Below the pieces are notes generated by a model that was given only the letters and a program-made list of their open reading frames with translations, made no database searches and was not told the DNA's origin. A stretch of 64,000 bases of DNA from Arthrobacter sp. ISL-65 (GTDB lineage: Bacteria > Actinomycetota > Actinomycetes > Actinomycetales > Micrococcaceae): assembly GCF_018613795.1 (NCBI RefSeq), contig NZ_JAGGPN010000020.1, positions 333,289-397,288 of the forward strand, read 5' to 3'. Below, in pieces: positions 1-64,000 of the stretch (the stretch's first letter is position 1; the number at the start of each line of letters is the position of its first letter). The translations under genes were made by a program, and so were the position numbers.

Positions 1-818
1 GCGGGATCCGATGCCGGCAGGTCCGGGATCCGGTTCCACAGCACGGGAGCCACCGCGAATTCCGCCTCGCCCACCATCGGCTGGGGGTCTATGGCGGCAA
101 AGCCGTCGGCGACAGTCTCCCCGGCGGAACGGTTCCCTGCCGCAGAGTTCGCTGGGGAGTCAGACCTGGCCAGAATGTTGAGGTAGTGGAAGTCCGTGTT
201 GACCAGGACGTCCTCCGAGGAGCGGCGGCCCACGGCGCCCCGGGTCTGGCAAACCTCGAGTGCTGCCTCCAGCAGCCACCGGGGAAACGGGCGGCTCAGC
301 TGTTCCCAGTCGGCGGGCAAGTCGTCGCTCCACTGTTCCGCACGGGCGGCTACGTGCAAAAATTCCTGCCACTGCGGCCGGCCGTCGGGCACGAGGCTCA
401 GTTCCCGCATCAGCCCGCCCCACACCTCAATGGCGGTGTCCATCGGCTCTGTCCGGAGCGACCTGCCCGCATCCAGGCGCTCAAGGAGCATGGAACACGT
501 TCCGGCGTCGGAGGCCAGCAACTTCACCGCGCCGTGGCCGTTCCACAGTGCCAGCGCATGGCGTTCAACGAGGGCTTCATCATGCGGAAAGGCCACCTTC
601 AATGCTGCGGCCGATCCCGCCGCGCGGACCGGAACCACAACCGCGCCGTGGCCGCTCCACGGAAACGCTCCCGGTTCCAGGTCAAGCTCAAGCTGCCACT
701 GGTCGAGCCGGCCACGGATCATGTCAGGAAGGGACGCCAGCCAGGCCCTGCCGGCGCTGCTGCGGGAGTAGCGGCGCGTCAGGTCCAGGGGGATGGGAAC
801 GTCTGCTGGCCGGCTCAC
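1..818 (-). CDS. Aminoglycoside/streptomycin phosphotransferase-family kinase, C-terminus cut by window edge
   Basis: At least 272 residues, read leftward and leaving the window before a stop. The frame shows a kinase core: NTDFHYLN at residues 207-214 fits the catalytic loop (Asp209 as base, Asn214 as metal ligand), and IDPQPMVGE at 243-251 fits the conserved IDP..G.VGE segment of the APH(6)/hydroxyurea kinase family (known from the family). Such enzymes phosphorylate aminoglycoside-like small molecules using ATP, but many chromosomal members have no proven resistance role. I place the start at the GTG at 818 because upstream codons show no homology. The gene follows the VIT1 homologue in the same direction after a 77-base gap. 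Substrate unknown. Confidence 0.75.
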   Translation of the reverse strand, partial: MSRPADVPIPLDLTRRYSRSSAGRAWLASLPDMIRGRLDQWQLELDLEPGAFPWSGHGAVVVPVRAAGSAAALKVAFPHDEALVERHALALWNGHGAVKLLASDAGTCSMLLERLDAGRSLRTEPMDTAIEVWGGLMRELSLVPDGRPQWQEFLHVAARAEQWSDDLPADWEQLSRPFPRWLLEAALEVCQTRGAVGRRSSEDVLVNTDFHYLNILARSDSPANSAAGNRSAGETVADGFAAIDPQPMVGEAEFAVAPVLWNRIPDLPASDP

Positions 819-895
819 AGCTCCAGCGTAGTGGAGCGGGCCTCGCGGATTGCGTAGGCCGGACAGCTCCTGCCTGGACGATGCCGCTGGCACCC

Positions 896-1639
896 CTACA
901 CAATGCCGCTGGCGCCGAGCAGGTTGCCGATAGTGAACGTCGCGGCCAGGGCGAGGCCGCCACCCACCACCACGCGTCCGGCTGCCCGGGTCTTCGAACC
1001 GCCGCCGATCCACGCGCCCACGGCGCCCGTCACGGCCAGGGCCAGCAGGACTGCTCCGAAAGTCACCGCAACGCGAATGTTTTCAGGAGGCAGCAGAATG
1101 GCCAGCATCGGCAGAATGGCCCCCAGGGTGAAGGCGATGGCTGACGCAAAGGCGGCATGCCAGGGGCTCACGATGTCCTGTTCGTCGATATTGAGCTCGG
1201 CGGACAGATGTGCAGCCAGGGCGTTGTGCTCTGTCAGTTCCCGCGCCACATTCTGGGCTGTCTCCTCGCTAAGGCCCTTGCTCCGGTAGATCGCGGTGAG
1301 CTCCAGCAGCTCCTCTTCCGGTTCCTCGGCAAGTTCGCGCCGTTCCTTCTCGATCAGCGCTTTTTGGCTGTCGCTCTGGCTGCTGACGGAGACGTACTCG
1401 CCCAGGGCCATGGATACGGCACCGCCCACGAGTCCGGCAGCACCGGCTGCGAGGATAAGGCCGTTGTCACTGGTCGCACCGGCCACGCCCACCACAATCG
1501 CAGCGACCGACACGATCCCGTCGTTGGCCCCGAGGACACCGGCGCGCAGCCAGTTCAGGCGGTGCACGATGTCGTTACCGTGGGGCTCGTTGGCGTGCTG
1601 CCCCTCAGGGGGCAACGCAGATCTGTCCGCTGAATCCAT
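896..1639 (-). CDS. VIT1/CCC1-family transporter
   Basis: 247 residues. The N-terminal half contains NWLRAGVLGANDGIVS and SMALGEYVSVSSQ, hallmarks of the VIT1/CCC1 family, which moves Fe2+ or Mn2+ across membranes in plants and yeast. Hydrophobic segments lie near residues 30-75 and, as a cluster, in the C-terminal third (about 160-247). Between them is an acidic, charged cytoplasmic stretch, the usual metal-binding region. The ATG at 1639 is chosen because family similarity begins shortly after it; an open frame extends further upstream but reads like non-coding sequence. It lies downstream of a ferritin-like protein gene on the same strand, which would fit iron handling, though that link is inference. 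Confidence 0.85.
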   Translation of the reverse strand: MDSADRSALPPEGQHANEPHGNDIVHRLNWLRAGVLGANDGIVSVAAIVVGVAGATSDNGLILAAGAAGLVGGAVSMALGEYVSVSSQSDSQKALIEKERRELAEEPEEELLELTAIYRSKGLSEETAQNVARELTEHNALAAHLSAELNIDEQDIVSPWHAAFASAIAFTLGAILPMLAILLPPENIRVAVTFGAVLLALAVTGAVGAWIGGGSKTRAAGRVVVGGGLALAATFTIGNLLGASGIV

Positions 1640-1701
1640 GGCTCCAGCAAACCACTTTGGGGCAGCCGGCTGCCAGTGGGATGTCACCGGCCGGCCCGTG
1701 C

Positions 1702-2910
1702 TTAGGGTGCGGCGGGTGTTACCGCTGCGCCGCCGTCGGTCCGGCGCGGTGCCGGCGCAGGCGGTTCCGGAAGCTCCGGCAGGAGCGCGGTGTCCAGCAC
1801 AATGCCGGGTACGGGGCCGGGATCGGACCCCCAGCGCGTGGTCCGCTGGGCAGCCGCCACCAGCGAGGAGACAGCCCACCGCCGGGTCTCACCCTCACTC
1901 AGCGCCACAAGGTCGCCGTAGACCGGGAGCGTTCCTGCTTCAAGGCTGGCCAGCCCCGCAGCCGGCTTCTGCAGGAACGAGGTGCCCAGGGAGTAGCCCG
2001 GTTCACGGGGAGGAACGGACACACAACGAGCGCGGGTGTAGGCCTCGGCCTGGTTAACGAGGGTCTCATGCGTGGCCAGCAGGGCCCTCGCCTGGTCCGC
2101 GGCGGGCGCGGCCAGGCGCGTCAGCGCCACCTGGTAGCCGTACACCGTCTCAACTTCTGTCCGGACCACCCGATTCAGGGCGGCAGCGAGCGTGGCGCTG
2201 TCAGACGGGTCCGCTGATTTGGTGGACTGGTCACTGTTGCTTGGCTGGGCGTCACCGCCTGCCTCGGCGCTGTTGCCTGATTGGGCGCTGCGGCCTGAGG
2301 GGCTGGTGACGGAGCACGCCGTGGCCGCGTTTCGCTTCGTTGTCGCGGGCGCTGAAAGGGCAGGCGACGGCGTCCCGGCAACCTGTGCCAGCGTCGTCGC
2401 CTGAAGCAGCTGAGCGGTTCCTACCGCGGCGAGCAGGCGGGCCATCCCGCCATCGGCCTTCTCCGCATGGACGAGGCGTTCCTTGCCGCTCTTGGACAGT
2501 GCAGCGACCAGCGCGGGCAGCGTGGCCGGTCGCGACGGTGCTGTCCCCGATGATGCTGCGGCGGACGGACCGGCGGTTCCCGGCGCCCCGGCCGTTGAAG
2601 TGGCGGTGGCGCCACCCGGAAGAAGGAGCGCCCGTGCCTGCGTAGTCAGCAAAGTCACAGTGTGCGAAAACAGCTGCCGCCGCGCGCCCGACGACCCGTC
2701 CGCGAGGTGCTGGCTTGCAGCCCTCAGGTCCAGGGTTTGAGCGAGGGCGGCGGCGCGCGCCTGCTCGGAGAAAGGAGGAGCTGCCGGTGCCGGGGATTCC
2801 CGCGGAATCAGCGCAAAACCGAGGCTCAGCACCAGGAATGCGGCGAGAGCCAGCAGGCCATACCGGAGATAGCTGGCCGTCCTTCTTTTTCGCCCGCTGT
2901 CGTCATTCAC
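1702..2910 (-). CDS. Membrane-anchored ferritin-like (DUF4439) protein
   Basis: 402 residues from the GTG at 2910. One transmembrane segment lies near residues 14-35 after an Arg/Lys-rich start, so most of the protein should be outside. A low-complexity Ala/Ser/Thr-rich middle separates two helical parts. The C-terminal part, with motifs such as VYGYQVALTRLA and ALLATHETLVNQAEAY, matches DUF4439, a ferritin-like four-helix family of unknown function. The start is uncertain: another in-frame GTG lies at 2985, and neither has a clear ribosome-binding site. It diverges from rimP, which starts at 3016. Confidence 0.75.
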   Translation of the reverse strand: MNDDSGRKRRTASYLRYGLLALAAFLVLSLGFALIPRESPAPAAPPFSEQARAAALAQTLDLRAASQHLADGSSGARRQLFSHTVTLLTTQARALLLPGGATATSTAGAPGTAGPSAAASSGTAPSRPATLPALVAALSKSGKERLVHAEKADGGMARLLAAVGTAQLLQATTLAQVAGTPSPALSAPATTKRNAATACSVTSPSGRSAQSGNSAEAGGDAQPSNSDQSTKSADPSDSATLAAALNRVVRTEVETVYGYQVALTRLAAPAADQARALLATHETLVNQAEAYTRARCVSVPPREPGYSLGTSFLQKPAAGLASLEAGTLPVYGDLVALSEGETRRWAVSSLVAAAQRTTRWGSDPGPVPGIVLDTALLPELPEPPAPAPRRTDGGAAVTPAAP

Positions 2911-3015
2911 AACAGACCATGTTGTCACGGCCGCGTGGAAGTCCGTGCACCAAGCCGCCCGGAAAATCGCTACGCTAGTAGACACAACATCATCTAACGG
3001 GAGGCGGCCGGCATC

Positions 3016-3633
3016 GTGAGCAATGCAGAAGCCACGACTTCATCAGACCGGACCGACGCGGGAAAGGCTGAACCCGCGGCTGTCCACAATCCCGAGGCTG
3101 AGCGCCTCCGGGCGCTGCTGGAGCCCGCGGTCCAGTCGCACCGGCTTTACCTCGAGGATGTTGCCATCCACATCGCAGGGTCCAACCGCGTGGTCCACGT
3201 AGTGGTGGATCTGCCGCAGGAAGAAACGGGAGGGGTGGGCCTTGACGTCATCGCAGACATCTCCAAGGAGCTCTCCGACATCCTGGACAGCGACCCCAGC
3301 ACGGACAGCCGTCCCTATGACCTCGAAGTTTCATCGCCCGGCGTGGGCCGGCCGCTGACCGAGCCCCGGCACTGGCACCGCGCCCGCGGCCGGATGGTTG
3401 CGGTCAACGTGATCCAAGGCGAGAACGTCACGGGCAGGATCAGCTCCGTTGACGACGCCGGCGTGACCCTCGTTCCCGAAATCGCCGTGAAGAAGGGCAT
3501 GAAGCCCAAGCAGGGCGACCCCGTAAAACTTCCTTTCGACAAGATCCGCAGCGGAAAAGTCGAAATTGAGTTCAGCCGCCTCGACGAGGCCGGTCTGGAA
3601 ACTGAGCACAATGGACCTTCTGAGGAGGCCTGA
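3016..3633 (+). CDS. rimP: Ribosome maturation factor RimP
   Basis: 205 residues, GTG start preceded by a GGGAGGCGG ribosome-binding site. RimP binds the 30S subunit and helps mature the 16S rRNA pseudoknot. The N-terminal alpha/beta domain contains a [15 protein letters not shown] stretch and the typical [14 protein letters not shown] motif. The C-terminal SH3-like domain follows (residues ~115-185). A -10-like TACGCT at 2971-2976 could drive the operon. The stop codon overlaps the nusA start (TGATG), so translation is probably coupled. First gene of rimP-nusA-ylxR-infB-rbfA. Confidence 0.95.
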
Positions 3634-4610
3634 TGGATATTGACATGAGCGCGCTGAGACTCCTGGAGCGTGAGCGCGAAATCCCGCTGGATCTCCTCAT
3701 CCCCACGATCGAGCAGGCCCTGCTCGTCGCCTACCACAAGTCACCGGGCGCCTTCGAGAAGGCCCGGGCGGAGCTGGACCGCAAGAGCGGCCACGTGACC
3801 ATCTGGGCCACCGAAATCGACGACGACGGCGCGCCCATCGGCGAGTTCGAGCACACGCCGGCCGGGTTCGGCCGCATCGCCGCCAGCACCGCCCGGCAGA
3901 TCATCCTGCAGCGGTTGCGCGACGTTGAGGACGATAACGTCCTGGGCGAATTCAAGGGCCGCGAGGGTGAACTCGTTGCCGGGCTGATCCAGCAGGGCAA
4001 CAACCCGCACATGATCCAGGTCAACCTGGGCTCCGTGGAAGCCCTGCTTCCGCCGCCGGAGCAGGTGCCGGGGGAGAAGTACACCCACGGCAACCGGCTG
4101 CGCGCGTACGTGATCGACGTGCACCGCGGCACCAAGGGCCCGTCCATCACCCTGTCCCGTTCGCACCCGGGCCTGGTTCGGAAGCTTTTCGAACTGGAGG
4201 TCCCCGAGATCGCCGACCGCTCCGTGGAGATCGTCGCCCTGGCCCGCGAAGCCGGGCACCGCACCAAGATCGCGGTCAAGGCAAACACCCAGGGCATCAA
4301 CGCCAAGGGCGCGTGCATCGGCGAAATGGGTTCGCGCGTGCGGGCGGTCATGACCGAACTGAACGACGAAAAGATCGACATCGTTGACTTCAGCGAGGAT
4401 CCGGCCACCTTCATCGCCAGCGCACTGTCGCCGTCGCGTGTGAATTCAGTCACCATCACGGACGAGGCCACCCGCTCGGCCCGCGTCGTGGTGCCGGACT
4501 ACCAGCTCTCCCTTGCCATTGGCAAGGAGGGCCAGAACGCCCGCCTCGCCGCCAAGCTGACGGGATGGCGAATCGATATCGTCTCCGACGCCGCCGCTCC
4601 CCGCGGTTAG
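3633..4610 (+). CDS. nusA: Transcription termination/antitermination factor NusA
   Basis: 325 residues. NusA binds RNA polymerase and nascent RNA and tunes pausing, termination and antitermination. The order of domains is an N-terminal polymerase-binding domain (1-~125), an S1 domain (~130-200) and two KH domains. KH1 contains [11 protein letters not shown], and KH2 contains [17 protein letters not shown] (GKEG as the GxxG loop). It ends just after KH2, as usual for actinobacteria, without the acidic repeats of the E. coli protein. The ATG overlaps the rimP stop by one base. Two hairpins follow the gene (4617-4642, 4665-4687). Confidence 0.96.
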
Positions 4611-4616
4611 CGCTGC

Positions 4617-4642
4617 GCCGGACGGAGACCAGACCGTCCGGC
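4617..4642 (+). terminator. Hairpin directly after nusA
   Basis: GCCGGACGG (4617-4625) pairs perfectly with CCGTCCGGC (4634-4642) around an 8-base loop. There is no U-tract, so alone it may be an RNA 3' end or a processing site rather than a full intrinsic terminator. Confidence 0.45.
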
Positions 4643-4664
4643 ACAAGCCCTGACCTCGACCGAT

Positions 4665-4687
4665 CTGCCCGCCCCCGCGGCGGGCAG
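4665..4687 (+). terminator. Likely partial terminator between nusA and ylxR
   Basis: CTGCCCGCC (4665-4673) pairs with GGCGGGCAG (4679-4687) around a 5-base loop, followed by the T-rich TTTCAGTTT. A -10-like TAGAAT at 4727-4732 follows it, so ylxR-infB could have its own promoter as well as read-through from rimP-nusA. Confidence 0.5.
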
Positions 4688-4865
4688 TTTCAGTTTCCGG
4701 TTTCGGGTATGGGGCCCGTCAGGGGCTAGAATAGAACGTGGCCGCGCCTAGCGGCCGGCATCAGCGTGTTCGTGCGCCCGGGTTCCTGCCGCAAGCAGGT
4801 CCTGCCGAAAGGCAGTGACGGGTGGCCGGGCAGGCAGATAGGTACAGGCAGGAAGATACTCGGCA

Positions 4866-5207
4866 GTGGCACACGTGCAACAACTCGGGAATCAGCCGCA
4901 GCGTACCTGCATCGGATGCCGGAAAAAGGGTCCGCGGTCAGAGTTGCTCCGGCTCGTCTCCGACACCGGCGGTTCGTCCGCCGTCGTGGTGGATGAACGA
5001 CGTCGGATGGCTGGCCGGGGTGCATGGCTGCACCCCAGCGAAGCGTGCCTGGCCCTGGCGGTCAAGCGGCGAGCCTTCGGGAGGGCCCTCAACGGGTCAA
5101 CCGGAACCGCCGCCGTCGAACGCCGGATAACGGCAGGAGCGCACGCTGCGGACGTCCCGGCGTCTGCAGTACCAACCGTCCAACCTGAAAGCGGGTCAGA
5201 AATCTGA
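4866..5207 (+). CDS. ylxR: YlxR-family (DUF448) nucleic-acid-binding protein
   Basis: 113 residues, GTG start. The protein has the YlxR signature: RTCIGCRKKGPRSELLRL at residues ~13-30 and GRGAWLHP..CLALAVKRRAFGRAL further on. YlxR is a small RNA-binding fold that is nearly always encoded between nusA and infB; in Bacillus it affects gene expression broadly, and an RNase P interaction has been reported for a homologue. A 255-base gap with hairpins and a possible promoter separates it from nusA. The C-terminal ~30 residues are Ala/Val/Thr-rich and not part of the domain. Confidence 0.9.
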   Translation: MAHVQQLGNQPQRTCIGCRKKGPRSELLRLVSDTGGSSAVVVDERRRMAGRGAWLHPSEACLALAVKRRAFGRALNGSTGTAAVERRITAGAHAADVPASAVPTVQPESGSEI

Positions 5208-5327
5208 TGGAAACCCGATGAGTTCCCAGCGATGAGCGCGTAACGATGACAACTTTGTTGCGCTCTGCAATGGGCCTTTCAGCTGTAACCGCAGCGGGGG
5301 CCCGCAGTAAGAAGTAGACGGTTCGTG

Positions 5328-5355
5328 CCTGGCTCGGTGCGGACCGAGACAGGAG
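5328..5355 (+). promoter_or_regulatory. Hairpin overlapping the infB ribosome-binding site
   Basis: CCTG-G-CTCGGT (5328-5338) pairs with ACCGAG-A-CAGG (5343-5353) around a GCGG tetraloop, with one G-A mismatch. The 3' arm includes the first bases of the AGGAG Shine-Dalgarno sequence (5351-5355), so folding would mask it. Seen directly in the sequence; a regulatory role is inferred. Confidence 0.45.
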
Positions 5356-5359
5356 AAAT

Positions 5360-8248
5360 GTGGCCAAGGTCCGCGTACATGAGCTTGCAAAAGAGCTCGG
5401 TATTACTTCCAAAGATGCAGTAACCAAACTGCAGGAACTGGGCGAATTTGTTCGCTCCGCCTCTTCCACCATTGAGGCCCCCGTGGTGCGGAAACTCCGC
5501 AACGCGTTCCCGGCTGCCGCCGCTTCGAAGTCCGAAGCCCCCGCAGCCGCCCCCAAGTCCCCGGCCAAGCCGGCGGATTCCCGTCCCGCGCCGGCTCCCG
5601 GCCCCGCTGCCCCCAAGGCTGCGGCGCCTGCTCCGGCTCCCGCACCAGCACCGGCACCGGCACCGGCCCCCAAGGCCGAGGCGCCTGCAGCTCCGGCTGC
5701 TCCCGCCGCTCCGGCAGCTCCCGCTGCATCCACGCCTGCTGCGCCCTCCACCGGCGCCAAGCCGGGAGCGCGTCCCGCACCGAAGGCCGAGACCCCCTCA
5801 CGTCCGGGCGGTGCTCCGCGTCCCGGTGGCCCCCGCCCCGGCAACAACCCCTTCGCCACGTCCCAGGGCATGCCCCGCGGCCGCGGTGGAGACGGCGAAC
5901 GTCCGCCGCGCCCGGGCAACAACCCGTTTGCAACTTCCCAGGGCATGCCCCGTGCCGGCGGCCGCACTGACGGCGACCGTCCCGGCGGCCCGCGTCCGGC
6001 AGCCGGTGCAGGCGGACCCCGCCCCGGTGCTCCGCGTCCCGGCGCTACGCCCGGCCCGCGTCCTGCGGCTGGCGCAGGCGGCGCCCGTCCCGGCGGTCCC
6101 CGCCCGGGTGCCGGTGGAAACCGGCCCACGCCTGGCATGATGCCTAACCGCACCGAGCGTCCCGCACCTGCAGGTGCCGGGCGTCCCGGTGGCGGCGGCC
6201 GCGGTCCTGGCGGCCCCGGCCGTCCCGGCGCTCCCGGAACCGGCGGTCCCGGTGCCGGTGGCGGTGCTCCGGCCGGCGGTGGCTTCGGCAAGGGCGGCCG
6301 CGGTCGCGGTGGCACCCAGGGTGCGTTCGGTAAGGGCGGCGCTGGCCGTGGCAAGCAGCGCAAGTCGAAGCGCGCAAAGCGCCAGGAACTTGAGCAGATG
6401 AGCGCACCGTCGCTGGGTGGCGTGAGCGTACCCCGCGGCGACGGCAACACCGTTATCCGGCTTCGCCGCGGCTCGTCCATCACGGACTTCGCTGACAAGA
6501 TCGAGGCGAACCCCGCCGCACTGGTTACCGTGCTCTTCCACCTCGGTGAAATGGCGACGGCAACCCAGTCGCTGGACGAGGACACCTTTGCCCTGCTCGG
6601 TGAGGAACTCGGCTACAAGCTGCAGGTTGTTTCGCCGGAGGACGAGGAGCGCGAGCTGCTCTCCACCTTCGACATTGACTTCGAAGCCGAGCTCGAAGCT
6701 GAAGGCGATGAAGACCTCGAGGCTCGTCCTCCGGTAGTCACCGTCATGGGCCACGTTGACCACGGTAAGACCCGCCTGCTGGACGCGATCCGTAATTCTG
6801 ACGTCGTTGCCGGCGAGCACGGTGGCATCACCCAGCACATCGGTGCCTACCAGATCAGCCACGAGCACGAGGGCAACGTACGCGACATCACCTTCATCGA
6901 TACCCCTGGTCACGAGGCGTTCACCGCCATGCGTGCCCGTGGCGCGAAGGTCACGGACATCGCCATCCTGGTTGTGGCAGCGGACGACGGCGTAATGCCC
7001 CAGACCGTTGAAGCCCTCAACCACGCCCAGGCGGCCAACGTGCCGATCGTCGTGGCTGTGAACAAGATCGACAAGGAAGGCGCCAACCCGGACAAGGTCA
7101 AGGGTCAGCTCACCGAGTACGGACTGGTTCCCGAAGAATACGGTGGCGACACCATGTTCGTTGAGGTCTCTGCCCGCCAGAACGTGAACATCAACGAACT
7201 GATCGACGCCGTGCTCCTGACCGCCGACGCCGCGCTGGACCTGCGGGCCAACCCGGACAAGGCCGCCCGAGGTATCGCCATCGAAGCGAACCTGGATAAG
7301 GGCCGCGGTTCCGTGGCCACCGTCCTGGTGCAGTCCGGTACCCTCGCGGTCGGCGACACGATCGTGGCCGGCACGGCCCACGGCCGCGTCCGCGCCATGT
7401 TCGACGAGGACGGCGAGGCCCTCGACGTCGCACTGCCGTCCCGTCCGGTTCAGGTCCTCGGCCTGTCCAACGTGCCGCGCGCCGGTGACACCTTCCTGGT
7501 GACCTCCGACGAGCGCACGGCCCGCCAGATCGCCGAAAAGCGTGAAGCTGCTGACCGCAACGCCCAGCTCGCCAAGCGCCGCAAGCGCATCAGCCTGGAA
7601 GACTTCGACCAGGCCGTCGCCGAAGGCAAGATCGACACCCTCAACCTCATCCTCAAGGGTGACGTGTCCGGTGCCGTCGAAGCCCTCGAGGACGCGCTGC
7701 TCAAGATCGACGTCGGCGAAGGCGTGCAGCTCCGCGTCATCCACCGCGGTGTCGGTGCGATCACGCAGAACGACGTCAACCTGGCAACGGTCGACAGCGC
7801 CGTCATCATCGGCTTCAACGTCAAGCCCGCCGAGCGGGTTGCCGAACTGGCAGACCGCGAAGGCGTGGACATGCGCTTCTACTCCGTCATCTACGCAGCA
7901 ATCGATGACATCGAGCTGGCCCTCAAGGGAATGCTCAAGCCGGAGTACGAGGAGGCCCAGCTGGGCACCGCCGAAGTCCGCGAAGTGTTCCGTTCCTCCA
8001 AGTTCGGCAACATCGCAGGTTCCATCGTTCGCTCGGGCACCATCCGACGCAACACGAAGGCCCGCATCAGCCGCGGCGGCAAGATCATCGGCGACAACCT
8101 CACGGTGGAGACGCTCAAGCGCTTCAAGGACGACGCCACCGAGGTCCGCACGGACTTCGAGTGCGGTATCGGACTTGGCTCGTTCAACGACATCACCGAA
8201 GGCGACATCATCGAGACCTTCGAGATGCGCGAGAAGCCGCGCGTCTAA
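5360..8248 (+). CDS. infB: Translation initiation factor IF-2
   Basis: 962 residues; GTG start 4 bases after AGGAG. IF-2 is the GTPase that recruits initiator fMet-tRNA and joins ribosomal subunits. An N-terminal IF2N domain (1-~55) is followed by a long Ala/Pro then Gly/Arg/Pro-rich linker (~55-350), a second IF2N-like region (~370-440) and the GTPase domain: G1 GHVDHGKT (464-471), G3 DTPGH (514-518), G4 NKID (568-571). Domains II-IV run to the end. The linker holds a near-duplicate, [14 protein letters not shown], at residues ~160-173 and ~185-198. Its ribosome-binding site lies in a hairpin. A GC-rich stem-loop follows the stop. Confidence 0.97.
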
Positions 8249-8266
8249 TCGGTTTAGCGTTACAGA

Positions 8267-8300
8267 GGCGGGGCCGTTGGATTTTTCCGGCGGCCCCGCC
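8267..8300 (+). terminator. Stem-loop after infB
   Basis: GGCGGGGCCG (8267-8276) pairs with CGGCCCCGCC (8291-8300). The T-run is in the loop rather than after the stem, so termination strength is uncertain. The same stem sequence occurs in the terminator after pnp (21925-21957). Confidence 0.5.
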
Positions 8301-8390
8301 CCTTCGCCGGACCCCCACAATCGCTACGCGCTGACGCATGTTCCATGCGTTGGCGCGCCCCAGTTTTCTATTTCCATCCAGGAGGATGTC

Positions 8391-8900
8391 ATGGCTGATC
8401 CGGCACGCGCTGCCAAGTTGGCGCAACGGATTAAGGTTGTTGTTGCTGAGGCTTTGGGCCGGAAGGTGAAGGATCCCCGGCTTGAGGGGATTACCGTCAC
8501 TGACGCCCGTGTGACCAATGACCTGCAGCATGCCACCGTCTACTACACCGTCTTCGGCGACCAGGCCGTACAGGCTGATGCCGCCAAGGGGCTGGAGAAG
8601 GCCAAGGGTGTGCTGAGGCAGGAAGTGGGCCGGAACATCACCGTCCGGCTAACGCCTACGCTGGAGTTCGTCGCGGACCAGATTCCCGTGAACGCGTCCA
8701 ACCTCGAAGAACTGCTCCGCACCGCGAAGCAGCGCGATGCCGAGGTGGCTGAACTGGCCCGGAACGCCAAGCCCGCGGGCGACGCCGACCCGTACAAGAG
8801 CGACGCCCAGCCGAACGTGGAAATCGACGAAGACGACTTCGACGAAGAGGGCCTCGGCCTCGCGGATGACGACGCTATCGACGAGGACCGGAACCGCTAA
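8391..8900 (+). CDS. rbfA: 30S ribosome-binding factor RbfA
   Basis: 169 residues, ATG start after AGGAGG (8380-8385). RbfA is a KH-fold assembly factor that binds the 30S subunit near the 16S 5' helix and acts in cold adaptation and late maturation. The core (1-~125) carries KDPRLEGITVTDARVTNDLQ and the family's FVADQIPVNASNLEELL. The last ~35 residues are an acidic tail (EIDEDDFDEEGLG) usual in actinobacteria. A strong terminator follows. Confidence 0.95.
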   Translation: MADPARAAKLAQRIKVVVAEALGRKVKDPRLEGITVTDARVTNDLQHATVYYTVFGDQAVQADAAKGLEKAKGVLRQEVGRNITVRLTPTLEFVADQIPVNASNLEELLRTAKQRDAEVAELARNAKPAGDADPYKSDAQPNVEIDEDDFDEEGLGLADDDAIDEDRNR

Positions 8901-8944
8901 CGTTGCCGGTTCTGCGCCGCAGAGCCCATGCCATCATGCACTGA

Positions 8945-8991
8945 AAGGGTGCGGCCGGATCTAATCAATCCGGCCGCACCCTTACTTTTTT
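8945..8991 (+). terminator. Strong intrinsic terminator after rbfA
   Basis: A perfect 16-bp stem (8945-8960 with 8968-8983) around a 7-base loop, followed by a run of six Ts at 8986-8991. It lies between rbfA (+) and the convergent ScyD-like gene (-); the A-rich 5' flank is short, so the rightward direction should be stronger. Confidence 0.9.
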
Positions 8992-9006
8992 GCTGCCCTT
9001 ACTTTG

Positions 9007-10128
9007 CTAGTCGTCGAGTGGGGCCTTCACGACACGGCCGTCCGGCGCCGCATTCGGTGCCGGCAGGGAGTTGACCGTCGCGTAGATGGTCTCGCCCCTG
9101 ATGTCGACGTCGGCCGTGAGCACTCCCGGAAGCACCACCGTCTGCTCGCTTGAATGTGCAGACAGCCTCAACACGCCCTTACCGAACAGGGATGCGACGT
9201 ACACATGCCCGTTGTCGTCCATGTCCAGGCCGGTGGGTGACATCACGTCATCGGCGAACAGCTTGACGCGGCCGTTGTGGGGATTGACCTTGTACACCGC
9301 TCCGCGGGCACCCAGTGCCGGGTCCTCCGGTCCGCCGGGCAGCACGGAGACGTAAAGCCAGCCGTCCGGTCCGCGCTCGACGTCGGTGGGCACGGGCTCG
9401 AAGCGGTAGGTGTGGCCGGCGATGCAGCCCGGAAGTTTCAGGGCCGCGGCGTCCTTGGCGGTAAACGTGTGCGGCCGGGCCGGCAGCACGGCTACGGTTT
9501 CGGCCTCGCCTGACTTTACGTCGACCGACACGATGCTATTGGCCCCGGCGTCGGCAACGTAGATGGTGCTCCCGTAAACCTCGATTCCGTAGGGATGCGA
9601 ATCGATGTGGCCCTTGTAGGAGACCTCCACGTCCTTCGGCAGCTTGGCAGCGCAGGCGGCGGGAAGGTCCTTGAAGCCGTAGCTCGTGCCGCCGTCCGCA
9701 TTGTGCTTTACCTCCAGGGCAGCGAGGTCGCCGAACGTGCGGTGCTTGCCGTCGGCGCCGATGCTTCTGATGTGTCCGGCCAGCGGTCTCGGATCCATGG
9801 GGCCGGCGCCCTGGCTCTCGGCCAGGTAAATGGTGCGGCCGCCGCGGTCGCTGCCGGCCACGTCCCAGGCTGCGTTCCCGTAAACCATCGACTTGCTGCC
9901 GTCCCGGGCAATTTTCGTCAGCTTCCCCGCGAATTCCTCACTGACCAGAACGGAACCGTCCGGTCCGTCGCTGAGGTGAAGCGGGCTCAGCAGGCCTTTG
10001 GTGAGCACGGTCGGCGGGGACTGGCTCCCTGCTGCCTTGCCTGCCGGGGCTGCGTGGCCCGCCGGGGACGCCGACAAGAGGAGTGAGGCAGCCGCGACAG
10101 CCGCCAAAAGTGCTCGTTGCTTTTCCAT
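9007..10128 (-). CDS. Secreted ScyD/ScyE-family beta-propeller protein
   Basis: 373 residues, ATG start with GGAGAC upstream. An N-terminal Sec signal peptide is clear (KQRALLAAVAAASLLLSAS, then Ala-rich cleavage region), so the protein is exported. The rest shows NHL/SMP-30-like propeller repeats: LSDGPDGSVLVSEEF, GIEVYGSTIYVADAGANSIV, VERGPDGWLYVS and TGLDMDDNGHVYVASL. It fits the ScyD/ScyE family, named after scytonemin-cluster proteins in cyanobacteria; in actinobacteria the function is unknown. It is a single gene on the minus strand, facing the rbfA terminator. Confidence 0.8.
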   Translation of the reverse strand: MEKQRALLAAVAAASLLLSASPAGHAAPAGKAAGSQSPPTVLTKGLLSPLHLSDGPDGSVLVSEEFAGKLTKIARDGSKSMVYGNAAWDVAGSDRGGRTIYLAESQGAGPMDPRPLAGHIRSIGADGKHRTFGDLAALEVKHNADGGTSYGFKDLPAACAAKLPKDVEVSYKGHIDSHPYGIEVYGSTIYVADAGANSIVSVDVKSGEAETVAVLPARPHTFTAKDAAALKLPGCIAGHTYRFEPVPTDVERGPDGWLYVSVLPGGPEDPALGARGAVYKVNPHNGRVKLFADDVMSPTGLDMDDNGHVYVASLFGKGVLRLSAHSSEQTVVLPGVLTADVDIRGETIYATVNSLPAPNAAPDGRVVKAPLDD

Positions 10129-10354
10129 GCCGTCTCCAATGTCTATGGTGCGCATCCAAAACATTGAGACCGATATGTGGTCCGAAAATCGGGTCCCCCG
10201 ACGCGCGTATTCTAAGCCCGGCTTTCGGGGCCTGTCGATGGGCCGGTGTTGACTTTGGAACGTCGCTCCGGGCTGTGGATTAGGACTACTCAAAAAGTTC
10301 CGGGTGGTTGCTGACAGGGCTAATAATGTCAGACCCCCTCCACAGACTGGTTCC

Positions 10355-11007
10355 ATGGAAGCCATTGGGTGATTCACCGCAGACCGGGCCGGACGGCCCG
10401 GTGCCGGCGGGTGGGCTACCGCCGGCGCCAACGCCCTTCAAAGCACTCCTGCTGACGGCGACGCCCGCGTCCGCGAGGGGGACGTGGTTGATCAGGTCCT
10501 GGCGCTGCTGACATCTGACGCGATCACCGCCGAGGACACGGGGTTGTGGGGTTTCGGGCGGGCCGCGGATTTCGCGGACCGGCTCGAGGAGCTCTCCCAG
10601 GGTGGAGCACCTGCAGGTGATGGCCGCGGGCGCAGTGGACCGGTCCCGCACCGCCGCCCTCACCGCCGCAGCATCACCCCTCGTCCCCGTCCCCGTGGCT
10701 GACCCCTCGCCGGCGGACGACGGGTCCCGGAACAGCGTCGAGTTCCTGCAGGCCAGGCTGCCTCGGCTGCACCATCCCCGCGCCCTGGTGCGAAGCGCAC
10801 CACATCACCTACTGGTCCCGGGGCGGACCCACCGGCACCGGCAACGGCGTCCTGTTCTGCAGCCGTCACCACCACCTCATCCACAAAGAACACTGGACCA
10901 TCGACGTCACCGGCGAAGTGCCCTGGTTCAAACCGCCGCCGGAACTCGACCCCCAACGAAAACCACGCCGCAACAACTACGTCCGCTCACGACCCCAAAA
11001 GGAATGA
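10355..11007 (+). pseudogene. Decayed DUF222/HNH endonuclease (13E12-type) gene
   Basis: Pieces of one gene remain in different frames. The ATG at 10355 (MEAIG) runs into a stop at once. A DUF222-like piece (ALLTSDAITAEDTGLWGFG, then FADRLEELS) lies at ~10484-10600. After a frame change comes VEHLQVMAAGAVDRSRTAAL at ~10602-10670. After an apparent internal deletion, the C-terminal HNH part (GCTIPAPWCEAHHITYW, then NGVLFCSRHHHLIHK) ends in a TGA at 11005-11007. The full-length family has about 400-550 residues. Members are abundant in Arthrobacter and Mycobacterium (REP13E12). Confidence 0.8.
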
Positions 11008-11056
11008 ACGGGAGCTGGCAGTCCCGCATCACCATCCGGCTGGCTATGATCAGACC

Positions 11057-11542
11057 ATGCGCGCCCACCCATCTGCTGCAGACGTGACCGGATACCTGAC
11101 CGAGGCGGTGGCACTGGCCGAACGGAATGTCGCGGCCGGCGGCGGGCCCTTCGGCGCTCTGGTGGTTACAGCTGACGGTAACGTCCACGAAGGGGTCAAC
11201 CGGGTCACCCGGGACAACGATCCCACCGCCCATGCTGAGGTGGTGGCTATCCGGACCGCCGCCAAGGAGACCCGGAACTTCGACCTTAGTGGCGCCGTTC
11301 TGTACGCCAGCTGTGAGCCATGCCCGCTGTGCCTCGCCGCAGCGCTCTGGGCGCGGATCGACCGGGTGTACTTCGCCGCCGACCGGCACGGCGCAGCCGC
11401 CGCGGGATTCGACGACGCCGTCTTCTACGAATACTTCGGCGGCACACGGCCCGAACTGCTGCCGGTCAGCCATACCCAGGTCCCGACGTCGGGCGCCCCG
11501 TTCGATGCCTGGCGGAGCAACGCCGGACGCACCGACTACTGA
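11057..11542 (+). CDS. Nucleoside/guanine deaminase (cytidine deaminase-like fold)
   Basis: 161 residues. The zinc site is intact: HAE at residues 59-61 (His59 ligand, Glu61 proton shuttle) and CEPCPLC at 86-92 (Cys86, Cys89 ligands). Length, the GGPFGALVV segment and the C-terminal ..GRTDY resemble Bacillus guanine deaminase GuaD, which converts guanine to xanthine; related members are tRNA adenosine or cytosine deaminases, so substrate is inferred. A -10-like TATGAT (11045-11050) ends 6 bases before the ATG and there is no ribosome-binding site, suggesting a leaderless mRNA. Lone gene between the HNH pseudogene and a convergent aminotransferase. Confidence 0.85.
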   Translation: MRAHPSAADVTGYLTEAVALAERNVAAGGGPFGALVVTADGNVHEGVNRVTRDNDPTAHAEVVAIRTAAKETRNFDLSGAVLYASCEPCPLCLAAALWARIDRVYFAADRHGAAAAGFDDAVFYEYFGGTRPELLPVSHTQVPTSGAPFDAWRSNAGRTDY

Positions 11543-11548
11543 TGCTCG

Positions 11549-12709
11549 CTACCCGGCGAGCCTGCGGGGAAGCCTGCCCACGCCCTCAACCAATTCGCTT
11601 TGGTCCCTGCACAGGGCAATCCGGATCCAGCCCTCGCCGATGGAGCCAAAGGCTGTTCCGGGCGCAAAGGAGACGCCGGCCTCGGCGAGGAACTGCTTGA
11701 CCCAGGCCCGGACGTTTCCGCCGCTCACATGCGAGACGTCCGCCCACAGGTAGAACGCCCCCTGCGCGCTCAGGAAGGGAATGCCCTTCTCAGCCAGCAC
11801 AGCGGACGCCGCGTCGCGGTTGGCCCGGTAGTGCGCGTGGGCCTGCGACACATAGTCCTGCGGACCGGTTAACGCGGCGAGCGCCGCGTACTGGGACGGC
11901 GACGCCACGCAGGAGACAATCGCCTCCATGACGTTATTCATCCGCTGCTCCAGGCCGGGCGGGCAAATCAAGGCCCCGATGCGCAAGCCGGTGAGCCCAT
12001 ACGTCTTGGACAGCGTCAGTGACGTGAACACCCGCGCCTCGCCGGGGCCGGTGCTGTCGAACCGGGCAGGACTCACGTGGGGGACGTCGAACGTGAAGGC
12101 CTCGTAGCACTCGTCCGAGATGATCCACAGGTCACGGCGGCGGGCCAGTTCCACCAGTTCCCGGGTCAGATCTTCACGGAGAACGGCGCCCAAAGGGTTC
12201 GACGGCGAGTTGAGCATCAGCACGCGCGTCCGGTCCGTGATGAGCGCCTCGATGTCCGCGATCCGGGGCTGGAAATCTTGGGCGGGATACATGGGATACT
12301 CCACGGGCACGGCATGCAGCAGCCGGCTGGTCATCGCAAACGTGGGATAGCCGGGATTGGGGATCAGGATTTCATCGCCGGGGGCGAGCAGCAGGCTCAT
12401 GGCGAAGTGCAGGCCCTGCTGGGCGCCGTCCACCACATATACGCGGTCCGCCCCGATATCTACGCCGGACTGCTCCCGGAACCTGGTCGCGAAAGCCTCC
12501 CGGAGAGGCGGGATGCCGGCGTTCGGAGTGTAGTTGGTCTCGTCACGGTCCAGGCATGCGATACCCGCATCCAGGACATGGCGGGGGAGCGGGAACCCGG
12601 GCTCCCCGATGCTCAGGATCAGCGCCCCAGGGGTGCGCCACGCTGCCTCGGTGATCTCGCGGATCTGGTTCACGGGTACGTCGCGTATGTGCGCGGAAAG
12701 CTCGGGCAT
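11549..12709 (-). CDS. PLP-dependent aminotransferase, class I/II
   Basis: 386 residues. Fold-type I motifs: NPGYP (~118), SPSNPLGAVL (the NPxG cofactor loop), SDECYE (Asp binding the pyridine N) and SLTLSKTYGLTGLRIG with Lys235 as the Schiff-base lysine. It is probably an aspartate- or aromatic-type aminotransferase; substrate not assignable. Two ATGs are possible: 12718 lies inside the hexamer TAGGAT, a good -10, and 12709 lies 7 bases after it. I choose 12709 as a leaderless start. It diverges from truB. Confidence 0.88.
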   Translation of the reverse strand: MPELSAHIRDVPVNQIREITEAAWRTPGALILSIGEPGFPLPRHVLDAGIACLDRDETNYTPNAGIPPLREAFATRFREQSGVDIGADRVYVVDGAQQGLHFAMSLLLAPGDEILIPNPGYPTFAMTSRLLHAVPVEYPMYPAQDFQPRIADIEALITDRTRVLMLNSPSNPLGAVLREDLTRELVELARRRDLWIISDECYEAFTFDVPHVSPARFDSTGPGEARVFTSLTLSKTYGLTGLRIGALICPPGLEQRMNNVMEAIVSCVASPSQYAALAALTGPQDYVSQAHAHYRANRDAASAVLAEKGIPFLSAQGAFYLWADVSHVSGGNVRAWVKQFLAEAGVSFAPGTAFGSIGEGWIRIALCRDQSELVEGVGRLPRRLAG

Positions 12710-12777
12710 GACTGCCATCCTAGCGCCGGGCCCTGCCGCATCGCCGATGCGTCCCGATACCCCGGCCGCGTGCCCGA

Positions 12778-12783
12778 TATACT
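12778..12783 (+). promoter_or_regulatory. -10 element of truB, leaderless arrangement
   Basis: TATACT ends 7 bases before the truB GTG at 12791, and no Shine-Dalgarno sequence lies between. The transcript probably begins at or next to the start codon. No clear -35 is seen. Confidence 0.55.
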
Positions 12784-12790
12784 GATAGGC

Positions 12791-13801
12791 GTGCTTTCTG
12801 GACTAGTAATAGTGGACAAGCCGCAGGGATGGACCAGCCACGATGTGGTTGGACGGATGCGGCGGATCGCCGGTACCCGGAAAGTGGGCCACGCGGGAAC
12901 GCTGGATCCCATGGCCACCGGCGTGCTGGTGCTCGGCATCAACAAGGCCACTCGGCTTCTCACGTACATTGTGGGCACGTCCAAGACCTACACGGCCACC
13001 ATCCGGCTGGGGGAATCCACCATCACCGATGACGCCGAAGGCGAAGTTGTCAGCCGGGCGAGCGCCGCGTCCCTGACCGAGGACGCCATCCGCTCCGGCG
13101 TGGAGTCCCTAACCGGGGAGATCCAGCAGGTGCCCAGCAGCGTCAGCGCCATCAAGGTCAACGGTGAACGCTCCTATGCCCGCGTCCGTTCCGGGGAAGA
13201 TGTCCAGCTGGCTGCCCGGCCGGTCACCATCCACCGCTTCGACATCCACGGAATCCGCCGGGAGCAGGTCACCGGACACGACACAGATGTCATGGACGTC
13301 GACGTGACGGTGGAATGCTCCTCGGGCACGTACATCCGTGCCCTAGCCCGGGACCTCGGTAACTCCCTCGGCGTCGGCGGGCACCTGACCGCATTGCGTC
13401 GCACCAACGTGGGACCGTACTCGCTGGACCAGGCACGCACCCTCGAGCAGCTCGCCGAAGACCTCGAAATCCTCGAGATGTCGCAGGCGGCCAGGGCGCT
13501 TATGCCCAACCGGGAGCTGAGCGCCGATGAAACCACTGAGATTTCCTTCGGCCGGCGCATCGCGGCCGGAGCCGCTGCGGGCACACCGTCCGCCGCGACA
13601 GCGGAAAAGCCCGCGGCCGCGTTCGCGCCTGACGGATCGCTTGTGGCGCTGCTCGCGGACAGCGGAAGCTTCGCCAAACCCGTGCTGGTCTTCGCCCCGG
13701 GAACGGGACCCGGCGGCTCCAACAGTTCCGGCACAGGCGGTTCCGGCGCAGGCCCAGGCGTTCCTGACGGTTCGGGTGCCGACGGCGGCGGGCAGGCCTA
13801 G
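12791..13801 (+). CDS. truB: tRNA pseudouridine(55) synthase TruB
   Basis: 336 residues, GTG start chosen because family similarity (LVIVDKPQGWTSHDVV) begins at once. TruB makes pseudouridine 55 in the T-loop of tRNAs. The catalytic Asp39 lies in GHAGTLDPMATGVL. Further motifs include YTATIRLGESTITDDAEGE and ECSSGTYIRALARDLG. A C-terminal Gly/Ser-rich tail (~45 residues) lies beyond the TruB C-terminal domain. It is followed after 2 bases by a small membrane-protein gene. Confidence 0.95.
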   Translation: MLSGLVIVDKPQGWTSHDVVGRMRRIAGTRKVGHAGTLDPMATGVLVLGINKATRLLTYIVGTSKTYTATIRLGESTITDDAEGEVVSRASAASLTEDAIRSGVESLTGEIQQVPSSVSAIKVNGERSYARVRSGEDVQLAARPVTIHRFDIHGIRREQVTGHDTDVMDVDVTVECSSGTYIRALARDLGNSLGVGGHLTALRRTNVGPYSLDQARTLEQLAEDLEILEMSQAARALMPNRELSADETTEISFGRRIAAGAAAGTPSAATAEKPAAAFAPDGSLVALLADSGSFAKPVLVFAPGTGPGGSNSSGTGGSGAGPGVPDGSGADGGGQA

Positions 13802-13803
13802 CG

Positions 13804-14157
13804 TTGGACGCCTATTTCTACATCATCCTGGGAGTCGGCCTGCTGTCCACGCTCATCTGCGTGGCGGCCGGCATCATGAAGAAGGCTCCGAACGACGTCA
13901 CCATCCTCTCGGTGGCGGCCGTCGAACTGGCCCTGTTGGTCTACCTCGTGGGCTCGATCGTGCGGGTCATCGCGGGGGAACAGATCGCGGGAGAGGCCTG
14001 GGAATTCTGGGGCTACCTCGCCACCGCGCTCCTGCTGCCGGTAGCCGCGGTGTACTGGTCCATCCTGGAACGGACCCGCTGGAGCAACTTTGTCCTGGCG
14101 GCCGTCGGCGTTACCGCCCTCGTCATGGCCGCCCGCATGAATCAGATCTGGTACTGA
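13804..14157 (+). CDS. Small four-helix membrane protein, unknown function
   Basis: 117 residues from a TTG start two bases after the truB stop. Four hydrophobic segments (~5-22, 33-53, 67-85, 92-112) fill most of the chain; MKKAPNDV and LERTRWSN are the short charged loops. I recognise no named domain. The close spacing suggests an operon truB-13804-14177. The next gene also encodes a small multi-pass membrane protein, so the pair may form a hetero-oligomer (inference). Confidence 0.7.
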   Translation: MDAYFYIILGVGLLSTLICVAAGIMKKAPNDVTILSVAAVELALLVYLVGSIVRVIAGEQIAGEAWEFWGYLATALLLPVAAVYWSILERTRWSNFVLAAVGVTALVMAARMNQIWY

Positions 14158-14176
14158 AGTGGAAGAAGCACGCAAC

Positions 14177-14614
14177 GTGACTGATACGTCCAAACACACC
14201 GGCAAGCGCCCCGCCGACACGAGGAACACCGGTCCCGGCCGGCTCCTCATCGCCGTCTACGCCATCTTTGCCATTTCGGCCACCGCCCGGGCCGGCTACC
14301 AGATCCTCACCAAGTTCTCCGAAGCCCCGCTTGCCTACCTGCTGTCCGCCTTCGCCGCCGTCGTCTATGTGGTGGCCACGGTGTCGCTGGCCAAGGCTGG
14401 CCGCACCTGGTTCAAGGTTTCCCTGGTCGCCGTCCTGGTGGAACTGGTCGGCGTCATTGTCGTGGGGGCGCTGAGCCTGTTCGACTCCGTGCAGTTCCCG
14501 CACGAAACCGTGTGGTCCGCGTTTGGCCGCGGCTACGCCTTCGTTCCCTTCATCCTGCCGATTCTGGGCCTCATCTGGCTCTACCGACGGCGGCCCGCAG
14601 CCCCTGCCGCCTAG
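14177..14614 (+). CDS. Small multi-pass membrane protein, unknown function
   Basis: 145 residues from the GTG at 14177, which has GGAAGAAG 9 bases upstream; an in-frame GTG at 14159 would add six residues. After a basic N-terminus (KHTGKRPADTRNTG) come four hydrophobic segments: LLIAVYAIFAISATARA, LAYLLSAFAAVVYVVATV, VSLVAVLVELVGVIVVGAL and FVPFILPILGLIWLY. No named domain recognised. It follows the other small membrane-protein gene by 19 bases, so they are probably cotranscribed. Confidence 0.72.
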   Translation: MTDTSKHTGKRPADTRNTGPGRLLIAVYAIFAISATARAGYQILTKFSEAPLAYLLSAFAAVVYVVATVSLAKAGRTWFKVSLVAVLVELVGVIVVGALSLFDSVQFPHETVWSAFGRGYAFVPFILPILGLIWLYRRRPAAPAA

Positions 14615-14690
14615 GAACCTGTTCCGGACTGCCGATACGGGACACGGCCGGTTCAGGAATACCGCCGGTCCAGTGATCCTGCCGCCTGAT

Positions 14691-15464
14691 CTAACGGTAC
14701 TCGTCGGGCAGGTCCACCTCGATCAGCTCGCCGGGCGTCACCGACCGGTGCGAGGGTGGCGCTGAATCGTTCGTCTGCCCTGAACTGTTCGTATTCGGTG
14801 CCGGACCGGACCGCGTGGATGGTTCCTCGTCCTGCCCGGTCAGCGGAGCCTGCTGCGGCTGCGAACCGCCGCCAAGAATGCCGCTCAGGATATCGCCAAG
14901 GCCGCCCGAACCAAGTCCTCCTGAACCGAGCCCGCCCGCACCCTGTCCGCCGGAACCAAGCCCGCCGAGGCTGCCACCCAGAATTCCCCCGAGGATGCTT
15001 CCCAGGTCAATTCCGCCTCCACCGGCAGGGGAGGGCTGTGCGCCGGAACCCTGTCCGCCCCCGAGGACCTTTTTGGCCAGGTAGGACATCACGATCGGAG
15101 CGAGGATCGGCAGCAGCTTGCGGACAAGGTCCCCGCCGACACCGCCGAGGTTCGCTGTCCCGGCAAGCCGGTTGGCCACCTGGTCCTGCTGGCCGCCGAA
15201 GACGTGGTCAACGATCTTCTCGCCGTCCTTAGTGTCCACCTGCGACGGGTCCACGCCGCCGTCGGCCAGTCCATTCCGGTGCCTGGCCAGCTCGGATTCC
15301 AGTGCAGCAGCGCCATCCGGCGCCTAGACGTTGCTCTGCATTCCGGCAAGCAGCGTCGGCACGGCGGCTTCTACGGCAGCCTGGGCGGATGCCGCATCAG
15401 TCCCCAGCAGGGACGCGATCTGCTGGACAGGGATCTGTCCCAATAACTCCTGGATATCACTCAT
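14691..15464 (-). pseudogene. DUF937-domain protein gene interrupted by an in-frame amber codon
   Basis: The frame starts at the ATG at 15464 with an AAGGAG site 8 bases upstream and reads MSDIQELLGQIPVQQIASLL ... LLAGMQSNV, then TAG at 15326-15324 (codon 47), then continues in the same frame with APDGAAALESELARH ... KIVDHVFGGQQDQVANRL to a stop at 14691. Both sides match DUF937, so one substitution (for example CAG to TAG) would explain it. The C-terminal half is Gly-rich (LGGL, GSGG repeats) with a hydrophobic Gly zipper. DUF937 function is unknown. Either a 46-residue fragment is made, or there is a restart at the GTG at 15254, read-through, or a sequencing error. Confidence 0.8.
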
Positions 15465-15750
15465 GCGTGGCTCCTTCCGGCCCGCTGATCTCGCAGGCGA
15501 TCCGTGCGCTTAAGACGCGAATGAAACTCAGAAAGCTCAGGGCAGTGCTGCCCGGGCCGATGCCTTTGCATCCTAGCGGGGCGTGCCTGCAGACGGTAGG
15601 CCCGCCGGGCTGCCCCCAGCGCGTTTGCCAGGCCACCTGGCCCGCCGTAACCCGGGCGTCCGTGACCGGCAGGGATTGCAGGTAACCTTAGAGAGTTCCG
15701 GCCCCGGCGCGCCGGAAGCAAGTTCTGGCAGGCAGTAAAAGGCGAGGTTG

Positions 15751-16734
15751 ATGGTCCACATCTGGAATGATCCGACCGAGGTCCCCGAAGACTTTGGTCC
15801 TTCCGTTGTCACTATCGGCAATTTCGACGGCGTCCACCGCGGCCACCAGCAGGTGCTGTCACAGCTCATCAGGACCGCGCGGCTGAACAACGCCAAGTCG
15901 GTTGCGGTGACGTTCGACCCCCACCCGGCCCTGGTCCATCGGCCGGAAAGCGCGCCTGAGCTGATCATGGGCCTGCAGGACAAACTCCAGGCCCTCGGCG
16001 AGCTCGGACTGGACGCCGTTCTGGTCATGAAGTACTCCTTGGAGCTCGCCAGCCTTACCCCGGAAGAGTTCGTCGGTTCGGTGCTAGTGGACAGCCTCCA
16101 CGCCAGCTACGTTGTCATCGGCCACGACACCCGCTTCGGCAAAGGTAACTCCGGGGACCTGAATACCATGCAGGATCTGGGGGAGAAGTTCGGCTTCGAG
16201 GTGCTGGTGATCAGCGAGTTCGGCTCCGAAGGCTTCCCGCTGCATGACGACGGCGGGACGGACCGCCGTTGTTCCTCCACCTGGGTGCGCGAAGCGCTCC
16301 GGGAAGGAGACGTCGGCACCGCCGCCGCGGTCCTGGGCCGCGCGCACCGGATGCGGGGCGAGGTGGTCCACGGAGCCGCGCGCGGCCGCGACCTCGGTTT
16401 CCCCACTGCCAACCTCTCCAGCGACGCGAGCGGCCTGATTCCGGCGGACGGCATCTACGCGGGCTGGCTCGTGGACGAGGCGGGGACGCGCTGGCCTGCC
16501 GCCATCTCCGTTGGCTCCAACCCCACTTTCGACGGCGTGAGCCGCCAGGTGGAGGCTCATGTCATCGACAGGCCCGAAGAACGCATCGAGGACTTCGATC
16601 TGTACGGCCAGACAGTAGTTGTGGAGTTCGCGGCCAGGCTCCGTGGCATGGTGGCATACCGTGGGCCTGAAGCCCTCGTGGAGCAGATGCGCCAGGACGT
16701 CCTGCAGACGCACGACATCCTGCTCAAGCGCTGA
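15751..16734 (+). CDS. ribF: Bifunctional riboflavin kinase / FAD synthetase
   Basis: 327 residues from the ATG at 15751 (a TTG lies one codon before). The N-terminal nucleotidyltransferase domain (~15-180) has TIGNFDGVHRGHQ and the later CSSTWVREAL motif; the C-terminal kinase domain (~190-320) has GAARGRDLGFPTANL. The enzyme turns riboflavin into FMN and then FAD. A -10-like TAACCT at 15683-15688 lies in the gap. No FMN riboswitch pattern is seen upstream. The truB-ribF-rpsO-pnp order is common in bacteria; here kynAU is inserted before rpsO. Confidence 0.95.
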   Translation: MVHIWNDPTEVPEDFGPSVVTIGNFDGVHRGHQQVLSQLIRTARLNNAKSVAVTFDPHPALVHRPESAPELIMGLQDKLQALGELGLDAVLVMKYSLELASLTPEEFVGSVLVDSLHASYVVIGHDTRFGKGNSGDLNTMQDLGEKFGFEVLVISEFGSEGFPLHDDGGTDRRCSSTWVREALREGDVGTAAAVLGRAHRMRGEVVHGAARGRDLGFPTANLSSDASGLIPADGIYAGWLVDEAGTRWPAAISVGSNPTFDGVSRQVEAHVIDRPEERIEDFDLYGQTVVVEFAARLRGMVAYRGPEALVEQMRQDVLQTHDILLKR

Positions 16735-16803
16735 CCCGCCTGCACCCCTGGGTCTGCAACACACAGTCCCGCATCACACAGTATTGGCAAGGAAGGCGAC
16801 GCT

Positions 16804-17658
16804 GTGACCGTAGAGAAGAACACCAGGAAACTGGACAAGGGCATTGTGCGTGATTTCAGTTCCCGCATGAGTTACGCGTCCTACCTTCAGCTGCCCACGC
16901 TGCTCAGCGCCCAGCAGCCCGTCAGCGTCCCGGAACACCATGACGAATTGCTCTTCATCATCCAGCACCAGACCACGGAGCTGTGGCTGAAGCTTGTGCT
17001 CCACGAGCTCCGCAGTGCCGCCCAGTGGCTGCGTTCCGATGACCTCGGTTCGGCCCTGAAGGGCATCGCGCGGGTCAAGCACATCCAGAAGACCCTCACC
17101 GAACAGTGGTCCGTCCTGGCCACGCTGACACCAACCGAGTACGCGGAATTCCGCGGGTTCCTGGGCAACTCATCCGGATTCCAGTCCAGCCAGTACCGTG
17201 CTGTGGAGTTCGTGCTGGGCAACAAGAACAGGAAGATGCTTCCCGTCTTCGAATCCGACCCCGAAGCCCACGCCCTGCTGACCGAAGTCCTGCACGCGCC
17301 AAGCATCTACGACGAATTCCTCGCGTACCTTCACCGCCAAGGCTTCGATGTTCCCGAGGAGGTGCTCAACAGGGATGTGACCCGGGCGCATGAGTTTGAG
17401 CCAGGGCTGGTGCCTCTCTTCAAGCACATCTACGAAAACGCCGCGCAGAACTGGGGAGCGTACGAGGCGTGCGAGGAACTCGTTGACCTGGAAGACAACT
17501 TCCAGCTGTGGCGGTTCCGGCACCTGCGCACCGTACAGCGCACCATCGGCATGAAGACGGGCACCGGCGGCTCCACCGGGGCGGCGTTCCTGCAAAAGGC
17601 CCTTGAGCTGACGTTCTTCCCGGAGCTGTTCGCCGTGCGTACGGAGATCGGACAGTGA
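16804..17658 (+). CDS. kynA: Tryptophan 2,3-dioxygenase
   Basis: 284 residues, GTG start with AAGGAAGG upstream. This heme enzyme opens the indole ring of L-tryptophan to N-formylkynurenine. Family motifs are HDELLFIIQHQTTELWLKL, FLGNSSGFQSSQYRAVEF and MKTGTGGSTGAAFLQKAL, with conserved His and Arg residues. Its last codons overlap the kynU start (GTGA), so the two are translationally coupled. Together they take tryptophan to anthranilate if a formamidase is supplied elsewhere; none is seen here. Confidence 0.95.
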   Translation: MTVEKNTRKLDKGIVRDFSSRMSYASYLQLPTLLSAQQPVSVPEHHDELLFIIQHQTTELWLKLVLHELRSAAQWLRSDDLGSALKGIARVKHIQKTLTEQWSVLATLTPTEYAEFRGFLGNSSGFQSSQYRAVEFVLGNKNRKMLPVFESDPEAHALLTEVLHAPSIYDEFLAYLHRQGFDVPEEVLNRDVTRAHEFEPGLVPLFKHIYENAAQNWGAYEACEELVDLEDNFQLWRFRHLRTVQRTIGMKTGTGGSTGAAFLQKALELTFFPELFAVRTEIGQ

Positions 17659-18920
17659 CCGCCCTGGATGGCTCGGGTGACCTGACCGCCCAAGCAAGCG
17701 AGGCCCTGCTTCAAAAGGCCACGCGCCTCGATGCCGAAGACCGCCTCGCCCGGTACCGGGACCTGTTCGTCGGCGCGGACACCGAGCTGTCCTACCTCGA
17801 CGGCAACTCCCTGGGCCGCCCGCTGAAGCGGACCGCGGGTGACATAACCACCTTCATCCAGGAGGGCTGGGGCGGTCGCCTGATCAGGGGCTGGGACGAG
17901 GAATGGCTGGACATGCCCCAGGCCCTCGGCGACCAGCTGGGGCGAGCGGTGCTGGGCGCCGCCGCCGGCCAGACGATCATCGCCGACTCCACCACCGTGG
18001 TGCTGTACAAGCTGATCCGGGCAGCCCTCGCCGCCGTCGGAGACCCGGCGCGGACAGAGATCGTGGTGGACACGGACAACTTTCCCACCGACCGATACCT
18101 CGTCGAAGGCATCGCCAAGGAGGAGGGGCTGACCCTGCGCTGGATCGAGGCGGATCCCGCCTCCGGTGTCCACCTCGATCAGGTGAGGGAGGCCGTGGGG
18201 CCGGCCACCGCCGTCGTCCTCCTCAGCCACGTGGCCTACCGTTCCGGTTACCTGGCGGACCTGCCGGCCATCACCGCGGCAGTGCACGACGCCGGCGGGC
18301 TGGTGGTCTGGGACCTGTGCCATTCCGCCGGGTCAGTGCAGCTTCAGCTGGACGCCTGGAACGTTGACTTTGCCGCGGGCTGCACCTACAAGTACCTGAA
18401 CGGCGGGCCGGGCTCGCCCGCCTTCGCCTACGTCAACGACCGGCACCTGCCCGGACTCGCGCAGCCCATCTGGGGATGGATGGGCCGGAAGGACGCGTTC
18501 GAGATGGGGCCCGGCTACGAACCGGCCGCCGGTATCCGCGGTTTCCTGAGCGGCACGCCGGCCATCTTCGGAATGATCGCCATGCGCGGCACCCTGGACC
18601 TGATTGAAGAGGCCGGCATGGCCGCCATCCGCGAAAAGTCGCGGCAGCTCACCGCCTACGCCCTGGAACTGCACGATGCCTGGCTCGCGCCGGCTGGCGT
18701 GAGGCTTGCCACGCCGCGGGATGCCGACCGCCGCGGAGGCCACATCACCGTTGACCATCCCGCCTTCCGCGAGGTGACTGCGGCGCTGTGGGAGAAGGAT
18801 GTTATCCCGGACTTCCGGGCGCCCCAGGGCATCAGGATTGGACTTTCGCCGCTGAGCACAGGCTTTACCGAACTTCACCGCGGCATGGCGGCCATCCGGG
18901 ACCTGCTTCCGGAGGCCTGA
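17655..18920 (+). CDS. kynU: Kynureninase
   Basis: 421 residues, GTG start overlapping the kynA stop by 4 bases. Kynureninase cleaves kynurenine to anthranilate and alanine with PLP. Visible motifs: YLDGNSLGRPLK near residues 37-48, DNFPTDRY, WDLCHSAGSVQLQL (Asp contacting PLP) and GCTYKYLNGGPGSPAF, whose Lys forms the Schiff base. Length is typical. With kynA it forms a two-gene catabolic operon. Confidence 0.95.
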   Translation: MTALDGSGDLTAQASEALLQKATRLDAEDRLARYRDLFVGADTELSYLDGNSLGRPLKRTAGDITTFIQEGWGGRLIRGWDEEWLDMPQALGDQLGRAVLGAAAGQTIIADSTTVVLYKLIRAALAAVGDPARTEIVVDTDNFPTDRYLVEGIAKEEGLTLRWIEADPASGVHLDQVREAVGPATAVVLLSHVAYRSGYLADLPAITAAVHDAGGLVVWDLCHSAGSVQLQLDAWNVDFAAGCTYKYLNGGPGSPAFAYVNDRHLPGLAQPIWGWMGRKDAFEMGPGYEPAAGIRGFLSGTPAIFGMIAMRGTLDLIEEAGMAAIREKSRQLTAYALELHDAWLAPAGVRLATPRDADRRGGHITVDHPAFREVTAALWEKDVIPDFRAPQGIRIGLSPLSTGFTELHRGMAAIRDLLPEA

Positions 18921-18949
18921 ACCGCAACCCCGAACGCGCTGTTGCCGTT

Positions 18950-18979
18950 TCGACAAGATTGCAACACGCCCGGTAAACT
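18950..18979 (+). promoter_or_regulatory. Probable rpsO promoter
   Basis: A -35-like TCGACA (18950-18955) and a -10 TAAACT (18974-18979) are separated by 18 bases. Transcription from here would give a leader of about 120 bases before rpsO. I see no fold in that leader strong enough to name as an S15 site. Confidence 0.5.
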
Positions 18980-19109
18980 AAGCGGTGGATCCGGCTGCAG
19001 TCCGTGGTTGCTGGGTCCTGCCTGTTCGGAATCTTCATCGGAATACCGTCCGGCACCCCCGGCAGTGAATTACTGATTCGGGCCTCACGGCACATCTCTA
19101 GGAGTTATT

Positions 19110-19379
19110 GTGGCACTTGACGCCGCCGTAAAGCAGTCCATCATCAAGGATTTCGCAACGTCTGAGGCCGACACCGGTTCGCCGGAGGTTCAGATTGCGG
19201 TTCTGACTCAGCGGATCAAGGATCTGACTGAGCACATGAAGGAGCACAAGCACGACTTCCACACCCAGCGCGGTCTGCTGGCCATGGTTGGTCGCCGCAA
19301 GCGCATGCTGACTTACCTGAAGAACACCGACATCGCCCGCTACCGTTCGCTCATCGAGCGTCTCGGCCTGCGCCGCTAG
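19110..19379 (+). CDS. rpsO: 30S ribosomal protein S15
   Basis: 89 residues, the usual S15 length, GTG start with AGGAG upstream. S15 binds the 16S central domain early in assembly. Typical sequence features are [28 protein letters not shown] and [13 protein letters not shown], ending in RLGLRR. It is followed by a hairpin and a long pnp leader, the classic rpsO-pnp arrangement. Confidence 0.97.
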
Positions 19380-19388
19380 TCTGGTTTG

Positions 19389-19422
19389 GAGGCGGCCCTT
19401 TCCTCCCGGAACGGGCCGCCTC
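19389..19422 (+). terminator. rpsO-pnp intergenic hairpin
   Basis: GAGGCGGCCC (19389-19398) pairs with GGGCCGCCTC (19413-19422), loop 14 bases, with no U-tract after it. In other bacteria this region has a terminator and an RNase III site that control pnp; a similar role here is inferred. Confidence 0.5.
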
Positions 19423-19442
19423 GTCAGTACATAAAAACTAAA

Positions 19443-19605
19443 CAGGAGGATCAACCGCATCACGCATTCGCGGTCCTCGGTAGTGATCCCCGGGAAGCTT
19501 CGCTGACTGAAGCAAGCCCGTGGGTCTCGATCGATGACCGGGTGCAGGGCCAGTAGACAGATGCTGGCTGGGTTGATGCGGCTGGACTTCCGTTAAACAA
19601 GAAAC
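19443..19605 (+). ncRNA. Candidate Actino-pnp structured leader RNA
   Basis: About 160 bases between the rpsO hairpin and pnp have no credible gene but several short complementary segments, for example CTTCG..CTGAAG and CCCGTGGG..ACCGGGTGC. An RNA motif named Actino-pnp is known in exactly this position in actinobacteria. I assign it by position and content only, without a covariance model. Confidence 0.5.
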
Positions 19606-19618
19606 GGAGGTGACTCTC

Positions 19619-21883
19619 TTGGAGGGTCCCGAAATCCAGTTCTCAGAAGCAGTCATTGACAATGGCCGCTTTGGCAAGCGTGTAATCCGCTTCGAAACCG
19701 GCCGCCTTGCCAAGCAGGCAGCCGGCGCAGCCATGGTGTACATCGACGAGGACACCGCGCTCCTCTCCGCCACCACCGCCGGCAAGCACCCGCGTGAAGG
19801 CTTTGACTTCTTCCCCCTGACGGTGGACGTCGAAGAGCGCATGTACGCCGCCGGCCGCATCCCGGGCTCGTTCTTCCGCCGTGAAGGCCGCCCGTCCACG
19901 GAAGCCATCCTGGCCTGCCGCCTGATGGACCGCCCGCTGCGCCCCGCGTTCGTCAAGGGCCTGCGCAACGAGGTCCAGATCGTCGTCACCGTCCTGGCGA
20001 TCAACCCGGACGAGCTCTACGACGTCGTTGCAATCAACGCCTCCTCGATGTCCACCCAGCTCTCCGGCCTGCCGTTCTCCGGCCCGATCGGCGGCGTCCG
20101 CGTTGCCCTCGTCGCCGACGAGCAGGGTTCGCAGTGGGTTGCCTTCCCGAAGCACTCCCAGCTCGAGAACTCCGTGTTCAACATGGTTGTGGCCGGCCGC
20201 GTTGCCGGTGACGACGTCGCCATCATGATGGTCGAAGCCGAAGCCACGGACAACTCCTGGAGCCTCATCAAGGAACAGGGCGCCACCGCCCCCACCGAAG
20301 AGGTTGTTTCCGAGGGCCTGGAGGCTGCCAAGCCGTTCATCAAGGCACTCTGCGAAGCGCAGCAGGACCTGGCTGCCCGCGCCGCCAAGCCCACCGTCGA
20401 GTTCCCCGTCTTCCTGGACTACCAGGACGACGTTTACGCCGCCGTCGAGGCTGCTGCCGCGGAGAAGCTCACCGCTGTCTTCCAGATCGCTGACAAGCAG
20501 GACCGCGACAACGCAGCGGACGAGCTGAAGGACGAGGTTGTTGGCTCCCTGGCCGGGCAGTTCGAAGGCCGCGAGAAGGAGCTGTCCGCAGCTTTCCGTT
20601 CCGTGACCAAGCACGTGGTCCGCCAGCGCATCCTCAAGGACCAGATCCGCATCGACGGCCGCGGCCTGACGGACATCCGCCAGCTCACCGCAGAGGTCGA
20701 GGTCCTGCCCCGCGTTCACGGCTCCGCCATCTTCGAACGTGGCGAAACCCAGATCATGGGCGTCACCACGCTGAACATGCTCAAGATGGAACAGCAGATC
20801 GACTCGCTGTCGCCGGTCACGCGCAAGCGCTACATGCACAACTACAACTTCCCGCCGTACTCCACCGGTGAGACCGGCCGCGTCGGTTCCCCGAAGCGCC
20901 GCGAAATCGGCCACGGTGCCCTGGCCGAGCGCGCGCTCGTGCCGGTGCTGCCGTCCCGCGAGGAGTTCCCGTACGCCATCCGCCAGGTGTCCGAGGCCCT
21001 CAGCTCCAACGGCTCCACCTCGATGGGCTCTGTCTGCGCCTCGACGCTGTCCATGCTCAACGCCGGTGTCCCGCTGAAGGCAGCCGTTGCCGGCATCGCC
21101 ATGGGCCTGGTCTCCGACCAGGTGGACGGTCAGACCCGCTACGCCGCACTGACCGACATCCTCGGCGCCGAAGATGCCTTCGGTGACATGGACTTCAAGG
21201 TTGCCGGTACTTCCGAGTTCGTCACCGCCATCCAGCTGGACACCAAGCTCGACGGCATCCCGGCATCCGTGCTGGCAGCAGCACTGAAGCAGGCCCGCGA
21301 GGCCCGCCTCCACATCCTCGAGGTCATCAACGCCGCGATCGACACCCCGGACGAGCTCTCCGAGTTCGCGCCGCGCGTTATCGCCGTCAAGATCCCCGTG
21401 GACAAGATCGGCGAGGTCATCGGCCCCAAGGGCAAGATGATCAACCAGATCCAGGAGGACACCGGCGCGGACATCTCCATCGAGGACGACGGCACCGTCT
21501 ACATCGGCGCCACCAACGGCCCGTCGGCAGATGCCGCCCGCTCCGCGATCAACGCCATCGCCAACCCGCAGGTTCCGGAAATCGGTGAGCGCTACCTGGG
21601 CACGGTCGTCAAGACCACCACCTTCGGCGCCTTCGTGTCCCTGACCCCGGGCAAGGACGGTCTGCTGCACATCTCCGAGCTGCGCAAGATCGCCGGGGGC
21701 AAGCGCGTGGACAACGTCGAGGACGTCGTCTCCGTGGGCCAGAAGATCCAGGTCGAGATCACCAAGATCGACGACCGCGGAAAGCTGTCCCTGTCTCCGG
21801 TAGTGGCTGAAGAGGAAGGCGCTGGCGACGCCGAGCGCGTCCACGCTTCAACTCCGGCAGAAGGCTCGGACGCTTCCGAGTAG
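19619..21883 (+). CDS. pnp: Polyribonucleotide nucleotidyltransferase (PNPase)
   Basis: 754 residues. PNPase degrades RNA 3' to 5' with phosphate. I choose the TTG at 19619 (then [18 protein letters not shown]), which lies 8 bases after GGAGG; the in-frame GTG at 19610 overlaps that site. Two RNase PH domains surround an all-helical region; the second has [16 protein letters not shown] and the active-site region [21 protein letters not shown] domain follows ([19 protein letters not shown]), then S1 ([20 protein letters not shown]) and an acidic tail. Terminator at 21925-21964. Confidence 0.96.
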
Positions 21884-21924
21884 TTCCAGGCTCCGGCTAG
21901 CTGCGTGCTGCCGGAACCCATAAA

Positions 21925-21964
21925 GGCGGGGCCGTTGGTTGTACCACCGGCCCCGCCCCTTTTA
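21925..21964 (+). terminator. Intrinsic terminator after pnp
   Basis: GGCGGGGCCG (21925-21934) pairs with CGGCCCCGCC (21948-21957), followed by CCTTTT. The stem matches the one after infB base for base. Confidence 0.8.
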
Positions 21965-22078
21965 ACCCACCCCAAACCCGCTTGCGGCGGCAAAACAGCC
22001 CACGTCAGAGCCACGCCGACGGCGGGGCCCGCTGGTACGATTGCAGGCAGATTTGGCTCCGCTTCCCGAAAGGCCTTG

Positions 22079-23422
22079 ATGACTGTCGTACCCCTGCCGC
22101 TGGAGCAGAACTACCCCGGCGACACCCTGATCCACGGAGCCGACGGCGGTTCGGAAGTCCGCCGTTCGGTCCTCCCCGGTGGGGTCCGCGTCCTGACAGA
22201 GGCCATGCCGGGGCAGCGTTCGGCCACCATCGGGTTCTGGGTGGGGGTGGGATCCCGCGACGAGGCTCCCGGACAGCACGGCTCGACGCACTTCCTTGAG
22301 CATCTGCTGTTCAAAGGCACCAAGAGGCGCACCGCCCTTGAGATCGCTTCCGCCTTTGACGAGGTGGGCGGCGAATCCAACGCCGCCACGGCGAAGGAGA
22401 GCACCTGCTACTTCGCCCGCGTGCTGGATACGGACCTGCCCATGGCCATCGACGTCATCGCCGACATGATTACCGGCGCAGTGCTGGACCCCGCAGAGAT
22501 GGAGCAGGAGCGGGACGTCATCCTCGAGGAAATCGCCATGGACAGCGACGACCCCACGGACGTCGCCCATGAACACTTCGTGGCCGCCGTTCTCGGCACC
22601 CATCCGCTTGGGCGGCCCATTGGCGGCACTCCGGACGCCATCCGCGCCGTGGCGCGTGACTCCGTCTGGGACCACTACCGCCGCTACTACCGCCCGGACG
22701 AGCTTGTGATCACCGCCGCGGGTGGCCTGGAGCACGACGTCGTCTGCCGGCTTGTGGTGGATGCCCTCCACTCAGCCGGGTGGTCACTTGAGTCCGGGTC
22801 GGCTCCCGTGGAGCGCCGCTCCACCGAGCGCGCAGAGATCACCGGCACCGCGGGCCTGCACGTGGTCACCCGCCCGGTGGAACAGGCCAACATCATCATG
22901 GGCTGTCCCACCATCGTGGCCACCGATGAGCGCCGCTACGTCATGAGCGTGCTGAACGCGGTGCTCGGCGGCGGAATGTCATCACGGCTGTTCCAGGAGA
23001 TCCGCGAGAAGCGCGGGCTCGTGTACTCCACGTACTCCTTCGCCTCCTCCTACGCCGACGCCGGCTACTTCGGCATGTATGCCGGCTGCACGCCCACCAA
23101 GGTGCGCCAGGTCCTGGAACTCCTCGGCGCCGAACTCGACAGTCTCGCGGCCGGCGGCATCTCCGAAGAGGAGCTTCGCAAGGCGGTGGGGCAGCTCTGC
23201 GGCGGGATCGTCCTGGCCCTCGAAGACACTGGCTCCCGCATGTCGCGGCTGGGCCGCGCCGAGCTTGTCTCCGGTGAATACCAGGACATTGACGAGACCC
23301 TGCGGCTCATCAAGGCCGTGACGGCGGAACAGGTCCAGGAGCTGGCCAGTGAGCTGGCTGCGGCACCCCGGACCGTGACGGTGGTCGGCCCCTTCGACGA
23401 ATCGGAAACCTTCGGGCTCTGA
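22079..23422 (+). CDS. M16-family zinc peptidase
   Basis: 447 residues, ATG with GAAAGG upstream. The inverted zinc motif HFLEH lies at residues 71-75 (His71, His75 ligands; Glu74 catalytic), and a second conserved acidic segment follows in RDVILEEIAMDSDDP. The C-terminal half has the R/Y region (SSRLFQEIREKRGLVYSTYS) of the non-catalytic domain. The family includes mitochondrial processing peptidase; in many bacteria, as here, the gene follows pnp. Natural substrate unknown. A -10-like TACGAT lies at 22035-22040. Confidence 0.93.
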   Translation: MTVVPLPLEQNYPGDTLIHGADGGSEVRRSVLPGGVRVLTEAMPGQRSATIGFWVGVGSRDEAPGQHGSTHFLEHLLFKGTKRRTALEIASAFDEVGGESNAATAKESTCYFARVLDTDLPMAIDVIADMITGAVLDPAEMEQERDVILEEIAMDSDDPTDVAHEHFVAAVLGTHPLGRPIGGTPDAIRAVARDSVWDHYRRYYRPDELVITAAGGLEHDVVCRLVVDALHSAGWSLESGSAPVERRSTERAEITGTAGLHVVTRPVEQANIIMGCPTIVATDERRYVMSVLNAVLGGGMSSRLFQEIREKRGLVYSTYSFASSYADAGYFGMYAGCTPTKVRQVLELLGAELDSLAAGGISEEELRKAVGQLCGGIVLALEDTGSRMSRLGRAELVSGEYQDIDETLRLIKAVTAEQVQELASELAAAPRTVTVVGPFDESETFGL

Positions 23423-23451
23423 GTCTAGGAAGTTCCGGCGTAGGAGGAATG

Positions 23452-23913
23452 ATGGACCAGCCGCTACCGGGCACAGCGCACGAGGCGCTCGAGATCTTCG
23501 TCGGGCGCTGGCTGGGAACCACCGAGCTGGCTGCCTCGCCGTGGGGTCCGGCACGTACCGCCACCGCGGAGGTGACATTCACCCGCGCCGCCGGAGGGTT
23601 CGCCGTCGTCCAGTCCTACCGCCACACCGAAGCCGACGGCACGCACTTTGAAGGGCACGGGGTCTTCACGGTGGATCCCGACCACGACGAAACGCTCTGG
23701 TATTACGTCGACAGCATGGGCAAGCCCCCGGCGGCGCCGGCCCGTGGTGCCTGGCACGACTCGACCCTCACGGTTGAGCGGCACAGCGACCGCGGCACCG
23801 CCCGTCACACCTTTCGGGTTGACCAGGGCGTGCTGACTCACACGGCCGAACTGCGGCTGGGGGAGGCCCAGGACTTCCAGCCGTTCATGACCTCGATCTG
23901 CCACCGCGCCTGA
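23452..23913 (+). CDS. DUF1579-like small protein
   Basis: 153 residues from the ATG at 23452; AGGAGG at 23442-23447 gives better spacing to this ATG than to the preceding one at 23449. The sequence resembles DUF1579 proteins: an N-terminal LEIFVGRWLGTTELA, alternating beta strands such as GGFAVVQSYRHTEADG and HGVFTVDPDHDETLWYYVD, and a C-terminal LRLGEAQDFQPFMTSI. Probably a single-domain beta-barrel; function unknown. It starts 29 bases after the M16 peptidase, likely the same transcript. Confidence 0.75.
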   Translation: MDQPLPGTAHEALEIFVGRWLGTTELAASPWGPARTATAEVTFTRAAGGFAVVQSYRHTEADGTHFEGHGVFTVDPDHDETLWYYVDSMGKPPAAPARGAWHDSTLTVERHSDRGTARHTFRVDQGVLTHTAELRLGEAQDFQPFMTSICHRA

Positions 23914-23941
23914 GGCGGGTTGCGAGCTAACTAGGCGGTGG

Positions 23942-24223
23942 TCAGCCAACCAGCTCGATGACCCGGGTCTGCGGGGAGCCGGACAGGGCCGGAGCGACGT
24001 CGGGGGAGTTCCACACATTTTCGCGCAGCTTGGCCAGGAAGCCTTCGGCCTGGTCACGGCGCTCAAAATCCAGTTCCAACACGATGGACCGGTCGTCCTC
24101 CACCGGGCGGCCGATCCGATGGGCTACGACGCCGGAGCCCGCACGGTCCGCGGGATCACGGTCAAAGGCCGCCTTCCACATGTCGAAGTCCTTGATGGCG
24201 TGTTCAATCTGCAGGGTGAACAT
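23942..24223 (-). CDS. Small ferredoxin-fold-like (antibiotic monooxygenase-type) protein
   Basis: 93 residues, ATG with AAAGGAGA 5 bases upstream, a strong site. MFTLQIEHAIKDFDMWKAAF and a middle segment DRSIVLELDFERRDQAEGFL give a beta-alpha-beta pattern like dimeric alpha/beta-barrel (ABM-type) proteins. No catalytic residues stand out. It is a single gene between convergent and codirectional neighbours. Function unknown; the fold call is tentative. Confidence 0.65.
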   Translation of the reverse strand: MFTLQIEHAIKDFDMWKAAFDRDPADRAGSGVVAHRIGRPVEDDRSIVLELDFERRDQAEGFLAKLRENVWNSPDVAPALSGSPQTRVIELVG

Positions 24224-24397
24224 TTTCGGTCTCCTTTGGCCTGCCTCCGCTCCATTCCTGGTGCATTCCATTCCCCGCGCGGTCCATGTCCGGCGCGGTG
24301 AAATGGCGAGGTAGTGCCATGGTAGGACCGGTCATCCTGCCGCACCACCCAGTGCGGTAGTACCCGACGCCGCACCACTCAACTAGGTACCAGCTGA

Positions 24398-24423
24398 GGG
24401 CGGTCCCACGGCTGGGAACGCCC
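24398..24423 (-). terminator. Hairpin ending the moaA-moaD transcript
   Basis: On the minus strand GGGCG-TCCCA type arms (24398-24408 and 24413-24423) pair with one mismatch around a 4-base loop. An outer 8-bp repeat, ACTCAACT/AGTTGAGT, at 24377-24384 and 24437-24444 could extend the fold. The rest of the 220-base gap shows no gene. Confidence 0.5.
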
Positions 24424-24443
24424 TGTGCTGCTACACAGTTGAG

Positions 24444-24710
24444 TTAGCCGCCAGCGAAAGGCGGCAGGACGTCCACCACGTCGCCAACTACCAGGACGGT
24501 GGTCCGGTCCCGGACGGCGACCTCGTTCAGCAGGAAGCTGCTGCGGGCCAGGATCCTGTCCAGCGGCGGTGTCCCGGCCGGCGGTTCCGGACGTTCGACG
24601 TCGAGCACGGCGGCCAGGAGGGACTCCACCGTGGATCCGGCGGGAAGTTCGAAACGTTCTTCATCCACACCTGCCGCGGCGCGTGCGGCAGCGAAGTATC
24701 GTACGTTCAA
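24444..24710 (-). CDS. moaD: MoaD/ThiS-family sulfur carrier protein
   Basis: 88 residues ending in PPFAGG; the terminal Gly-Gly is the site that is adenylated and thiocarboxylated in this ubiquitin-like family. MNVRYFAAARAAAGV and LLNEVAVRDRTTVLVVGDVV fit MoaD, which donates sulfur to molybdopterin synthase with MoaE (29944-30447). It starts 3 bases after moaA and is its likely operon partner. Thiamine ThiS is the alternative, but the context favours MoaD. Confidence 0.88.
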   Translation of the reverse strand: MNVRYFAAARAAAGVDEERFELPAGSTVESLLAAVLDVERPEPPAGTPPLDRILARSSFLLNEVAVRDRTTVLVVGDVVDVLPPFAGG

Positions 24711-24713
24711 GGA

Positions 24714-25886
24714 TTAGCCTCCGATGGCGCTCATGCTGCGGTCCGGCTGGACGAAGTCCGGAGCGTCGAGTCCCACATGGTCCATGCCGTGGGCTTTGGG
24801 CTTCAGCCACATGGCATCCTGCCAGCGTTCGGCGAGCTGCTCGTCGCTGGCCCCTTGCCTCAGCAGGCCGAGCAGGTCGAATTCCTCGCGGGAGAAGAGG
24901 CAGCTCATGATCTTGCCTTCGGCGGTGATCCGGGTCCGCCGGCAATCGGAGCAGAACGGCTCGGTGACCGAGGCGATGATCCCCACGGTTCCCAACACCG
25001 GGCCGTCCGAACCGGCAGCGGCGTCCGGGTCAGTGGAACCGGCCGTCCGGCGTCGTACTTCAAAGCGTTCCGCCGGTGCGCCGTCCCGGGCACGCGGATC
25101 CGGGCTCAGCACGAACTCCTTGGAGAGGAGTTCGCGGATCTCAGCCGCGGTGATCATGTTCCGGCGGGTCCAGCCATGGTCGGCGTCCAGCGGCATCTGC
25201 TCAATGAACCGCAGTTCGTAGCCGCGCTCCAGCGCCCAGGCGAGGAGGGACGGCGATTCGGCGTCGTTGATGCCCCTCATCAGCACGGCGTTGAGCTTCA
25301 CCGGTCCCAGGCCCGCAGCCCAGGCGGCGTCCACCCCGGCGAGTACCCGGTCCAGGAACGGCCGCCGTGTCAGTTTGGTGAAGGTTTCCTCGTGCAGCGA
25401 GTCCAGGGAGACGTTGATACGCGTCAGCCCGGCGGCCTTGAGGGCTGCAGCCTTCCGGTCCAGGCCGACGCCGTTCGTCGTCATGGAAATCGGAAGCTCG
25501 GGGTGCGCCTGGCGCAGGGCGCCAATGATGTCGGCGAGGTCGGCCCGGACCAGAGGCTCTCCGCCGGTCAGGCGCAGTTCGCGCACGCCAAGCAGGTTCA
25601 CGCCGATGCCGACGATCCGCACGATTTCCTCGCCGGTCATGACTGCCTGCTTGGCCAGCCACTCCAGCCCCTCGGCCGGCATGCAGTAGGTACACCGGAG
25701 GTTGCATTTATCCGTGAGCGAGAGCCGCATATCCGTGGCCCTGCGGCCGTAACGGTCCGCGAGACCGGCGGGGGCGTCAGCCGGACGGGCGGGGACCCCC
25801 GCCAGGCGGGCAGCGGGAAGGGGCTGCGGACCGGAATCGGGTGCGCCTCCTTCGGGGAGCTGCGGCATGCCAAGCTGAACACTCAT
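24714..25886 (-). CDS. moaA: GTP 3',8-cyclase MoaA
   Basis: 390 residues. A radical-SAM enzyme that starts molybdenum cofactor synthesis by converting GTP to cyclic 8,9-dihydro-GTP. The N-terminal cluster motif is CNLRCTYC, followed by LRLTGGEPLVR. The second cluster uses FCSDCRRTRITAEGKIMSC. The C-terminus ends in the functional Gly-Gly (MSAIGG). An N-terminal extension of ~40 residues precedes the domain. On the minus strand TAGCCT (25898-25893) ends 6 bases before the ATG, suggesting a leaderless transcript. It diverges from the sulfite-oxidase-like gene. Confidence 0.95.
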   Translation of the reverse strand: MSVQLGMPQLPEGGAPDSGPQPLPAARLAGVPARPADAPAGLADRYGRRATDMRLSLTDKCNLRCTYCMPAEGLEWLAKQAVMTGEEIVRIVGIGVNLLGVRELRLTGGEPLVRADLADIIGALRQAHPELPISMTTNGVGLDRKAAALKAAGLTRINVSLDSLHEETFTKLTRRPFLDRVLAGVDAAWAAGLGPVKLNAVLMRGINDAESPSLLAWALERGYELRFIEQMPLDADHGWTRRNMITAAEIRELLSKEFVLSPDPRARDGAPAERFEVRRRTAGSTDPDAAAGSDGPVLGTVGIIASVTEPFCSDCRRTRITAEGKIMSCLFSREEFDLLGLLRQGASDEQLAERWQDAMWLKPKAHGMDHVGLDAPDFVQPDRSMSAIGG

Positions 25887-26029
25887 AAGTTCAGGCTACG
25901 CCACCCCGGGCCGCCGATCACACCCGCCTCGTTCCGTGACCGGCGGCTGCGGCTGCGGCACCGGATACAGAGCGGTCGCCGGGGATGACGGCAGTGCCGG
26001 AAAAGCTCTGCTGAACCTATGCTGGAAGG

Positions 26030-27577
26030 GTGAACGGGAGCCATGAGCCAGGCCGGCACCGGCGCCGGTGGGCGGCGGCCGCAGGCGTGGTGGCAGCCGG
26101 CACCGGACTCGTCGCGAGCGAACTCATCGCAGGCTTCGTCAGTCCTTCACTTTCCACAATGACCGCCCTGGGCGGCGCCGTCATTGACGCTGTTCCGCCG
26201 GGCGTCAAGGAGTGGGCCGTTTCCCTCTTCGGCACAGCGGACAAGCTGGCGCTGCTGGCCGGCATGGCGCTGGGTATCGCCGCTTTCGCTGCCGCGGCAG
26301 GCGTCCTCGAGCTGCGCCGGCGCTTCGCGGGTGCGGCTGTGTTTGCAGTCTTCGGTGTCGTGGGCCTGGCCGCGGTCCTGACGCGTGCCCAGGTGACCGC
26401 CGCCGCCGTCGTCCTTCCGCTGCTTGCGGGCGGGATCGGGATCGCGGTGCTGATGAAGCTCGTCAGGCGCTTTGCTGGCGCGCGGGGCGGGGAGACTGGC
26501 CCGGGACCGGCCCGTCGGGGCTTCTTCCAGCTGCTGGGAGGCACCGCCGCCGGCGTCCTGGTGGGCGGCGCCGTCGTCACCGTCTGGCGGGGCGGGGCCG
26601 CCGGCGTCAACGAGGTCCGCCGGACCCTGCGGCTGCCCGTGCCGAAGTCCCCGGCGCCGCCCGTTCCGGCCGGCGCTGACATCGGCCTGGCGGGAGTCAC
26701 CCCGCTGGTCACCCCGAGTTCGGACTTTTACCGCATTGACACGGCACTGTCCGTTCCGGTGCTTGATTCCCGCGAGTGGAGGCTCAAGGTCACCGGCCTG
26801 GTGGAACGGGAGGTTGAGCTCACCTTCGAGGACCTGCTGGCGAAGCCACTGATCGAGCGGCACGTGACCATCGCGTGCGTGTCCAACGAGGTGGGCGGCG
26901 ACCTGATCGGCAACGCACGGTGGCTGGGCTGGCCGGTGCGGGAACTGCTGGCGATGGCCGTCCCCAAGCCCGACGCGGACATGGTCCTGTCCCGAAGCTC
27001 CGACGGCTTTACGGCCAGCACTCCGCTGGAGGTGCTCACCGACCGCCGTGATGCGTTGCTGGCCGTGGGCATGAACGGCGAGCCGCTCCCGCTCGAACAC
27101 GGCTTCCCCATGCGGATGATCGTCCCCGGGCTGTACGGGTACGTGTCCGCGACCAAGTGGCTCACCGAATTGAAGGTCACCAGGTTTGCCGACGACGTGG
27201 CCTACTGGACGCCGCGCGGCTGGTCAGAACGCGGCCCCATCAAGATCTCATCCCGGGTCGACGTGCCCCGGAACGGAGCCTCGGTCCCGGCCGGGAACGT
27301 GGTGTTTGGCGGGGTGGCCTGGGCGCAGCACACAGGAATCGGCAAGGTCGAGCTGCGCGTGGACCGGGGGAGCTGGCAGCCGGCCCGGCTTGCTCCGGGC
27401 ATCTCGGTGGACACCTGGTACCAGTGGCAGCTCGGCATTGACCTGCAGCCCGGGCAGCACGAGGTCCAGGTCCGGGCCACGGACCGCAAGGGCACTGAAC
27501 AGACCGAGGAACAGCGCTCGGTGGCGCCGGACGGTGCCACGGGCTTCCACACCATTAGAGTGGACGTGAAAACGTAG
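26030..27577 (+). CDS. Membrane-anchored sulfite-oxidase-family molybdoenzyme
   Basis: 515 residues, GTG start 6 bases after TATGCT (26018-26023), so probably leaderless. Three or four N-terminal hydrophobic segments (~15-35, 72-92, 100-120, 122-142) precede the catalytic domain. This domain (~225-395) has the sulfite-oxidase pattern VTIACVSNEVGGDLIGNARW, with Cys283 as the expected molybdenum ligand, and HGFPMRMIVPGLYGY. A C-terminal Mo-co dimerisation domain follows (~405-515). An RR near the N-terminus is not a clear Tat motif. It heads the cofactor genes moeA-moaC-mogA-moaE. Substrate unknown. Confidence 0.88.
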   Translation: MNGSHEPGRHRRRWAAAAGVVAAGTGLVASELIAGFVSPSLSTMTALGGAVIDAVPPGVKEWAVSLFGTADKLALLAGMALGIAAFAAAAGVLELRRRFAGAAVFAVFGVVGLAAVLTRAQVTAAAVVLPLLAGGIGIAVLMKLVRRFAGARGGETGPGPARRGFFQLLGGTAAGVLVGGAVVTVWRGGAAGVNEVRRTLRLPVPKSPAPPVPAGADIGLAGVTPLVTPSSDFYRIDTALSVPVLDSREWRLKVTGLVEREVELTFEDLLAKPLIERHVTIACVSNEVGGDLIGNARWLGWPVRELLAMAVPKPDADMVLSRSSDGFTASTPLEVLTDRRDALLAVGMNGEPLPLEHGFPMRMIVPGLYGYVSATKWLTELKVTRFADDVAYWTPRGWSERGPIKISSRVDVPRNGASVPAGNVVFGGVAWAQHTGIGKVELRVDRGSWQPARLAPGISVDTWYQWQLGIDLQPGQHEVQVRATDRKGTEQTEEQRSVAPDGATGFHTIRVDVKT

Positions 27578-27595
27578 CCCACCTAAGGCCGGATT

Positions 27596-28948
27596 ATGCA
27601 CAGCCCTTCGCAGCCGCACGGCAATGCCGCCGTACGATCCGGCGCAACTGACGCCGGCGCTGCCGCCGCCACGGACGCCAGCGTCCGCGAGCGCAGCGCG
27701 CATGAACAGAACACCCACGATCACGGCGCCCACGATCACGGGACCCACAGGAGCGTCGCGGATCACCGCCGGGCGGTCAGGGAGCTCCTCGAACCGCTGC
27801 TGTCCCCGGAGCGGACCGAAAGGCTTCCGCTGGTCCAGGCCTTGGGCCGCGGTCTGGCGGAGGACGTCACTGCTCCGCTCAGCCTGCCCCCGTTTCCGAA
27901 CTCCCAGATGGATGGCTTTGCCATCCGCTCCGCGGACGTGCCCGACGGCGGCGCGCGCCTGCGCGTCGCGGCTCCGGTTCCGGCGGGCGCACATCCCGCA
28001 CCCCTGCAGCCGGACACCGCTGCCCCGATCATGACCGGTGCCATGGTCCCGGCCGGGGCAGACGCCGTCGTACCCATTGAACTGGCCGTCCCCTCCGTCT
28101 TTCCCACCGCAGGCGAAGAGGCTGAGGTGAGACTGCCGGCCACGGCTGCCGGGACGTTCATCCGAGCCGCCGGAAGCGACATCGAGGCCGGCCAGCAGGC
28201 CCTGGCCGCCGGAACCTGCCTGGGTCCCGCGCAGCTGGGTCTGCTCGCGGCGCTGGGGTTGCCGGAGGTCCTGGTCAACAAGCAGCTGTCCGTCCTGCTG
28301 GTCACCACCGGGGATGAGGTGGTGGAACCCGGGGAACCGCTGGGCGACGGCAAGATCTACGACGCCAACGGCACCATACTGGAGTCTGCGCTGCGGCAGG
28401 CGGGACTTGCCGTGACCAGGGCGGGCATTTCGGCCGACAGCCCGGACGCCCTGCGGACGCTGCTGCGCACCCACACGTCCGCGGTGGACCTGATTGTCAC
28501 CACCGGGGGAGTCAGCAAGGGGGCGTACGAGGTGGTGCGGCAGGCCATGGACGGCCAGGACGTCGCGTTCCAGCACGTCGCCATGCAGCCCGGCGGCCCG
28601 CAAGGATTGGGAACGTTCGACGGCGTCCCCCTCCTTGCTTTTCCGGGGAACCCCGTCAGCTGCCTCGTCTCCTTTGAGATGTTTCTCCGTCCGGTGCTGG
28701 GCGAACTGTTTGGCGCCCCAGCGCCCAGGCCCGCAGTCCGGGCACGGCTGGCTCAACCGCTGTCTTCCCCGGCCGGCAAGCACCAGGTCCGGCGCGGGTC
28801 CCTGCAGGCTGACGGTGCAGTCCGGTTGCAGGGCGGCGAAAGCTCGCATTTGGTGCAGGCGCTGGCCCACTCCAACGCCTTGGTACACGTGCCAGTTGGC
28901 ACTGCCGCTCTCGACGAGGGCGCCGAAGTGGAAGTATGGATGTTGTGA
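27596..28948 (+). CDS. moeA: Molybdopterin molybdenumtransferase MoeA
   Basis: 450 residues. MoeA inserts molybdate into adenylylated molybdopterin. The protein has an N-terminal His/Ala-rich extension (~55 residues, with repeated DHG/HDHGTH), then the MoeA core: [30 protein letters not shown], the MPT-binding [13 protein letters not shown] and [18 protein letters not shown]. The His-rich extension could bind metal, but this is speculative. It starts 18 bases after the sulfite-oxidase-like gene. Confidence 0.93.
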
Positions 28949-29430
28949 CTGCAGAAAATGACCACGGCGCCCTGACTCATCTGCGCCGTGACGGCACGGC
29001 CCAGATGGTGGACGTCTCAGAAAAACCGGAAACCACGCGCGAGGCCACGGCCACGGCGACGGTCCGCAGCACCGCCGAGGTCCTCGCGCTGCTTGGCACC
29101 GGCGGCCTGCCCAAAGGCGACGCGCTGGCCGTGGCCCGGGTTGCCGGGATCATGGCGGCCAAGAAAACCCCTGAACTGATCCCGCTGTGCCACCCGCTCC
29201 CGATTTCAAAGGTGACGGTCGACTTTGAACTCGGACCGGAGACCGTGGACATCCTGGCCACGGTCAAGACCAGAGGTGTGACCGGCGTCGAAATGGAGGC
29301 CCTGACGGCGGCCTCCGTGGCGGCGCTGAGCGTCTACGACATGATCAAGGCGGTGGACAAGCACGCTGTCCTCACAGACATCAAGGTCCTGGCCAAGAGC
29401 GGCGGCAAGAGCGGGGACTGGGCCCTGTGA
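28945..29430 (+). CDS. moaC: Cyclic pyranopterin monophosphate synthase MoaC
   Basis: 161 residues from the GTG at 28945, which overlaps the moeA stop (GTGA) and has GGAAG 10 bases upstream; an in-frame ATG at 28936 is the alternative. MoaC completes cPMP from the MoaA product. Typical motifs are [48 protein letters not shown] and a C-terminal KSGGKSGDW with the active-site Lys region. Confidence 0.94.
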
Positions 29431-29954
29431 GCACCCCCGATTCCACAACCAGGGCACCTCACGTCCACGGCGAGGTGCAGGGCCGCAAGGCCGGCGTCGT
29501 GATTGCCTCAACGCGCGCAGCGTCCGGCGTCTACCAGGATGAGACCGGGCCGGTCATCACCGACTGGCTCACCGAACACGGCTTCGTGCCGTATCCGGTC
29601 ATGGTGGTGCCCGACGGTGAAGCGGTGGGTGCGGCGATCCGCGCGCTCCTGACCCAGGGCCCCGCCGTCGTCATCACCAGCGGCGGCACCGGCCTGAGCC
29701 CGGACGACCGCACGCCGGAAATGACGCTGCCGCTGCTGGACCGCGAAATCCCCGGCATCATGGAGGGCATCCGCCAGGCCGGAACGGCCAAGACGCCGCA
29801 CGCCATGCTCAGCCGCGGACATGCCGGTGCGGCCGGCCGGACTTTCATCATCAACCTGCCCGGATCACCTAAAGGGGTTATGGACGGTCTCTCCGTCCTG
29901 GACCCGGTGATCGGGCACCTGTGCGACCAATTGGAGGGCGGACATGGCCACTGA
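29427..29954 (+). CDS. mogA: Molybdopterin adenylyltransferase (MogA/MoaB family)
   Basis: 175 residues, GTG start overlapping the moaC stop by 4 bases. It activates molybdopterin with ATP before metal insertion by MoeA. Motifs: [15 protein letters not shown] (MPT-binding loop) and [14 protein letters not shown]. An N-terminal extension of ~20 residues precedes the core. Its last codons overlap the moaE start by 11 bases. Confidence 0.92.
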
Positions 29955-30447
29955 GGCTTCGTTCGAAGTAGTAACCGCGGTGCTCAGCGCCGGACCCATC
30001 TCCGTGGACCAGGCCATCGCCGCCGTGGAATCGGAGACGGCCGGAGCTGTGGTCAGCTTCAGCGGCGTGGTCCGAAACCACGACGGAGGGAAGCCGGTTG
30101 ACCGGCTCAGCTACAGCGCCCATCCGACGGCCCGGAGGGTGTTGGACGAGGTCGTGGCGCAGCTGGTGGCCGAACAGGCCGCAGCGGCTGGAACGGAGGG
30201 TGCCGGCCCGGCTGGAACGGCCGGTGGCGCTGGTGCGGCTCCCCCCGTCCGGATCTGGGTCGCGCACCGGGTGGGGCCGCTGGAAATTGGCGACCCCGCC
30301 CTTGTCTGTGCCGTGGCGGCCGCCCACCGCGGGCAGGCCTTCGCCGTGTGCTCCGAGCTGGTGGACCGGGTGAAGGCGCAGGTGCCGATCTGGAAGGAAC
30401 AGTTCTTCAGCGACGGCACCGTCGAATGGGTCGGGGCAGGGGAATAA
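29944..30447 (+). CDS. moaE: Molybdopterin synthase catalytic subunit MoaE
   Basis: 167 residues. MoaE, with the MoaD thiocarboxylate, converts cPMP to molybdopterin. Family motifs: GAVVSFSGVVRNHDGGKPV, YSAHPTA and VPIWKEQFFSDGTVEWV, whose Lys belongs to the active site. Between residues ~79 and 101 is an Ala/Gly-rich insertion (AAAAGTEGAGPAGTAGGAG) absent from most homologues; it probably forms a surface loop. Last gene of the rightward cofactor operon. Confidence 0.93.
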   Translation: MATEASFEVVTAVLSAGPISVDQAIAAVESETAGAVVSFSGVVRNHDGGKPVDRLSYSAHPTARRVLDEVVAQLVAEQAAAAGTEGAGPAGTAGGAGAAPPVRIWVAHRVGPLEIGDPALVCAVAAAHRGQAFAVCSELVDRVKAQVPIWKEQFFSDGTVEWVGAGE

Positions 30448-30542
30448 GGGCCAGCAGCGCCGGGGAAAACGCCGTCCGCGCGTGAGGTAACGCATGTGCT
30501 CCGGTTCCTTCCGGCCGCGGCCCGAACGGTAGTGTTGCAACC

Positions 30543-31301
30543 ATGACCCAACAACTTCCTGTCGCCGTTTTGGGCGCAAACGGGCGCATGGGCGCCGAGG
30601 CCGTGAAAGCTGTGGAGGCCGCTCCGGACATGGTGCTCGTCGCCGCGCTGGGACGCGGTGACTCCCTCGATTCCTTGCTCGACGCCGGTGCCCGGTACGT
30701 CGTGGACCTCACCGTTCCGGAAAGCACCGAGGAGAACGTTCGCTTCGCCGTCGAAAACGGCATGCACGCCGTGGTGGGCACCACCGGGTGGGACCTGGGC
30801 AGGCTGGAGTCGCTGGAGACCCTGCTGGCCGGCCACCCGGAAGTCGGCGTACTGATTGCGCCCAACTTCGCCCTCGGCTCTGTGCTCACGTCGGCATTTG
30901 CTGCCAAGGCGTCCAAGTACTTCGAATCCGTGGAGATCATCGAACTCCACCACCCGGACAAGGTGGATGCGCCCTCGGGTACTGCGGTGCGCACCGCCCA
31001 GCTGGTGGCAGCGGAACGCGAGGCGGCCGGCGTCGGGCCCAGCCCGGACGCAACAACAACTGAACTGGCCGGAGCCCGCGGCTGCGAGGTGGACGGCGTG
31101 CGTGTGCACAGCGTCCGGCTCCGCGGGCTCGTGGCCCACCAGGAGGTCCTCCTCGGCGGGCGGGGGGAGCAGCTGACGCTCCGTCATGATTCATTCGACC
31201 GCGCCTCGTTCATGCCCGGTGTCCTCCTGGGTGTCCGCAACGTTGCCGCCCATCCGGGCCTCACCGTAGGCCTCGACGGCTACCTGGACCTGGGGCTGTA
31301 A
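30543..31301 (+). CDS. dapB: 4-hydroxy-tetrahydrodipicolinate reductase
   Basis: 252 residues, ATG start 7 bases after a -10-like TAGTGT (30530-30535), with no ribosome-binding site. DapB reduces the DapA product on the lysine/diaminopimelate path, which supplies cell-wall peptide. The NAD(P)-binding VLGANGRMGAEAV is at the N-terminus. The catalytic region reads IELHHPDKVDAPSGTA. The C-terminus MPGVLLGVRN.. is typical. dapA lies 3.6 kb further on the same strand. Confidence 0.95.
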   Translation: MTQQLPVAVLGANGRMGAEAVKAVEAAPDMVLVAALGRGDSLDSLLDAGARYVVDLTVPESTEENVRFAVENGMHAVVGTTGWDLGRLESLETLLAGHPEVGVLIAPNFALGSVLTSAFAAKASKYFESVEIIELHHPDKVDAPSGTAVRTAQLVAAEREAAGVGPSPDATTTELAGARGCEVDGVRVHSVRLRGLVAHQEVLLGGRGEQLTLRHDSFDRASFMPGVLLGVRNVAAHPGLTVGLDGYLDLGL

Positions 31302-31305
31302 CGCA

Positions 31306-31794
31306 GTGAAACCGCTACTTAGCTGGCTGAAGACCAACCGCACCAAGATCTGGGTGGGCGCGGTGACGCTCCTGCTGGTCTTCTATCTGGTGGTGTCCCT
31401 CCAGCGCTCGGTCCTGCTGCTGACCGATCCCGAGCCCGTGGCCAAGGCCATCGGCGCGGCGTACCTCGTGCTGCCGGTGATCGGCGCCTGGGCCCTGATC
31501 CGGGAACTCCTCTTCGGCGCCCGGACGGAACAGATGGCGCGGGTGCTTGAGGCCGAAGGCGGCCTGCCGGAGGACAACCTGCCCCGCACGCCGGCCGGCC
31601 GGATTATCCGGGCTGCGGCGGACCAGGAGTTCGAGAAATACCGCGCGGAAACCGAAGCGGCCCCGGACGACTGGCGCTCCTGGTTCAGGCTCAGCTGCGC
31701 CTATGACGCGTCGGGCGACCGGAAACGGGCACGGTCTTCCATGCGGGATGCCGTGCGGCTGTTCCGCGCCTCCAGCGACGCTGTGGCGCGCTAG
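31306..31794 (+). CDS. Two-helix membrane protein with TPR-like tail
   Basis: 162 residues, GTG start 4 bases after dapB. Hydrophobic segments near 14-32 and 48-64, then a soluble C-terminal region whose last part (SWFRLSCAYDASGDRKRARSS, shortened) resembles one TPR-like helix pair. No named family recognised. Probably cotranscribed with dapB. Its end faces an acyltransferase-like gene on the other strand, with a tandem hairpin repeat between. Confidence 0.7.
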   Translation: MKPLLSWLKTNRTKIWVGAVTLLLVFYLVVSLQRSVLLLTDPEPVAKAIGAAYLVLPVIGAWALIRELLFGARTEQMARVLEAEGGLPEDNLPRTPAGRIIRAAADQEFEKYRAETEAAPDDWRSWFRLSCAYDASGDRKRARSSMRDAVRLFRASSDAVAR

Positions 31795-31795
31795 C

Positions 31796-31835
31796 CGGGC
31801 AGCCGGTCTACCGGACGGGCAGCCGGTCTACCGGA
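31796..31835. repeat. Perfect tandem 20-bp repeat, each unit a small palindrome
   Basis: CGGGCAGCCGGTCTACCGGA occurs twice in a row (31796-31815, 31816-31835). Each unit contains CCGGT..ACCGG. It lies between two convergent genes and includes the stop of the leftward one, as a duplicated 3'-end hairpin would. Confidence 0.85.
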
Positions 31836-33063
31836 TCCTTGCCGGCTGGTGGCGGCCCACCTGGTTGGCGGCGTGTCCGAGCCATTCCAGCGGACCGCGC
31901 CATTTCAGGATCGCGAAGACCATGCCGATCACCACGGCCAGCGCCGCGTGGGCGAAGTACATCCCGTCCTCGGTCCACCCCACAGGCAATGGCTTGAGAT
32001 GGAACGACGCCACCACGCACACATGGGCCGTGTACAGCGTCAGCGTCATGGCGCCGGGTCCGCGGAGGGGAAGCAGCAGGTCCAGCGCCAGCCACTGTCC
32101 CAGCCTGCCCACCAGAAGGCAAAGGCCGACGACGGCGGCCGCCACGCCGCTGGTATGCAGCAGGTCCAGCGTGGTTCCGGAATGTGGCGCGCTGGTGGCC
32201 AGCCACCACCACGATCCCTCCTGGCGGACGCCGGCCAGATTGACCTGCAGGAGGCTGTCCAGCGGATAGTTGGGGTCCGTGAGGATGTCCTGCAGGGCGG
32301 CGCGGCCGCCCCATCGCTCCATCGCCGCCGTGCCCAGGACCTTGGAGAATGCCGCCACCGCAGTGCCGCCGAGCAGCATCAACACGGGAACTATCGCCGT
32401 GGTCAGCGCGAGCCTGCCAATGATGAGACCCACCAACAGATATGAAATCCACTGGAACACCGGGTAGTACCCCGTCAGGAACAGGTCTCCAAGCAGCTGG
32501 CCCGGGGCGGTGAGGTCCTCCCACCCCGGGTTGTGGTTGAGCTGCAGCGGCGGATCTGCGGCCATCAGCCACGGCCGCAGCAGGAAGGCAACCAACGGGG
32601 ACAGCAGGATCCAGCCCGCTGCCCAGGCGCACAGGGCCTTCAGCCGCAGCCCGATGAACGGCAGAACGCACAGGAACAGCACGGCGTAATGGACCAGGAT
32701 TACCGCCACGTTGACGTCAAGTCCGCCGAGCGCGAGCCCGACGACGGCAATCACCAGGGCGCGCATCGCGATGCCGCGCCGCGCCGCGGTCAGTGCCGGT
32801 CCATCAAGAGGCTGTTGCTTGCCGGTGGACAGGGCGAGGCCGATTCCAGCGAGCACGGCAAACAGTGCGGCGGCACGGCCGGAGAATGTCAGGCCCACCC
32901 AGGTCGGGGTCAGGGCGGCATTTGCCTCGAAGGTCGGGAGCAGGTGGGTGGCCATCATGCCCAGGAGGGCCAGGCCGCGGGCAGCATCGATACCGGCCAA
33001 TCGGACGCCTGTTGCGGGCCCCTTCGCTGTTTTGGAAGATGCAGCCGTGCTCCGCGAGGTCAT
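31828..33063 (-). CDS. Multi-pass membrane acyltransferase-like protein (HGSNAT/DUF1624-DUF418 type)
   Basis: 411 residues with about ten hydrophobic segments. The N-terminal signature RLAGIDAARGLALLGMMATH is that of the heparan-alpha-glucosaminide N-acetyltransferase-like (DUF1624) and DUF418 families. FSGRAAALFAVLAGIGLAL and MTLTLYTAHVCVV are further family-like segments. The reaction is unknown; relatives move acyl groups across the membrane. Leading residues are Ser/Thr/Ala-rich. Its stop lies in the tandem 20-bp repeat. Confidence 0.8.
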   Translation of the reverse strand: MTSRSTAASSKTAKGPATGVRLAGIDAARGLALLGMMATHLLPTFEANAALTPTWVGLTFSGRAAALFAVLAGIGLALSTGKQQPLDGPALTAARRGIAMRALVIAVVGLALGGLDVNVAVILVHYAVLFLCVLPFIGLRLKALCAWAAGWILLSPLVAFLLRPWLMAADPPLQLNHNPGWEDLTAPGQLLGDLFLTGYYPVFQWISYLLVGLIIGRLALTTAIVPVLMLLGGTAVAAFSKVLGTAAMERWGGRAALQDILTDPNYPLDSLLQVNLAGVRQEGSWWWLATSAPHSGTTLDLLHTSGVAAAVVGLCLLVGRLGQWLALDLLLPLRGPGAMTLTLYTAHVCVVASFHLKPLPVGWTEDGMYFAHAALAVVIGMVFAILKWRGPLEWLGHAANQVGRHQPARIR

Positions 33064-33101
33064 GATGTGATCGTCTCACATCCGCATTGCAGCACTGATT
33101 T

Positions 33102-33421
33102 TCATGAACCGGGGTCGCCTGAGTAATCAAGCGCAACCACGCCGTTGCCGACCGATCGCGTCCCTTCGAGCCTGAGGCTCATCCGGACATCGGGCTCTTC
33201 GAGCAGTGGCCGGCCCTGTCCCAGATCCTGGTCGGCGGCGGGCCAGGAACCGGCCATCAGCTCATGGGTGATGCGCTCGGACATGAAAGCGCTCATGGTC
33301 CGGAACCGCTCGTTGAGGTTGCGGAGGAGTTCGCCGTCCACAGACGCCAGCTGATGTCCCGGTTGAGGACCTCGAAGAATCCATCCAGGGACACTGACAT
33401 CATCAGGATGATCCTGCGCAT
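33102..33421 (-). pseudogene. Decayed dihydrofolate-reductase-like (RibD C-terminal) gene
   Basis: The ATG at 33421 begins MRRIILMMSVSLDGFFEVLN, the usual start of this family. Near 33350 the match moves to another frame: VDGELLRNLNERFRTMSAF and ITHELMAGSWPAADQD, the next family segment. After GQGRPLLEEPD the middle of the domain is missing, and the end LRLEGTRSVGNGVVALDY matches the family C-terminus. So there is one frameshift (a missing base in CGTCTGTGGAC) plus an internal deletion. Intact homologues have about 180-200 residues; about 105 codons remain. Confidence 0.75.
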
Positions 33422-33535
33422 TCGAGCACCTCCAGCAGGCGGCGAAAGGCGGCAGGTCGCCGTCGTTCCCCCAGCGAAGCAGTGTGGCTAAAGCACTAGG
33501 GCCGGTCTGTGGTAATGCTTCTCCGGCTCTTGTAT

Positions 33536-33551
33536 TCGAATATATGTTCGA
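33536..33551 (+). promoter_or_regulatory. LexA-type SOS box before the DUF222-like gene
   Basis: TCGAATATATGTTCGA differs from the actinobacterial/Bacillus consensus TCGAAC-N4-GTTCGA at one half-site base. It lies immediately upstream of a -10 TATGAT (33553-33558), where bound LexA would block the polymerase. Confidence 0.75.
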
Positions 33552-33564
33552 ATATGATTTCGGC

Positions 33565-33984
33565 ATGAAGAAGTCATCAGGGCGTTTGCCGGGTCCCCAG
33601 TCGGCAGGTCACCAGCCGGGAGGGCGCGCGCTTGGCGGAGGCCAGCTCAAGAGCGATGCGCCCAAACCTCATGCGCTCAGAAGTGACGCGCCTAAGGGCG
33701 ACCCGCTGAAGGCAATGAGCCCGGGCGTCGTGGACTACCTGTTCCGGCAACTCGTGGCGGGGGAGCCGCCCGAGGACACCCAGTGGAACCGGGAAGGCAT
33801 TGCGCTCTCCGTCCAAGGGCCCGGGGCAGAGCTTGCACGCCGGCTGTCCGAAACGGATCTCGATGCGCTGACGCCCACGGAGCTGTTCCACTACGTCAGG
33901 GCCGCGCAGCGCCTTTCCCAGTGGGCCGAGTCATTGCGGGAGGCGGCTGTGGAGCGTTACTGCTCGGGTCCGGAGCCCGCCTAG
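33565..33984 (+). CDS. Short DUF222-like protein under an SOS box
   Basis: 139 residues from the ATG at 33565, which lies 6 bases after TATGAT; upstream in-frame starts (33484, 33544) are rejected because they lie before or inside the LexA box. The N-terminal ~50 residues are Gly/Lys/Pro-rich and disordered. The C-terminal half (LDALTPTELFHYVRAAQRLS, then WAESLREAAVERY) resembles the helical N-terminus of DUF222/13E12 proteins. No HNH nuclease part follows. It could be a truncated relative or a separate small regulator; 13E12-family genes with LexA boxes are known in mycobacteria. Function unknown. Confidence 0.65.
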   Translation: MKKSSGRLPGPQSAGHQPGGRALGGGQLKSDAPKPHALRSDAPKGDPLKAMSPGVVDYLFRQLVAGEPPEDTQWNREGIALSVQGPGAELARRLSETDLDALTPTELFHYVRAAQRLSQWAESLREAAVERYCSGPEPA

Positions 33985-33993
33985 GATGGGCTC

Positions 33994-34842
33994 GTGACTG
34001 CACCCCTGACTGTATCCGCCATCCAGTATGCGGCCTTGGGCGGCGGCATCTACGCCAATGTGCCGGAGCATGTGCGCCTCATTGAGGACGCCGACTCGCA
34101 CGGTGCCCGGCTGGTGCTGTTCCCCGAACTGTCCCTCACGGGGTACGACCTGCCGTTGCTTCGCGGCGGCGACCAGTCTCATGCGGGGGACCAGTGGGTG
34201 GCGCCAGGGGACCACCGTTTGGACCCCATCCGCGAGATCTGCCGCAGAACCGGGATCACCGCCGTCGTTGGCGCACCCTTCCGGGAGCCGGACGGCACGC
34301 CGCGGCTCGCATCCCTGGCCGTCCACCCGAACGGCACAGACGAGGCTGGCTTCAAGACGCACCTTCACGGCGACGAGCAGTCCTTGTTCGAGGCAGGGCC
34401 GGGGTATGAAGCAGGGCCTGGGTCCGAAGATGGGCGGTCGGAAGATGGGCGGTTCGGAGAAGGGCAGGGGGTCGAAGCAGGGCAGGAACCGCTCCTGCTG
34501 GACGTGGACGGCTGGAAAATTGCACTGGCCATCTGCTTCGATGCTGCCCATCCCGCGCACTCCGGCGCTGCTGCCGCTGCCGGAGCTGACGTGTATGCCG
34601 TCTCGGCGCTCTATACGCAGGAGGAAGGCCACCGGCTGGGGCTGCATCTCGGAGCGCGGGCCATGGACAACCGCATGTACGGCGTCCTTGCCAACCTGGG
34701 TGGCCGTACGCCGCTGGGTCCGTCCTGCGGCCTGAGCGGTTTCTGGGGACCGGACGGGCTGTCGATGCAGCAGGCTGGCGGTACCGGAACGGAAGTGGTC
34801 ACCGCCGTGCTGCAGCGGGGTTCGCTGGAGAGGTACCGGTAG
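33994..34842 (+). CDS. Carbon-nitrogen hydrolase (nitrilase superfamily)
   Basis: 282 residues, GTG start 6 bases after TAGGAT (33982-33987). The Glu-Lys-Cys triad is visible: Glu45 in FPELSLTGYD, Lys121 in FKTHLHGDE and Cys181 in AICFDAAHP. Members hydrolyse amides or nitriles; the exact substrate cannot be told. Between Lys121 and Cys181, residues ~133-165 form a Gly/Glu-rich imperfect repeat (EAGPGYEAGPG, EDGRSEDGR) encoded by a degenerate DNA repeat at 34388-34485. It probably extends a loop. Confidence 0.88.
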   Translation: MTAPLTVSAIQYAALGGGIYANVPEHVRLIEDADSHGARLVLFPELSLTGYDLPLLRGGDQSHAGDQWVAPGDHRLDPIREICRRTGITAVVGAPFREPDGTPRLASLAVHPNGTDEAGFKTHLHGDEQSLFEAGPGYEAGPGSEDGRSEDGRFGEGQGVEAGQEPLLLDVDGWKIALAICFDAAHPAHSGAAAAAGADVYAVSALYTQEEGHRLGLHLGARAMDNRMYGVLANLGGRTPLGPSCGLSGFWGPDGLSMQQAGGTGTEVVTAVLQRGSLERYR

Positions 34843-34923
34843 CCAGCCTGCTCGCCGCAATTTGACGATCATCACGCGGTGGCCATTGTCCTAACCTGCA
34901 CGTGACAGGGTAACGTTTTTCCC

Positions 34924-35832
34924 ATGGCTGACACTTCCGCGAACCTTCCTGCCCTGGGCACCCTCCTGACCGCCATGGTTACCCCGTTCACGATGGACGG
35001 CAAGGTCGATTACCAGCAGGCCGCGGAACTGGCCAGCAAGCTCGTTGACGACGGCTGCGACGGCCTGGTTGTCACCGGAACCACCGGCGAGACGTCCACC
35101 CTCACCGACGAGGAAAACCTTGGGATGTTCCGCGCCGTGATGGAAGCCGTTGGCGGGCGTGCCGCCGTTATCGCTGGCACCGGAACCAACGACACCGCCC
35201 ACTCGGTGCACCTGTCCCAGGAAGCCGCCAAGCTGGGCGTCGACGGCCTGCTGATCGTCACGCCCTACTACAACAAGCCCAGCCAGGCCGGCGTCCGGGC
35301 GCACTTCGAGACGGTCGCATCCGCCACGGACCTGCCCGTCATGCTCTACGACATCCCCGGGCGGTCCTCCATCGAGATCGCGCCGGACACCATGATCCGC
35401 CTCGCCCAGCACCCGAACATCGTGGCCGTCAAGGACGCCAAGGCCGACTTCGCCGCAGCAACCCGCGTTCTGGCCGAGACCGACCTTGCCTTCTACTCCG
35501 GCGACGACGGCCTGACCCTGCAGTGGATGGCCCTGGGCGCCGTGGGCCTCGTGGGTGTCACCACGCACGTCGCCACCCGCCGCTTCCGGGAGCTCATCGA
35601 CGCGATCAACGCGAACGACCTCGGCACGGCCCGCAAGATCAACTTCGAGCTTGAGCCGGTAGTGCGCGCCACGATGACCCGCGTCCAAGGCGCCGTTGCA
35701 GCCAAGCAAATTCTTAAATGGCAGGGAGTCCTGCCCAACTCGATTGTCCGCTTGCCCCTCGTGGAGCCGGACGAAGCCGAGATCGAAACCATCCGCGAGG
35801 ACTTGGCGAAAGGAGGGCTGGTCTTTTCCTGA
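34924..35832 (+). CDS. dapA: 4-hydroxy-tetrahydrodipicolinate synthase
   Basis: 302 residues. DapA condenses pyruvate with aspartate semialdehyde. The Schiff-base Lys170 is in IVAVKDAKAD, Tyr142 in VMLYDIPGR, and TGTTGET lies at ~51-57. YYNKPS (115-120) is typical. A -10-like TAACGT (34911-34916) ends 7 bases before the ATG. It is 41 bases from the RNase J gene, a pairing common in actinobacteria. Confidence 0.96.
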   Translation: MADTSANLPALGTLLTAMVTPFTMDGKVDYQQAAELASKLVDDGCDGLVVTGTTGETSTLTDEENLGMFRAVMEAVGGRAAVIAGTGTNDTAHSVHLSQEAAKLGVDGLLIVTPYYNKPSQAGVRAHFETVASATDLPVMLYDIPGRSSIEIAPDTMIRLAQHPNIVAVKDAKADFAAATRVLAETDLAFYSGDDGLTLQWMALGAVGLVGVTTHVATRRFRELIDAINANDLGTARKINFELEPVVRATMTRVQGAVAAKQILKWQGVLPNSIVRLPLVEPDEAEIETIREDLAKGGLVFS

Positions 35833-35873
35833 CGGACTGAGACCGGCACTCTTCGTCTGGAAAGAAGTGCATT

Positions 35874-37565
35874 ATGACCCAAGTAGCCCTCCCCGGCCTC
35901 GTTACGCCTCCCCGCCTTCCCCAGGGCACCCTGCGGATTGTTCCGCTGGGCGGGCTCGGCGAAATCGGCCGGAACATGGCTGTGTTCGAAATCGACGGCA
36001 AGCTGCTGGTCGTCGACTGCGGCGTCCTCTTCCCCGAGGAAACCCAGCCCGGCGTTGACCTGATCCTGCCCGATTTCTCCTACATCGAAGACCGGATCAA
36101 TGACATCGTGGCCGTGGTCCTCACCCACGGCCACGAGGACCACATCGGAGCCGTTCCGTACCTGCTGCGGCTCCGCAACGACATTCCACTCGTGGGATCG
36201 CAGCTGACTCTCGCGCTGATTGAAGCCAAGCTGCAGGAGCACCGGATCAGGCCCTACACGCTGTCCGTCACCGAGGGGCAGGTGGAGCAGTTCGGTCCCT
36301 TCCAGTGCGAGTTTGTTGCGGTCAACCACTCCATCCCGGACGCCCTGGCGGTCTTCATCCGCACGGCCGGCGGGACGGTGCTGCATACCGGTGACTTCAA
36401 GATGGACCAGCTGCCGCTCGACGGCCGCATCACCGATCTCCGGCACTTCGCCAAGCTGGGCGAAGAAGGCGTGGACCTGTTCATGTCCGACTCAACCAAC
36501 GCCGACGTCCCTGGATTCACCACCGCGGAGAAGGAGATCGGCCCCACCCTGGACCGGCTCTTCGGCCAGGCCACCAAGCGCATCATCGTGGCGTCGTTCT
36601 CATCCCACGTGCACAGGGTGCAGCAGGTCCTGGACGCTGCGGCCAAGCACGGCCGCAACGTCGCCTTCGTGGGGCGTTCCATGGTGCGGAACATGGCCAT
36701 CGCCGCCAAACTCGGCTACCTGCACGTGCCGGACGGCATCGTGGTGGACCTGAAGAACATCGACACGCTGCCCGACAACCGGGTGGTCCTGATGTCCACC
36801 GGCTCCCAGGGCGAACCCATGGCCGCGCTCTCACGCATGGCCAACGGCGACCACCGCGTAGTGGTGGGCCAAGGCGACACCGTCATTCTGGCGTCCAGCC
36901 TCATTCCCGGCAACGAGAATGCCGTCTTCCGCATCATCAACGGCCTGCTGAAGCTCGGCGCCGACGTGATCCACAAGGGCAACGCCAAGGTTCATGTGTC
37001 CGGCCATGCCGCGGCGGGGGAGCTCCTCTACTGCTACAACATCCTCGAGCCGCTCAACGCCATGCCGGTGCACGGCGAAACCCGCCACCTGATCGCCAAC
37101 GGCAAGATCGCAGAGGAGTCGGGAGTTCCGGCCGCAAGCATCCTGCTGGCAGACAACGGCACCGTGATCGACCTTCACGACCACCGCGCCGACATCGTGG
37201 GCCAGGTGGAGGTCGGCTTCGTGTACGTGGACGGCTCCAGCGTCGGCGAAATCACCGACGCAGACCTCAAGGACCGCCGCGTCCTGGGCGATGAAGGCTT
37301 CATCTCCATCATCACGGTCATCAACCGAGCAACCGGCAAGGTTGTCTCCGGGCCGGAGATCCACGCCCGCGGCGTTGCCGAGGACGACTCGGTCTTCGAC
37401 GACATCATTCCCAAGATCAACGCCGCACTGGAGGAGGCCGTGCTCAGCAACGCTGACCACACCAACCACCAGCTGCAGCAGATCATCCGCCGGGTCGTCG
37501 GCACGTGGGTCAACCGCAAGCTGCGCCGGCGCCCCATGATCATCCCGGTGGTCCTGGAGGCCTAG
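35874..37565 (+). CDS. rnj: Ribonuclease J
   Basis: 563 residues, ATG with AAAGAAG upstream. RNase J is a metallo-beta-lactamase/beta-CASP nuclease with endo- and 5'-3' exonuclease activity. Motif II HGHEDH is at residues 85-90, DFKMD (motif IV region) follows, SDSTNADVPG is typical, and the beta-CASP part contains ASFSSHVHRVQQVLDAA. HVSGHAAAGE belongs to the C-terminal part of the catalytic domain. It probably shares a transcript with dapA. Confidence 0.95.
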   Translation: MTQVALPGLVTPPRLPQGTLRIVPLGGLGEIGRNMAVFEIDGKLLVVDCGVLFPEETQPGVDLILPDFSYIEDRINDIVAVVLTHGHEDHIGAVPYLLRLRNDIPLVGSQLTLALIEAKLQEHRIRPYTLSVTEGQVEQFGPFQCEFVAVNHSIPDALAVFIRTAGGTVLHTGDFKMDQLPLDGRITDLRHFAKLGEEGVDLFMSDSTNADVPGFTTAEKEIGPTLDRLFGQATKRIIVASFSSHVHRVQQVLDAAAKHGRNVAFVGRSMVRNMAIAAKLGYLHVPDGIVVDLKNIDTLPDNRVVLMSTGSQGEPMAALSRMANGDHRVVVGQGDTVILASSLIPGNENAVFRIINGLLKLGADVIHKGNAKVHVSGHAAAGELLYCYNILEPLNAMPVHGETRHLIANGKIAEESGVPAASILLADNGTVIDLHDHRADIVGQVEVGFVYVDGSSVGEITDADLKDRRVLGDEGFISIITVINRATGKVVSGPEIHARGVAEDDSVFDDIIPKINAALEEAVLSNADHTNHQLQQIIRRVVGTWVNRKLRRRPMIIPVVLEA

Positions 37566-37575
37566 CTGCCGGTGC

Positions 37576-37599
37576 CCGGGGGCTGAACACAGCCCCCGG
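37576..37599 (+). terminator. Hairpin after the RNase J gene
   Basis: CCGGGGGCT (37576-37584) pairs with AGCCCCCGG (37591-37599) around a 6-base loop; no U-tract follows. Confidence 0.5.
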
Positions 37600-37637
37600 A
37601 AGGCCCGGAAATCCGCTGTTCCGCGGCCGCGGTGGAG

Positions 37638-37643
37638 TACCGT
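37638..37643 (+). promoter_or_regulatory. -10 element deciding the ftsK start
   Basis: TACCGT ends 7 bases before the ATG at 37651. The upstream GTG at 37642 overlaps this hexamer, so it would not be in the transcript. Confidence 0.5.
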
Positions 37644-37650
37644 GGCACAT

Positions 37651-40527
37651 ATGGCCACTCGTACTTCCCCGGCGCCAAAACGTACCCCCAGCAGTAAAAC
37701 GGGCGCATCCGCAGGCCGCAGCGGCTCGTCGGCGGCGAAATCCGGCCGGGCCGGATCGTCCGCCGGCAGCGCCCGCACGCGCCAGCTTCCCGCCGTCGAA
37801 CACCGGCAGCCCTGGCTGCTGCGGGTGGCCGGCGGGGCCTGGCAGGGCATCGGCCATCTGGTGGGCGGGGGAGTGCGCCGGATCGGCCAGGACGTCAACG
37901 ACATCGCACCCGAAGACCGCCGTGACGGGGCCGCCCTGTTCAACATGGCGCTGGCGGTCTTCATCGCCACTTTCGCCTGGTGGGGTTTCCGTGGCTGGTT
38001 CCCGGACGCCGTCTACGCCGTGGTCAACGGCACGTTCGGATGGATGTCGCTCGTCCTGCCGCTCATGCTCTTCGTGTGCGCCTGCAGGCTGTTCCGGCAG
38101 CCTGTAGACGGCCGAGGAAACAACCGCGTGGGAATCGGCTTCCTCATCATGACGTTCGCAGGGTGCGGCATCGCGCACATTGTGGGCGGCCAGCCGACCG
38201 TCAGCGAGGGCTTCGACGGGCTGCGGCAGGCTGGCGGCATGCTGGGCTTCCTGGCGGCCTCGCCGTTGGCCGCCATTCACCCAGCGGTCCCGGTGGTCCT
38301 GTACGGGCTGCTGGCCTTCGTGTCCGTCCTCATCGTCACGGCCACGCCGTTCGGCGCCATACCGCGGCGGCTGCGCGGCGCCTATGAGCACCTGATGGGC
38401 ATCGACCTTCAGGAGAACGACGGCGACGCCCACGACCGCAGCTACCTGTACGAGAACAGCCCTCCCGCCCCGAAGAAGAAGCGCAAGCGGCTCTTCGGCA
38501 AGGATGCGGAAGCCGATCCCCGGCTGGAAGGCTACGTCGGAGACGAAGCCTTTGAGCATGCCGTGGTCGACGACGACGAGCCGTCACCGGAGGCAGGCAA
38601 GGGGCGCCCTGCTGTGGCCCCCGGAGTCCGGCGGCCCACGCAGGCGGAGATCGCCGTCGAGAAGATCAAGGCAGCCCAGGGACTCGGCGCCAAGGGCGCC
38701 GACGCCGAGAACGCCACCGAGGCCATTCCGCTCGTGACCCCGGGTATGGCCGGTTCGGTGACTGCACCCGCTGCTGCCGTGCAGGTGCCGTCCAAGCCAG
38801 TGGCGCCTGCGCCGCCGCCCACACCGATTCCGCAGCGCACGGAGCAGCTGTCCCTCGCTGGCGATGTCACCTACACGCTGCCGTCGTCCGACGTGCTCAC
38901 ACCCGGCTCCATTCCCAAGGAACGTACGGAGGCCAACGACGCTGTCGTGGCCGCTTTGACTGACACGCTCCAGCAGTTCAACGTGGATGCCACTGTGACC
39001 GGTTTCAGCCGCGGTCCGACCGTGACCCGGTACGAGATCGAACTGGCGCCGGGCACCAAAGTGGAGCGGGTCACCGCGCTGTCCAAAAACATCTCCTACG
39101 CCGTCGCCTCGAGCGACGTCCGCATCCTCAGCCCCATTCCCGGTAAGTCGGCCATCGGCATCGAGATCCCCAACACGGATCGTGAGACCGTGTCGCTGGG
39201 CGACGTCCTGCGCAGCCAGAACGCCCGCCGCACGGACCACCCCATGGTCATGGGCGTGGGCAAGGACGTCGAGGGCGGCTACGTCGTGGCCAACCTGGCG
39301 AAGATGCCCCACCTGCTGGTGGCCGGTGCCACCGGTGCCGGTAAGTCCTCGTTCGTGAACTCCATGATCACGTCCCTGCTGATGCGGGCCACCCCCGACG
39401 AGGTCCGTATGGTCATGGTGGACCCCAAGCGCGTGGAGCTCACTGCCTACGAAGGCGTGCCGCACCTCATCACGCCCATCATCACCAACCCCAAGAAGGC
39501 TGCCGAGGCGCTGCAGTGGGTGGTCCGTGAAATGGACGCCCGCTACGATGACCTGGCCAACTACGGCTTCAAGCACGTCGACGACTTCAACAAGGCAGTG
39601 CGCGCCGGCAAGGTCCAGCCGCCGGTGGATTCAAAGCGGGTCATCCGGCCCTACCCGTACCTCCTGGTGATTGTGGACGAGCTTGCCGACCTGATGATGG
39701 TGGCACCGCGGGACGTGGAAGATTCCATCGTCCGCATCACGCAGCTGGCCCGCGCCGCCGGTATCCACCTGGTGCTCGCCACGCAGCGCCCGTCCGTTGA
39801 CGTGGTCACCGGCCTCATCAAGGCCAACGTGCCGTCCCGGATGGCCTTCGCCACGTCATCCGTGACCGACTCCCGCGTGGTCCTGGACCAGCCCGGTGCC
39901 GAGAAGCTGATCGGACAGGGTGACGCGCTGTTCCTTCCGATGGGTGCGTCCAAGGCGATGCGCGTACAGGGCGCCTGGGTGACCGAATCCGAAATCCATA
40001 AGGTCGTCGAACACGTGAAGGGCCAGCTCCAGGCCGTCTACCGAGACGACGTCGCACCAGAGGCGCAGAAAAAGCAGATCGACGACGACATCGGGGACGA
40101 CCTCGAAGTGCTGCTGCAGGCCACGGAGCTGGTGGTCACCACCCAGTTCGGCTCGACGTCCATGCTGCAGCGCAAGCTCCGCGTCGGGTTCGCCAAGGCG
40201 GGCCGCCTCATGGACCTGCTCGAATCACGCGGCGTCGTTGGTCCATCGGAAGGCTCCAAGGCGCGTGATGTGCTGGTCAAGCCGGACGACCTCGCCGCGG
40301 TGCTGGCCGCGATGAAGGGCCAGGAGGCTCCGGCCACGGCCGATTCGCAGACCGCCGCGCTCAGTGACAACGCCAACGCCAACATCGCGCAGGGCGGCTA
40401 CGCGGAGGACCTCGTTGCCGCCGACCTGGACAACCGCACCCAGGGTGTCGACTATTACGACGGCGCCGACAGTTCCGGTGACGACGAGGACGGTTCCGAG
40501 GACGCCTGGTCCCTCACCGGTCGGTAG
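37651..40527 (+). CDS. ftsK: DNA translocase FtsK/SpoIIIE
   Basis: 958 residues. FtsK anchors at the division septum and pumps DNA to resolve chromosome dimers. The Arg/Ser/Ala-rich N-terminus is followed by about four transmembrane segments (~100-240), a linker rich in Pro/Ala/Glu, and the motor: Walker A GATGAGKSS, Walker B LLVIVDELADLMM and LATQRPSVDVVTGLIKAN. The C-terminal gamma winged-helix domain (VTTQFGSTSMLQRKLRVG) recognises polar DNA motifs. The ATG at 37651 is chosen as a leaderless start. Confidence 0.95.
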   Translation: MATRTSPAPKRTPSSKTGASAGRSGSSAAKSGRAGSSAGSARTRQLPAVEHRQPWLLRVAGGAWQGIGHLVGGGVRRIGQDVNDIAPEDRRDGAALFNMALAVFIATFAWWGFRGWFPDAVYAVVNGTFGWMSLVLPLMLFVCACRLFRQPVDGRGNNRVGIGFLIMTFAGCGIAHIVGGQPTVSEGFDGLRQAGGMLGFLAASPLAAIHPAVPVVLYGLLAFVSVLIVTATPFGAIPRRLRGAYEHLMGIDLQENDGDAHDRSYLYENSPPAPKKKRKRLFGKDAEADPRLEGYVGDEAFEHAVVDDDEPSPEAGKGRPAVAPGVRRPTQAEIAVEKIKAAQGLGAKGADAENATEAIPLVTPGMAGSVTAPAAAVQVPSKPVAPAPPPTPIPQRTEQLSLAGDVTYTLPSSDVLTPGSIPKERTEANDAVVAALTDTLQQFNVDATVTGFSRGPTVTRYEIELAPGTKVERVTALSKNISYAVASSDVRILSPIPGKSAIGIEIPNTDRETVSLGDVLRSQNARRTDHPMVMGVGKDVEGGYVVANLAKMPHLLVAGATGAGKSSFVNSMITSLLMRATPDEVRMVMVDPKRVELTAYEGVPHLITPIITNPKKAAEALQWVVREMDARYDDLANYGFKHVDDFNKAVRAGKVQPPVDSKRVIRPYPYLLVIVDELADLMMVAPRDVEDSIVRITQLARAAGIHLVLATQRPSVDVVTGLIKANVPSRMAFATSSVTDSRVVLDQPGAEKLIGQGDALFLPMGASKAMRVQGAWVTESEIHKVVEHVKGQLQAVYRDDVAPEAQKKQIDDDIGDDLEVLLQATELVVTTQFGSTSMLQRKLRVGFAKAGRLMDLLESRGVVGPSEGSKARDVLVKPDDLAAVLAAMKGQEAPATADSQTAALSDNANANIAQGGYAEDLVAADLDNRTQGVDYYDGADSSGDDEDGSEDAWSLTGR

Positions 40528-40581
40528 TCCTAATGACGTTCAACAAGAAAGCGGTAGCGCCGAAGACGGTAGCCTAGAAGG

Positions 40582-41241
40582 GTGACTAGCACCGAAGCGA
40601 CCGCGGCCGGCTCCAACAGCTCCGGGATCTGGAATCTTCCCAACATCCTCACGATGCTCCGCATTGTGCTGGTGCCGTTCTTCGTGTGGTTCCTTGTCGC
40701 CGATGCCCCGGGCCTGCGAAGCGAGTCCGGCGGGTGGCGCTGGGCAGCCGTGGCGGCGTTCGCCGTCGCGATTTACACGGACAAGCTCGACGGCGACATC
40801 GCCCGCAGCAGGGGACTGGTCACCGACTTCGGCAAGATTGCCGATCCGATCGCGGACAAGCTGCTGACCGGATCCGCCCTGGTCATGCTGAGCGTCCTGA
40901 ATGAGCTGCCCTGGTGGATGACGATCGTGATCCTGGTCCGTGAGTGGGGCATCACGGCGCTGCGGTTCTTCGTGATCCGCTACGGCGTCATCCCGGCGTC
41001 ACGCGGCGGCAAGCTCAAGACGGTTGTCCAGACCGTGGCGATCTTCCTCTACCTCCTTCCGCTGGCATCCATCGCACCGTGGCTGACCTGGGTGGCCTTC
41101 GCGGTGATGCTGGCAGCCGTGCTGATCACCGTCTGGACCGGCGTCGAATACGTCGTGCAAGCACTGAAAGTCAGGTCGGAGGGGCTGCGCCGGCGGGCTG
41201 CGGACCGTGGCCAGCAGGAGAACGAGGAGGGCCAGCCGTGA
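40582..41241 (+). CDS. pgsA: CDP-diacylglycerol-glycerol-3-phosphate 3-phosphatidyltransferase
   Basis: 219 residues, GTG start 6 bases after TAGCCT (40570-40575). A membrane enzyme for phosphatidylglycerolphosphate, precursor of PG and cardiolipin. The CDP-alcohol motif is complete: Asp67, Asp70-Gly71, Ala74-Arg75, Gly84, Asp88, Asp92 in TDKLDGDIARSRG...DFGKIADPIADK. About five hydrophobic segments. The C-terminal tail is charged and overlaps cinA by 4 bases. PgsA paralogues using inositol phosphate exist, but NLPNILTMLRIVLVP fits PgsA. Confidence 0.93.
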   Translation: MTSTEATAAGSNSSGIWNLPNILTMLRIVLVPFFVWFLVADAPGLRSESGGWRWAAVAAFAVAIYTDKLDGDIARSRGLVTDFGKIADPIADKLLTGSALVMLSVLNELPWWMTIVILVREWGITALRFFVIRYGVIPASRGGKLKTVVQTVAIFLYLLPLASIAPWLTWVAFAVMLAAVLITVWTGVEYVVQALKVRSEGLRRRAADRGQQENEEGQP

Positions 41242-41723
41242 CGAATCTGCACCGGATCGCCGGAGAAGCCGTGGCTGCGGCCGTTGGGCGCGGCGTCACC
41301 GTGGCCACCGCGGAATCACTCACCGCAGGAATGGTCGCCGCTGTACTGGCCGACACCCCAGGGGCGTCCGCCATGCTGCAGGGCGGCGTGGTCTCCTACA
41401 GCAACACCGTGAAGCGGGACGTCCTTGGCGTTCCGCAGGACCTGCTGGACGCCGTCGGATCGGTGGATGGAGCAGTGGCTGCCGCCATGGCCGAAGGCGC
41501 CCGGCGGGTCTGCGGGGCCGACCTCGCCGTCTCCACCACGGGTGTGGCCGGCCCTGACGCGCACGATGGCAAAGCGGTTGGAACAGTGTTCGTGGGCGTC
41601 GCCACCGCGGACCGCGTGCAGGCCTTTCCCTACAGCTTCCAGGGCACCCGGGCAGAAATCCGCGGGCTGGCCTGTGGCGCTGCTTTGGAGCGGCTTCAGG
41701 AGGCACTGGCTGCGTTAAGCTGA
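41238..41723 (+). CDS. cinA: CinA C-terminal-type nicotinamide-nucleotide amidohydrolase
   Basis: 161 residues, GTG start overlapping the pgsA stop (GTGA). It consists only of the CinA C-terminal (PncC) domain, which deamidates NMN. VATAESLTAGMVAAVL, QGGVVSYSNTVKRDVLGV and STTGVAGPDAHDGKAVGTV are typical. The N-terminal CinA domain is absent, as in many stand-alone members. It lies between pgsA and clgR, the same neighbourhood as in mycobacteria. Confidence 0.92.
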   Translation: MTNLHRIAGEAVAAAVGRGVTVATAESLTAGMVAAVLADTPGASAMLQGGVVSYSNTVKRDVLGVPQDLLDAVGSVDGAVAAAMAEGARRVCGADLAVSTTGVAGPDAHDGKAVGTVFVGVATADRVQAFPYSFQGTRAEIRGLACGAALERLQEALAALS

Positions 41724-41822
41724 GTTTCCGGCTACGCTGGCCTGGCCCACTGACTGCGCTAAGCTACCCGGAGTAAGGTTGCCGGGAACAAAAAGTGAAT
41801 CCGAATAGTTGTCACATTGTGT

Positions 41823-41845
41823 CGCCTCTCCCTGAGGGAGGCGCC
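41823..41845 (+). promoter_or_regulatory. Imperfect inverted repeat upstream of clgR
   Basis: CGCCTCTCCCTGAGGGAGGCG forms arms CGCC..TCCCT and AGGGA..GGCG. It could be an operator or a transcript fold; it is not a clear match to the published ClgR box, so the role is open. Confidence 0.3.
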
Positions 41846-41914
41846 TAGGATGAAGAGAACATATGCGGTTTGCGTCACAGTGAACCGGAACCACGAGGGA
41901 GCAAGGCGATACAG

Positions 41915-42367
41915 ATGGTAAAGCAGCCCGTGTCCGTAAACGGCGTTGTCCGCTGGAAGGACGTGGGCCTCGCCGATCAGGCCAAGAGCGAACAGAAGGA
42001 GCGCAAGATGGTTGTACTTCGTCACGAAATCGGTGATGTACTGCGCGATGTCCGCCAGCGTCAAGGGCGTACCCTCCGCGAAGTCTCGCACAGTGCCCGG
42101 GTGTCCCTGGGTTACCTGAGCGAAGTGGAACGCGGCCAGAAGGAAGCTTCCTCGGAACTCCTGTCCTCGATCTGTTCGGCGCTGGATGTTCCGCTATCCA
42201 GCATGCTCCGTGAGGTCAGCGACCGCGTGGCCGTCGCTGAAGGCGTTGCCGTGCCGGACACCGTCCCGCAGGAATTCTCCCAGCGTTACGGCCGGGACCT
42301 TGAGCGTGACCTGAGCAGCGAGCTTAACAACGAACTCGCCACGGAAATGCTCTCGGGCGCCCGGTAA
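41915..42367 (+). CDS. clgR: ClgR-like XRE-family transcriptional regulator
   Basis: 150 residues from the ATG at 41915. The helix-turn-helix (~residues 36-90) reads [19 protein letters not shown], then [20 protein letters not shown], and the end [18 protein letters not shown] is typical. ClgR activates clp protease genes in corynebacteria and streptomycetes, and is itself a Clp substrate there. The N-terminal 31 residues before VVLRHEIG are an extension; the ATG at 42008 is an alternative start. Position after pgsA-cinA matches that of ClgR in Mycobacterium. Confidence 0.85.
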
Positions 42368-42400
42368 CGGAACCCGGAAATCCGGACTCAATAGCAACAG

Positions 42401-42433
42401 CGAAGGCCTCCGGCAATCCGCCGGAGGCCTTCG
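42401..42433. terminator. Bidirectional stem-loop between clgR and the MarR gene
   Basis: A perfect 14-bp stem (CGAAGGCCTCCGGC, 42401-42414, with 42420-42433) and a 5-base loop between convergent genes. Confidence 0.75.
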
Positions 42434-42458
42434 TCGTTCCCTGAAATCAAGTCTTAAT

Positions 42459-42965
42459 CTAGGCGCCGTCCCGTGGGAATCCGTCACGTTCGTATGTGGC
42501 GTTGAGTTTGGCCATGTAGCCGGCCAGAGCCTCGAGGTCCTCTACCGGCCATTCGCCCAGGCGCTCCCGGAACACCTGCCGCCGGGCATCCTGCACCTGG
42601 TGCATCTTCTCTTCGCCCTCGGCTGTGAGCCGGATCGTTTGCGCCCTGCCGTCCAGCGGGTCGGCTTCCTTGAGCACCAGGCCGATGCTTTCAAGGAATG
42701 CGATCTGCCTGCTGACAGACGGCTTGCCGACGCCGATGGAGGATGCAAGTTCGGTAAGGCGGATCGGGCCGCTCTTGCGGATCACGGTGAGCAGTCCGTA
42801 GGCGGCGGGCTCCATATCCGGGTGGACCTCGCGCGACAGTTGCTGGGAAACGGACCTGGCCCGTCGCCAGAAGAGGCTGATCTGATGCTCCACGTTGGTC
42901 AGCGCCGTATCAAGCGTGTCCTCGAAGGCGGCAGTGGCTCCGGGGGCTTCAGCGGGATTGCTCAT
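42459..42965 (-). CDS. MarR-family transcriptional regulator
   Basis: 168 residues from the ATG at 42965 (42974 is an alternative; neither has a clear ribosome-binding site). The winged helix is seen in AYGLLTVIRKSGPIRLTELA, then SSIGVGKPSVSRQIAFLESI (recognition helix) and VLKEADPLDGRAQTIRLTAE (wing). Ligand and targets unknown. It lies on the opposite strand between clgR and the DUF3046-recA genes, and its 5' end faces DUF3046 with about 40 bases between. Confidence 0.9.
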   Translation of the reverse strand: MSNPAEAPGATAAFEDTLDTALTNVEHQISLFWRRARSVSQQLSREVHPDMEPAAYGLLTVIRKSGPIRLTELASSIGVGKPSVSRQIAFLESIGLVLKEADPLDGRAQTIRLTAEGEEKMHQVQDARRQVFRERLGEWPVEDLEALAGYMAKLNATYERDGFPRDGA

Positions 42966-43007
42966 GGCAACCATTCTAGAGTCAGCGTCCGTGAGAGACT
43001 GTATTGA

Positions 43008-43247
43008 GTGAGGATTAGTGATTTCTGGCGGCTGATGGACGACGAATTCGGGGCCGGCTACTCGCGGGTACTGGGTGGCTCCCTCGTCCTTGCGGGAGTC
43101 GGCGGCCGGACGGCGAACCAGGCCCTCGCTGCGGGCGTCAGTCCCCGTGACATCTGGCTGGCGGTGTGCGACGTGCAGGACGTCCCCGAGGAGCGCCGCC
43201 TCGGCCGCGATATCAAGCCGCGACAGCACGGGCGAGACCTGGTCTGA
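43008..43247 (+). CDS. DUF3046 protein
   Basis: 79 residues, GTG start. RISDFWRLMDDEFGAGYSRV and the C-terminal PEERRLGRDIKP match DUF3046, a short actinobacterial family usually encoded just before recA (for example Rv2738c in M. tuberculosis). Function unknown. The recA promoter with a LexA box lies after it. Confidence 0.88.
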   Translation: MRISDFWRLMDDEFGAGYSRVLGGSLVLAGVGGRTANQALAAGVSPRDIWLAVCDVQDVPEERRLGRDIKPRQHGRDLV

Positions 43248-43295
43248 GCAGATCCCGACCCGGCCTGGGAACCTGCTGACACGCCGACGGATTGT

Positions 43296-43311
43296 TCGAA
43301 TATCTGTTCGG
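43296..43311 (+). promoter_or_regulatory. LexA-type SOS box before recA
   Basis: TCGAATATCTGTTCGG matches the consensus TCGAAC-N4-GTTCGA at all but two positions. A -10 TATGCT follows at 43319-43324. The spacing to the recA ATG (43457) leaves a leader of about 125 bases. Confidence 0.8.
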
Positions 43312-43456
43312 GTGCGACTATGCTTTTTGGCAGCGGGTTATCCACATACGTACGCCTGCCCGGTAAGAATGTCAGCGGGTGGAGCTAGCGTCAGTGATGA
43401 CAGACAAAGGGCCGCAGAGGCCCCTCCAAAGCGAGAAAGTATTAGAGGTGTGAACC

Positions 43457-44509
43457 ATGGCCGCAGCCCCGGATCGCCAGAAGGCGCTCGACGCAGCGCT
43501 TGCCCAGATTGACAAGCAGTTCGGCAAAGGCTCGGTCATGCGCCTGGGCGACGAAGTCCGTGCGCCCATCGAGGTCATTCCGACCGGCTCCATAGCCCTG
43601 GACGTCGCCTTGGGAATTGGCGGCCTGCCTCGCGGCCGCATCGTGGAAATCTACGGACCGGAATCCTCCGGTAAGACCACGGTTGCCCTGCACGCCGTCG
43701 CCAGTGCCCAGCGACAAGGCGGCATTGCCGCCTTTATTGACGCCGAACATGCCCTGGATCCGGAATACGCAGCCAAGCTGGGCGTCGACACCGACGCGCT
43801 CCTCGTGTCCCAGCCGGACACCGGTGAGCAGGCCCTGGAAATCATGGACATGCTTATCGGTTCCGGCTCCCTGGACGTCGTCGTCATCGACTCCGTGGCA
43901 GCCCTGGTGCCGCGAGCGGAAATTGAAGGCGACATGGGCGACAGTCACGTCGGTCTCCAGGCCCGCCTTATGAGCCAGGCTCTGCGTAAAATCACCGGCC
44001 GCCTGAGCCAGACCAAGACCACCGCCATCTTCATCAACCAGCTGCGCGAAAAGATCGGTGTGTTCTTCGGTTCCCCGGAAACCACCACCGGTGGTAAGGC
44101 CCTGAAGTTCTACGCCTCCGTGCGTATCGACGTCCGCCGCATCCAGACCCTCAAGGAGGGCGCGGACTCCGTGGGCAACCGCACCAAGGCCAAGATCGTC
44201 AAGAACAAAATGGCCCCGCCGTTCAAGATCGCCGAATTCGACATCATTTACGGCCAGGGCATCTCCCGCGAGGGCGGCATCATTGACATGGGCGTGGAGC
44301 ACGGCATCATCAAGAAGTCCGGGTCATGGTTCACCTACGACGGCGACCAGCTCGGCCAGGGCATGGAGAACTCGCGCCGCTTCTTGCGCGACAACCCGGA
44401 ACTGGCGGCCGAGCTCGAGCGCCTGATCAAGGAAAAGCTCGGCGTCGGCGTGAAGGCCCCGGCCGAGACCGAAGCTTCACCGAAGCTGAAGGCCGTTGAC
44501 GGCTTCTAG
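43457..44509 (+). CDS. recA: Recombinase RecA
   Basis: 350 residues. RecA forms filaments on single-stranded DNA, drives strand exchange and triggers LexA self-cleavage. Walker [10 protein letters not shown] (residues 67-75), Walker [16 protein letters not shown], and loops L1/L2 around [16 protein letters not shown] and [16 protein letters not shown]. The C-terminal domain is normal, and no intein interrupts it. Controlled by the LexA box at 43296. recX overlaps its 3' end. Confidence 0.98.
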
Positions 44510-45125
44510 CAGACGCCGGTCTTCTTCGGCCTTCGCCAAGGTCGGAGGGGACCGGCAAGCAGGACCAGGCCCCGCTCCGGATGAGGACCGGGAGGCGGAC
44601 CCGGCGTCGGTGGCGCGCGCCATCGTACTGCGCCAGCTGACCGCATCGCCCAAGAGCCGGCAGCAGCTTGAACGCAAGCTGGCCGAGCGCAACGTGCCGG
44701 AGGACGTCGCCGCGGCCGTGCTGGACCGCTTCGAAGAGGTCCGGCTCGTCGACGACGCCGAATTCGCGGACATGTGGGTGCGGAGCAGGTCGCAGTCGCG
44801 CAGGCTGGCCAAGGGAGCCCTGCGCCGGGAGCTCGCGGACAAGGGCATTGACCCTGACACGGCGGCCTCGGCCCTGGAGCAGCTCAGCGACGAGGACGAA
44901 GAAGCCTCCGCGCGTCACTTGGTGGAACGCAAGCTTCGGCCGGGGACGGACCTGACTGACCGGGCGGAACGCGACAAGACCACACGGCGGCTCGCGTCCA
45001 TGCTTGCCCGCAAGGGGTACCAGCCCTCGCAGGCTTTCCGGATCGTGGGGGAGGTCCTGGACGCTGCAGCCGGCGGCGCCGCGTCCGACGAGGATACTTA
45101 CGAGGCCGCCGCGCACTGGGAGTGA
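44496..45125 (+). CDS. recX: Regulatory protein RecX
   Basis: 209 residues from a TTG start overlapping the last 14 bases of recA. RecX inhibits RecA filaments. The family's repeated three-helix units are visible: [39 protein letters not shown] and [13 protein letters not shown]. The first ~35 residues are not conserved. No better start with a ribosome-binding site is seen. Confidence 0.9.
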
Positions 45126-45163
45126 GCGCAGCCGGTACTCTTGGCAGCCGGTACCCTTAATGG

Positions 45164-46714
45164 GTGAGCCTGACCTATCCTTCTCCCGCAACCGGCACCG
45201 AAAACGAACCGACTGGTGAGGCCGCTGTGCCCCGCACCTACCAGGTGCGCACCTTCGGCTGCCAGATGAACGTTCACGACTCCGAGCGCATGGCGGGCAT
45301 GCTGGAAGCCGCCGGTTATGTACCGGCGGACGGTGCCCAGGCCGACGTCGTCGTTTTCAACACCTGCGCCGTGCGGGAAAACGCCGACAACAAGCTCTAC
45401 GGCAACCTCGGCCAGTTGGCCCCCGTCAAGGCAGCCAACCCGGGGATGCAGATCGCCGTCGGCGGCTGCCTCGCCCAGAAGGACCGCGAAACCATCCTGA
45501 AGAAGGCGCCCTGGGTCGATGCCGTCTTCGGCACGCACAACGTCGGCGCCCTGCCTGCCCTTTTGGACCGGGCGCGCCACAACAACGAGGCGCAGCTGGA
45601 AATCCTCGAGTCGCTGGATGTCTTCCCATCCACGCTGCCCACCAAGCGCGACTCCGTCTATTCGGGTTGGGTGTCCATTTCGGTCGGCTGCAACAACACC
45701 TGCACCTTCTGCATCGTCCCTGCCCTGCGGGGCAAGGAAAAGGACCGCCGGCCGGGGGAGATCCTTGCCGAGGTCCAGGCCCTGGTGGACGACGGCGCCA
45801 TCGAAGTGACGCTCCTGGGCCAGAACGTGAACTCGTACGGGGTGGAGTTCGGGGACCGCCAGGCCTTCTCCAAGCTGCTGCGCGCCTGCGGAGAGATCCC
45901 GGGCCTGGAACGGGTACGTTTCACGAGCCCCCACCCGGCCGCGTTCACCGATGATGTCATCGACGCCATGGCCGAGACGCCCAACGTCATGCCGCAGCTG
46001 CACATGCCTCTCCAGTCGGGATCGGACAAGGTCCTGCGTGACATGAAGCGTTCCTACCGGTCGGCGAAGTTCCTCGGGATCCTGGACAAGGTCCGCGCCA
46101 AGATGCCGCATGCGGCGATCTCCACGGACATCATCGTCGGCTTCCCGGGGGAGACGGAGGAGGATTTCCAGGCGACCCTGGACGTCGTCGAAAAGTCACG
46201 CTTCGCCACGGCCTTCACCTTCCAGTACTCCAAGCGGCCTGGCACGCCGGCAGCGGACCTGCCGGACCAGCTGCCCAAGGCGGTGGTGCAGGAACGCTTT
46301 GAGCGACTCACTGCGCTCCAGGACCGCATCGCGTCGGAAGAGAACGCCAAGCAGCTGGGACGCTGTGTCGAGGTCATGGTCACCGCCCAGTCCGGCCGGA
46401 AGTCCGAGGAAACCCACCGCCTCTCAGGCCGTTCGCAGGACCAGCGCCTGGTCCACTTCGCGGTTCCCGAGGGCGCTCCTGCCCCGCGTCCCGGAGACCT
46501 GGTGACAGTGACCATTACGGAAGCGGCCGCCTTCCACCTGGTCGCCGATCCGGCCACCGCAGCCGACTACTCCCTGCGCCGGTCCCGCGCCGGCGATGCC
46601 TGGGACAGGGCGCAGGCCGACTCCTGCGGCGTGCCGGCGCCTGGCGCAGCGGGGGCCGCCGGCAGAGCAGGCGTGTCACTTGGCATGCCGTCACTCCCGG
46701 TGCGGAGCCGCTGA
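45164..46714 (+). CDS. miaB: tRNA-2-methylthio-N6-dimethylallyladenosine synthase MiaB
   Basis: 516 residues, GTG start 6 bases after TACCCT (45152-45157). A radical-SAM methylthiotransferase acting on A37 of tRNAs after MiaA. Auxiliary cluster Cys are in [17 protein letters not shown] and VGGCLAQ; the radical cluster is [13 protein letters not shown] domain lies near residues 385-450. The last ~45 residues (Ala/Gly-rich) are an extension. miaA follows. Confidence 0.95.
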
Positions 46715-46718
46715 CCCG

Positions 46719-47618
46719 GTGGCGGGCCAACCCCCCGTCATAGCGGTTGTCGGCCCCACCGGTTCGGGCAAGTCCGACCTCGCCGTCGATCTTGCCCTGG
46801 CCCTGGACGGCGAGGTGATCAACGCCGACGCCATGCAGTTCTACCGCGGCATGGACATCGGCACCGCCAAGGTCACCGAGGCTGAACAACGGGGCGTCCG
46901 GCACCACCTGCTGGACATCCTGGACGTGACGCAGGAGGCGTCGGTGTCCGACTTCCAGCAGCAGGCAAGGGACTGCATCGCGGACATCCACCGCCGCGGC
47001 AAGCGCGCCATCCTTGCCGGCGGGTCGGGCCTGTACGTTCGCGCCGCCCTCGATGTGCTGGACTTCCCGGGAACCGATCCGGAAATCCGCATCCGGCTCG
47101 AACAGGAGAACGCCGCGGAAGGGACTGCGGTGCTGCTGGACCGCCTCCGGGCCGTGGACCCCGTCTCCGCCGGGCGCATCGGCGACGCCCGCCGCATCAT
47201 CCGCGCGCTGGAGGTGTTCGAACTGAGTGGACGCCCGTTCAGCTCCTTCATGCCAACCCGCGAGTACCATCAGCCGGCCATCCAGATCGGGCTGGAGGTT
47301 GACCGTGAGCAGTTACGGGACCGGCTCGCTGTCCGCGTGCATCGGATGGTGGAGCGGGGGCTGCTGGCGGAAGTCGAAGGGCTGGACGCCCGGGGCCTTC
47401 GCCGCGGCAAGACCGCACCCCGCGCACTGGGCTACGCCCAGTTTCTCAAGGTGCTCGACGGCGAAGCGGATGTAGCGCAGGCAGCCGAGGAGACCATCGT
47501 GGCCACCAGGCAGTTCGCCCGCCGGCAGCTGACGTGGTTCCGGGCCGACCCCCGCATCAGCTGGCTGGACTGGCAGGACCCCGGGCTCGCCGCCAAGGCA
47601 GCCGGCCTGTGCCGCTGA
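46719..47618 (+). CDS. miaA: tRNA dimethylallyltransferase MiaA
   Basis: 299 residues from the GTG at 46719, four bases after miaB. It prenylates A37 in tRNAs reading U-starting codons, making the MiaB substrate. P-loop [12 protein letters not shown] (residues 11-22), then [18 protein letters not shown] and [11 protein letters not shown]; the C-terminus has [11 protein letters not shown] and [14 protein letters not shown]. Typical length and context. Confidence 0.95.
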
Positions 47619-47651
47619 GCCAGCACCCAACGCGCTTGAAGAAAGAGCCTT

Positions 47652-47828
47652 ATGACTCTCGCAGTTGCCGCCGGGCCAAAGCGCACCTCGCGGCGGACCC
47701 TCACTGTTGCGATCGCCTCGCTGCTGGCAGCGACGCTGTTCTGGGCCGGCAACTACACCCGCGGCCGGCCAGGCGGATCCAAACCGTTTTTCTGGCGCCG
47801 CTGGCGGGCGGGTAACCTTGAACCATGA
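47652..47828 (+). CDS. Possible small membrane or secreted peptide
   Basis: 58 residues, ATG start. A basic stretch (GPKRTSRRTL) precedes one hydrophobic segment (TVAIASLLAATLFWAG) and an Arg/Trp-rich end (FFWRRWRAGNLEP). Its stop overlaps the dapF ATG (ATGA), as in coupled genes, but the ribosome-binding site is weak. No homology recognised. Could be spurious. Confidence 0.4.
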   Translation: MTLAVAAGPKRTSRRTLTVAIASLLAATLFWAGNYTRGRPGGSKPFFWRRWRAGNLEP

Positions 47829-48769
47829 ATGAAACCCTTGCAGAAACAGCCCGGCCCGCCGGCACCACACTGAGCGGACTGCGGTTTTCCAAGGGCCACG
47901 GAACAGGCAACGACTTCGTCCTGGTCGCTGATCCCGAGGGCGTGCACGCCATCTCCGCGGAGCAGGTCGCCCAGCTGTGCGACCGTCACCGCGGCATCGG
48001 CGGTGACGGCCTCATCCGCGCCGTGCCGTCCCGGCTTCTTGACGAGGGCCGGCAGATTCTTGCCGAAAACCCCGGCGCCGAGTGGTTCATGGATTACCGC
48101 AACGGTGACGGTTCCCTGTCGGAGATGTGCGGCAACGGCGTGCGCGTGTTCGTCCACTTCCTCCTGGCCGAAGGCCTGGCTGAGCTGCCTGCCGGCGGCT
48201 CGCTGACCATCGGCACCCGCGGCGGCGTCAAGACCATTGTCCGCACAGGTGACGGCTACGCCGTCGACATGGGCCCTTGGGAGTTCATTTTCCCGGACGA
48301 GGCAGCGGCCCGCGCCATGGATTCGCTGGTCAGCGCCGACGGACTCGAGGTGCCGCGGCCGGCGCTGTCCGTCAGCATGGGCAACCCGCACACGGTGGTC
48401 GCCCTGGCCGAGCTGTCCGAACTCCGGGACACCCGGCTCTTCACCGCCCCGCACGTCGACCCGGCTCCCGGCAATGGCACCAACGTCGAGTTCGTTGTCC
48501 CGGCCGAGCCGCTGGTGCACGACGGCGTGGGCACCGTGACCATGCGGGTCCACGAACGTGGTGTCGGCGAAACGCAGTCCTGCGGCACCGGAGCATGTGC
48601 AGCAGCGGTGGCCATCCGTCACTGGGCCGGGCAGGGCGCCCCGGACACCTGGCAGGTGAAGGTGCCGGGCGGCGTCGTGGGCGTGAAGTTCTTCACCGTT
48701 GCCGGCGGCCGCGAGCACGTGGAGCTCAGCGGCCCGGCAACGATCGTTGCTACCGGGACGCTTTCCTGA
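47825..48769 (+). CDS. dapF: Diaminopimelate epimerase
   Basis: 314 residues. DapF interconverts LL- and meso-diaminopimelate for lysine and peptidoglycan. The two catalytic cysteines are Cys102 (EMCGNGVRVF) and Cys253 (QSCGTGACAAA). KGHGTGNDFVL near the N-terminus and SMGNPHTVV are typical. Its end overlaps a convergent methyltransferase gene by 20 bases. Confidence 0.95.
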   Translation: MNETLAETARPAGTTLSGLRFSKGHGTGNDFVLVADPEGVHAISAEQVAQLCDRHRGIGGDGLIRAVPSRLLDEGRQILAENPGAEWFMDYRNGDGSLSEMCGNGVRVFVHFLLAEGLAELPAGGSLTIGTRGGVKTIVRTGDGYAVDMGPWEFIFPDEAAARAMDSLVSADGLEVPRPALSVSMGNPHTVVALAELSELRDTRLFTAPHVDPAPGNGTNVEFVVPAEPLVHDGVGTVTMRVHERGVGETQSCGTGACAAAVAIRHWAGQGAPDTWQVKVPGGVVGVKFFTVAGGREHVELSGPATIVATGTLS

Positions 48770-49364
48770 CCCGCAGGATCCTGAAGGATTTGGACGTGTT
48801 TTCCCGCGTCACCGTGAAGGAGCCATCCAGAACCTCCGCCAGCCAGCGCTGAAGCGTATCCGAGCCCAGGTTCTTCTGCACCACCAACCAGGCCGAACCG
48901 CCCGGCGCCAGCCTCGGCAGCCAGAGCAGCAGGAGCGAGTGCAGTTCATCCTTGCCGATCCGGATCGGCGGATTGGACCAGATGGTATCGAAACGGATTT
49001 CCGGGTCCACATCCTCTGGCGTGCTGGCAGCGACGTTGCTCAGCCCAAGCAGTTCAGCGTTCCCGTTGGTGAGCGCGATGCACCGTTCATTGACGTCCAC
49101 GGCGTAGACCTGGGCGTGCGGTGCCCGCAGCGCCATGGTCAGGGCGATGGGTCCCCAGCCGCAGCCGATGTCGAGCAGGTTCCCCTGCGGGGAAGGAGCG
49201 GGAACCTCGGCCAGCAGGATGGCCGTCCCCTTGTCGATCCCGTCCGGACTGAAGATGCCGGACGAGGTCTGCAGCTTCCGCGTTTCACCGGCCAGTTCCA
49301 CTGTGAGGGGCTTGCGGGTAAACGGCCCCGCAGGTGAGGCGCTGAAATAGTGGGCAGACTCCAT
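48750..49364 (-). CDS. RsmC-like SAM-dependent methyltransferase
   Basis: 204 residues from the ATG at 49364. A single MTS-type domain: SAM motif LLDIGCGWGPIAL (~residues 63-75), VDVNERCIALT and the catalytic SNPPIRIG (N-P-P-x motif for exocyclic amine methylation). It resembles the C-terminal half of 16S rRNA guanine-N2 methyltransferase RsmC; the exact target is unproven. Its 3' end overlaps dapF by 20 bases; the two transcripts could interfere. Confidence 0.88.
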   Translation of the reverse strand: MESAHYFSASPAGPFTRKPLTVELAGETRKLQTSSGIFSPDGIDKGTAILLAEVPAPSPQGNLLDIGCGWGPIALTMALRAPHAQVYAVDVNERCIALTNGNAELLGLSNVAASTPEDVDPEIRFDTIWSNPPIRIGKDELHSLLLLWLPRLAPGGSAWLVVQKNLGSDTLQRWLAEVLDGSFTVTRENTSKSFRILRVRKASR

Positions 49365-49435
49365 AACTGGCCAGATTAGTGGGCTGCCCGCCCGATGGGA
49401 AACCGGCCGATCGGAAAGCCGGCCGGCCGTTCTGG

Positions 49436-49441
49436 TATCCT
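49436..49441 (+). promoter_or_regulatory. -10 element of the hflX leader
   Basis: TATCCT ends 7 bases before an ATG at 49449. It is the only good -10-like element I see close to the hflX side. No good -35 is visible. Confidence 0.45.
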
Positions 49442-49448
49442 TGAAGGC

Positions 49449-49469
49449 ATGTTCCTGATTTTTGAGTAG
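49449..49469 (+). CDS. Possible leaderless micro-ORF MFLIFE upstream of hflX
   Basis: ATG-TTC-CTG-ATT-TTT-GAG-TAG: six codons, starting 7 bases after TATCCT, so the ATG would be at or next to the transcript start. After it come CTCTTTTT (49478-49484) and a small hairpin GCGGC/GCCGC (49489-49503). The 380-base gap (49365-49744) otherwise holds GC-rich inverted repeats but no gene. A regulatory leader peptide is an inference. Confidence 0.35.
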   Translation: MFLIFE

Positions 49470-49744
49470 CCGGTACCTCTTTTTGCCCGCGGCCTTTAGC
49501 CGCCGGCGCCGGCCCATGGCTCCCCTCCAATGCGACGCAGGTATTGCCCTTTGCAGGCACACATCTTCCGCAGGAGCGCAGCCCGAACAGCACTCAATCA
49601 GACCGCTTCCCGCCGGCCATGCCTGACGTCTGCCGGCATTTCAGGAGACCCTCCATGACCCCTCGCAGTCAGCCCAGCGCGAATACCTCCGCCAAGGGCG
49701 GCAATCAGCACTATTCTGAAGATGCAGAACCTTCAAAGGAGACC

Positions 49745-51322
49745 ATGACCAGTCAGCAAAATCCCGGATCCAAGCCGGCGGCCCAGGACATGAGTCCTGA
49801 GGAAATCCAGGCTGTTATCGACCGGATCCTCGCCAAGGACGTCCCGGCCAAGAACGCCGCACCTGCCAACGGCAGCGGCGCCGACAGCCAAGGCGTTTTG
49901 GGCAAGGCGCAGGCCATCTCGCATCTCGACGAAGAGCACAGCACGTTCGACGGCGACCAGCAGGACCTCGAGGAACGCCGCGCACTGCGGCGCACCGCCG
50001 GGCTGTCCACCGAACTCGAGGACGTCACCGAAGTCGAATACAGGCAGCTGCGCCTGGAACGCGTTGTGCTCGCCGGCCTCTGGAGCGAAGGCACGCTGGG
50101 TGATGCCGAGAATTCGCTGCGTGAACTCGCCGCGCTGGCGGAAACGGCGGGCTCGGAAGTCCTCGACGGACTCGTCCAGCGGCGCGCCAAGCCGGACCCC
50201 GGCACCTTCCTTGGTTCCGGCAAGGCCTTGGAACTCAAGGACGTGGTGATGTCCACCGGCGCCGATACCGTCGTGGTGGACGCCGAACTCGCTCCGTCCC
50301 AGCGGCGCGGCCTTGAAGACATCGTCAAGGTGAAGGTCATTGACCGCACGGCACTGATCCTCGACATCTTCGCCCAGCACGCCAAGAGCCGTGAAGGCAA
50401 GGCTCAAGTGGAGTTGGCGCAGCTCGAATACCTCCTTCCGCGCCTCCGCGGCTGGGGTGAATCCATGTCCCGCCAGGCCGGTGGCCAGGTGGGCGGTGCA
50501 GGCGCCGGCATGGGCTCGCGTGGTCCCGGTGAAACAAAGATCGAACTGGACCGGCGAAGGATCCGCACCCGGATGGCCAAGCTGCGGCGCGAGATCGCCG
50601 CGATGAAGCCGGCACGGGAGACCAAACGTGCCAACCGCCGTCGTAATGAAGTCCCGTCAGTGGCCATTGCCGGATACACCAACGCCGGGAAGTCCTCGCT
50701 GCTCAACCGCCTTACCGACGCCGGCGTCCTGGTGGAAAACGCCCTGTTCGCCACCCTGGACCCCACCGTCCGCAAGGCCGAGACCTCAGACGGCGTTGGC
50801 TACACGCTGGCCGACACCGTGGGGTTCGTCCGGTCCCTGCCCACCCAGCTGGTGGAGGCCTTCCGCTCCACCCTTGAGGAAGTGGCGGATGCAGACCTGA
50901 TCCTGCACGTGGTGGACGTGTCGCACCCGGACCCGGAGGGCCAGATCGCCGCCGTGCGCTCGGTGTTCGCCGAGGTGGACGCCCGCAAGGTGCCCGAGAT
51001 CATCGTCCTGAACAAGGCGGACGCCGCCGACCCGTTTGTGGTGGAGCGGCTGAAGCAGCGCGAACCGAGGCACGTGGTGGTTTCGGCACGCACGGGGGAG
51101 GGCATTGCCGAGCTGCTCAAGGCCATCAGCGAGGCCATCCCGCGGCCAAATGTCAAGATGGAGCTCCTCGTGCCGTACCACCGCGGCGATCTCATCAGTA
51201 AACTGCACGACTCTGACGCGGAGATCCTCAGCCTGGATCACGAAGAGGGCGGCACCCGCGCCGTTGTCATGGTCCGGGAAGGCCTCGCGGCTGAACTGGA
51301 ATCCTTCATCAGCAATGACTGA
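49745..51322 (+). CDS. hflX: Ribosome-associated GTPase HflX
   Basis: 525 residues from the ATG at 49745 with AAAGGAG upstream; an in-frame ATG at 49655 also has an AGGAGA site and would add 30 residues. HflX splits stalled or antibiotic-bound 70S ribosomes. The N-terminal domain includes DPGTFLGSGKALEL and VDAELAPSQRRGLED, then a coiled-coil linker with SRGPGETKIELDRRRI. GTPase motifs: GYTNAGKSS (310-318), DTVGFVRSLP and NKAD. In mycobacteria hflX belongs to the WhiB7 antibiotic-stress regulon. Confidence 0.94.
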   Translation: MTSQQNPGSKPAAQDMSPEEIQAVIDRILAKDVPAKNAAPANGSGADSQGVLGKAQAISHLDEEHSTFDGDQQDLEERRALRRTAGLSTELEDVTEVEYRQLRLERVVLAGLWSEGTLGDAENSLRELAALAETAGSEVLDGLVQRRAKPDPGTFLGSGKALELKDVVMSTGADTVVVDAELAPSQRRGLEDIVKVKVIDRTALILDIFAQHAKSREGKAQVELAQLEYLLPRLRGWGESMSRQAGGQVGGAGAGMGSRGPGETKIELDRRRIRTRMAKLRREIAAMKPARETKRANRRRNEVPSVAIAGYTNAGKSSLLNRLTDAGVLVENALFATLDPTVRKAETSDGVGYTLADTVGFVRSLPTQLVEAFRSTLEEVADADLILHVVDVSHPDPEGQIAAVRSVFAEVDARKVPEIIVLNKADAADPFVVERLKQREPRHVVVSARTGEGIAELLKAISEAIPRPNVKMELLVPYHRGDLISKLHDSDAEILSLDHEEGGTRAVVMVREGLAAELESFISND

Positions 51323-53375
51323 CGGGGTGGCAGACGCCGCAGCCAGCGCCACGGCCGGCGAGCAGCATGTACTGGAGCTGCTCGACCGTGCCGTGGCGGG
51401 CATGGGCGGACAAAGCCGCAGCGGCCAGCACGAGATGGCCCGGCAGGTGGCGCGCGCCATCGAAACCGGCGACCACCTGCTGGTGCAGGCCGGCACGGGA
51501 ACCGGCAAGTCGTTGGCCTACCTTGTCCCGCTCATCGCCCACTCGCTTGAGAGCAATAAACCGACCCTCGTCTCCACCGCCACCCTCGCGCTGCAGACCC
51601 AAATCGTGGGCCGGGACCTTCCGCGGCTGCTGGAAAGCCTCAAACCCGCACTCGACCGGCCTGTGAAGATTGCGCTGGTCAAGGGCCGCGCGAACTATGT
51701 CTGCAGGCACAAGCTCGAGGGCGGCTTTCCCTCCGAGGAGCCTTCCGAAGGCCAGCTTTTCTCACTGGGCGAGGACACCAGCGTCCCGCACTTCGCCGCG
51801 GCCATGGGCGGCCCCTCCTCGCAGCTGGGCAAGGAGGTGGTCAGGCTCCGGGAATGGGCGGAGCAGACCACCACGGGCGACCGTGACGAGCTCCTTCCCG
51901 GCGTCACGGACCGGGCCTGGCGGCAGGTGTCCGTCACGTCCATGGAATGCCTCGGCGCGCAGAAATGCCCCCTCGCCGAAGAGTGCTTCAGCGAACTTGC
52001 CCGCCATAACGCCACGGAAGCCGACGTCGTGGTGACCAACCACGCCATGCTGGCCGTCAGCGCCTTCGAGGGCCTGGCCGTGCTGCCGGAGTACGACGTC
52101 GTGGTGGTGGACGAGGCCCACGAACTCCAGGACCGGGTGACCGGCGCGGTTTCGGGGCAGCTGTCGGTGGCCATGGTCCACGCCGCAGCGTCCGGCGCCC
52201 GCAAGCACACCGGGATCACTGTTGACGCGCTCAACACAGCGGCCGCCAACCTCGAGGTGGCTCTTGCCGGCGTTCCCAGCGGCTTGCTGCCCAACGGCCT
52301 GAACGACGAGCAGCTGGATTGTGTGGACCAGCTTCGTGAGGCCTGCCGGGCGGCGCTGTCGGATTCCAAGGGGGACAGCAATACAACGGCCGACGGCGGG
52401 CGGCAGCTCGCGCGCTCCCGCCTGCTGGTGATTTTGGAGCTTTGTGAGCGGCTCATCGCCGCCCGGGAAAACCGCGAGGTGGTCTGGTTCTCGCGGAACA
52501 GCACGTTTGATCCCCAGCAAGGATACTCGGCGCCGGACGAGACTGCCCCGGCTCTGGTCAACATCGCCCCGCTGAGCGTGGCAGGCAGGCTCCGGGAAGG
52601 CCTGTTCGCCGGCCATACCGTGGTGCTGACGTCGGCAACACTGGCCATCGGCTCTGCCTTCGAACCCGCCGCAGGCGGGCTGGGCCTGGTCGGGGACGGC
52701 GCACCGAGCTGGACCGGCGTCGACGTGGGTTCGCCCTTCGACTACCCCCGGCAGGGCATCCTGTACGTGGCGGGGCACCTGCCGAAACCGGGCCGCGGCA
52801 CTTCGCCTGAGGCGCTGGACGAACTCGAGTCCCTCATCCGCGCCTCCGGTGGGGGAGCGCTCTGCCTGTTCTCCTCACGGCGGGCCGCCGAGGAAGCGGC
52901 AGATGCCCTGCGCACGCGGCTGGATGTCAGCATTCTTTGCCAGGGTGAGTCCACCATGACGGCACTGGTGAAGCAGTTTGCTGACGAGCCTGATACCTGC
53001 CTGTTCGGCACGATGTCACTGTGGCAGGGCGTCGACGTGCCGGGCGGGTCGTGCCGCCTGGTGGTCATTGACAGGATCCCCTTCCCGCGGCCGGACGACC
53101 CCCTGATGACCGCGCGGTCCCGGGCCGTTGCCCAGGCCGGCGGCAACGGTTTCATGTCCGTATCCGCCACGCACGCGGCCATCAGGCTGGCCCAGGGGGC
53201 AGGACGGCTCATCCGGTCCACGAACGACAAGGGCGTGGTGGCGGTGCTGGATTCCCGGCTGTCCACGGAACGTTACGGCGGGTTCCTGCGGGCCGCCCTG
53301 CCGCCGTTCTGGCCGACGACCGACAGGAAGACCGCCGTCGCAGCACTCGAACGGCTCGCCGGCGCACAGGCGTAA
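51315..53375 (+). CDS. DinG/XPD-like ATP-dependent DNA helicase
   Basis: 686 residues, ATG start overlapping the hflX end by 8 bases. Superfamily-2 5'-3' iron-sulfur helicase: Walker A GTGTGKS (60-66), DEAH box at 266-269, and four Cys for the 4Fe-4S cluster (Cys130, 212, 218, 224). Late motifs include TSATLAIGSAF, FSSRRAAEEAAD and the terminal QGAGRLIRSTNDKG. Likely role in unwinding R-loops or blocked forks; the exact family name (DinG or YoaA) is open. No LexA box is seen before it. Confidence 0.9.
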   Translation: MTDGVADAAASATAGEQHVLELLDRAVAGMGGQSRSGQHEMARQVARAIETGDHLLVQAGTGTGKSLAYLVPLIAHSLESNKPTLVSTATLALQTQIVGRDLPRLLESLKPALDRPVKIALVKGRANYVCRHKLEGGFPSEEPSEGQLFSLGEDTSVPHFAAAMGGPSSQLGKEVVRLREWAEQTTTGDRDELLPGVTDRAWRQVSVTSMECLGAQKCPLAEECFSELARHNATEADVVVTNHAMLAVSAFEGLAVLPEYDVVVVDEAHELQDRVTGAVSGQLSVAMVHAAASGARKHTGITVDALNTAAANLEVALAGVPSGLLPNGLNDEQLDCVDQLREACRAALSDSKGDSNTTADGGRQLARSRLLVILELCERLIAARENREVVWFSRNSTFDPQQGYSAPDETAPALVNIAPLSVAGRLREGLFAGHTVVLTSATLAIGSAFEPAAGGLGLVGDGAPSWTGVDVGSPFDYPRQGILYVAGHLPKPGRGTSPEALDELESLIRASGGGALCLFSSRRAAEEAADALRTRLDVSILCQGESTMTALVKQFADEPDTCLFGTMSLWQGVDVPGGSCRLVVIDRIPFPRPDDPLMTARSRAVAQAGGNGFMSVSATHAAIRLAQGAGRLIRSTNDKGVVAVLDSRLSTERYGGFLRAALPPFWPTTDRKTAVAALERLAGAQA

Positions 53376-53379
53376 AGAA

Positions 53380-53404
53380 GCCCCGGGCTATAACAGCCCG
53401 GGGC
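53380..53404. terminator. Terminator stem between the helicase gene and lexA
   Basis: GCCCCGGGCT (53380-53389) pairs with AGCCCGGGGC (53395-53404), loop ATAAC, between convergent genes. Confidence 0.7.
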
Positions 53405-53420
53405 CGGAGATTTGCAGCAG

Positions 53421-54167
53421 CTACAGCGAGCGGAGTACGGAAACCACCTTGCCCATGACAACGGCGTGGTCGCCGAGGATGGGTTCGTACTGGGTGTTCT
53501 GGGGAAGCAGCCACGTGTGGCCGTCCCGCTGCCGGAAGGTCTTGACTGTCGCTTCATCGTCGAGCAGCGCCGCGACGATGTCGCCGTTGACCGCGTCGCT
53601 TTGTCGGCGGACCACAACCCAGTCCCCGTCGCAGATGGCGGCGTCCACCATGGAGTCGCCCGCGACCTTGAGCATGAAGAGTTCGCCGTGGCCCACCAGC
53701 TGCCGGGGCAGCGGCATCAGGTCCTCCACCATTTGGTCCGCGAGGATGGGGCCGCCGGCGGCGATCCGGCCGACCAGCGGCACCATTGCTGTGTCCATCG
53801 CGCTGGGCAGTTCGGATACGGAAGCGCCTGCGGTGCTAAGGGCGGCGGCCTTGTCCGCGCTGCCGGATTTCGCCGTTCCCCCATCAAGGGTGAGCGGCAT
53901 CAGGACCTCCATGGCGCGCGGCCGCTTGGGGTCGCGCCGCAGGTAGCCAAGCTTTTCCAACTGCGAGAGCTGATGGGTCACGCTGGAGAGACTGGCCAGG
54001 CCGACGGTGTCGCCGATTTCCCGCATCGACGGCGGGTAGCCGTTGTCGTTGACCGAGCGCTGGATGGTCTCCAGGATCTTTTTCTGCCGGACGGTGAGTC
54101 CCTTGGGGATCCGCTGAGACCGCGGGCTGCGCTGGGGAGCCTTGCCGTCAGAGGCCTGTGCTGCCAT
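53421..54167 (-). CDS. lexA: SOS repressor LexA
   Basis: 248 residues from the ATG at 54167 (a TTG three codons earlier is possible). LexA represses SOS genes and self-cleaves with RecA filaments. The winged helix ([20 protein letters not shown], then [20 protein letters not shown]) covers residues ~25-80. Ala137-Gly138 is the cleavage bond, Ser172 and Lys209 the catalytic pair. A linker of ~30 residues separates the domains. A LexA-like box lies at 54311-54326, so autoregulation is expected. Divergent from the LysM gene. Confidence 0.97.
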
Positions 54168-54310
54168 GTTCGCCAACGCCTTTCCGTTCCTCCCGGCCGC
54201 GGTAGTTGCAGGGGCCGGGAACTTCCGGCCTGAAAAATGTCAGACCCTGCTGATCAACTGCAGATGTGGTTGTTCTGTGATTTCAAACGTAGGCCAGCCA
54301 TAGGGCTTTT

Positions 54311-54326
54311 TCAAACATTTGTTCTA
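54311..54326 (-). promoter_or_regulatory. LexA-like box on the lexA side
   Basis: TCAAACATTTGTTCTA differs from TCGAAC-N4-GTTCGA at two positions (an A for G in the left half-site and a T for G in the right). It lies ~145 bases upstream of lexA. The 309-base gap between lexA and the LysM gene contains this and two further boxes. Confidence 0.6.
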
Positions 54327-54378
54327 GCGAGTCTCGACTTAATTCGTTGATAGGTGCTAAAACTAGGAAAAGCAAAGT

Positions 54379-54394
54379 TCGAACATGTGTTCTA
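54379..54394 (+). promoter_or_regulatory. LexA box between lexA and the LysM gene
   Basis: TCGAACATGTGTTCTA matches the consensus at all positions but one. It could serve either divergent gene. Confidence 0.8.
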
Positions 54395-54417
54395 GTGAGG
54401 GCCGTTTGTCAGCCCGG

Positions 54418-54436
54418 TGTTCGAACTGTTTGTTCG
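54418..54436 (+). promoter_or_regulatory. Second LexA-like palindrome upstream of the LysM gene
   Basis: TTCGAAC-TGTTT-GTTCGAA has perfect half-sites, but a 5-base spacer instead of 4, so LexA binding is uncertain. Confidence 0.5.
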
Positions 54437-54476
54437 AACGCGAGGCAGTACAACTTGGTCCAGGAGGGCTCACGCC

Positions 54477-54845
54477 ATGTCAGCTTCAACAGCAGCATCA
54501 ACTTCAACGCCACTGTCGCGGCCCGGCAAGCCGCCGCGCCTTCGCCTTACCCGCCGGGGCCGGATTGTCCTGATCGGCCTGCCGCTTGTTCTGCTTGCCG
54601 CCGTGGTCCTGTCCCTTGCCGGGCTCCTGAACTCCCCGGCCAAGGCTGCAGACAATGCCAGTGGCCTGACGGTCACGCCCACCGTTTCGGTCACGGTGCA
54701 GCCCGGCGAGTCACTGTGGGCCATCGCAGGGCAAGTCGACCCGGACCGCGATCCCCGGGACGTGATTGCGGACATCGTCCTGCTCAACGACCTTCAGGCC
54801 GGGAGGGTCATGCCCGGCCAGCAGCTGTTTGTGCCGAATAAGTAG
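54477..54845 (+). CDS. LysM-domain membrane protein, candidate SOS division inhibitor
   Basis: 122 residues, ATG after AGGAGGG. A basic Ser/Thr-rich N-terminus, one transmembrane segment (~28-50) and a LysM domain (~71-120: VQPGESLWAIAGQ ... LNDLQAGRVMPGQQLFVP) that should bind peptidoglycan outside. It is divergent from lexA with LexA boxes between. Known equivalents in this position are YneA (Bacillus), DivS (Corynebacterium) and Rv2719c (M. tuberculosis), SOS-induced cell-division suppressors. Orthology is inferred from position and architecture. Confidence 0.85.
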   Translation: MSASTAASTSTPLSRPGKPPRLRLTRRGRIVLIGLPLVLLAAVVLSLAGLLNSPAKAADNASGLTVTPTVSVTVQPGESLWAIAGQVDPDRDPRDVIADIVLLNDLQAGRVMPGQQLFVPNK

Positions 54846-54921
54846 GGGCGGTGCGCGGTTCCCCGAGTGCCGGAACCGTCACAGTTTCCGGCCAGCCCTC
54901 CAGGTTACTTAAACTGTTGAG

Positions 54922-56040
54922 GTGACTGACCAGCTTGAGCGACTGAACCGACTGCCCCTTCGGACCAACCTGAGGGGGCTGTCCCCCTATGGCGCCCCGC
55001 AGCTTGATGTTCCGATCCTGCTCAACGTCAACGAGAACACGCATGGCGTGCCTGCCGACGTGCGGGCGGCCATCACCGCGGCCGTAACCGAGGCCGCCGC
55101 CGGACTCAACCGGTATCCCGACCGCGAATTCACCGAGCTCCGGGAAGCCTTGGCCGAATATTTGGGCCACGGCCTCAGCGCGGACAACCTCTGGGCGGCC
55201 AACGGCTCCAACGAGGTCCTCCAGCAGATTCTCCAGGCCTTTGGCGGCCCGGGCCGGTCGCTCCTGAGCTTCCCGCCGACCTACTCCATGTACCCGCTCC
55301 TCGCCAGCGGCACGGACACCGCCTACATCGCCGGCAAGCGTGCCGACGACTACGGCCTCAGCGCCGAGTCCGCCGCGAGCCAGGTGCGCGAACTCCAACC
55401 CAACATCGTCTTCCTGTGCTCGCCCAACAACCCCACCGGCACCGGCCTGGGCCTGGATGTGGTGGAAGCCGTCTACGAGGCCGGGGAAGCCAGTCAGGCG
55501 GTGGTGGTCGTGGACGAGGCCTACCACGAGTTCGCACACGACGGCACGCCAAGCGCCCTCACCCTGCTGCCCGGCCGGGAGCGGCTCATCGTATCCCGGA
55601 CCATGAGCAAGGCGTTCGCTCTTGCCGGCGCCCGCCTCGGCTACATGGCCGCGGCCCCGGAGGTGACAGACGCCCTCCGGCTGGTGCGCCTGCCCTACCA
55701 CCTGTCGGCCGTCACGCAGGCAACCGCCCTCGCGGCGCTGCAGCACCGCGAGGCGCTCATGGCCGATGTCCAGGACATCAAGCGGCAGCGCGACCGGATT
55801 GTCGCGGAACTGACGCGGATGGGGCTGCGGCCCGCGGCGTCCGACTCCAACTACGTCTTCTTCGGCGGGCTGGAGAACCCCCATGAGGTCTGGCAGGGGT
55901 TGCTCGACGCAGGGGTGCTCGTCCGCGACGTCGGCATCGCCGGCCACCTGAGGGTCACAGCCGGTACTGAGACGGAAACCACAGCCTTCCTCGAAGCGCT
56001 GGAAACCATCCTGGCCCGGCAGACCGCACTTCCGGCCTAA
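54922..56040 (+). CDS. hisC: Histidinol-phosphate aminotransferase
   Basis: 372 residues, GTG start 6 bases after TAAACT (54910-54915), so probably leaderless. It transaminates imidazole acetol-phosphate with glutamate. Motifs: [43 protein letters not shown] and [17 protein letters not shown] with the PLP lysine. First gene of a hisC-hisB-hisH-priA run; hisD is not in the window. Confidence 0.95.
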
Positions 56041-56099
56041 ACTTGGATATGGACCAGGTCAGGTCCGCCCCCATCCTTCGTCAAAGGACATCTATCACC

Positions 56100-56726
56100 A
56101 TGAGCGACACCGGAATCAAGGCTGCCGAGGCACGGACTGCACGCATGGAGCGCACCACCAGCGAATCTTCCGTGCTGGTGGAGATCAACCTCGACGGCAC
56201 CGGAGTGTCGGACATCAGCACGTCGGTCCCGTTCTACGACCACATGCTGACGGCGCTGTGCAAGCACTCACTCATCGACATGACCGTCAAGGCAACGGGC
56301 GACACCCACATTGACGTCCACCACACCGTCGAGGATGTTGCCATCACGTTCGGCGAGGTGCTGCGCACGGCTCTGGGCAACAAGGCGGGCATCCGCCGCT
56401 TCGGCGAGGCCACCGTGCCCCTGGACGAGGCCCTCGCGCACGCCGTCGTTGACGTCTCCGGCCGGCCATACCTGGTGCACGGCGGCGAGCCCGCCGGGCA
56501 GGAGTACCACCTGATCGGCGGCCACTTCACGGGATCGCTGACGCGCCACGTCTTCGAGGCCATTACGCTGCACGCCGGCATCTGCCTGCACATGAACGTT
56601 ATCGCCGGCCGCGACCCGCACCACATTGTGGAAGCCCAGTTCAAGGCCTTCGCCAGGGCCCTCCGCGCAGCCGTCGAGCCGGATCCCCGCGTCGAAGGCA
56701 TTCCGTCCACCAAGGGAGCACTGTGA
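56100..56726 (+). CDS. hisB: Imidazoleglycerol-phosphate dehydratase
   Basis: 208 residues, ATG after AAAGGAC. It dehydrates imidazole glycerol phosphate. The manganese-site motifs are [26 protein letters not shown] and [18 protein letters not shown]. Monofunctional, without the phosphatase domain. A -10-like TAAACT overlaps the hisC stop (56038-56043), so a second promoter is possible. Overlaps hisH by 4 bases. Confidence 0.95.
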
Positions 56727-57460
56727 CCGGCAAAGTTCTGCGCGAGGGCGCGATCCTCGATCCGTCGGCCACGCTGAAGCCGGCATCCCCGGAGGGCAAG
56801 CCCACCGTCACCGTCCTGGACTACGGCTCCGGCAACGTCCGTTCTGCCGTACGCGCCCTGGAACGTGCCGGTGCGGAGGTCATCCTGAGCTCCAAACCGG
56901 AGGACGTGCTGAACGCCGACGGGCTGGTTGTGCCCGGCGTCGGCGCCTTCGAAACGGTCATGCGCGAGCTTAAGGCCGTGGATGGAATCCGGATGATCGG
57001 ACGCCGCGTTGCCGGTGGCCGTCCGGTCCTCGGTATCTGCGTCGGCCTCCAGGTGCTCTTTGAGGCCGGCGTCGAACACGGAACCGAAGCCGAAGGCATG
57101 GGGGAATGGCCCGGCAAGGTGGAACTCCTGCCGGCCGAAGTGGTCCCGCACATGGGCTGGAACACCGTCAAGGTCCCGGAAGGCTCCAGGCTTTTCGACG
57201 GCGTCGAAGATGAGCGCTTCTACTTCGTGCACTCCTACGGTGTCCAGAGCTGGGACTTCGATGTGATCCAGCCCCGGATGGCGCCGCCCCTGGTTACGTG
57301 GTCCGAGCACGGCGGCCCCTTCATCGCCGCCGTGGAGAACGGCCCGCTCTGCGCCACCCAGTTCCACCCGGAAAAGTCCGGTGACGCTGGCGCGCGGCTC
57401 CTGAAGAACTGGGTCGACGGGCTCCGTGGGCCGCATTCCCGGCAGGCAGCGGACGCCTAG
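56723..57460 (+). CDS. hisH: Imidazole glycerol phosphate synthase subunit HisH
   Basis: 245 residues, GTG start overlapping hisB. The glutaminase of the HisHF synthase: nucleophile Cys in [11 protein letters not shown], oxyanion region and His/Glu in TQFHPEKSG. An N-terminal extension of ~30 residues ([20 protein letters not shown]) precedes [13 protein letters not shown], the usual start. No internal start with a ribosome-binding site is evident. hisF is not in this window. Confidence 0.93.
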
Positions 57461-57619
57461 ATGTGGTCAATCCTCCTGATGGGACTGGCCGGTCTCCTGG
57501 TGGGCGGCGGCCTGTCCTTCAGGCAGCAGCGCAAGCCGCTCTGGATCCAGATCGGTTTCTACGTGCTGGCCGCCATGTCGCTGCTGGCCGCCTACCTGCT
57601 GACGCTCCCCGGCAACTAA
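57461..57619 (+). CDS. Small two-helix membrane protein in the his cluster
   Basis: 52 residues, starting at the base after the hisH stop. Two hydrophobic segments (SILLMGLAGLLVGGGLSF and IGFYVLAAMSLLAAYLL) around a basic loop (RQQRKPLW). Hypothetical; found here by reading between hisH and priA. Probably cotranscribed with them. Function unknown. Confidence 0.65.
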   Translation: MWSILLMGLAGLLVGGGLSFRQQRKPLWIQIGFYVLAAMSLLAAYLLTLPGN

Positions 57620-57694
57620 CCAACTAACCCGCCGTGTGCGCCGCAGAAGTCGCCGCGCACGGGAACCAGCGCCTATAAGAACTGAGGACCCCTG

Positions 57695-58441
57695 ATGACC
57701 AGCCAAAACGAGCTGCCGGTACTTGAACTGCTTCCCGCCGTCGACGTCGTGAACGGCCAGGCCGTCCGCCTGGTCCAGGGCGAGGCCGGCAGCGAAACAA
57801 GCTACGGAACGCCTCTGGAGGCGGCGCTCAACTGGCAGCAGCAGGGCGCGGAATGGGTCCATCTGGTGGATCTGGACGCTGCCTTCGGACGCGGCTCAAA
57901 CGCGGACCTGCTGCGCGAAGTGGTGGGCCGGCTGGACATCAAGGTCGAGCTCTCCGGCGGCCTTCGGGACGATGAATCGCTGGAGAAGGCGCTGGACCTG
58001 GGCGTCGCCCGGGTAAACCTCGGCACCGCCGCCCTGGAGAACCCGGAATGGACCGCGCGGGCCATCGACCGCTTCGGTGACCGGATCGCCGTCGGCCTGG
58101 ACGTCCGGGGAACCACGTTGGCCGGCCGCGGCTGGACCAAGGAAGGCGGGGACCTGTGGGACGTGCTGGGCCGCCTCGAAGAGGCCGGCTGCGCACGATA
58201 CGTTGTCACCGACGTGACCAAGGACGGCACGCTGCAGGGGCCGAACGTCGAACTGCTGCGGCAGATGGTGGAGAAAACCGGCAAGCCCGTGGTGGCCTCC
58301 GGCGGCATTTCCAGCCTTGATGACCTGAAGGTCCTGCGCTCCCTGGTGCCGCTCGGTGTCGAAGGTGCCATCGTCGGCAAGGCCCTGTACGCCGGCGCCT
58401 TCACCCTGCCCGAGGCCCTCGACGTCGCCGGACGCCGCTAG
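57695..58441 (+). CDS. priA: Bifunctional phosphoribosyl isomerase PriA (HisA/TrpF)
   Basis: 248 residues, ATG after GAGGA. A (beta/alpha)8 barrel that in actinobacteria isomerises both ProFAR (histidine) and PRA (tryptophan). [21 protein letters not shown] has the N-terminal catalytic Asp, [14 protein letters not shown] the second, and [12 protein letters not shown] binds phosphate. The dual role is known for actinobacterial homologues; no separate trpF is seen in the window. Confidence 0.93.
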
Positions 58442-58450
58442 GACGCCGCC

Positions 58451-59362
58451 GTGACCGAGCACCAGCGCAACTCCGCGGATGGCCGCGGACAGGCAGCGGA
58501 CCTGCCCCCGGCACGCCGGCTGCCCGGTCACATCGAGTCAGCCCTCGCCGGAGCAGGTGGCGCCGGCGATTCCGCGGGACAGCCCTGGGCCGGGCGGAGC
58601 CTGGCCGGCGATGACGCCAAAATCCACAACTTCGAGGACGACGACGGCGCGGCCGACGCCGGCTACCTCACCGCAGTCTCTGCACTTGTTGCGGGCGACG
58701 GCGACGAGGCTGCGGTGGTTGCCTCGCTGGCCAGTGCCCGTGTGTTTGTCCCCGTTGTGGCACAGCTAGCGGAGGAAGCCGAGGGCGCGCACGGCGTGCA
58801 CGCCGACAAGCAGGCGGACATGGCGCTGGTGACGCTCAAGGCTCCCGACGGCCGCCTCGCCATGCCGGTGTTCACTTCGGCGGAAGCCCTGGCGGCGTGG
58901 CACCCGGAGGCGCGGCCGGTGGCCGTGTACGCCGCTCGGGCCGCCCTGTCCGCCGTCGCCGAGGGGGCCGAGTTGCTGGTGGTGGACCCCGGTTCGGAAG
59001 TGACCTTCGTGGTCCGGCGCCCCGGCGTCTGGGCCCTCGCGCAGCAGCGGCAGTGGGTGCCGGCCTACCTGGACGCCGAGCTGGCCGCGGTGCTGCGTGC
59101 CGGAACGGAAAGCAAACCCGCAGTCCGCGGACTCGAGGTCCTTCCCGGCGGGGGAGTGGCCACTGCCACTGCTTCGGGCAGCCGCGTGGATGGCGGCGGC
59201 GCCGGACCGGAACTGCGGGTGGTGCTCTACCTGGAGGACGGACTTGATGCGGCCGCGGTCCAGGCCCTCGTTGCCGGCCTCCAGAGCGAGTGGAGCCGGA
59301 ATGTATTGTTTGGTGAGCGCGTTGATTCGATCGAAGTCAAGCTAAGGCGCGCCGCGCAGTAG
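58451..59362 (+). CDS. SseB-family protein
   Basis: 303 residues, GTG start 9 bases after priA. The middle section (MALVTLKAPDGRLAMPVFTS, then AEALAAWHPEARPVAVYA) matches the SseB N-terminal domain, and GAELLVVDPGSEVTFVVRR continues it. The first 70 residues are Ala/Gly-rich. The C-terminal ~90 residues (VVLYLEDGLDAAAVQALVAG) resemble the SseB C-terminal part. SseB is a chaperone-like or enhancer protein with no settled function in actinobacteria. Often encoded near priA. Confidence 0.83.
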   Translation: MTEHQRNSADGRGQAADLPPARRLPGHIESALAGAGGAGDSAGQPWAGRSLAGDDAKIHNFEDDDGAADAGYLTAVSALVAGDGDEAAVVASLASARVFVPVVAQLAEEAEGAHGVHADKQADMALVTLKAPDGRLAMPVFTSAEALAAWHPEARPVAVYAARAALSAVAEGAELLVVDPGSEVTFVVRRPGVWALAQQRQWVPAYLDAELAAVLRAGTESKPAVRGLEVLPGGGVATATASGSRVDGGGAGPELRVVLYLEDGLDAAAVQALVAGLQSEWSRNVLFGERVDSIEVKLRRAAQ

Positions 59363-59421
59363 CCGCCGGCCCGGTGGGGTCCGTTCCGGCGCTGTCCGGC
59401 GGCGGAACTGAGGACCCACCT

Positions 59422-60720
59422 GTGAATTTCAGCCTGTACCGGGAGCTGCTGGCCGTCCGGCCCATCCGCCGGCTTCTGGCGGTCGGCATGATTGCCCGCA
59501 TTCCCCATTCGGCGGCGGGCGTCCTGCTGACCCTGCACATCGTCCTGGCCCTCGGCGAGGGCTATGCGGCTGCGGGTACGGCAGCGGCCGTGATGACCAT
59601 TGGCATCGCGCTCGGCGCACCCTGGCGTGGCCGCCGGGTGGATACGGCGGGCCTTCGGACGGCGCTGATACCTTCGGTGATTTCGGAAACGGTCATCTGG
59701 TCCATCGTGCCGCACGTCTCCTACCAGTGGCTGCTGCCGCTCGTGTTCGTCGGCGGCCTCCTGACGCTTCCCATCTTCAGTGTGGTGCGGCAGTCTTTGG
59801 GAGTCCTGGCGGACGGCGACCAGCGCAGGACCGCCTTCGCGCTGGACGCAGTCAGCACCGAGATGGTGTTTATGATCGGCCCGGCCGCGGGTGCCGTGGT
59901 GGCCACGAGCGGCAATTCCGTGCTGGGGCTGACCGCCGTCGGCGTCTCGACATCGCTGGCCGGACTCTTCCTCATGTGGTTCAACCCGCCCACCCGCAGT
60001 GCTGTCCGCAGCGAATCCTGTGAGGCGGACGAGCAGGTTGCCGCAGAGGTAGCCGTTGTGGCCGCCGCCCCCGCACACCTGCAGGAGGCTGCCGCGGAGC
60101 TCGGTCCGGCGGCTGCGGGCAGCAGGCGGCGGGCAGTCCTGAGGCGCAGGGTGGCCCACAGCTTCGGCTGGTTCACCGCTGCCGTGGCCGCGGTGTTCGC
60201 CGTCGCCGGCGGCGCCGGCATGGTGCTCAGCGGCACTGATGTGGGAATCGTGGCTGCGCTGGAGACAGGCGGCCGCCAGGGCGAGATCGGCGTGGTGTTC
60301 CTCTTCTGGTGCGCCGCGTCGGTGGTCGGCGGCCTGGTCTACGGGGCCATGCACCGGCCCGTTTCACCGATCCTCCTGCTGCTGGGAATGGCTGCCCTGA
60401 CCATTCCCATGGGGTTTGCCACCGACACACTGACCCTCAGCTTGCTGTCGCTGCTGCCGGGGCTCCTCTGCGCGCCGGTGCTTTCGGCGGCATCCGAGAA
60501 GGTGGCTGAACTGGTTGACGAGGCCAGGCGGGGGGAGGCCATGGGCTGGTACGGGTCCGCGTTGACCGCCGGCGTGGCACTGGGGGCTCCGCTGGCCGGA
60601 CTCTTCATCGACAGCATTGGCGCGGCGGGAGGCTTTGTGTCCGTCGGGGTGGCAGGGGTGCTGCTCTGCGTCGTGGGGCTTGTCCTGCAGCAGCGGCGCC
60701 GCCGCGCCGCCGCATCCTGA
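59422..60720 (+). CDS. MFS transporter
   Basis: 432 residues from the GTG at 59422 (a GTG at 59374 would add 16 residues of weak sequence). About twelve hydrophobic segments; the loop APWRGRRVDTAGLRTALI is the MFS motif between helices 2 and 3. A cytoplasmic loop at ~residues 196-255, Glu/Ala/Arg-rich, divides the halves. Similar proteins are drug or sugar exporters; the substrate is unknown. Probably in one transcript with the SseB gene. Confidence 0.85.
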   Translation: MNFSLYRELLAVRPIRRLLAVGMIARIPHSAAGVLLTLHIVLALGEGYAAAGTAAAVMTIGIALGAPWRGRRVDTAGLRTALIPSVISETVIWSIVPHVSYQWLLPLVFVGGLLTLPIFSVVRQSLGVLADGDQRRTAFALDAVSTEMVFMIGPAAGAVVATSGNSVLGLTAVGVSTSLAGLFLMWFNPPTRSAVRSESCEADEQVAAEVAVVAAAPAHLQEAAAELGPAAAGSRRRAVLRRRVAHSFGWFTAAVAAVFAVAGGAGMVLSGTDVGIVAALETGGRQGEIGVVFLFWCAASVVGGLVYGAMHRPVSPILLLLGMAALTIPMGFATDTLTLSLLSLLPGLLCAPVLSAASEKVAELVDEARRGEAMGWYGSALTAGVALGAPLAGLFIDSIGAAGGFVSVGVAGVLLCVVGLVLQQRRRRAAAS

Positions 60721-60791
60721 CGGTCTCCGGTTTCGTTGGGAAGAGGTGGGTGGGGGAGCGCTTCCGGAGCTAGTGCCCCCAGAAGACAAAA

Positions 60792-60829
60792 ACGGCGGCG
60801 GCCGGCCCCGAGGAGCCGGCCGCCGCCGT
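60792..60829. terminator. Strong stem-loop between the MFS and DUF1844 genes
   Basis: ACGGCGGCGGCCGGC (60792-60806) pairs perfectly with 60815-60829 around an 8-base loop, between convergent genes. An A-rich 5' flank (AAAAA) would give a U-tract in the leftward transcript. Confidence 0.8.
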
Positions 60830-60842
60830 CGTAATTCAATCT

Positions 60843-61229
60843 TTAGTTCACTGCACCGGTGAACTTCTCACCGGGACCCTTGCCCGGGGGATCCGGAATG
60901 ATGGACTCTTCGCGGAAGGCGAGCTGCAGTGACCGCAGGCCATCGCGCAACGGCCCGGCATGCTGCGAACCGATTTCCGGGGCGGCCGCCGTCACCAGGC
61001 CGGCGAGGGCGGTGATGAGCTTGCGGGCCTCGTCCAAGTCCTTCAGCTCAGCGGCGTTCTCCTCCGCGGCCAGGCCGAGCTTTACGGCGGAGGCACTCAT
61101 GAGGTGTACGGCGGCCGTGGTGATGACCTCGATCGCAGGAACTTCGGAGATATCGCGGGTTTGCTGCGTGACGTCATCCCCGGCGCCGGGCGCCTGGTAG
61201 ACGTGTGAATTGCTGTCTGGAGTGCTCAT
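60843..61229 (-). CDS. DUF1844 protein
   Basis: 128 residues. The core (DISEVPAIEVITTAAVHLMS, then KLGLAAEENAAELKDLDEAR and KLITALAGL) matches DUF1844, a short helical family typically encoded upstream of infC in actinobacteria. Function unknown. Its 5' end is divergent from the infC leader. Confidence 0.88.
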   Translation of the reverse strand: MSTPDSNSHVYQAPGAGDDVTQQTRDISEVPAIEVITTAAVHLMSASAVKLGLAAEENAAELKDLDEARKLITALAGLVTAAAPEIGSQHAGPLRDGLRSLQLAFREESIIPDPPGKGPGEKFTGAVN

Positions 61230-61239
61230 ACTGGTAAGC

Positions 61240-61569
61240 TTGTCACAGACCGACTGGATGTCGTTATTTTGCCGTGGATGAGACCCACTGCCGCGAATGT
61301 GCGGTAAGCGGGCATCTTTATGTAGAATTGATATTCAGTTTGCAAGCGGAGTTCTCTCCCACCCGCGTCAGCCGTTTTCCCGGAAGATTTTAGGGAAGCA
61401 AGGTTGCCGGGTAACGGTCGGGCGGTTCACCGGGCAGGAGCCTGGGGAAGTGCGTGCAGTCCCTCGCGGGATATGCACATCCGATCTTTGAGGCCTTCGA
61501 TTGCTCCGGCAATTGGGGGCCTTCTCTATTTTGCCGGTGGAACCCCATCACGAACACAGGAGCTTTAAC
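61240..61569 (+). other. infC leader region with hairpins
   Basis: About 330 bases without a credible gene. Two clear folds: GTGCA..TCCC with GGGA..TGCAC near 61455-61481, and CCGGCAA/TTGCCGG at 61506-61537, the latter ending 20 bases before the infC ribosome-binding site (AGGAG, 61558-61562). A -10-like TAGAAT is at 61323-61328. It may be a target for IF3 or L20 autogenous control, as known in other bacteria; the fold is not matched to a named motif. Confidence 0.45.
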
Positions 61570-62733
61570 ATTAGCGAGCCAAGAATCAATGAGCGTATCC
61601 GCGTCCCTGAGGTGCGGCTGGTCGGCCCTGCCGGCGAACAGGTAGGAATCGTCCGTATTGAGGATGCCCTGCGTCTGGCTGCCGAGTCCGACCTGGATCT
61701 CGTTGAAGTTGCACCGCAGGCCAAGCCTCCGGTGTGCAAGCTGATGGACTTCGGCAAGTACAAGTACGAAGCCGCGGTAAAGGCCCGTGAGGCCCGGAAG
61801 AACCAGACCAACACGGTTCTGAAGGAAATCCGGTTCCGCCTGAAGATTGACACCCATGACTACGAGACCAAGCGCGGCCACGCCCTCCGCTTCCTCGGAG
61901 CCGGGGACAAGGTCAAGGCCATGATCCAGTTCCGTGGCCGTGAGCAGCAGCGTCCCGAAATGGGCCTGCGCCTGCTTCAGCGGTTCGCGGAAGATGTCGG
62001 TGAGGTCGGTGTGGTGGAGTCCAGCCCCCGCATCGACGGCCGCAACATGGTCATGGTCATCGGTCCGCTGAAGAACAAGGCGGAGGCCAAGGCCGAAGCG
62101 CGCCGTGCAACCCAGCGCGCTGAAGCCAAGGCCCAGAACGAAGCCAAGGCCTCAGGCCGCGTGGACACCTCCGGTGACGATCAGGCACCCCTGACACAGT
62201 CGCTTGCCGATCTTCTGCCGGAAGGCTTCCAGGTTTCCACGGAGGCCCCTGCGCAGGACGCCCCGGCAGCAGCTGAGGCAGCCGCTCCGGAAGCCGCCGT
62301 CGAAGCGCCCTCGGTTCCGGTCGAAGCAGCTCCGGCTGCCGAGGCCCCCGCCGCGGAAGCACCCAAGGCTGCCGAGGCCCCCGCCGCGGAAGCACCCAAG
62401 GTTGCGGAAGCACCCAAGGCTGCCGAGGCGCCCAAGGCTGCGGAAGCACCCAGGGCTGCCAAGGAGGCCGAGCCGAAGCGCGAGGCACCCAGGGCCGCAG
62501 CACCCAAGGCAGCCCCCGCTGCTCCCAGGGCGGCAGCCCCTGCAGCACCAAAGGCGGCAGTGCCTGCTGAGCCGAAGGCTCCCGTAGCTGAGTCGCCTGC
62601 TCCGGCAGCGCCGAAGCCTGCGGTTGCCCCGGGCCCGCCCAAGCCGGTGGCCAGGCCGGCAGCGCCGAAGCCTGTTGCACGACCCGCAGCGCCTCGGCCC
62701 ACGCCCAAGCCGGCGGGTAAGAAGACCACCTAG
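61570..62733 (+). CDS. infC: Translation initiation factor IF-3 with long C-terminal extension
   Basis: 387 residues from an ATT start at 61570, placed 7 bases after AGGAG and followed by [19 protein letters not shown], the usual IF-3 beginning. IF-3 checks initiator codon pairing and keeps subunits apart; AUU starts allow IF-3 to limit its own translation in E. coli. The N-domain and C-domain (to ~residue 180) are normal, including [19 protein letters not shown] and [12 protein letters not shown]. The remaining ~200 residues are Ala/Pro/Glu/Lys-rich repeats ([10 protein letters not shown]). First of infC-rpmI-rplT. Confidence 0.93.
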
Positions 62734-62851
62734 TTCGAAACTGCGGAAGGCATCGCCTTCAGGCAGTCAGCAACCAGCATGCCGCCCGCAGGGGCGGCTG
62801 CACGATAGAACTGCGGACATTGTCCGCGGATACGTAAGGAGATCGGTTCCC

Positions 62852-63046
62852 ATGCCGAAGATGAAGACCCACAGCGGTGCTAAGAAGCGCTTCAAGCTGA
62901 CCGGCAGCGGCAAGCTCCGCCGCCAGCAGGCCAACCGCCGCCACTACCTCGAGCACAAGTCCTCCAGGCTGACCCGCCGCCTCGCCGGCGACAAGATCGT
63001 CTTCAAGGGCGACGCCAAGGTCATCCGGAAGATGCTCGGCATCTAA
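62852..63046 (+). CDS. rpmI: 50S ribosomal protein L35
   Basis: 64 residues, ATG after [26 protein letters not shown] and [20 protein letters not shown] are the L35 sequence; length is typical. It lies between infC and rplT in the conserved order. Confidence 0.97.
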
Positions 63047-63163
63047 TTTCCAAGCATTCTGACTGACTGCCACCTGGCAGCGGTCAACTACCAATAAGCC
63101 TTCTCAGGCCAGCCGGTTACCGGCAGTAGTCGCTTGGGATCAGATTTTTGAAGGAGTACGCAC

Positions 63164-63619
63164 GTGGCACGTGTGAAGCGGGCGGTAAACGCCCACAAGA
63201 AGCGCCGGGTTATCCTCGAACGCGCCAAAGGTTACCGTGGACAGCGCTCACGCCTGTACCGTAAGGCCAAAGAGCAGCTGCTGCACTCGTTTGTGTACAG
63301 CTACGGGGACCGCAAGAAGAAGAAGGGCGACTTCCGCCGCCTGTGGATCCAGCGCATCAACGCTGCATCCCGCGCCAACGGCCTGACCTACAACCGCCTG
63401 ATCCAGGGCCTGAAGGCCGCTGAGGTCGAGGTTGACCGCCGCATGCTGGCCGAGCTCGCCGTTTCTGACGCCAACGCGTTCGCTGCGCTGGTCCAGGTTG
63501 CCAAAGACTCGCTGCCCGCCGACACCTCCGCTCCGGCCGCCAAGGCTGAGGCTGCACCGAAGGCCAAGGCTACCCGCGCACGCGCTGCGAAGAAGCCGGT
63601 TGCTGCAGCTGCTGAGTAA
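63164..63619 (+). CDS. rplT: 50S ribosomal protein L20
   Basis: 151 residues, GTG after GAAGGAG. L20 is needed for early 50S assembly and is a repressor of this operon in other bacteria. [20 protein letters not shown] and [20 protein letters not shown] are conserved; the usual length is ~118. The extra ~33 residues (Ala/Lys-rich, [18 protein letters not shown]) are an extension like that on IF-3. Confidence 0.96.
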
Positions 63620-63672
63620 GCAGGCAACTCCCCGTTCAAGGACCGGTGGCAACAGCCACTATGGTTTCTTAT

Positions 63673-64000
63673 ATGAACGAAACCGGGCGCCCGCAAGACT
63701 TTCCACTCTCCAATCCCCGAGCAGATCGGGTCAGGGACGTGGCAAAGCTTGCAGGGCGCCCGGCCCGTTTAAAGCGCCGGCAGTTCCTGGCCGAAGGCCC
63801 CCAGGCAGTACGTGAGGCCCTGGTGCTTCACGGCAAGCGGATCGCTGCGGGCCAGCCAGGCATAGTGCGCGAGGTGTATGCCAGCGAGGCCTGCCTGGAC
63901 CGGTACCCAGAGTTTGAGGAACTGGCCGCGGGAACCAGCGCCCGGCTCGCCACAGACGACGTCCTGGCCGCCATGGCGGACACCGTTACCCCGCAGGGGA
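63673..64000 (+). CDS. TrmH/SpoU-family RNA methyltransferase, N-terminal part
   Basis: 109 codons to the window edge. Begins MNETGRPQDFPLSNPRADRV and continues with VAKLAGRPARLKRRQFLAEG, the substrate-binding domain of TrmH-family 2'-O-ribose methyltransferases; the knotted SAM domain would follow outside the window. The family gene commonly follows rplT in actinobacteria. The exact rRNA or tRNA target is unknown. Confidence 0.85.
   Translation, partial: MNETGRPQDFPLSNPRADRVRDVAKLAGRPARLKRRQFLAEGPQAVREALVLHGKRIAAGQPGIVREVYASEACLDRYPEFEELAAGTSARLATDDVLAAMADTVTPQG

Follow-up and report, generated by a model that had tools for sequence, protein, structure and literature searches.

HflX rescues stalled ribosomes and splits undissociated 70S particles. 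The described systems closest to the locus analysed here are quoted below from the accessible portions of the cited papers. In Streptococcus, the gene of the macrolide-resistance factor MsrD is preceded by the leader peptide MsrDL (MYLIFM), and the ribosome is stalled at its stop codon by cladinose macrolides, erythromycin among them (PMC10314930). Induction is abolished by alanine at L3 or I4 of MsrDL, strongly lowered by alanine at every residue but Y2, and lowered by UAG in place of UAA; in erythromycin-resistance pentapeptides, L or I at position 3 is likewise critical (PMC10314930). The motif R/K-x-R/K is quoted as the macrolide-arrest motif of MefAL, ErmDL and HflXr (PMC6310831, PMC10314930). 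In the rli80-hflXr attenuator of Listeria, expression is switched by antibiotic-stalled ribosomes via alternative RNA structures (PMC6310831), and in Bacillales the uORFC-6-1 motif upstream of hflX, a candidate uORF with a covarying RNA structure, was proposed as a stalling sensor (PMC8632094). Leaderless polycysteine short ORFs serve as attenuators in mycobacteria (Canestrari 2020, cited in PMC13236596), and the topAI uORF of E. coli senses several ribosome-targeting antibiotics (PMC12121999). In Mycobacterium abscessus and Streptomyces coelicolor, hflX is controlled by WhiB7/WblC and confers protection from macrolides (PMC10727445, PMC7157823).

The locus compared with these systems lies in a stretch of 64,000 nucleotides of Arthrobacter sp. 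ISL-65 (contig NZ_JAGGPN010000020.1), hereafter called the window. The first-pass annotation had described a candidate leaderless six-codon ORF in front of hflX, and its description was confirmed: TATCCT, 7 nt and then ATG TTC CTG ATT TTT GAG TAG are present at 49436-49469, with the stop codon 275 nt before the proximal hflX ATG (49745) and 185 nt before an upstream in-frame ATG (49655). The features of the locus are as follows.

48750 to 49364, minus strand: divergent class I methyltransferase gene (RsmC/RlmG-like), an ORF with all NCBIfam matches below the curated cut-offs
49431 to 49441, plus strand: P1, extended -10 promoter element TCTGG-TATCCT, 7 nt before the micro-ORF ATG
49449 to 49469, plus strand: leaderless-type micro-ORF encoding MFLIFE
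49489 to 49503, plus strand: small hairpin GCGGC-CTTTA-GCCGC, 3' of the micro-ORF stop
49532 to 49541, plus strand: GCGACGCAGG, leader element strongly conserved within the genus (alignment)
49592 to 49601, plus strand: anti-ORF element ACTCAATCAG, with complementarity to the micro-ORF segments CTGAT and TGAGT
49643 to 49657, plus strand: AGGAG with the upstream in-frame ATG (49655), giving an N-terminally longer HflX
49668 to 49686, plus strand: conserved GTCAGCCCAGCGCGAATAC within the HflX extension, upstream of P2 (alignment)
49712 to 49717, plus strand: P2, a second promoter-like -10 element (TATTCT) near hflX, with GCACTATTCTG conserved and a putative promoter role
49735 to 49747, plus strand: AAAGGAG Shine-Dalgarno sequence with the proximal hflX ATG (49745)
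49745 to 51322, plus strand: hflX (TIGR03156, 437.6 bits against a cut-off of 216.75)

The leader region is limited upstream by the start of the methyltransferase gene (49364, minus strand). TATCCT (49436-49441) is directly preceded by TCTGG, giving the form TG-N-TATCCT. The hflX gene had a single match in the window's genome at E<=1e-120, one match per genome was found at that threshold in 294 of 295 family genomes, and its closest named relatives were from Arthrobacter and Pseudarthrobacter. An Rfam search of 48000-52000 (E<=1) gave no family match, and no tRNA or tmRNA was found; a promoter scan of 49300-49800, which requires a -35 element, gave no match. A second short match of the leader DNA was found in its own genome (28 nt, 93%).

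MFLIFE and MsrDL have six codons each, with M1, L3, I4 and F5 identical (4/6) and an aromatic residue 2, a descriptive likeness. Both precede a gene for a ribosome-acting resistance factor; MsrDL controls an ABC-F gene and MFLIFE stands before hflX. The L3-I4 pair after an aromatic residue is shared by MFLIFE and is absent from MFLNFK, MFLNSK and others. As far as the accessible text of PMC10314930 goes, M6 and UAA are favourable for induction of MsrDL, whereas the window has E6 and UAG. Against MsrDL-like stalling stand this residue 6, N4 in several genus variants (MFLNFK), the UAG stop, found in the window and in 27 of 35 genus regions, and leaders unlike MsrDL elsewhere in the family (MKNK, MANK, MWNK, MFTS). 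MsrDL is followed by an intrinsic terminator with its 5' arm covered by the stalled ribosome, whereas the terminator scan found no such site in 49300-49800. The competing pairing here is that of the ORF with a distant anti-ORF element, and the ORF is of leaderless type, unlike MsrDL.

A short ORF before an hflX gene, in the window a putatively translated one, is common to the window and rli80-hflXr. Of the alternative RNA structures known from rli80-hflXr, candidate counterparts were predicted here, with both states, in 11 of 34 genus leaders, the window not among them. In the accessible text, rli80-hflXr has a 14-aa RLR ORF, an intrinsic terminator and a second, resistance copy of hflX, whereas the window has a 6-codon leaderless-type ORF and one hflX was found; the RLR or +x+ arrest motif is absent from MFLIFE. 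Some of the traits that define MsrDL-type and rli80-type leaders are absent from the window arrangement. The uORFC-6-1 motif belongs to another phylum and has an RLR peptide, leaderless translation is not mentioned in the accessible part of its description, and the Rfam search gave no family match here. The mycobacterial leaderless ORFs, also actinobacterial, have cysteine codons and respond to cysteine, whereas hydrophobic codons and a ribosome-rescue gene are found here; the topAI uORF is a general drug sensor of short-ORF type, with Rho-dependent a recurrent term in its accessible text, but with another gene in another phylum. In the WhiB7/WblC systems, as far as the accessible text describes them, a trans activator acts on an antibiotic-inducible hflX, whereas the sensor proposed here would lie on the hflX message itself. 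With hflX leaders already known in Listeria and proposed in Bacillales, the arrangement in the window combines known features in a new way. Among the literature matches listed, most subscription papers being beyond the reach of the search, there was no description of this arrangement or of Micrococcaceae leaders; these matches likewise included no transcript start-site map of these genera. The single match for MFLIFE or an hflX leader was a Caulobacter SpdR paper (PMC4830024), matched in its accessible part on the wording upstream of hflX.

For the comparison across the family, 120 regions (the window, 60 regions and a further 59 from genome searches) were used together with 80 regions from a similarity search. 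The later family genomes were picked by genus and 59 of 60 regions were taken (G156 was too near the contig end). Genus g23 lay outside the 31 sampled genera, and GTG-start candidates (L026, L076, L108, L139, L202 and others) were left out of the genus tally. Some assemblies were common to the 80-region set and the genome searches (e.g. L030 and L161), and several genus leaders were near-identical (e.g. L009, L098 and L100).

Conservation of the micro-ORF in relatives, a check put forward in the first-pass annotation, was borne out. A leaderless-type micro-ORF was present before hflX in all 24 sampled genomes of the window's genus, and micro-ORFs of this geometry were found in 65 of 120 family regions (41 of 61 for the window and the first 60, 24 of 59 for the second set), covering 15 of the 31 sampled genera. 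In the 16 sampled genera without a micro-ORF by the scan, hflX had a short leader with its own promoter-like site in the cases inspected. The 21-base MFLIFE pattern was found in 19 of the 24 genus genomes (18 exact and one with one mismatch), once each, and in all 19 the hflX match followed at a distance of 259-426 nt. Allowing for a single mismatch, the 271 other family genomes had no copy of it, and the reversed control pattern gave no match in the 295 family genomes. The remaining 5 genus genomes encode MFLNSK, MFIILV, MILISK and MFLNFK (twice) with the spacing unchanged.

Across 35 genus regions the invariant bases were C, T and G of the extended -10 element, its T, A and last T, the C before the ATG, and the ATG; CTG-N-TA-NNN-T and the 7 nt between the -10 element and the ATG were found in 35/35. 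The pattern TCTGNTANNNTN6CATGTTC had one match each in 17 of 25 genus genomes and none in the remaining 8, the place of the matches being partly checked. Outside the genus the spacing was 6-8 nt (the scans admitted 5-9 and 5-8). A -10 element at 6-8 nt before the ATG leaves no space for a Shine-Dalgarno sequence, as in a leaderless short-ORF attenuator. Of 61 family upstream regions, 39 contain TANNNT followed after 6 or 7 nt by an ATG-to-stop frame of 3-7 codons, whereas 100 dinucleotide shuffles gave 0.47 such regions on average and 3 at most. This arrangement was found in none of the 61 regions on the reverse strand and in none of 41 more distant regions, nearly all from other families (L053, Yaniella, is in the family). 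In L144 (genus g17), a P1-like TGATAGGCT is kept at 7 nt from an ATC in the position of the ATG, and this looks like a decayed micro-ORF. A record named Vibrio cholerae strain 35D (L021) has an Arthrobacter-like hflX region (79% identity) and is taken to be a mislabelled or contaminated assembly; the name Curtobacterium sp. S6 (L028) may be wrong too.

The 44 distinct peptides encoded by the micro-ORFs, collected without MVRRSSAEAGLAVK (a second candidate in L035), had hydrophobic residues (F, I, L, M, V, W, Y) in 121 of the 169 places at positions 2-5, i.e. 72% against 21% expected from base composition, and L or I at position 3 in 29 of 44. The family peptides include MRLFK, MFLFK, MFLFT, MLIFL, MFLFI, MLSFL, MNFV, MTFL, MTYL, MTLIIL, MTYLFFV, MTYMFFL, MFLLFA, MWIFLR, MWIYLR, MWITYL and MRLYRI, the less hydrophobic MKNK, MANK, MWNK and MFTS, and, from the 80-region set, MTFIFV (Glutamicibacter), MFLMYL (Micrococcus lylae) and MWIIYL (Nesterenkonia). 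Longer leaders of 12-15 codons were also found, some with R-x-R: RIRF leaders in both sampled genomes of g27 (MILTQRVYTRIRFVG, MILTQRVLIRIRFVG) and RPR leaders in 7 of 10 genomes of g12, where the long peptides include MWIHLTYSRPRG and MWIRLTQHARPRSAA. They carry the R/K-x-R/K motif of MefAL, ErmDL and HflXr, likewise a descriptive likeness. In L145 and L146 (g27), the hairpins after the RIRF ORF look mutually exclusive by eye, as in a classical attenuator (in L145, GGCGC:GCGCC versus GTGCGCCG:CGGCGCAC). Among nine MFLIFE-like haplotypes, 6 synonymous and 3 nonsynonymous changes were counted (expected synonymous share 23-30%, P 0.006-0.026); since this excess is partly explained by base pairing, the argument relies more on the hydrophobic bias together with the unvarying start-stop design.

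An anti-ORF element complementary to part of codons 3-7 was found 77-160 nt after the stop codon in 34 of 35 genus regions (e.g. ACTCGAA for TTCGAGT, ACTCA for TGAGT and ACTTGG for CCAAGT). L088, which has no aligned element, was left out of the tests on 34 sequences. Over five core pairs, 165 of 170 cells pair in these sequences; all 5 sequences with AAG or AGG as codon 6 have ACTT instead of ACTC, and L099, L101 and L102 have ACTT with a GAG codon (G-U pair). Covariation with the element includes the third base of codon 5. After the removal of duplicates (26 of 34 composites kept), 96.2% of cells were paired, against 17-42% when the sequences were slid, a control in which the element is favoured because it was first noticed by eye and then tested, its ACTC column being already in an earlier consensus alignment. 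Double-changed cells numbered 13 against 4.6 and covariation was 0.365 against 0.226, neither value being reached in 500 shuffles; the counts of pairs and of pair types with a double change were not above the shuffles in these 26 sequences. The own combinations of ORF and element scored above all 5000 swaps, and the element was the best segment of its leader in 30 of 34; the window's ORF scored 8.8 on its own element against 10.1 on those of its relatives, and L092 and L103 were likewise lower. All of these P values are optimistic, since related species share ancestry. Outside the genus (genus members and ORFs longer than 27 nt left out), 11 of 40 leaders had a run complementary to their own micro-ORF at p<=0.05, where 2 were expected, and in 6 of the 11 (L034, L039, L137, L140, L166 and L200) the run covers the AUG. 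The duplex energy of micro-ORF and leader against shuffled leaders was a weak signal (86 loci, mean z -0.4, 8 at p<=0.05).

With the ORF free, ORF:element pairing was predicted in 23 of 34 leaders (mean 0.58, against 0.17 with a shuffled element), and with the ORF covered, pairing of the element with the segment downstream was predicted in 18 of 34 (mean 0.42, against 0.26 with shuffled downstream sequence). In the window, ORF:element pairing had a peak of 0.84-0.93 in one fold and an average of 0.26 in another, depending on the stretch folded, and the element:downstream fold was not predicted (0.01, below the shuffled 0.24). The composition 3' of the element was C 0.418 and G 0.244, against C 0.321 and G 0.315 before hflX in 37 loci without a micro-ORF, and in 25 of 34 leaders C reached 1.5 times G or more in this part.

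The first-pass annotation had also listed two features behind the micro-ORF. Both are present, and neither is general: the CTCTTTTT stretch (49477-49484) had no conservation in the leader alignment, and the post-stop hairpins vary in sequence, many relatives having a different one nearer the stop and some none. In a hairpin shuffle test on 62 loci, mean z was -1.14 over the first 40 nt, -0.33 over nt 60-120 and -0.62 over nt 120-180, which is suggestive only. By eye, the genus-conserved GCGAYGCAGG...CCTTCCGC (49532-49541 and relatives) could in many relatives fold into a small AGGY/RCCT hairpin whose ends vary; no further copy of this pattern was found in the own genome, and the window's copy itself deviates from it.

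The hflX gene apparently has two starts and two promoters, and the code for the N-terminal extension (49655-49747) contains the -10 element TATTCT of P2. In 35/35 genus regions the hflX frame stayed open for 25 codons or more ahead of the proximal start. GCACTATTCTG was also conserved in L012 and L015 despite a different reading frame, which looks like selection on the DNA and not on the peptide, and P2 may be the source of much hflX expression. By eye, CCCAGCGCGAA (49668-49686, upstream of P2) appears inverted, as TTCGCGCTGGG or nearly so, in L019-L022 and L046, relatives without the micro-ORF, at a similar distance from the hflX promoter; it is a possible regulator site. Two WhiB proteins (L206 and L207) are encoded in the window's genome, and the AT-hook, which we take to be the mark of the WhiB7 type, was not obvious in either of them. 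Translational attenuation by masking of the Shine-Dalgarno sequences was considered and not clearly supported (of 30 upstream sequences 4 went up and 5 down, and of 35 proximal ones 13 went up and 4 down).

The direct observations are the conserved leaderless geometry, the short hydrophobic code and the covariation of the ORF with the anti-ORF element. We consider it rather probable that hflX is controlled by a ribosome-operated attenuator in which the micro-ORF, coding for a leaderless leader peptide, acts as the sensor. The P1 transcript would start at the A of the micro-ORF ATG and be translated without a Shine-Dalgarno sequence. A ribosome stalled on the micro-ORF, presumably by a macrolide-type drug, would keep this RNA from pairing with the anti-ORF element some 120 nt further downstream; the element, left free, could fold with the segment 3' of itself, transcription would continue through the C-rich leader into hflX, and the HflX made after this readthrough would rescue stalled ribosomes. 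When no ribosome is stalled, the ORF would pair with the anti-ORF element and the transcript would most likely end early, probably via Rho, which is our guess for this OFF state because no intrinsic terminator was found and the leader is C-rich and G-poor. The sign could also be reversed: if it is the pairing of the element with the downstream segment that terminates transcription, hflX would stay low under frequent translation and rise when initiation is lost. The earlier reading as a stalling leader is thereby supported in part, by the conservation of the leaderless geometry and, beyond what that reading contained, by the likeness to MsrDL and the covarying element; the transcript start, the translation, the drug and the direction of control are postulates of the model.

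The frequency of ribosome loading on the leaderless AUG, rather than a drug-bound nascent peptide, might be what is sensed, and stalling would then be unnecessary. The 70S pool would tune hflX, since it is undissociated 70S, which HflX splits, that binds leaderless AUGs; binding of 70S particles to AUGs at or near the 5' end is reported in the accessible part of PMC9031893. The geometry is steadier than the peptide (7 nt in 35/35, with peptides from MKNK to MWIRLTQHARPRSAA), and the AUG is covered by 6 of the 11 significant complementary runs outside the genus. The hydrophobic bias, the L or I at position 3 and the likeness to MsrDL are, however, left unexplained by loading alone, and within the genus of the window it is codons 3-7 that are paired and not the AUG. 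We regard such a sensor as unlikely. Less likely still is a purely RNA-based element, with the 5' end conserved for pairing with the anti-ORF element and the reading frame incidental: the covarying third base of codon 5 means that silent-looking changes are partly explained by pairing, but the 44 short frames were found by start and stop alone and their hydrophobic excess at positions 2-5 (72% versus 21%) argues for a read frame. Hydrophobic peptides that clear the macrolide from the very ribosome that makes them (bottle-brush peptides), hflX being an additional output, would agree with MRLFK, MFLFK, MLIFL and MFLIFE in length and in position 3, where L or I is critical (accessible text of PMC10314930); the link to hflX and the anti-ORF element point instead to control in cis, and a single leaderless copy would be an unlikely dose; a resistance minigene of this kind is improbable. 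Six-codon ORFs are common in any sequence, but a chance ORF beside a promoter is contradicted by the genus conservation, the shuffle counts, the hydrophobic coding bias and the covariation, and is hardly credible.

If the attenuator with a leaderless leader peptide is correct, MFLIFE would be, to our knowledge, the first drug-sensing leader peptide that is both leaderless and placed before an apparently ordinary single hflX, and two unrelated phyla would have converged on nearly the same hexapeptide (MYLIFM and MFLIFE). The 44 natural variants are a ready panel for working out which short nascent chains cause drug-bound ribosomes to stall, and with the leaderless start, stalling on 70S-loaded ribosomes could be tested directly. 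A more speculative and rather doubtful extension is that the family-wide, fast-diversifying leaderless micro-ORFs and HflX form a self-tuning circuit, in which the micro-ORF would report both drug-stalled chains and the free 70S pool, HflX would lower its own signal, and the peptide would shift between MsrDL-like and RxR-like forms with the start geometry and the anti-ORF pairing held constant. For Arthrobacter relatives, the attenuator would predict an inducible macrolide or lincosamide tolerance via hflX.
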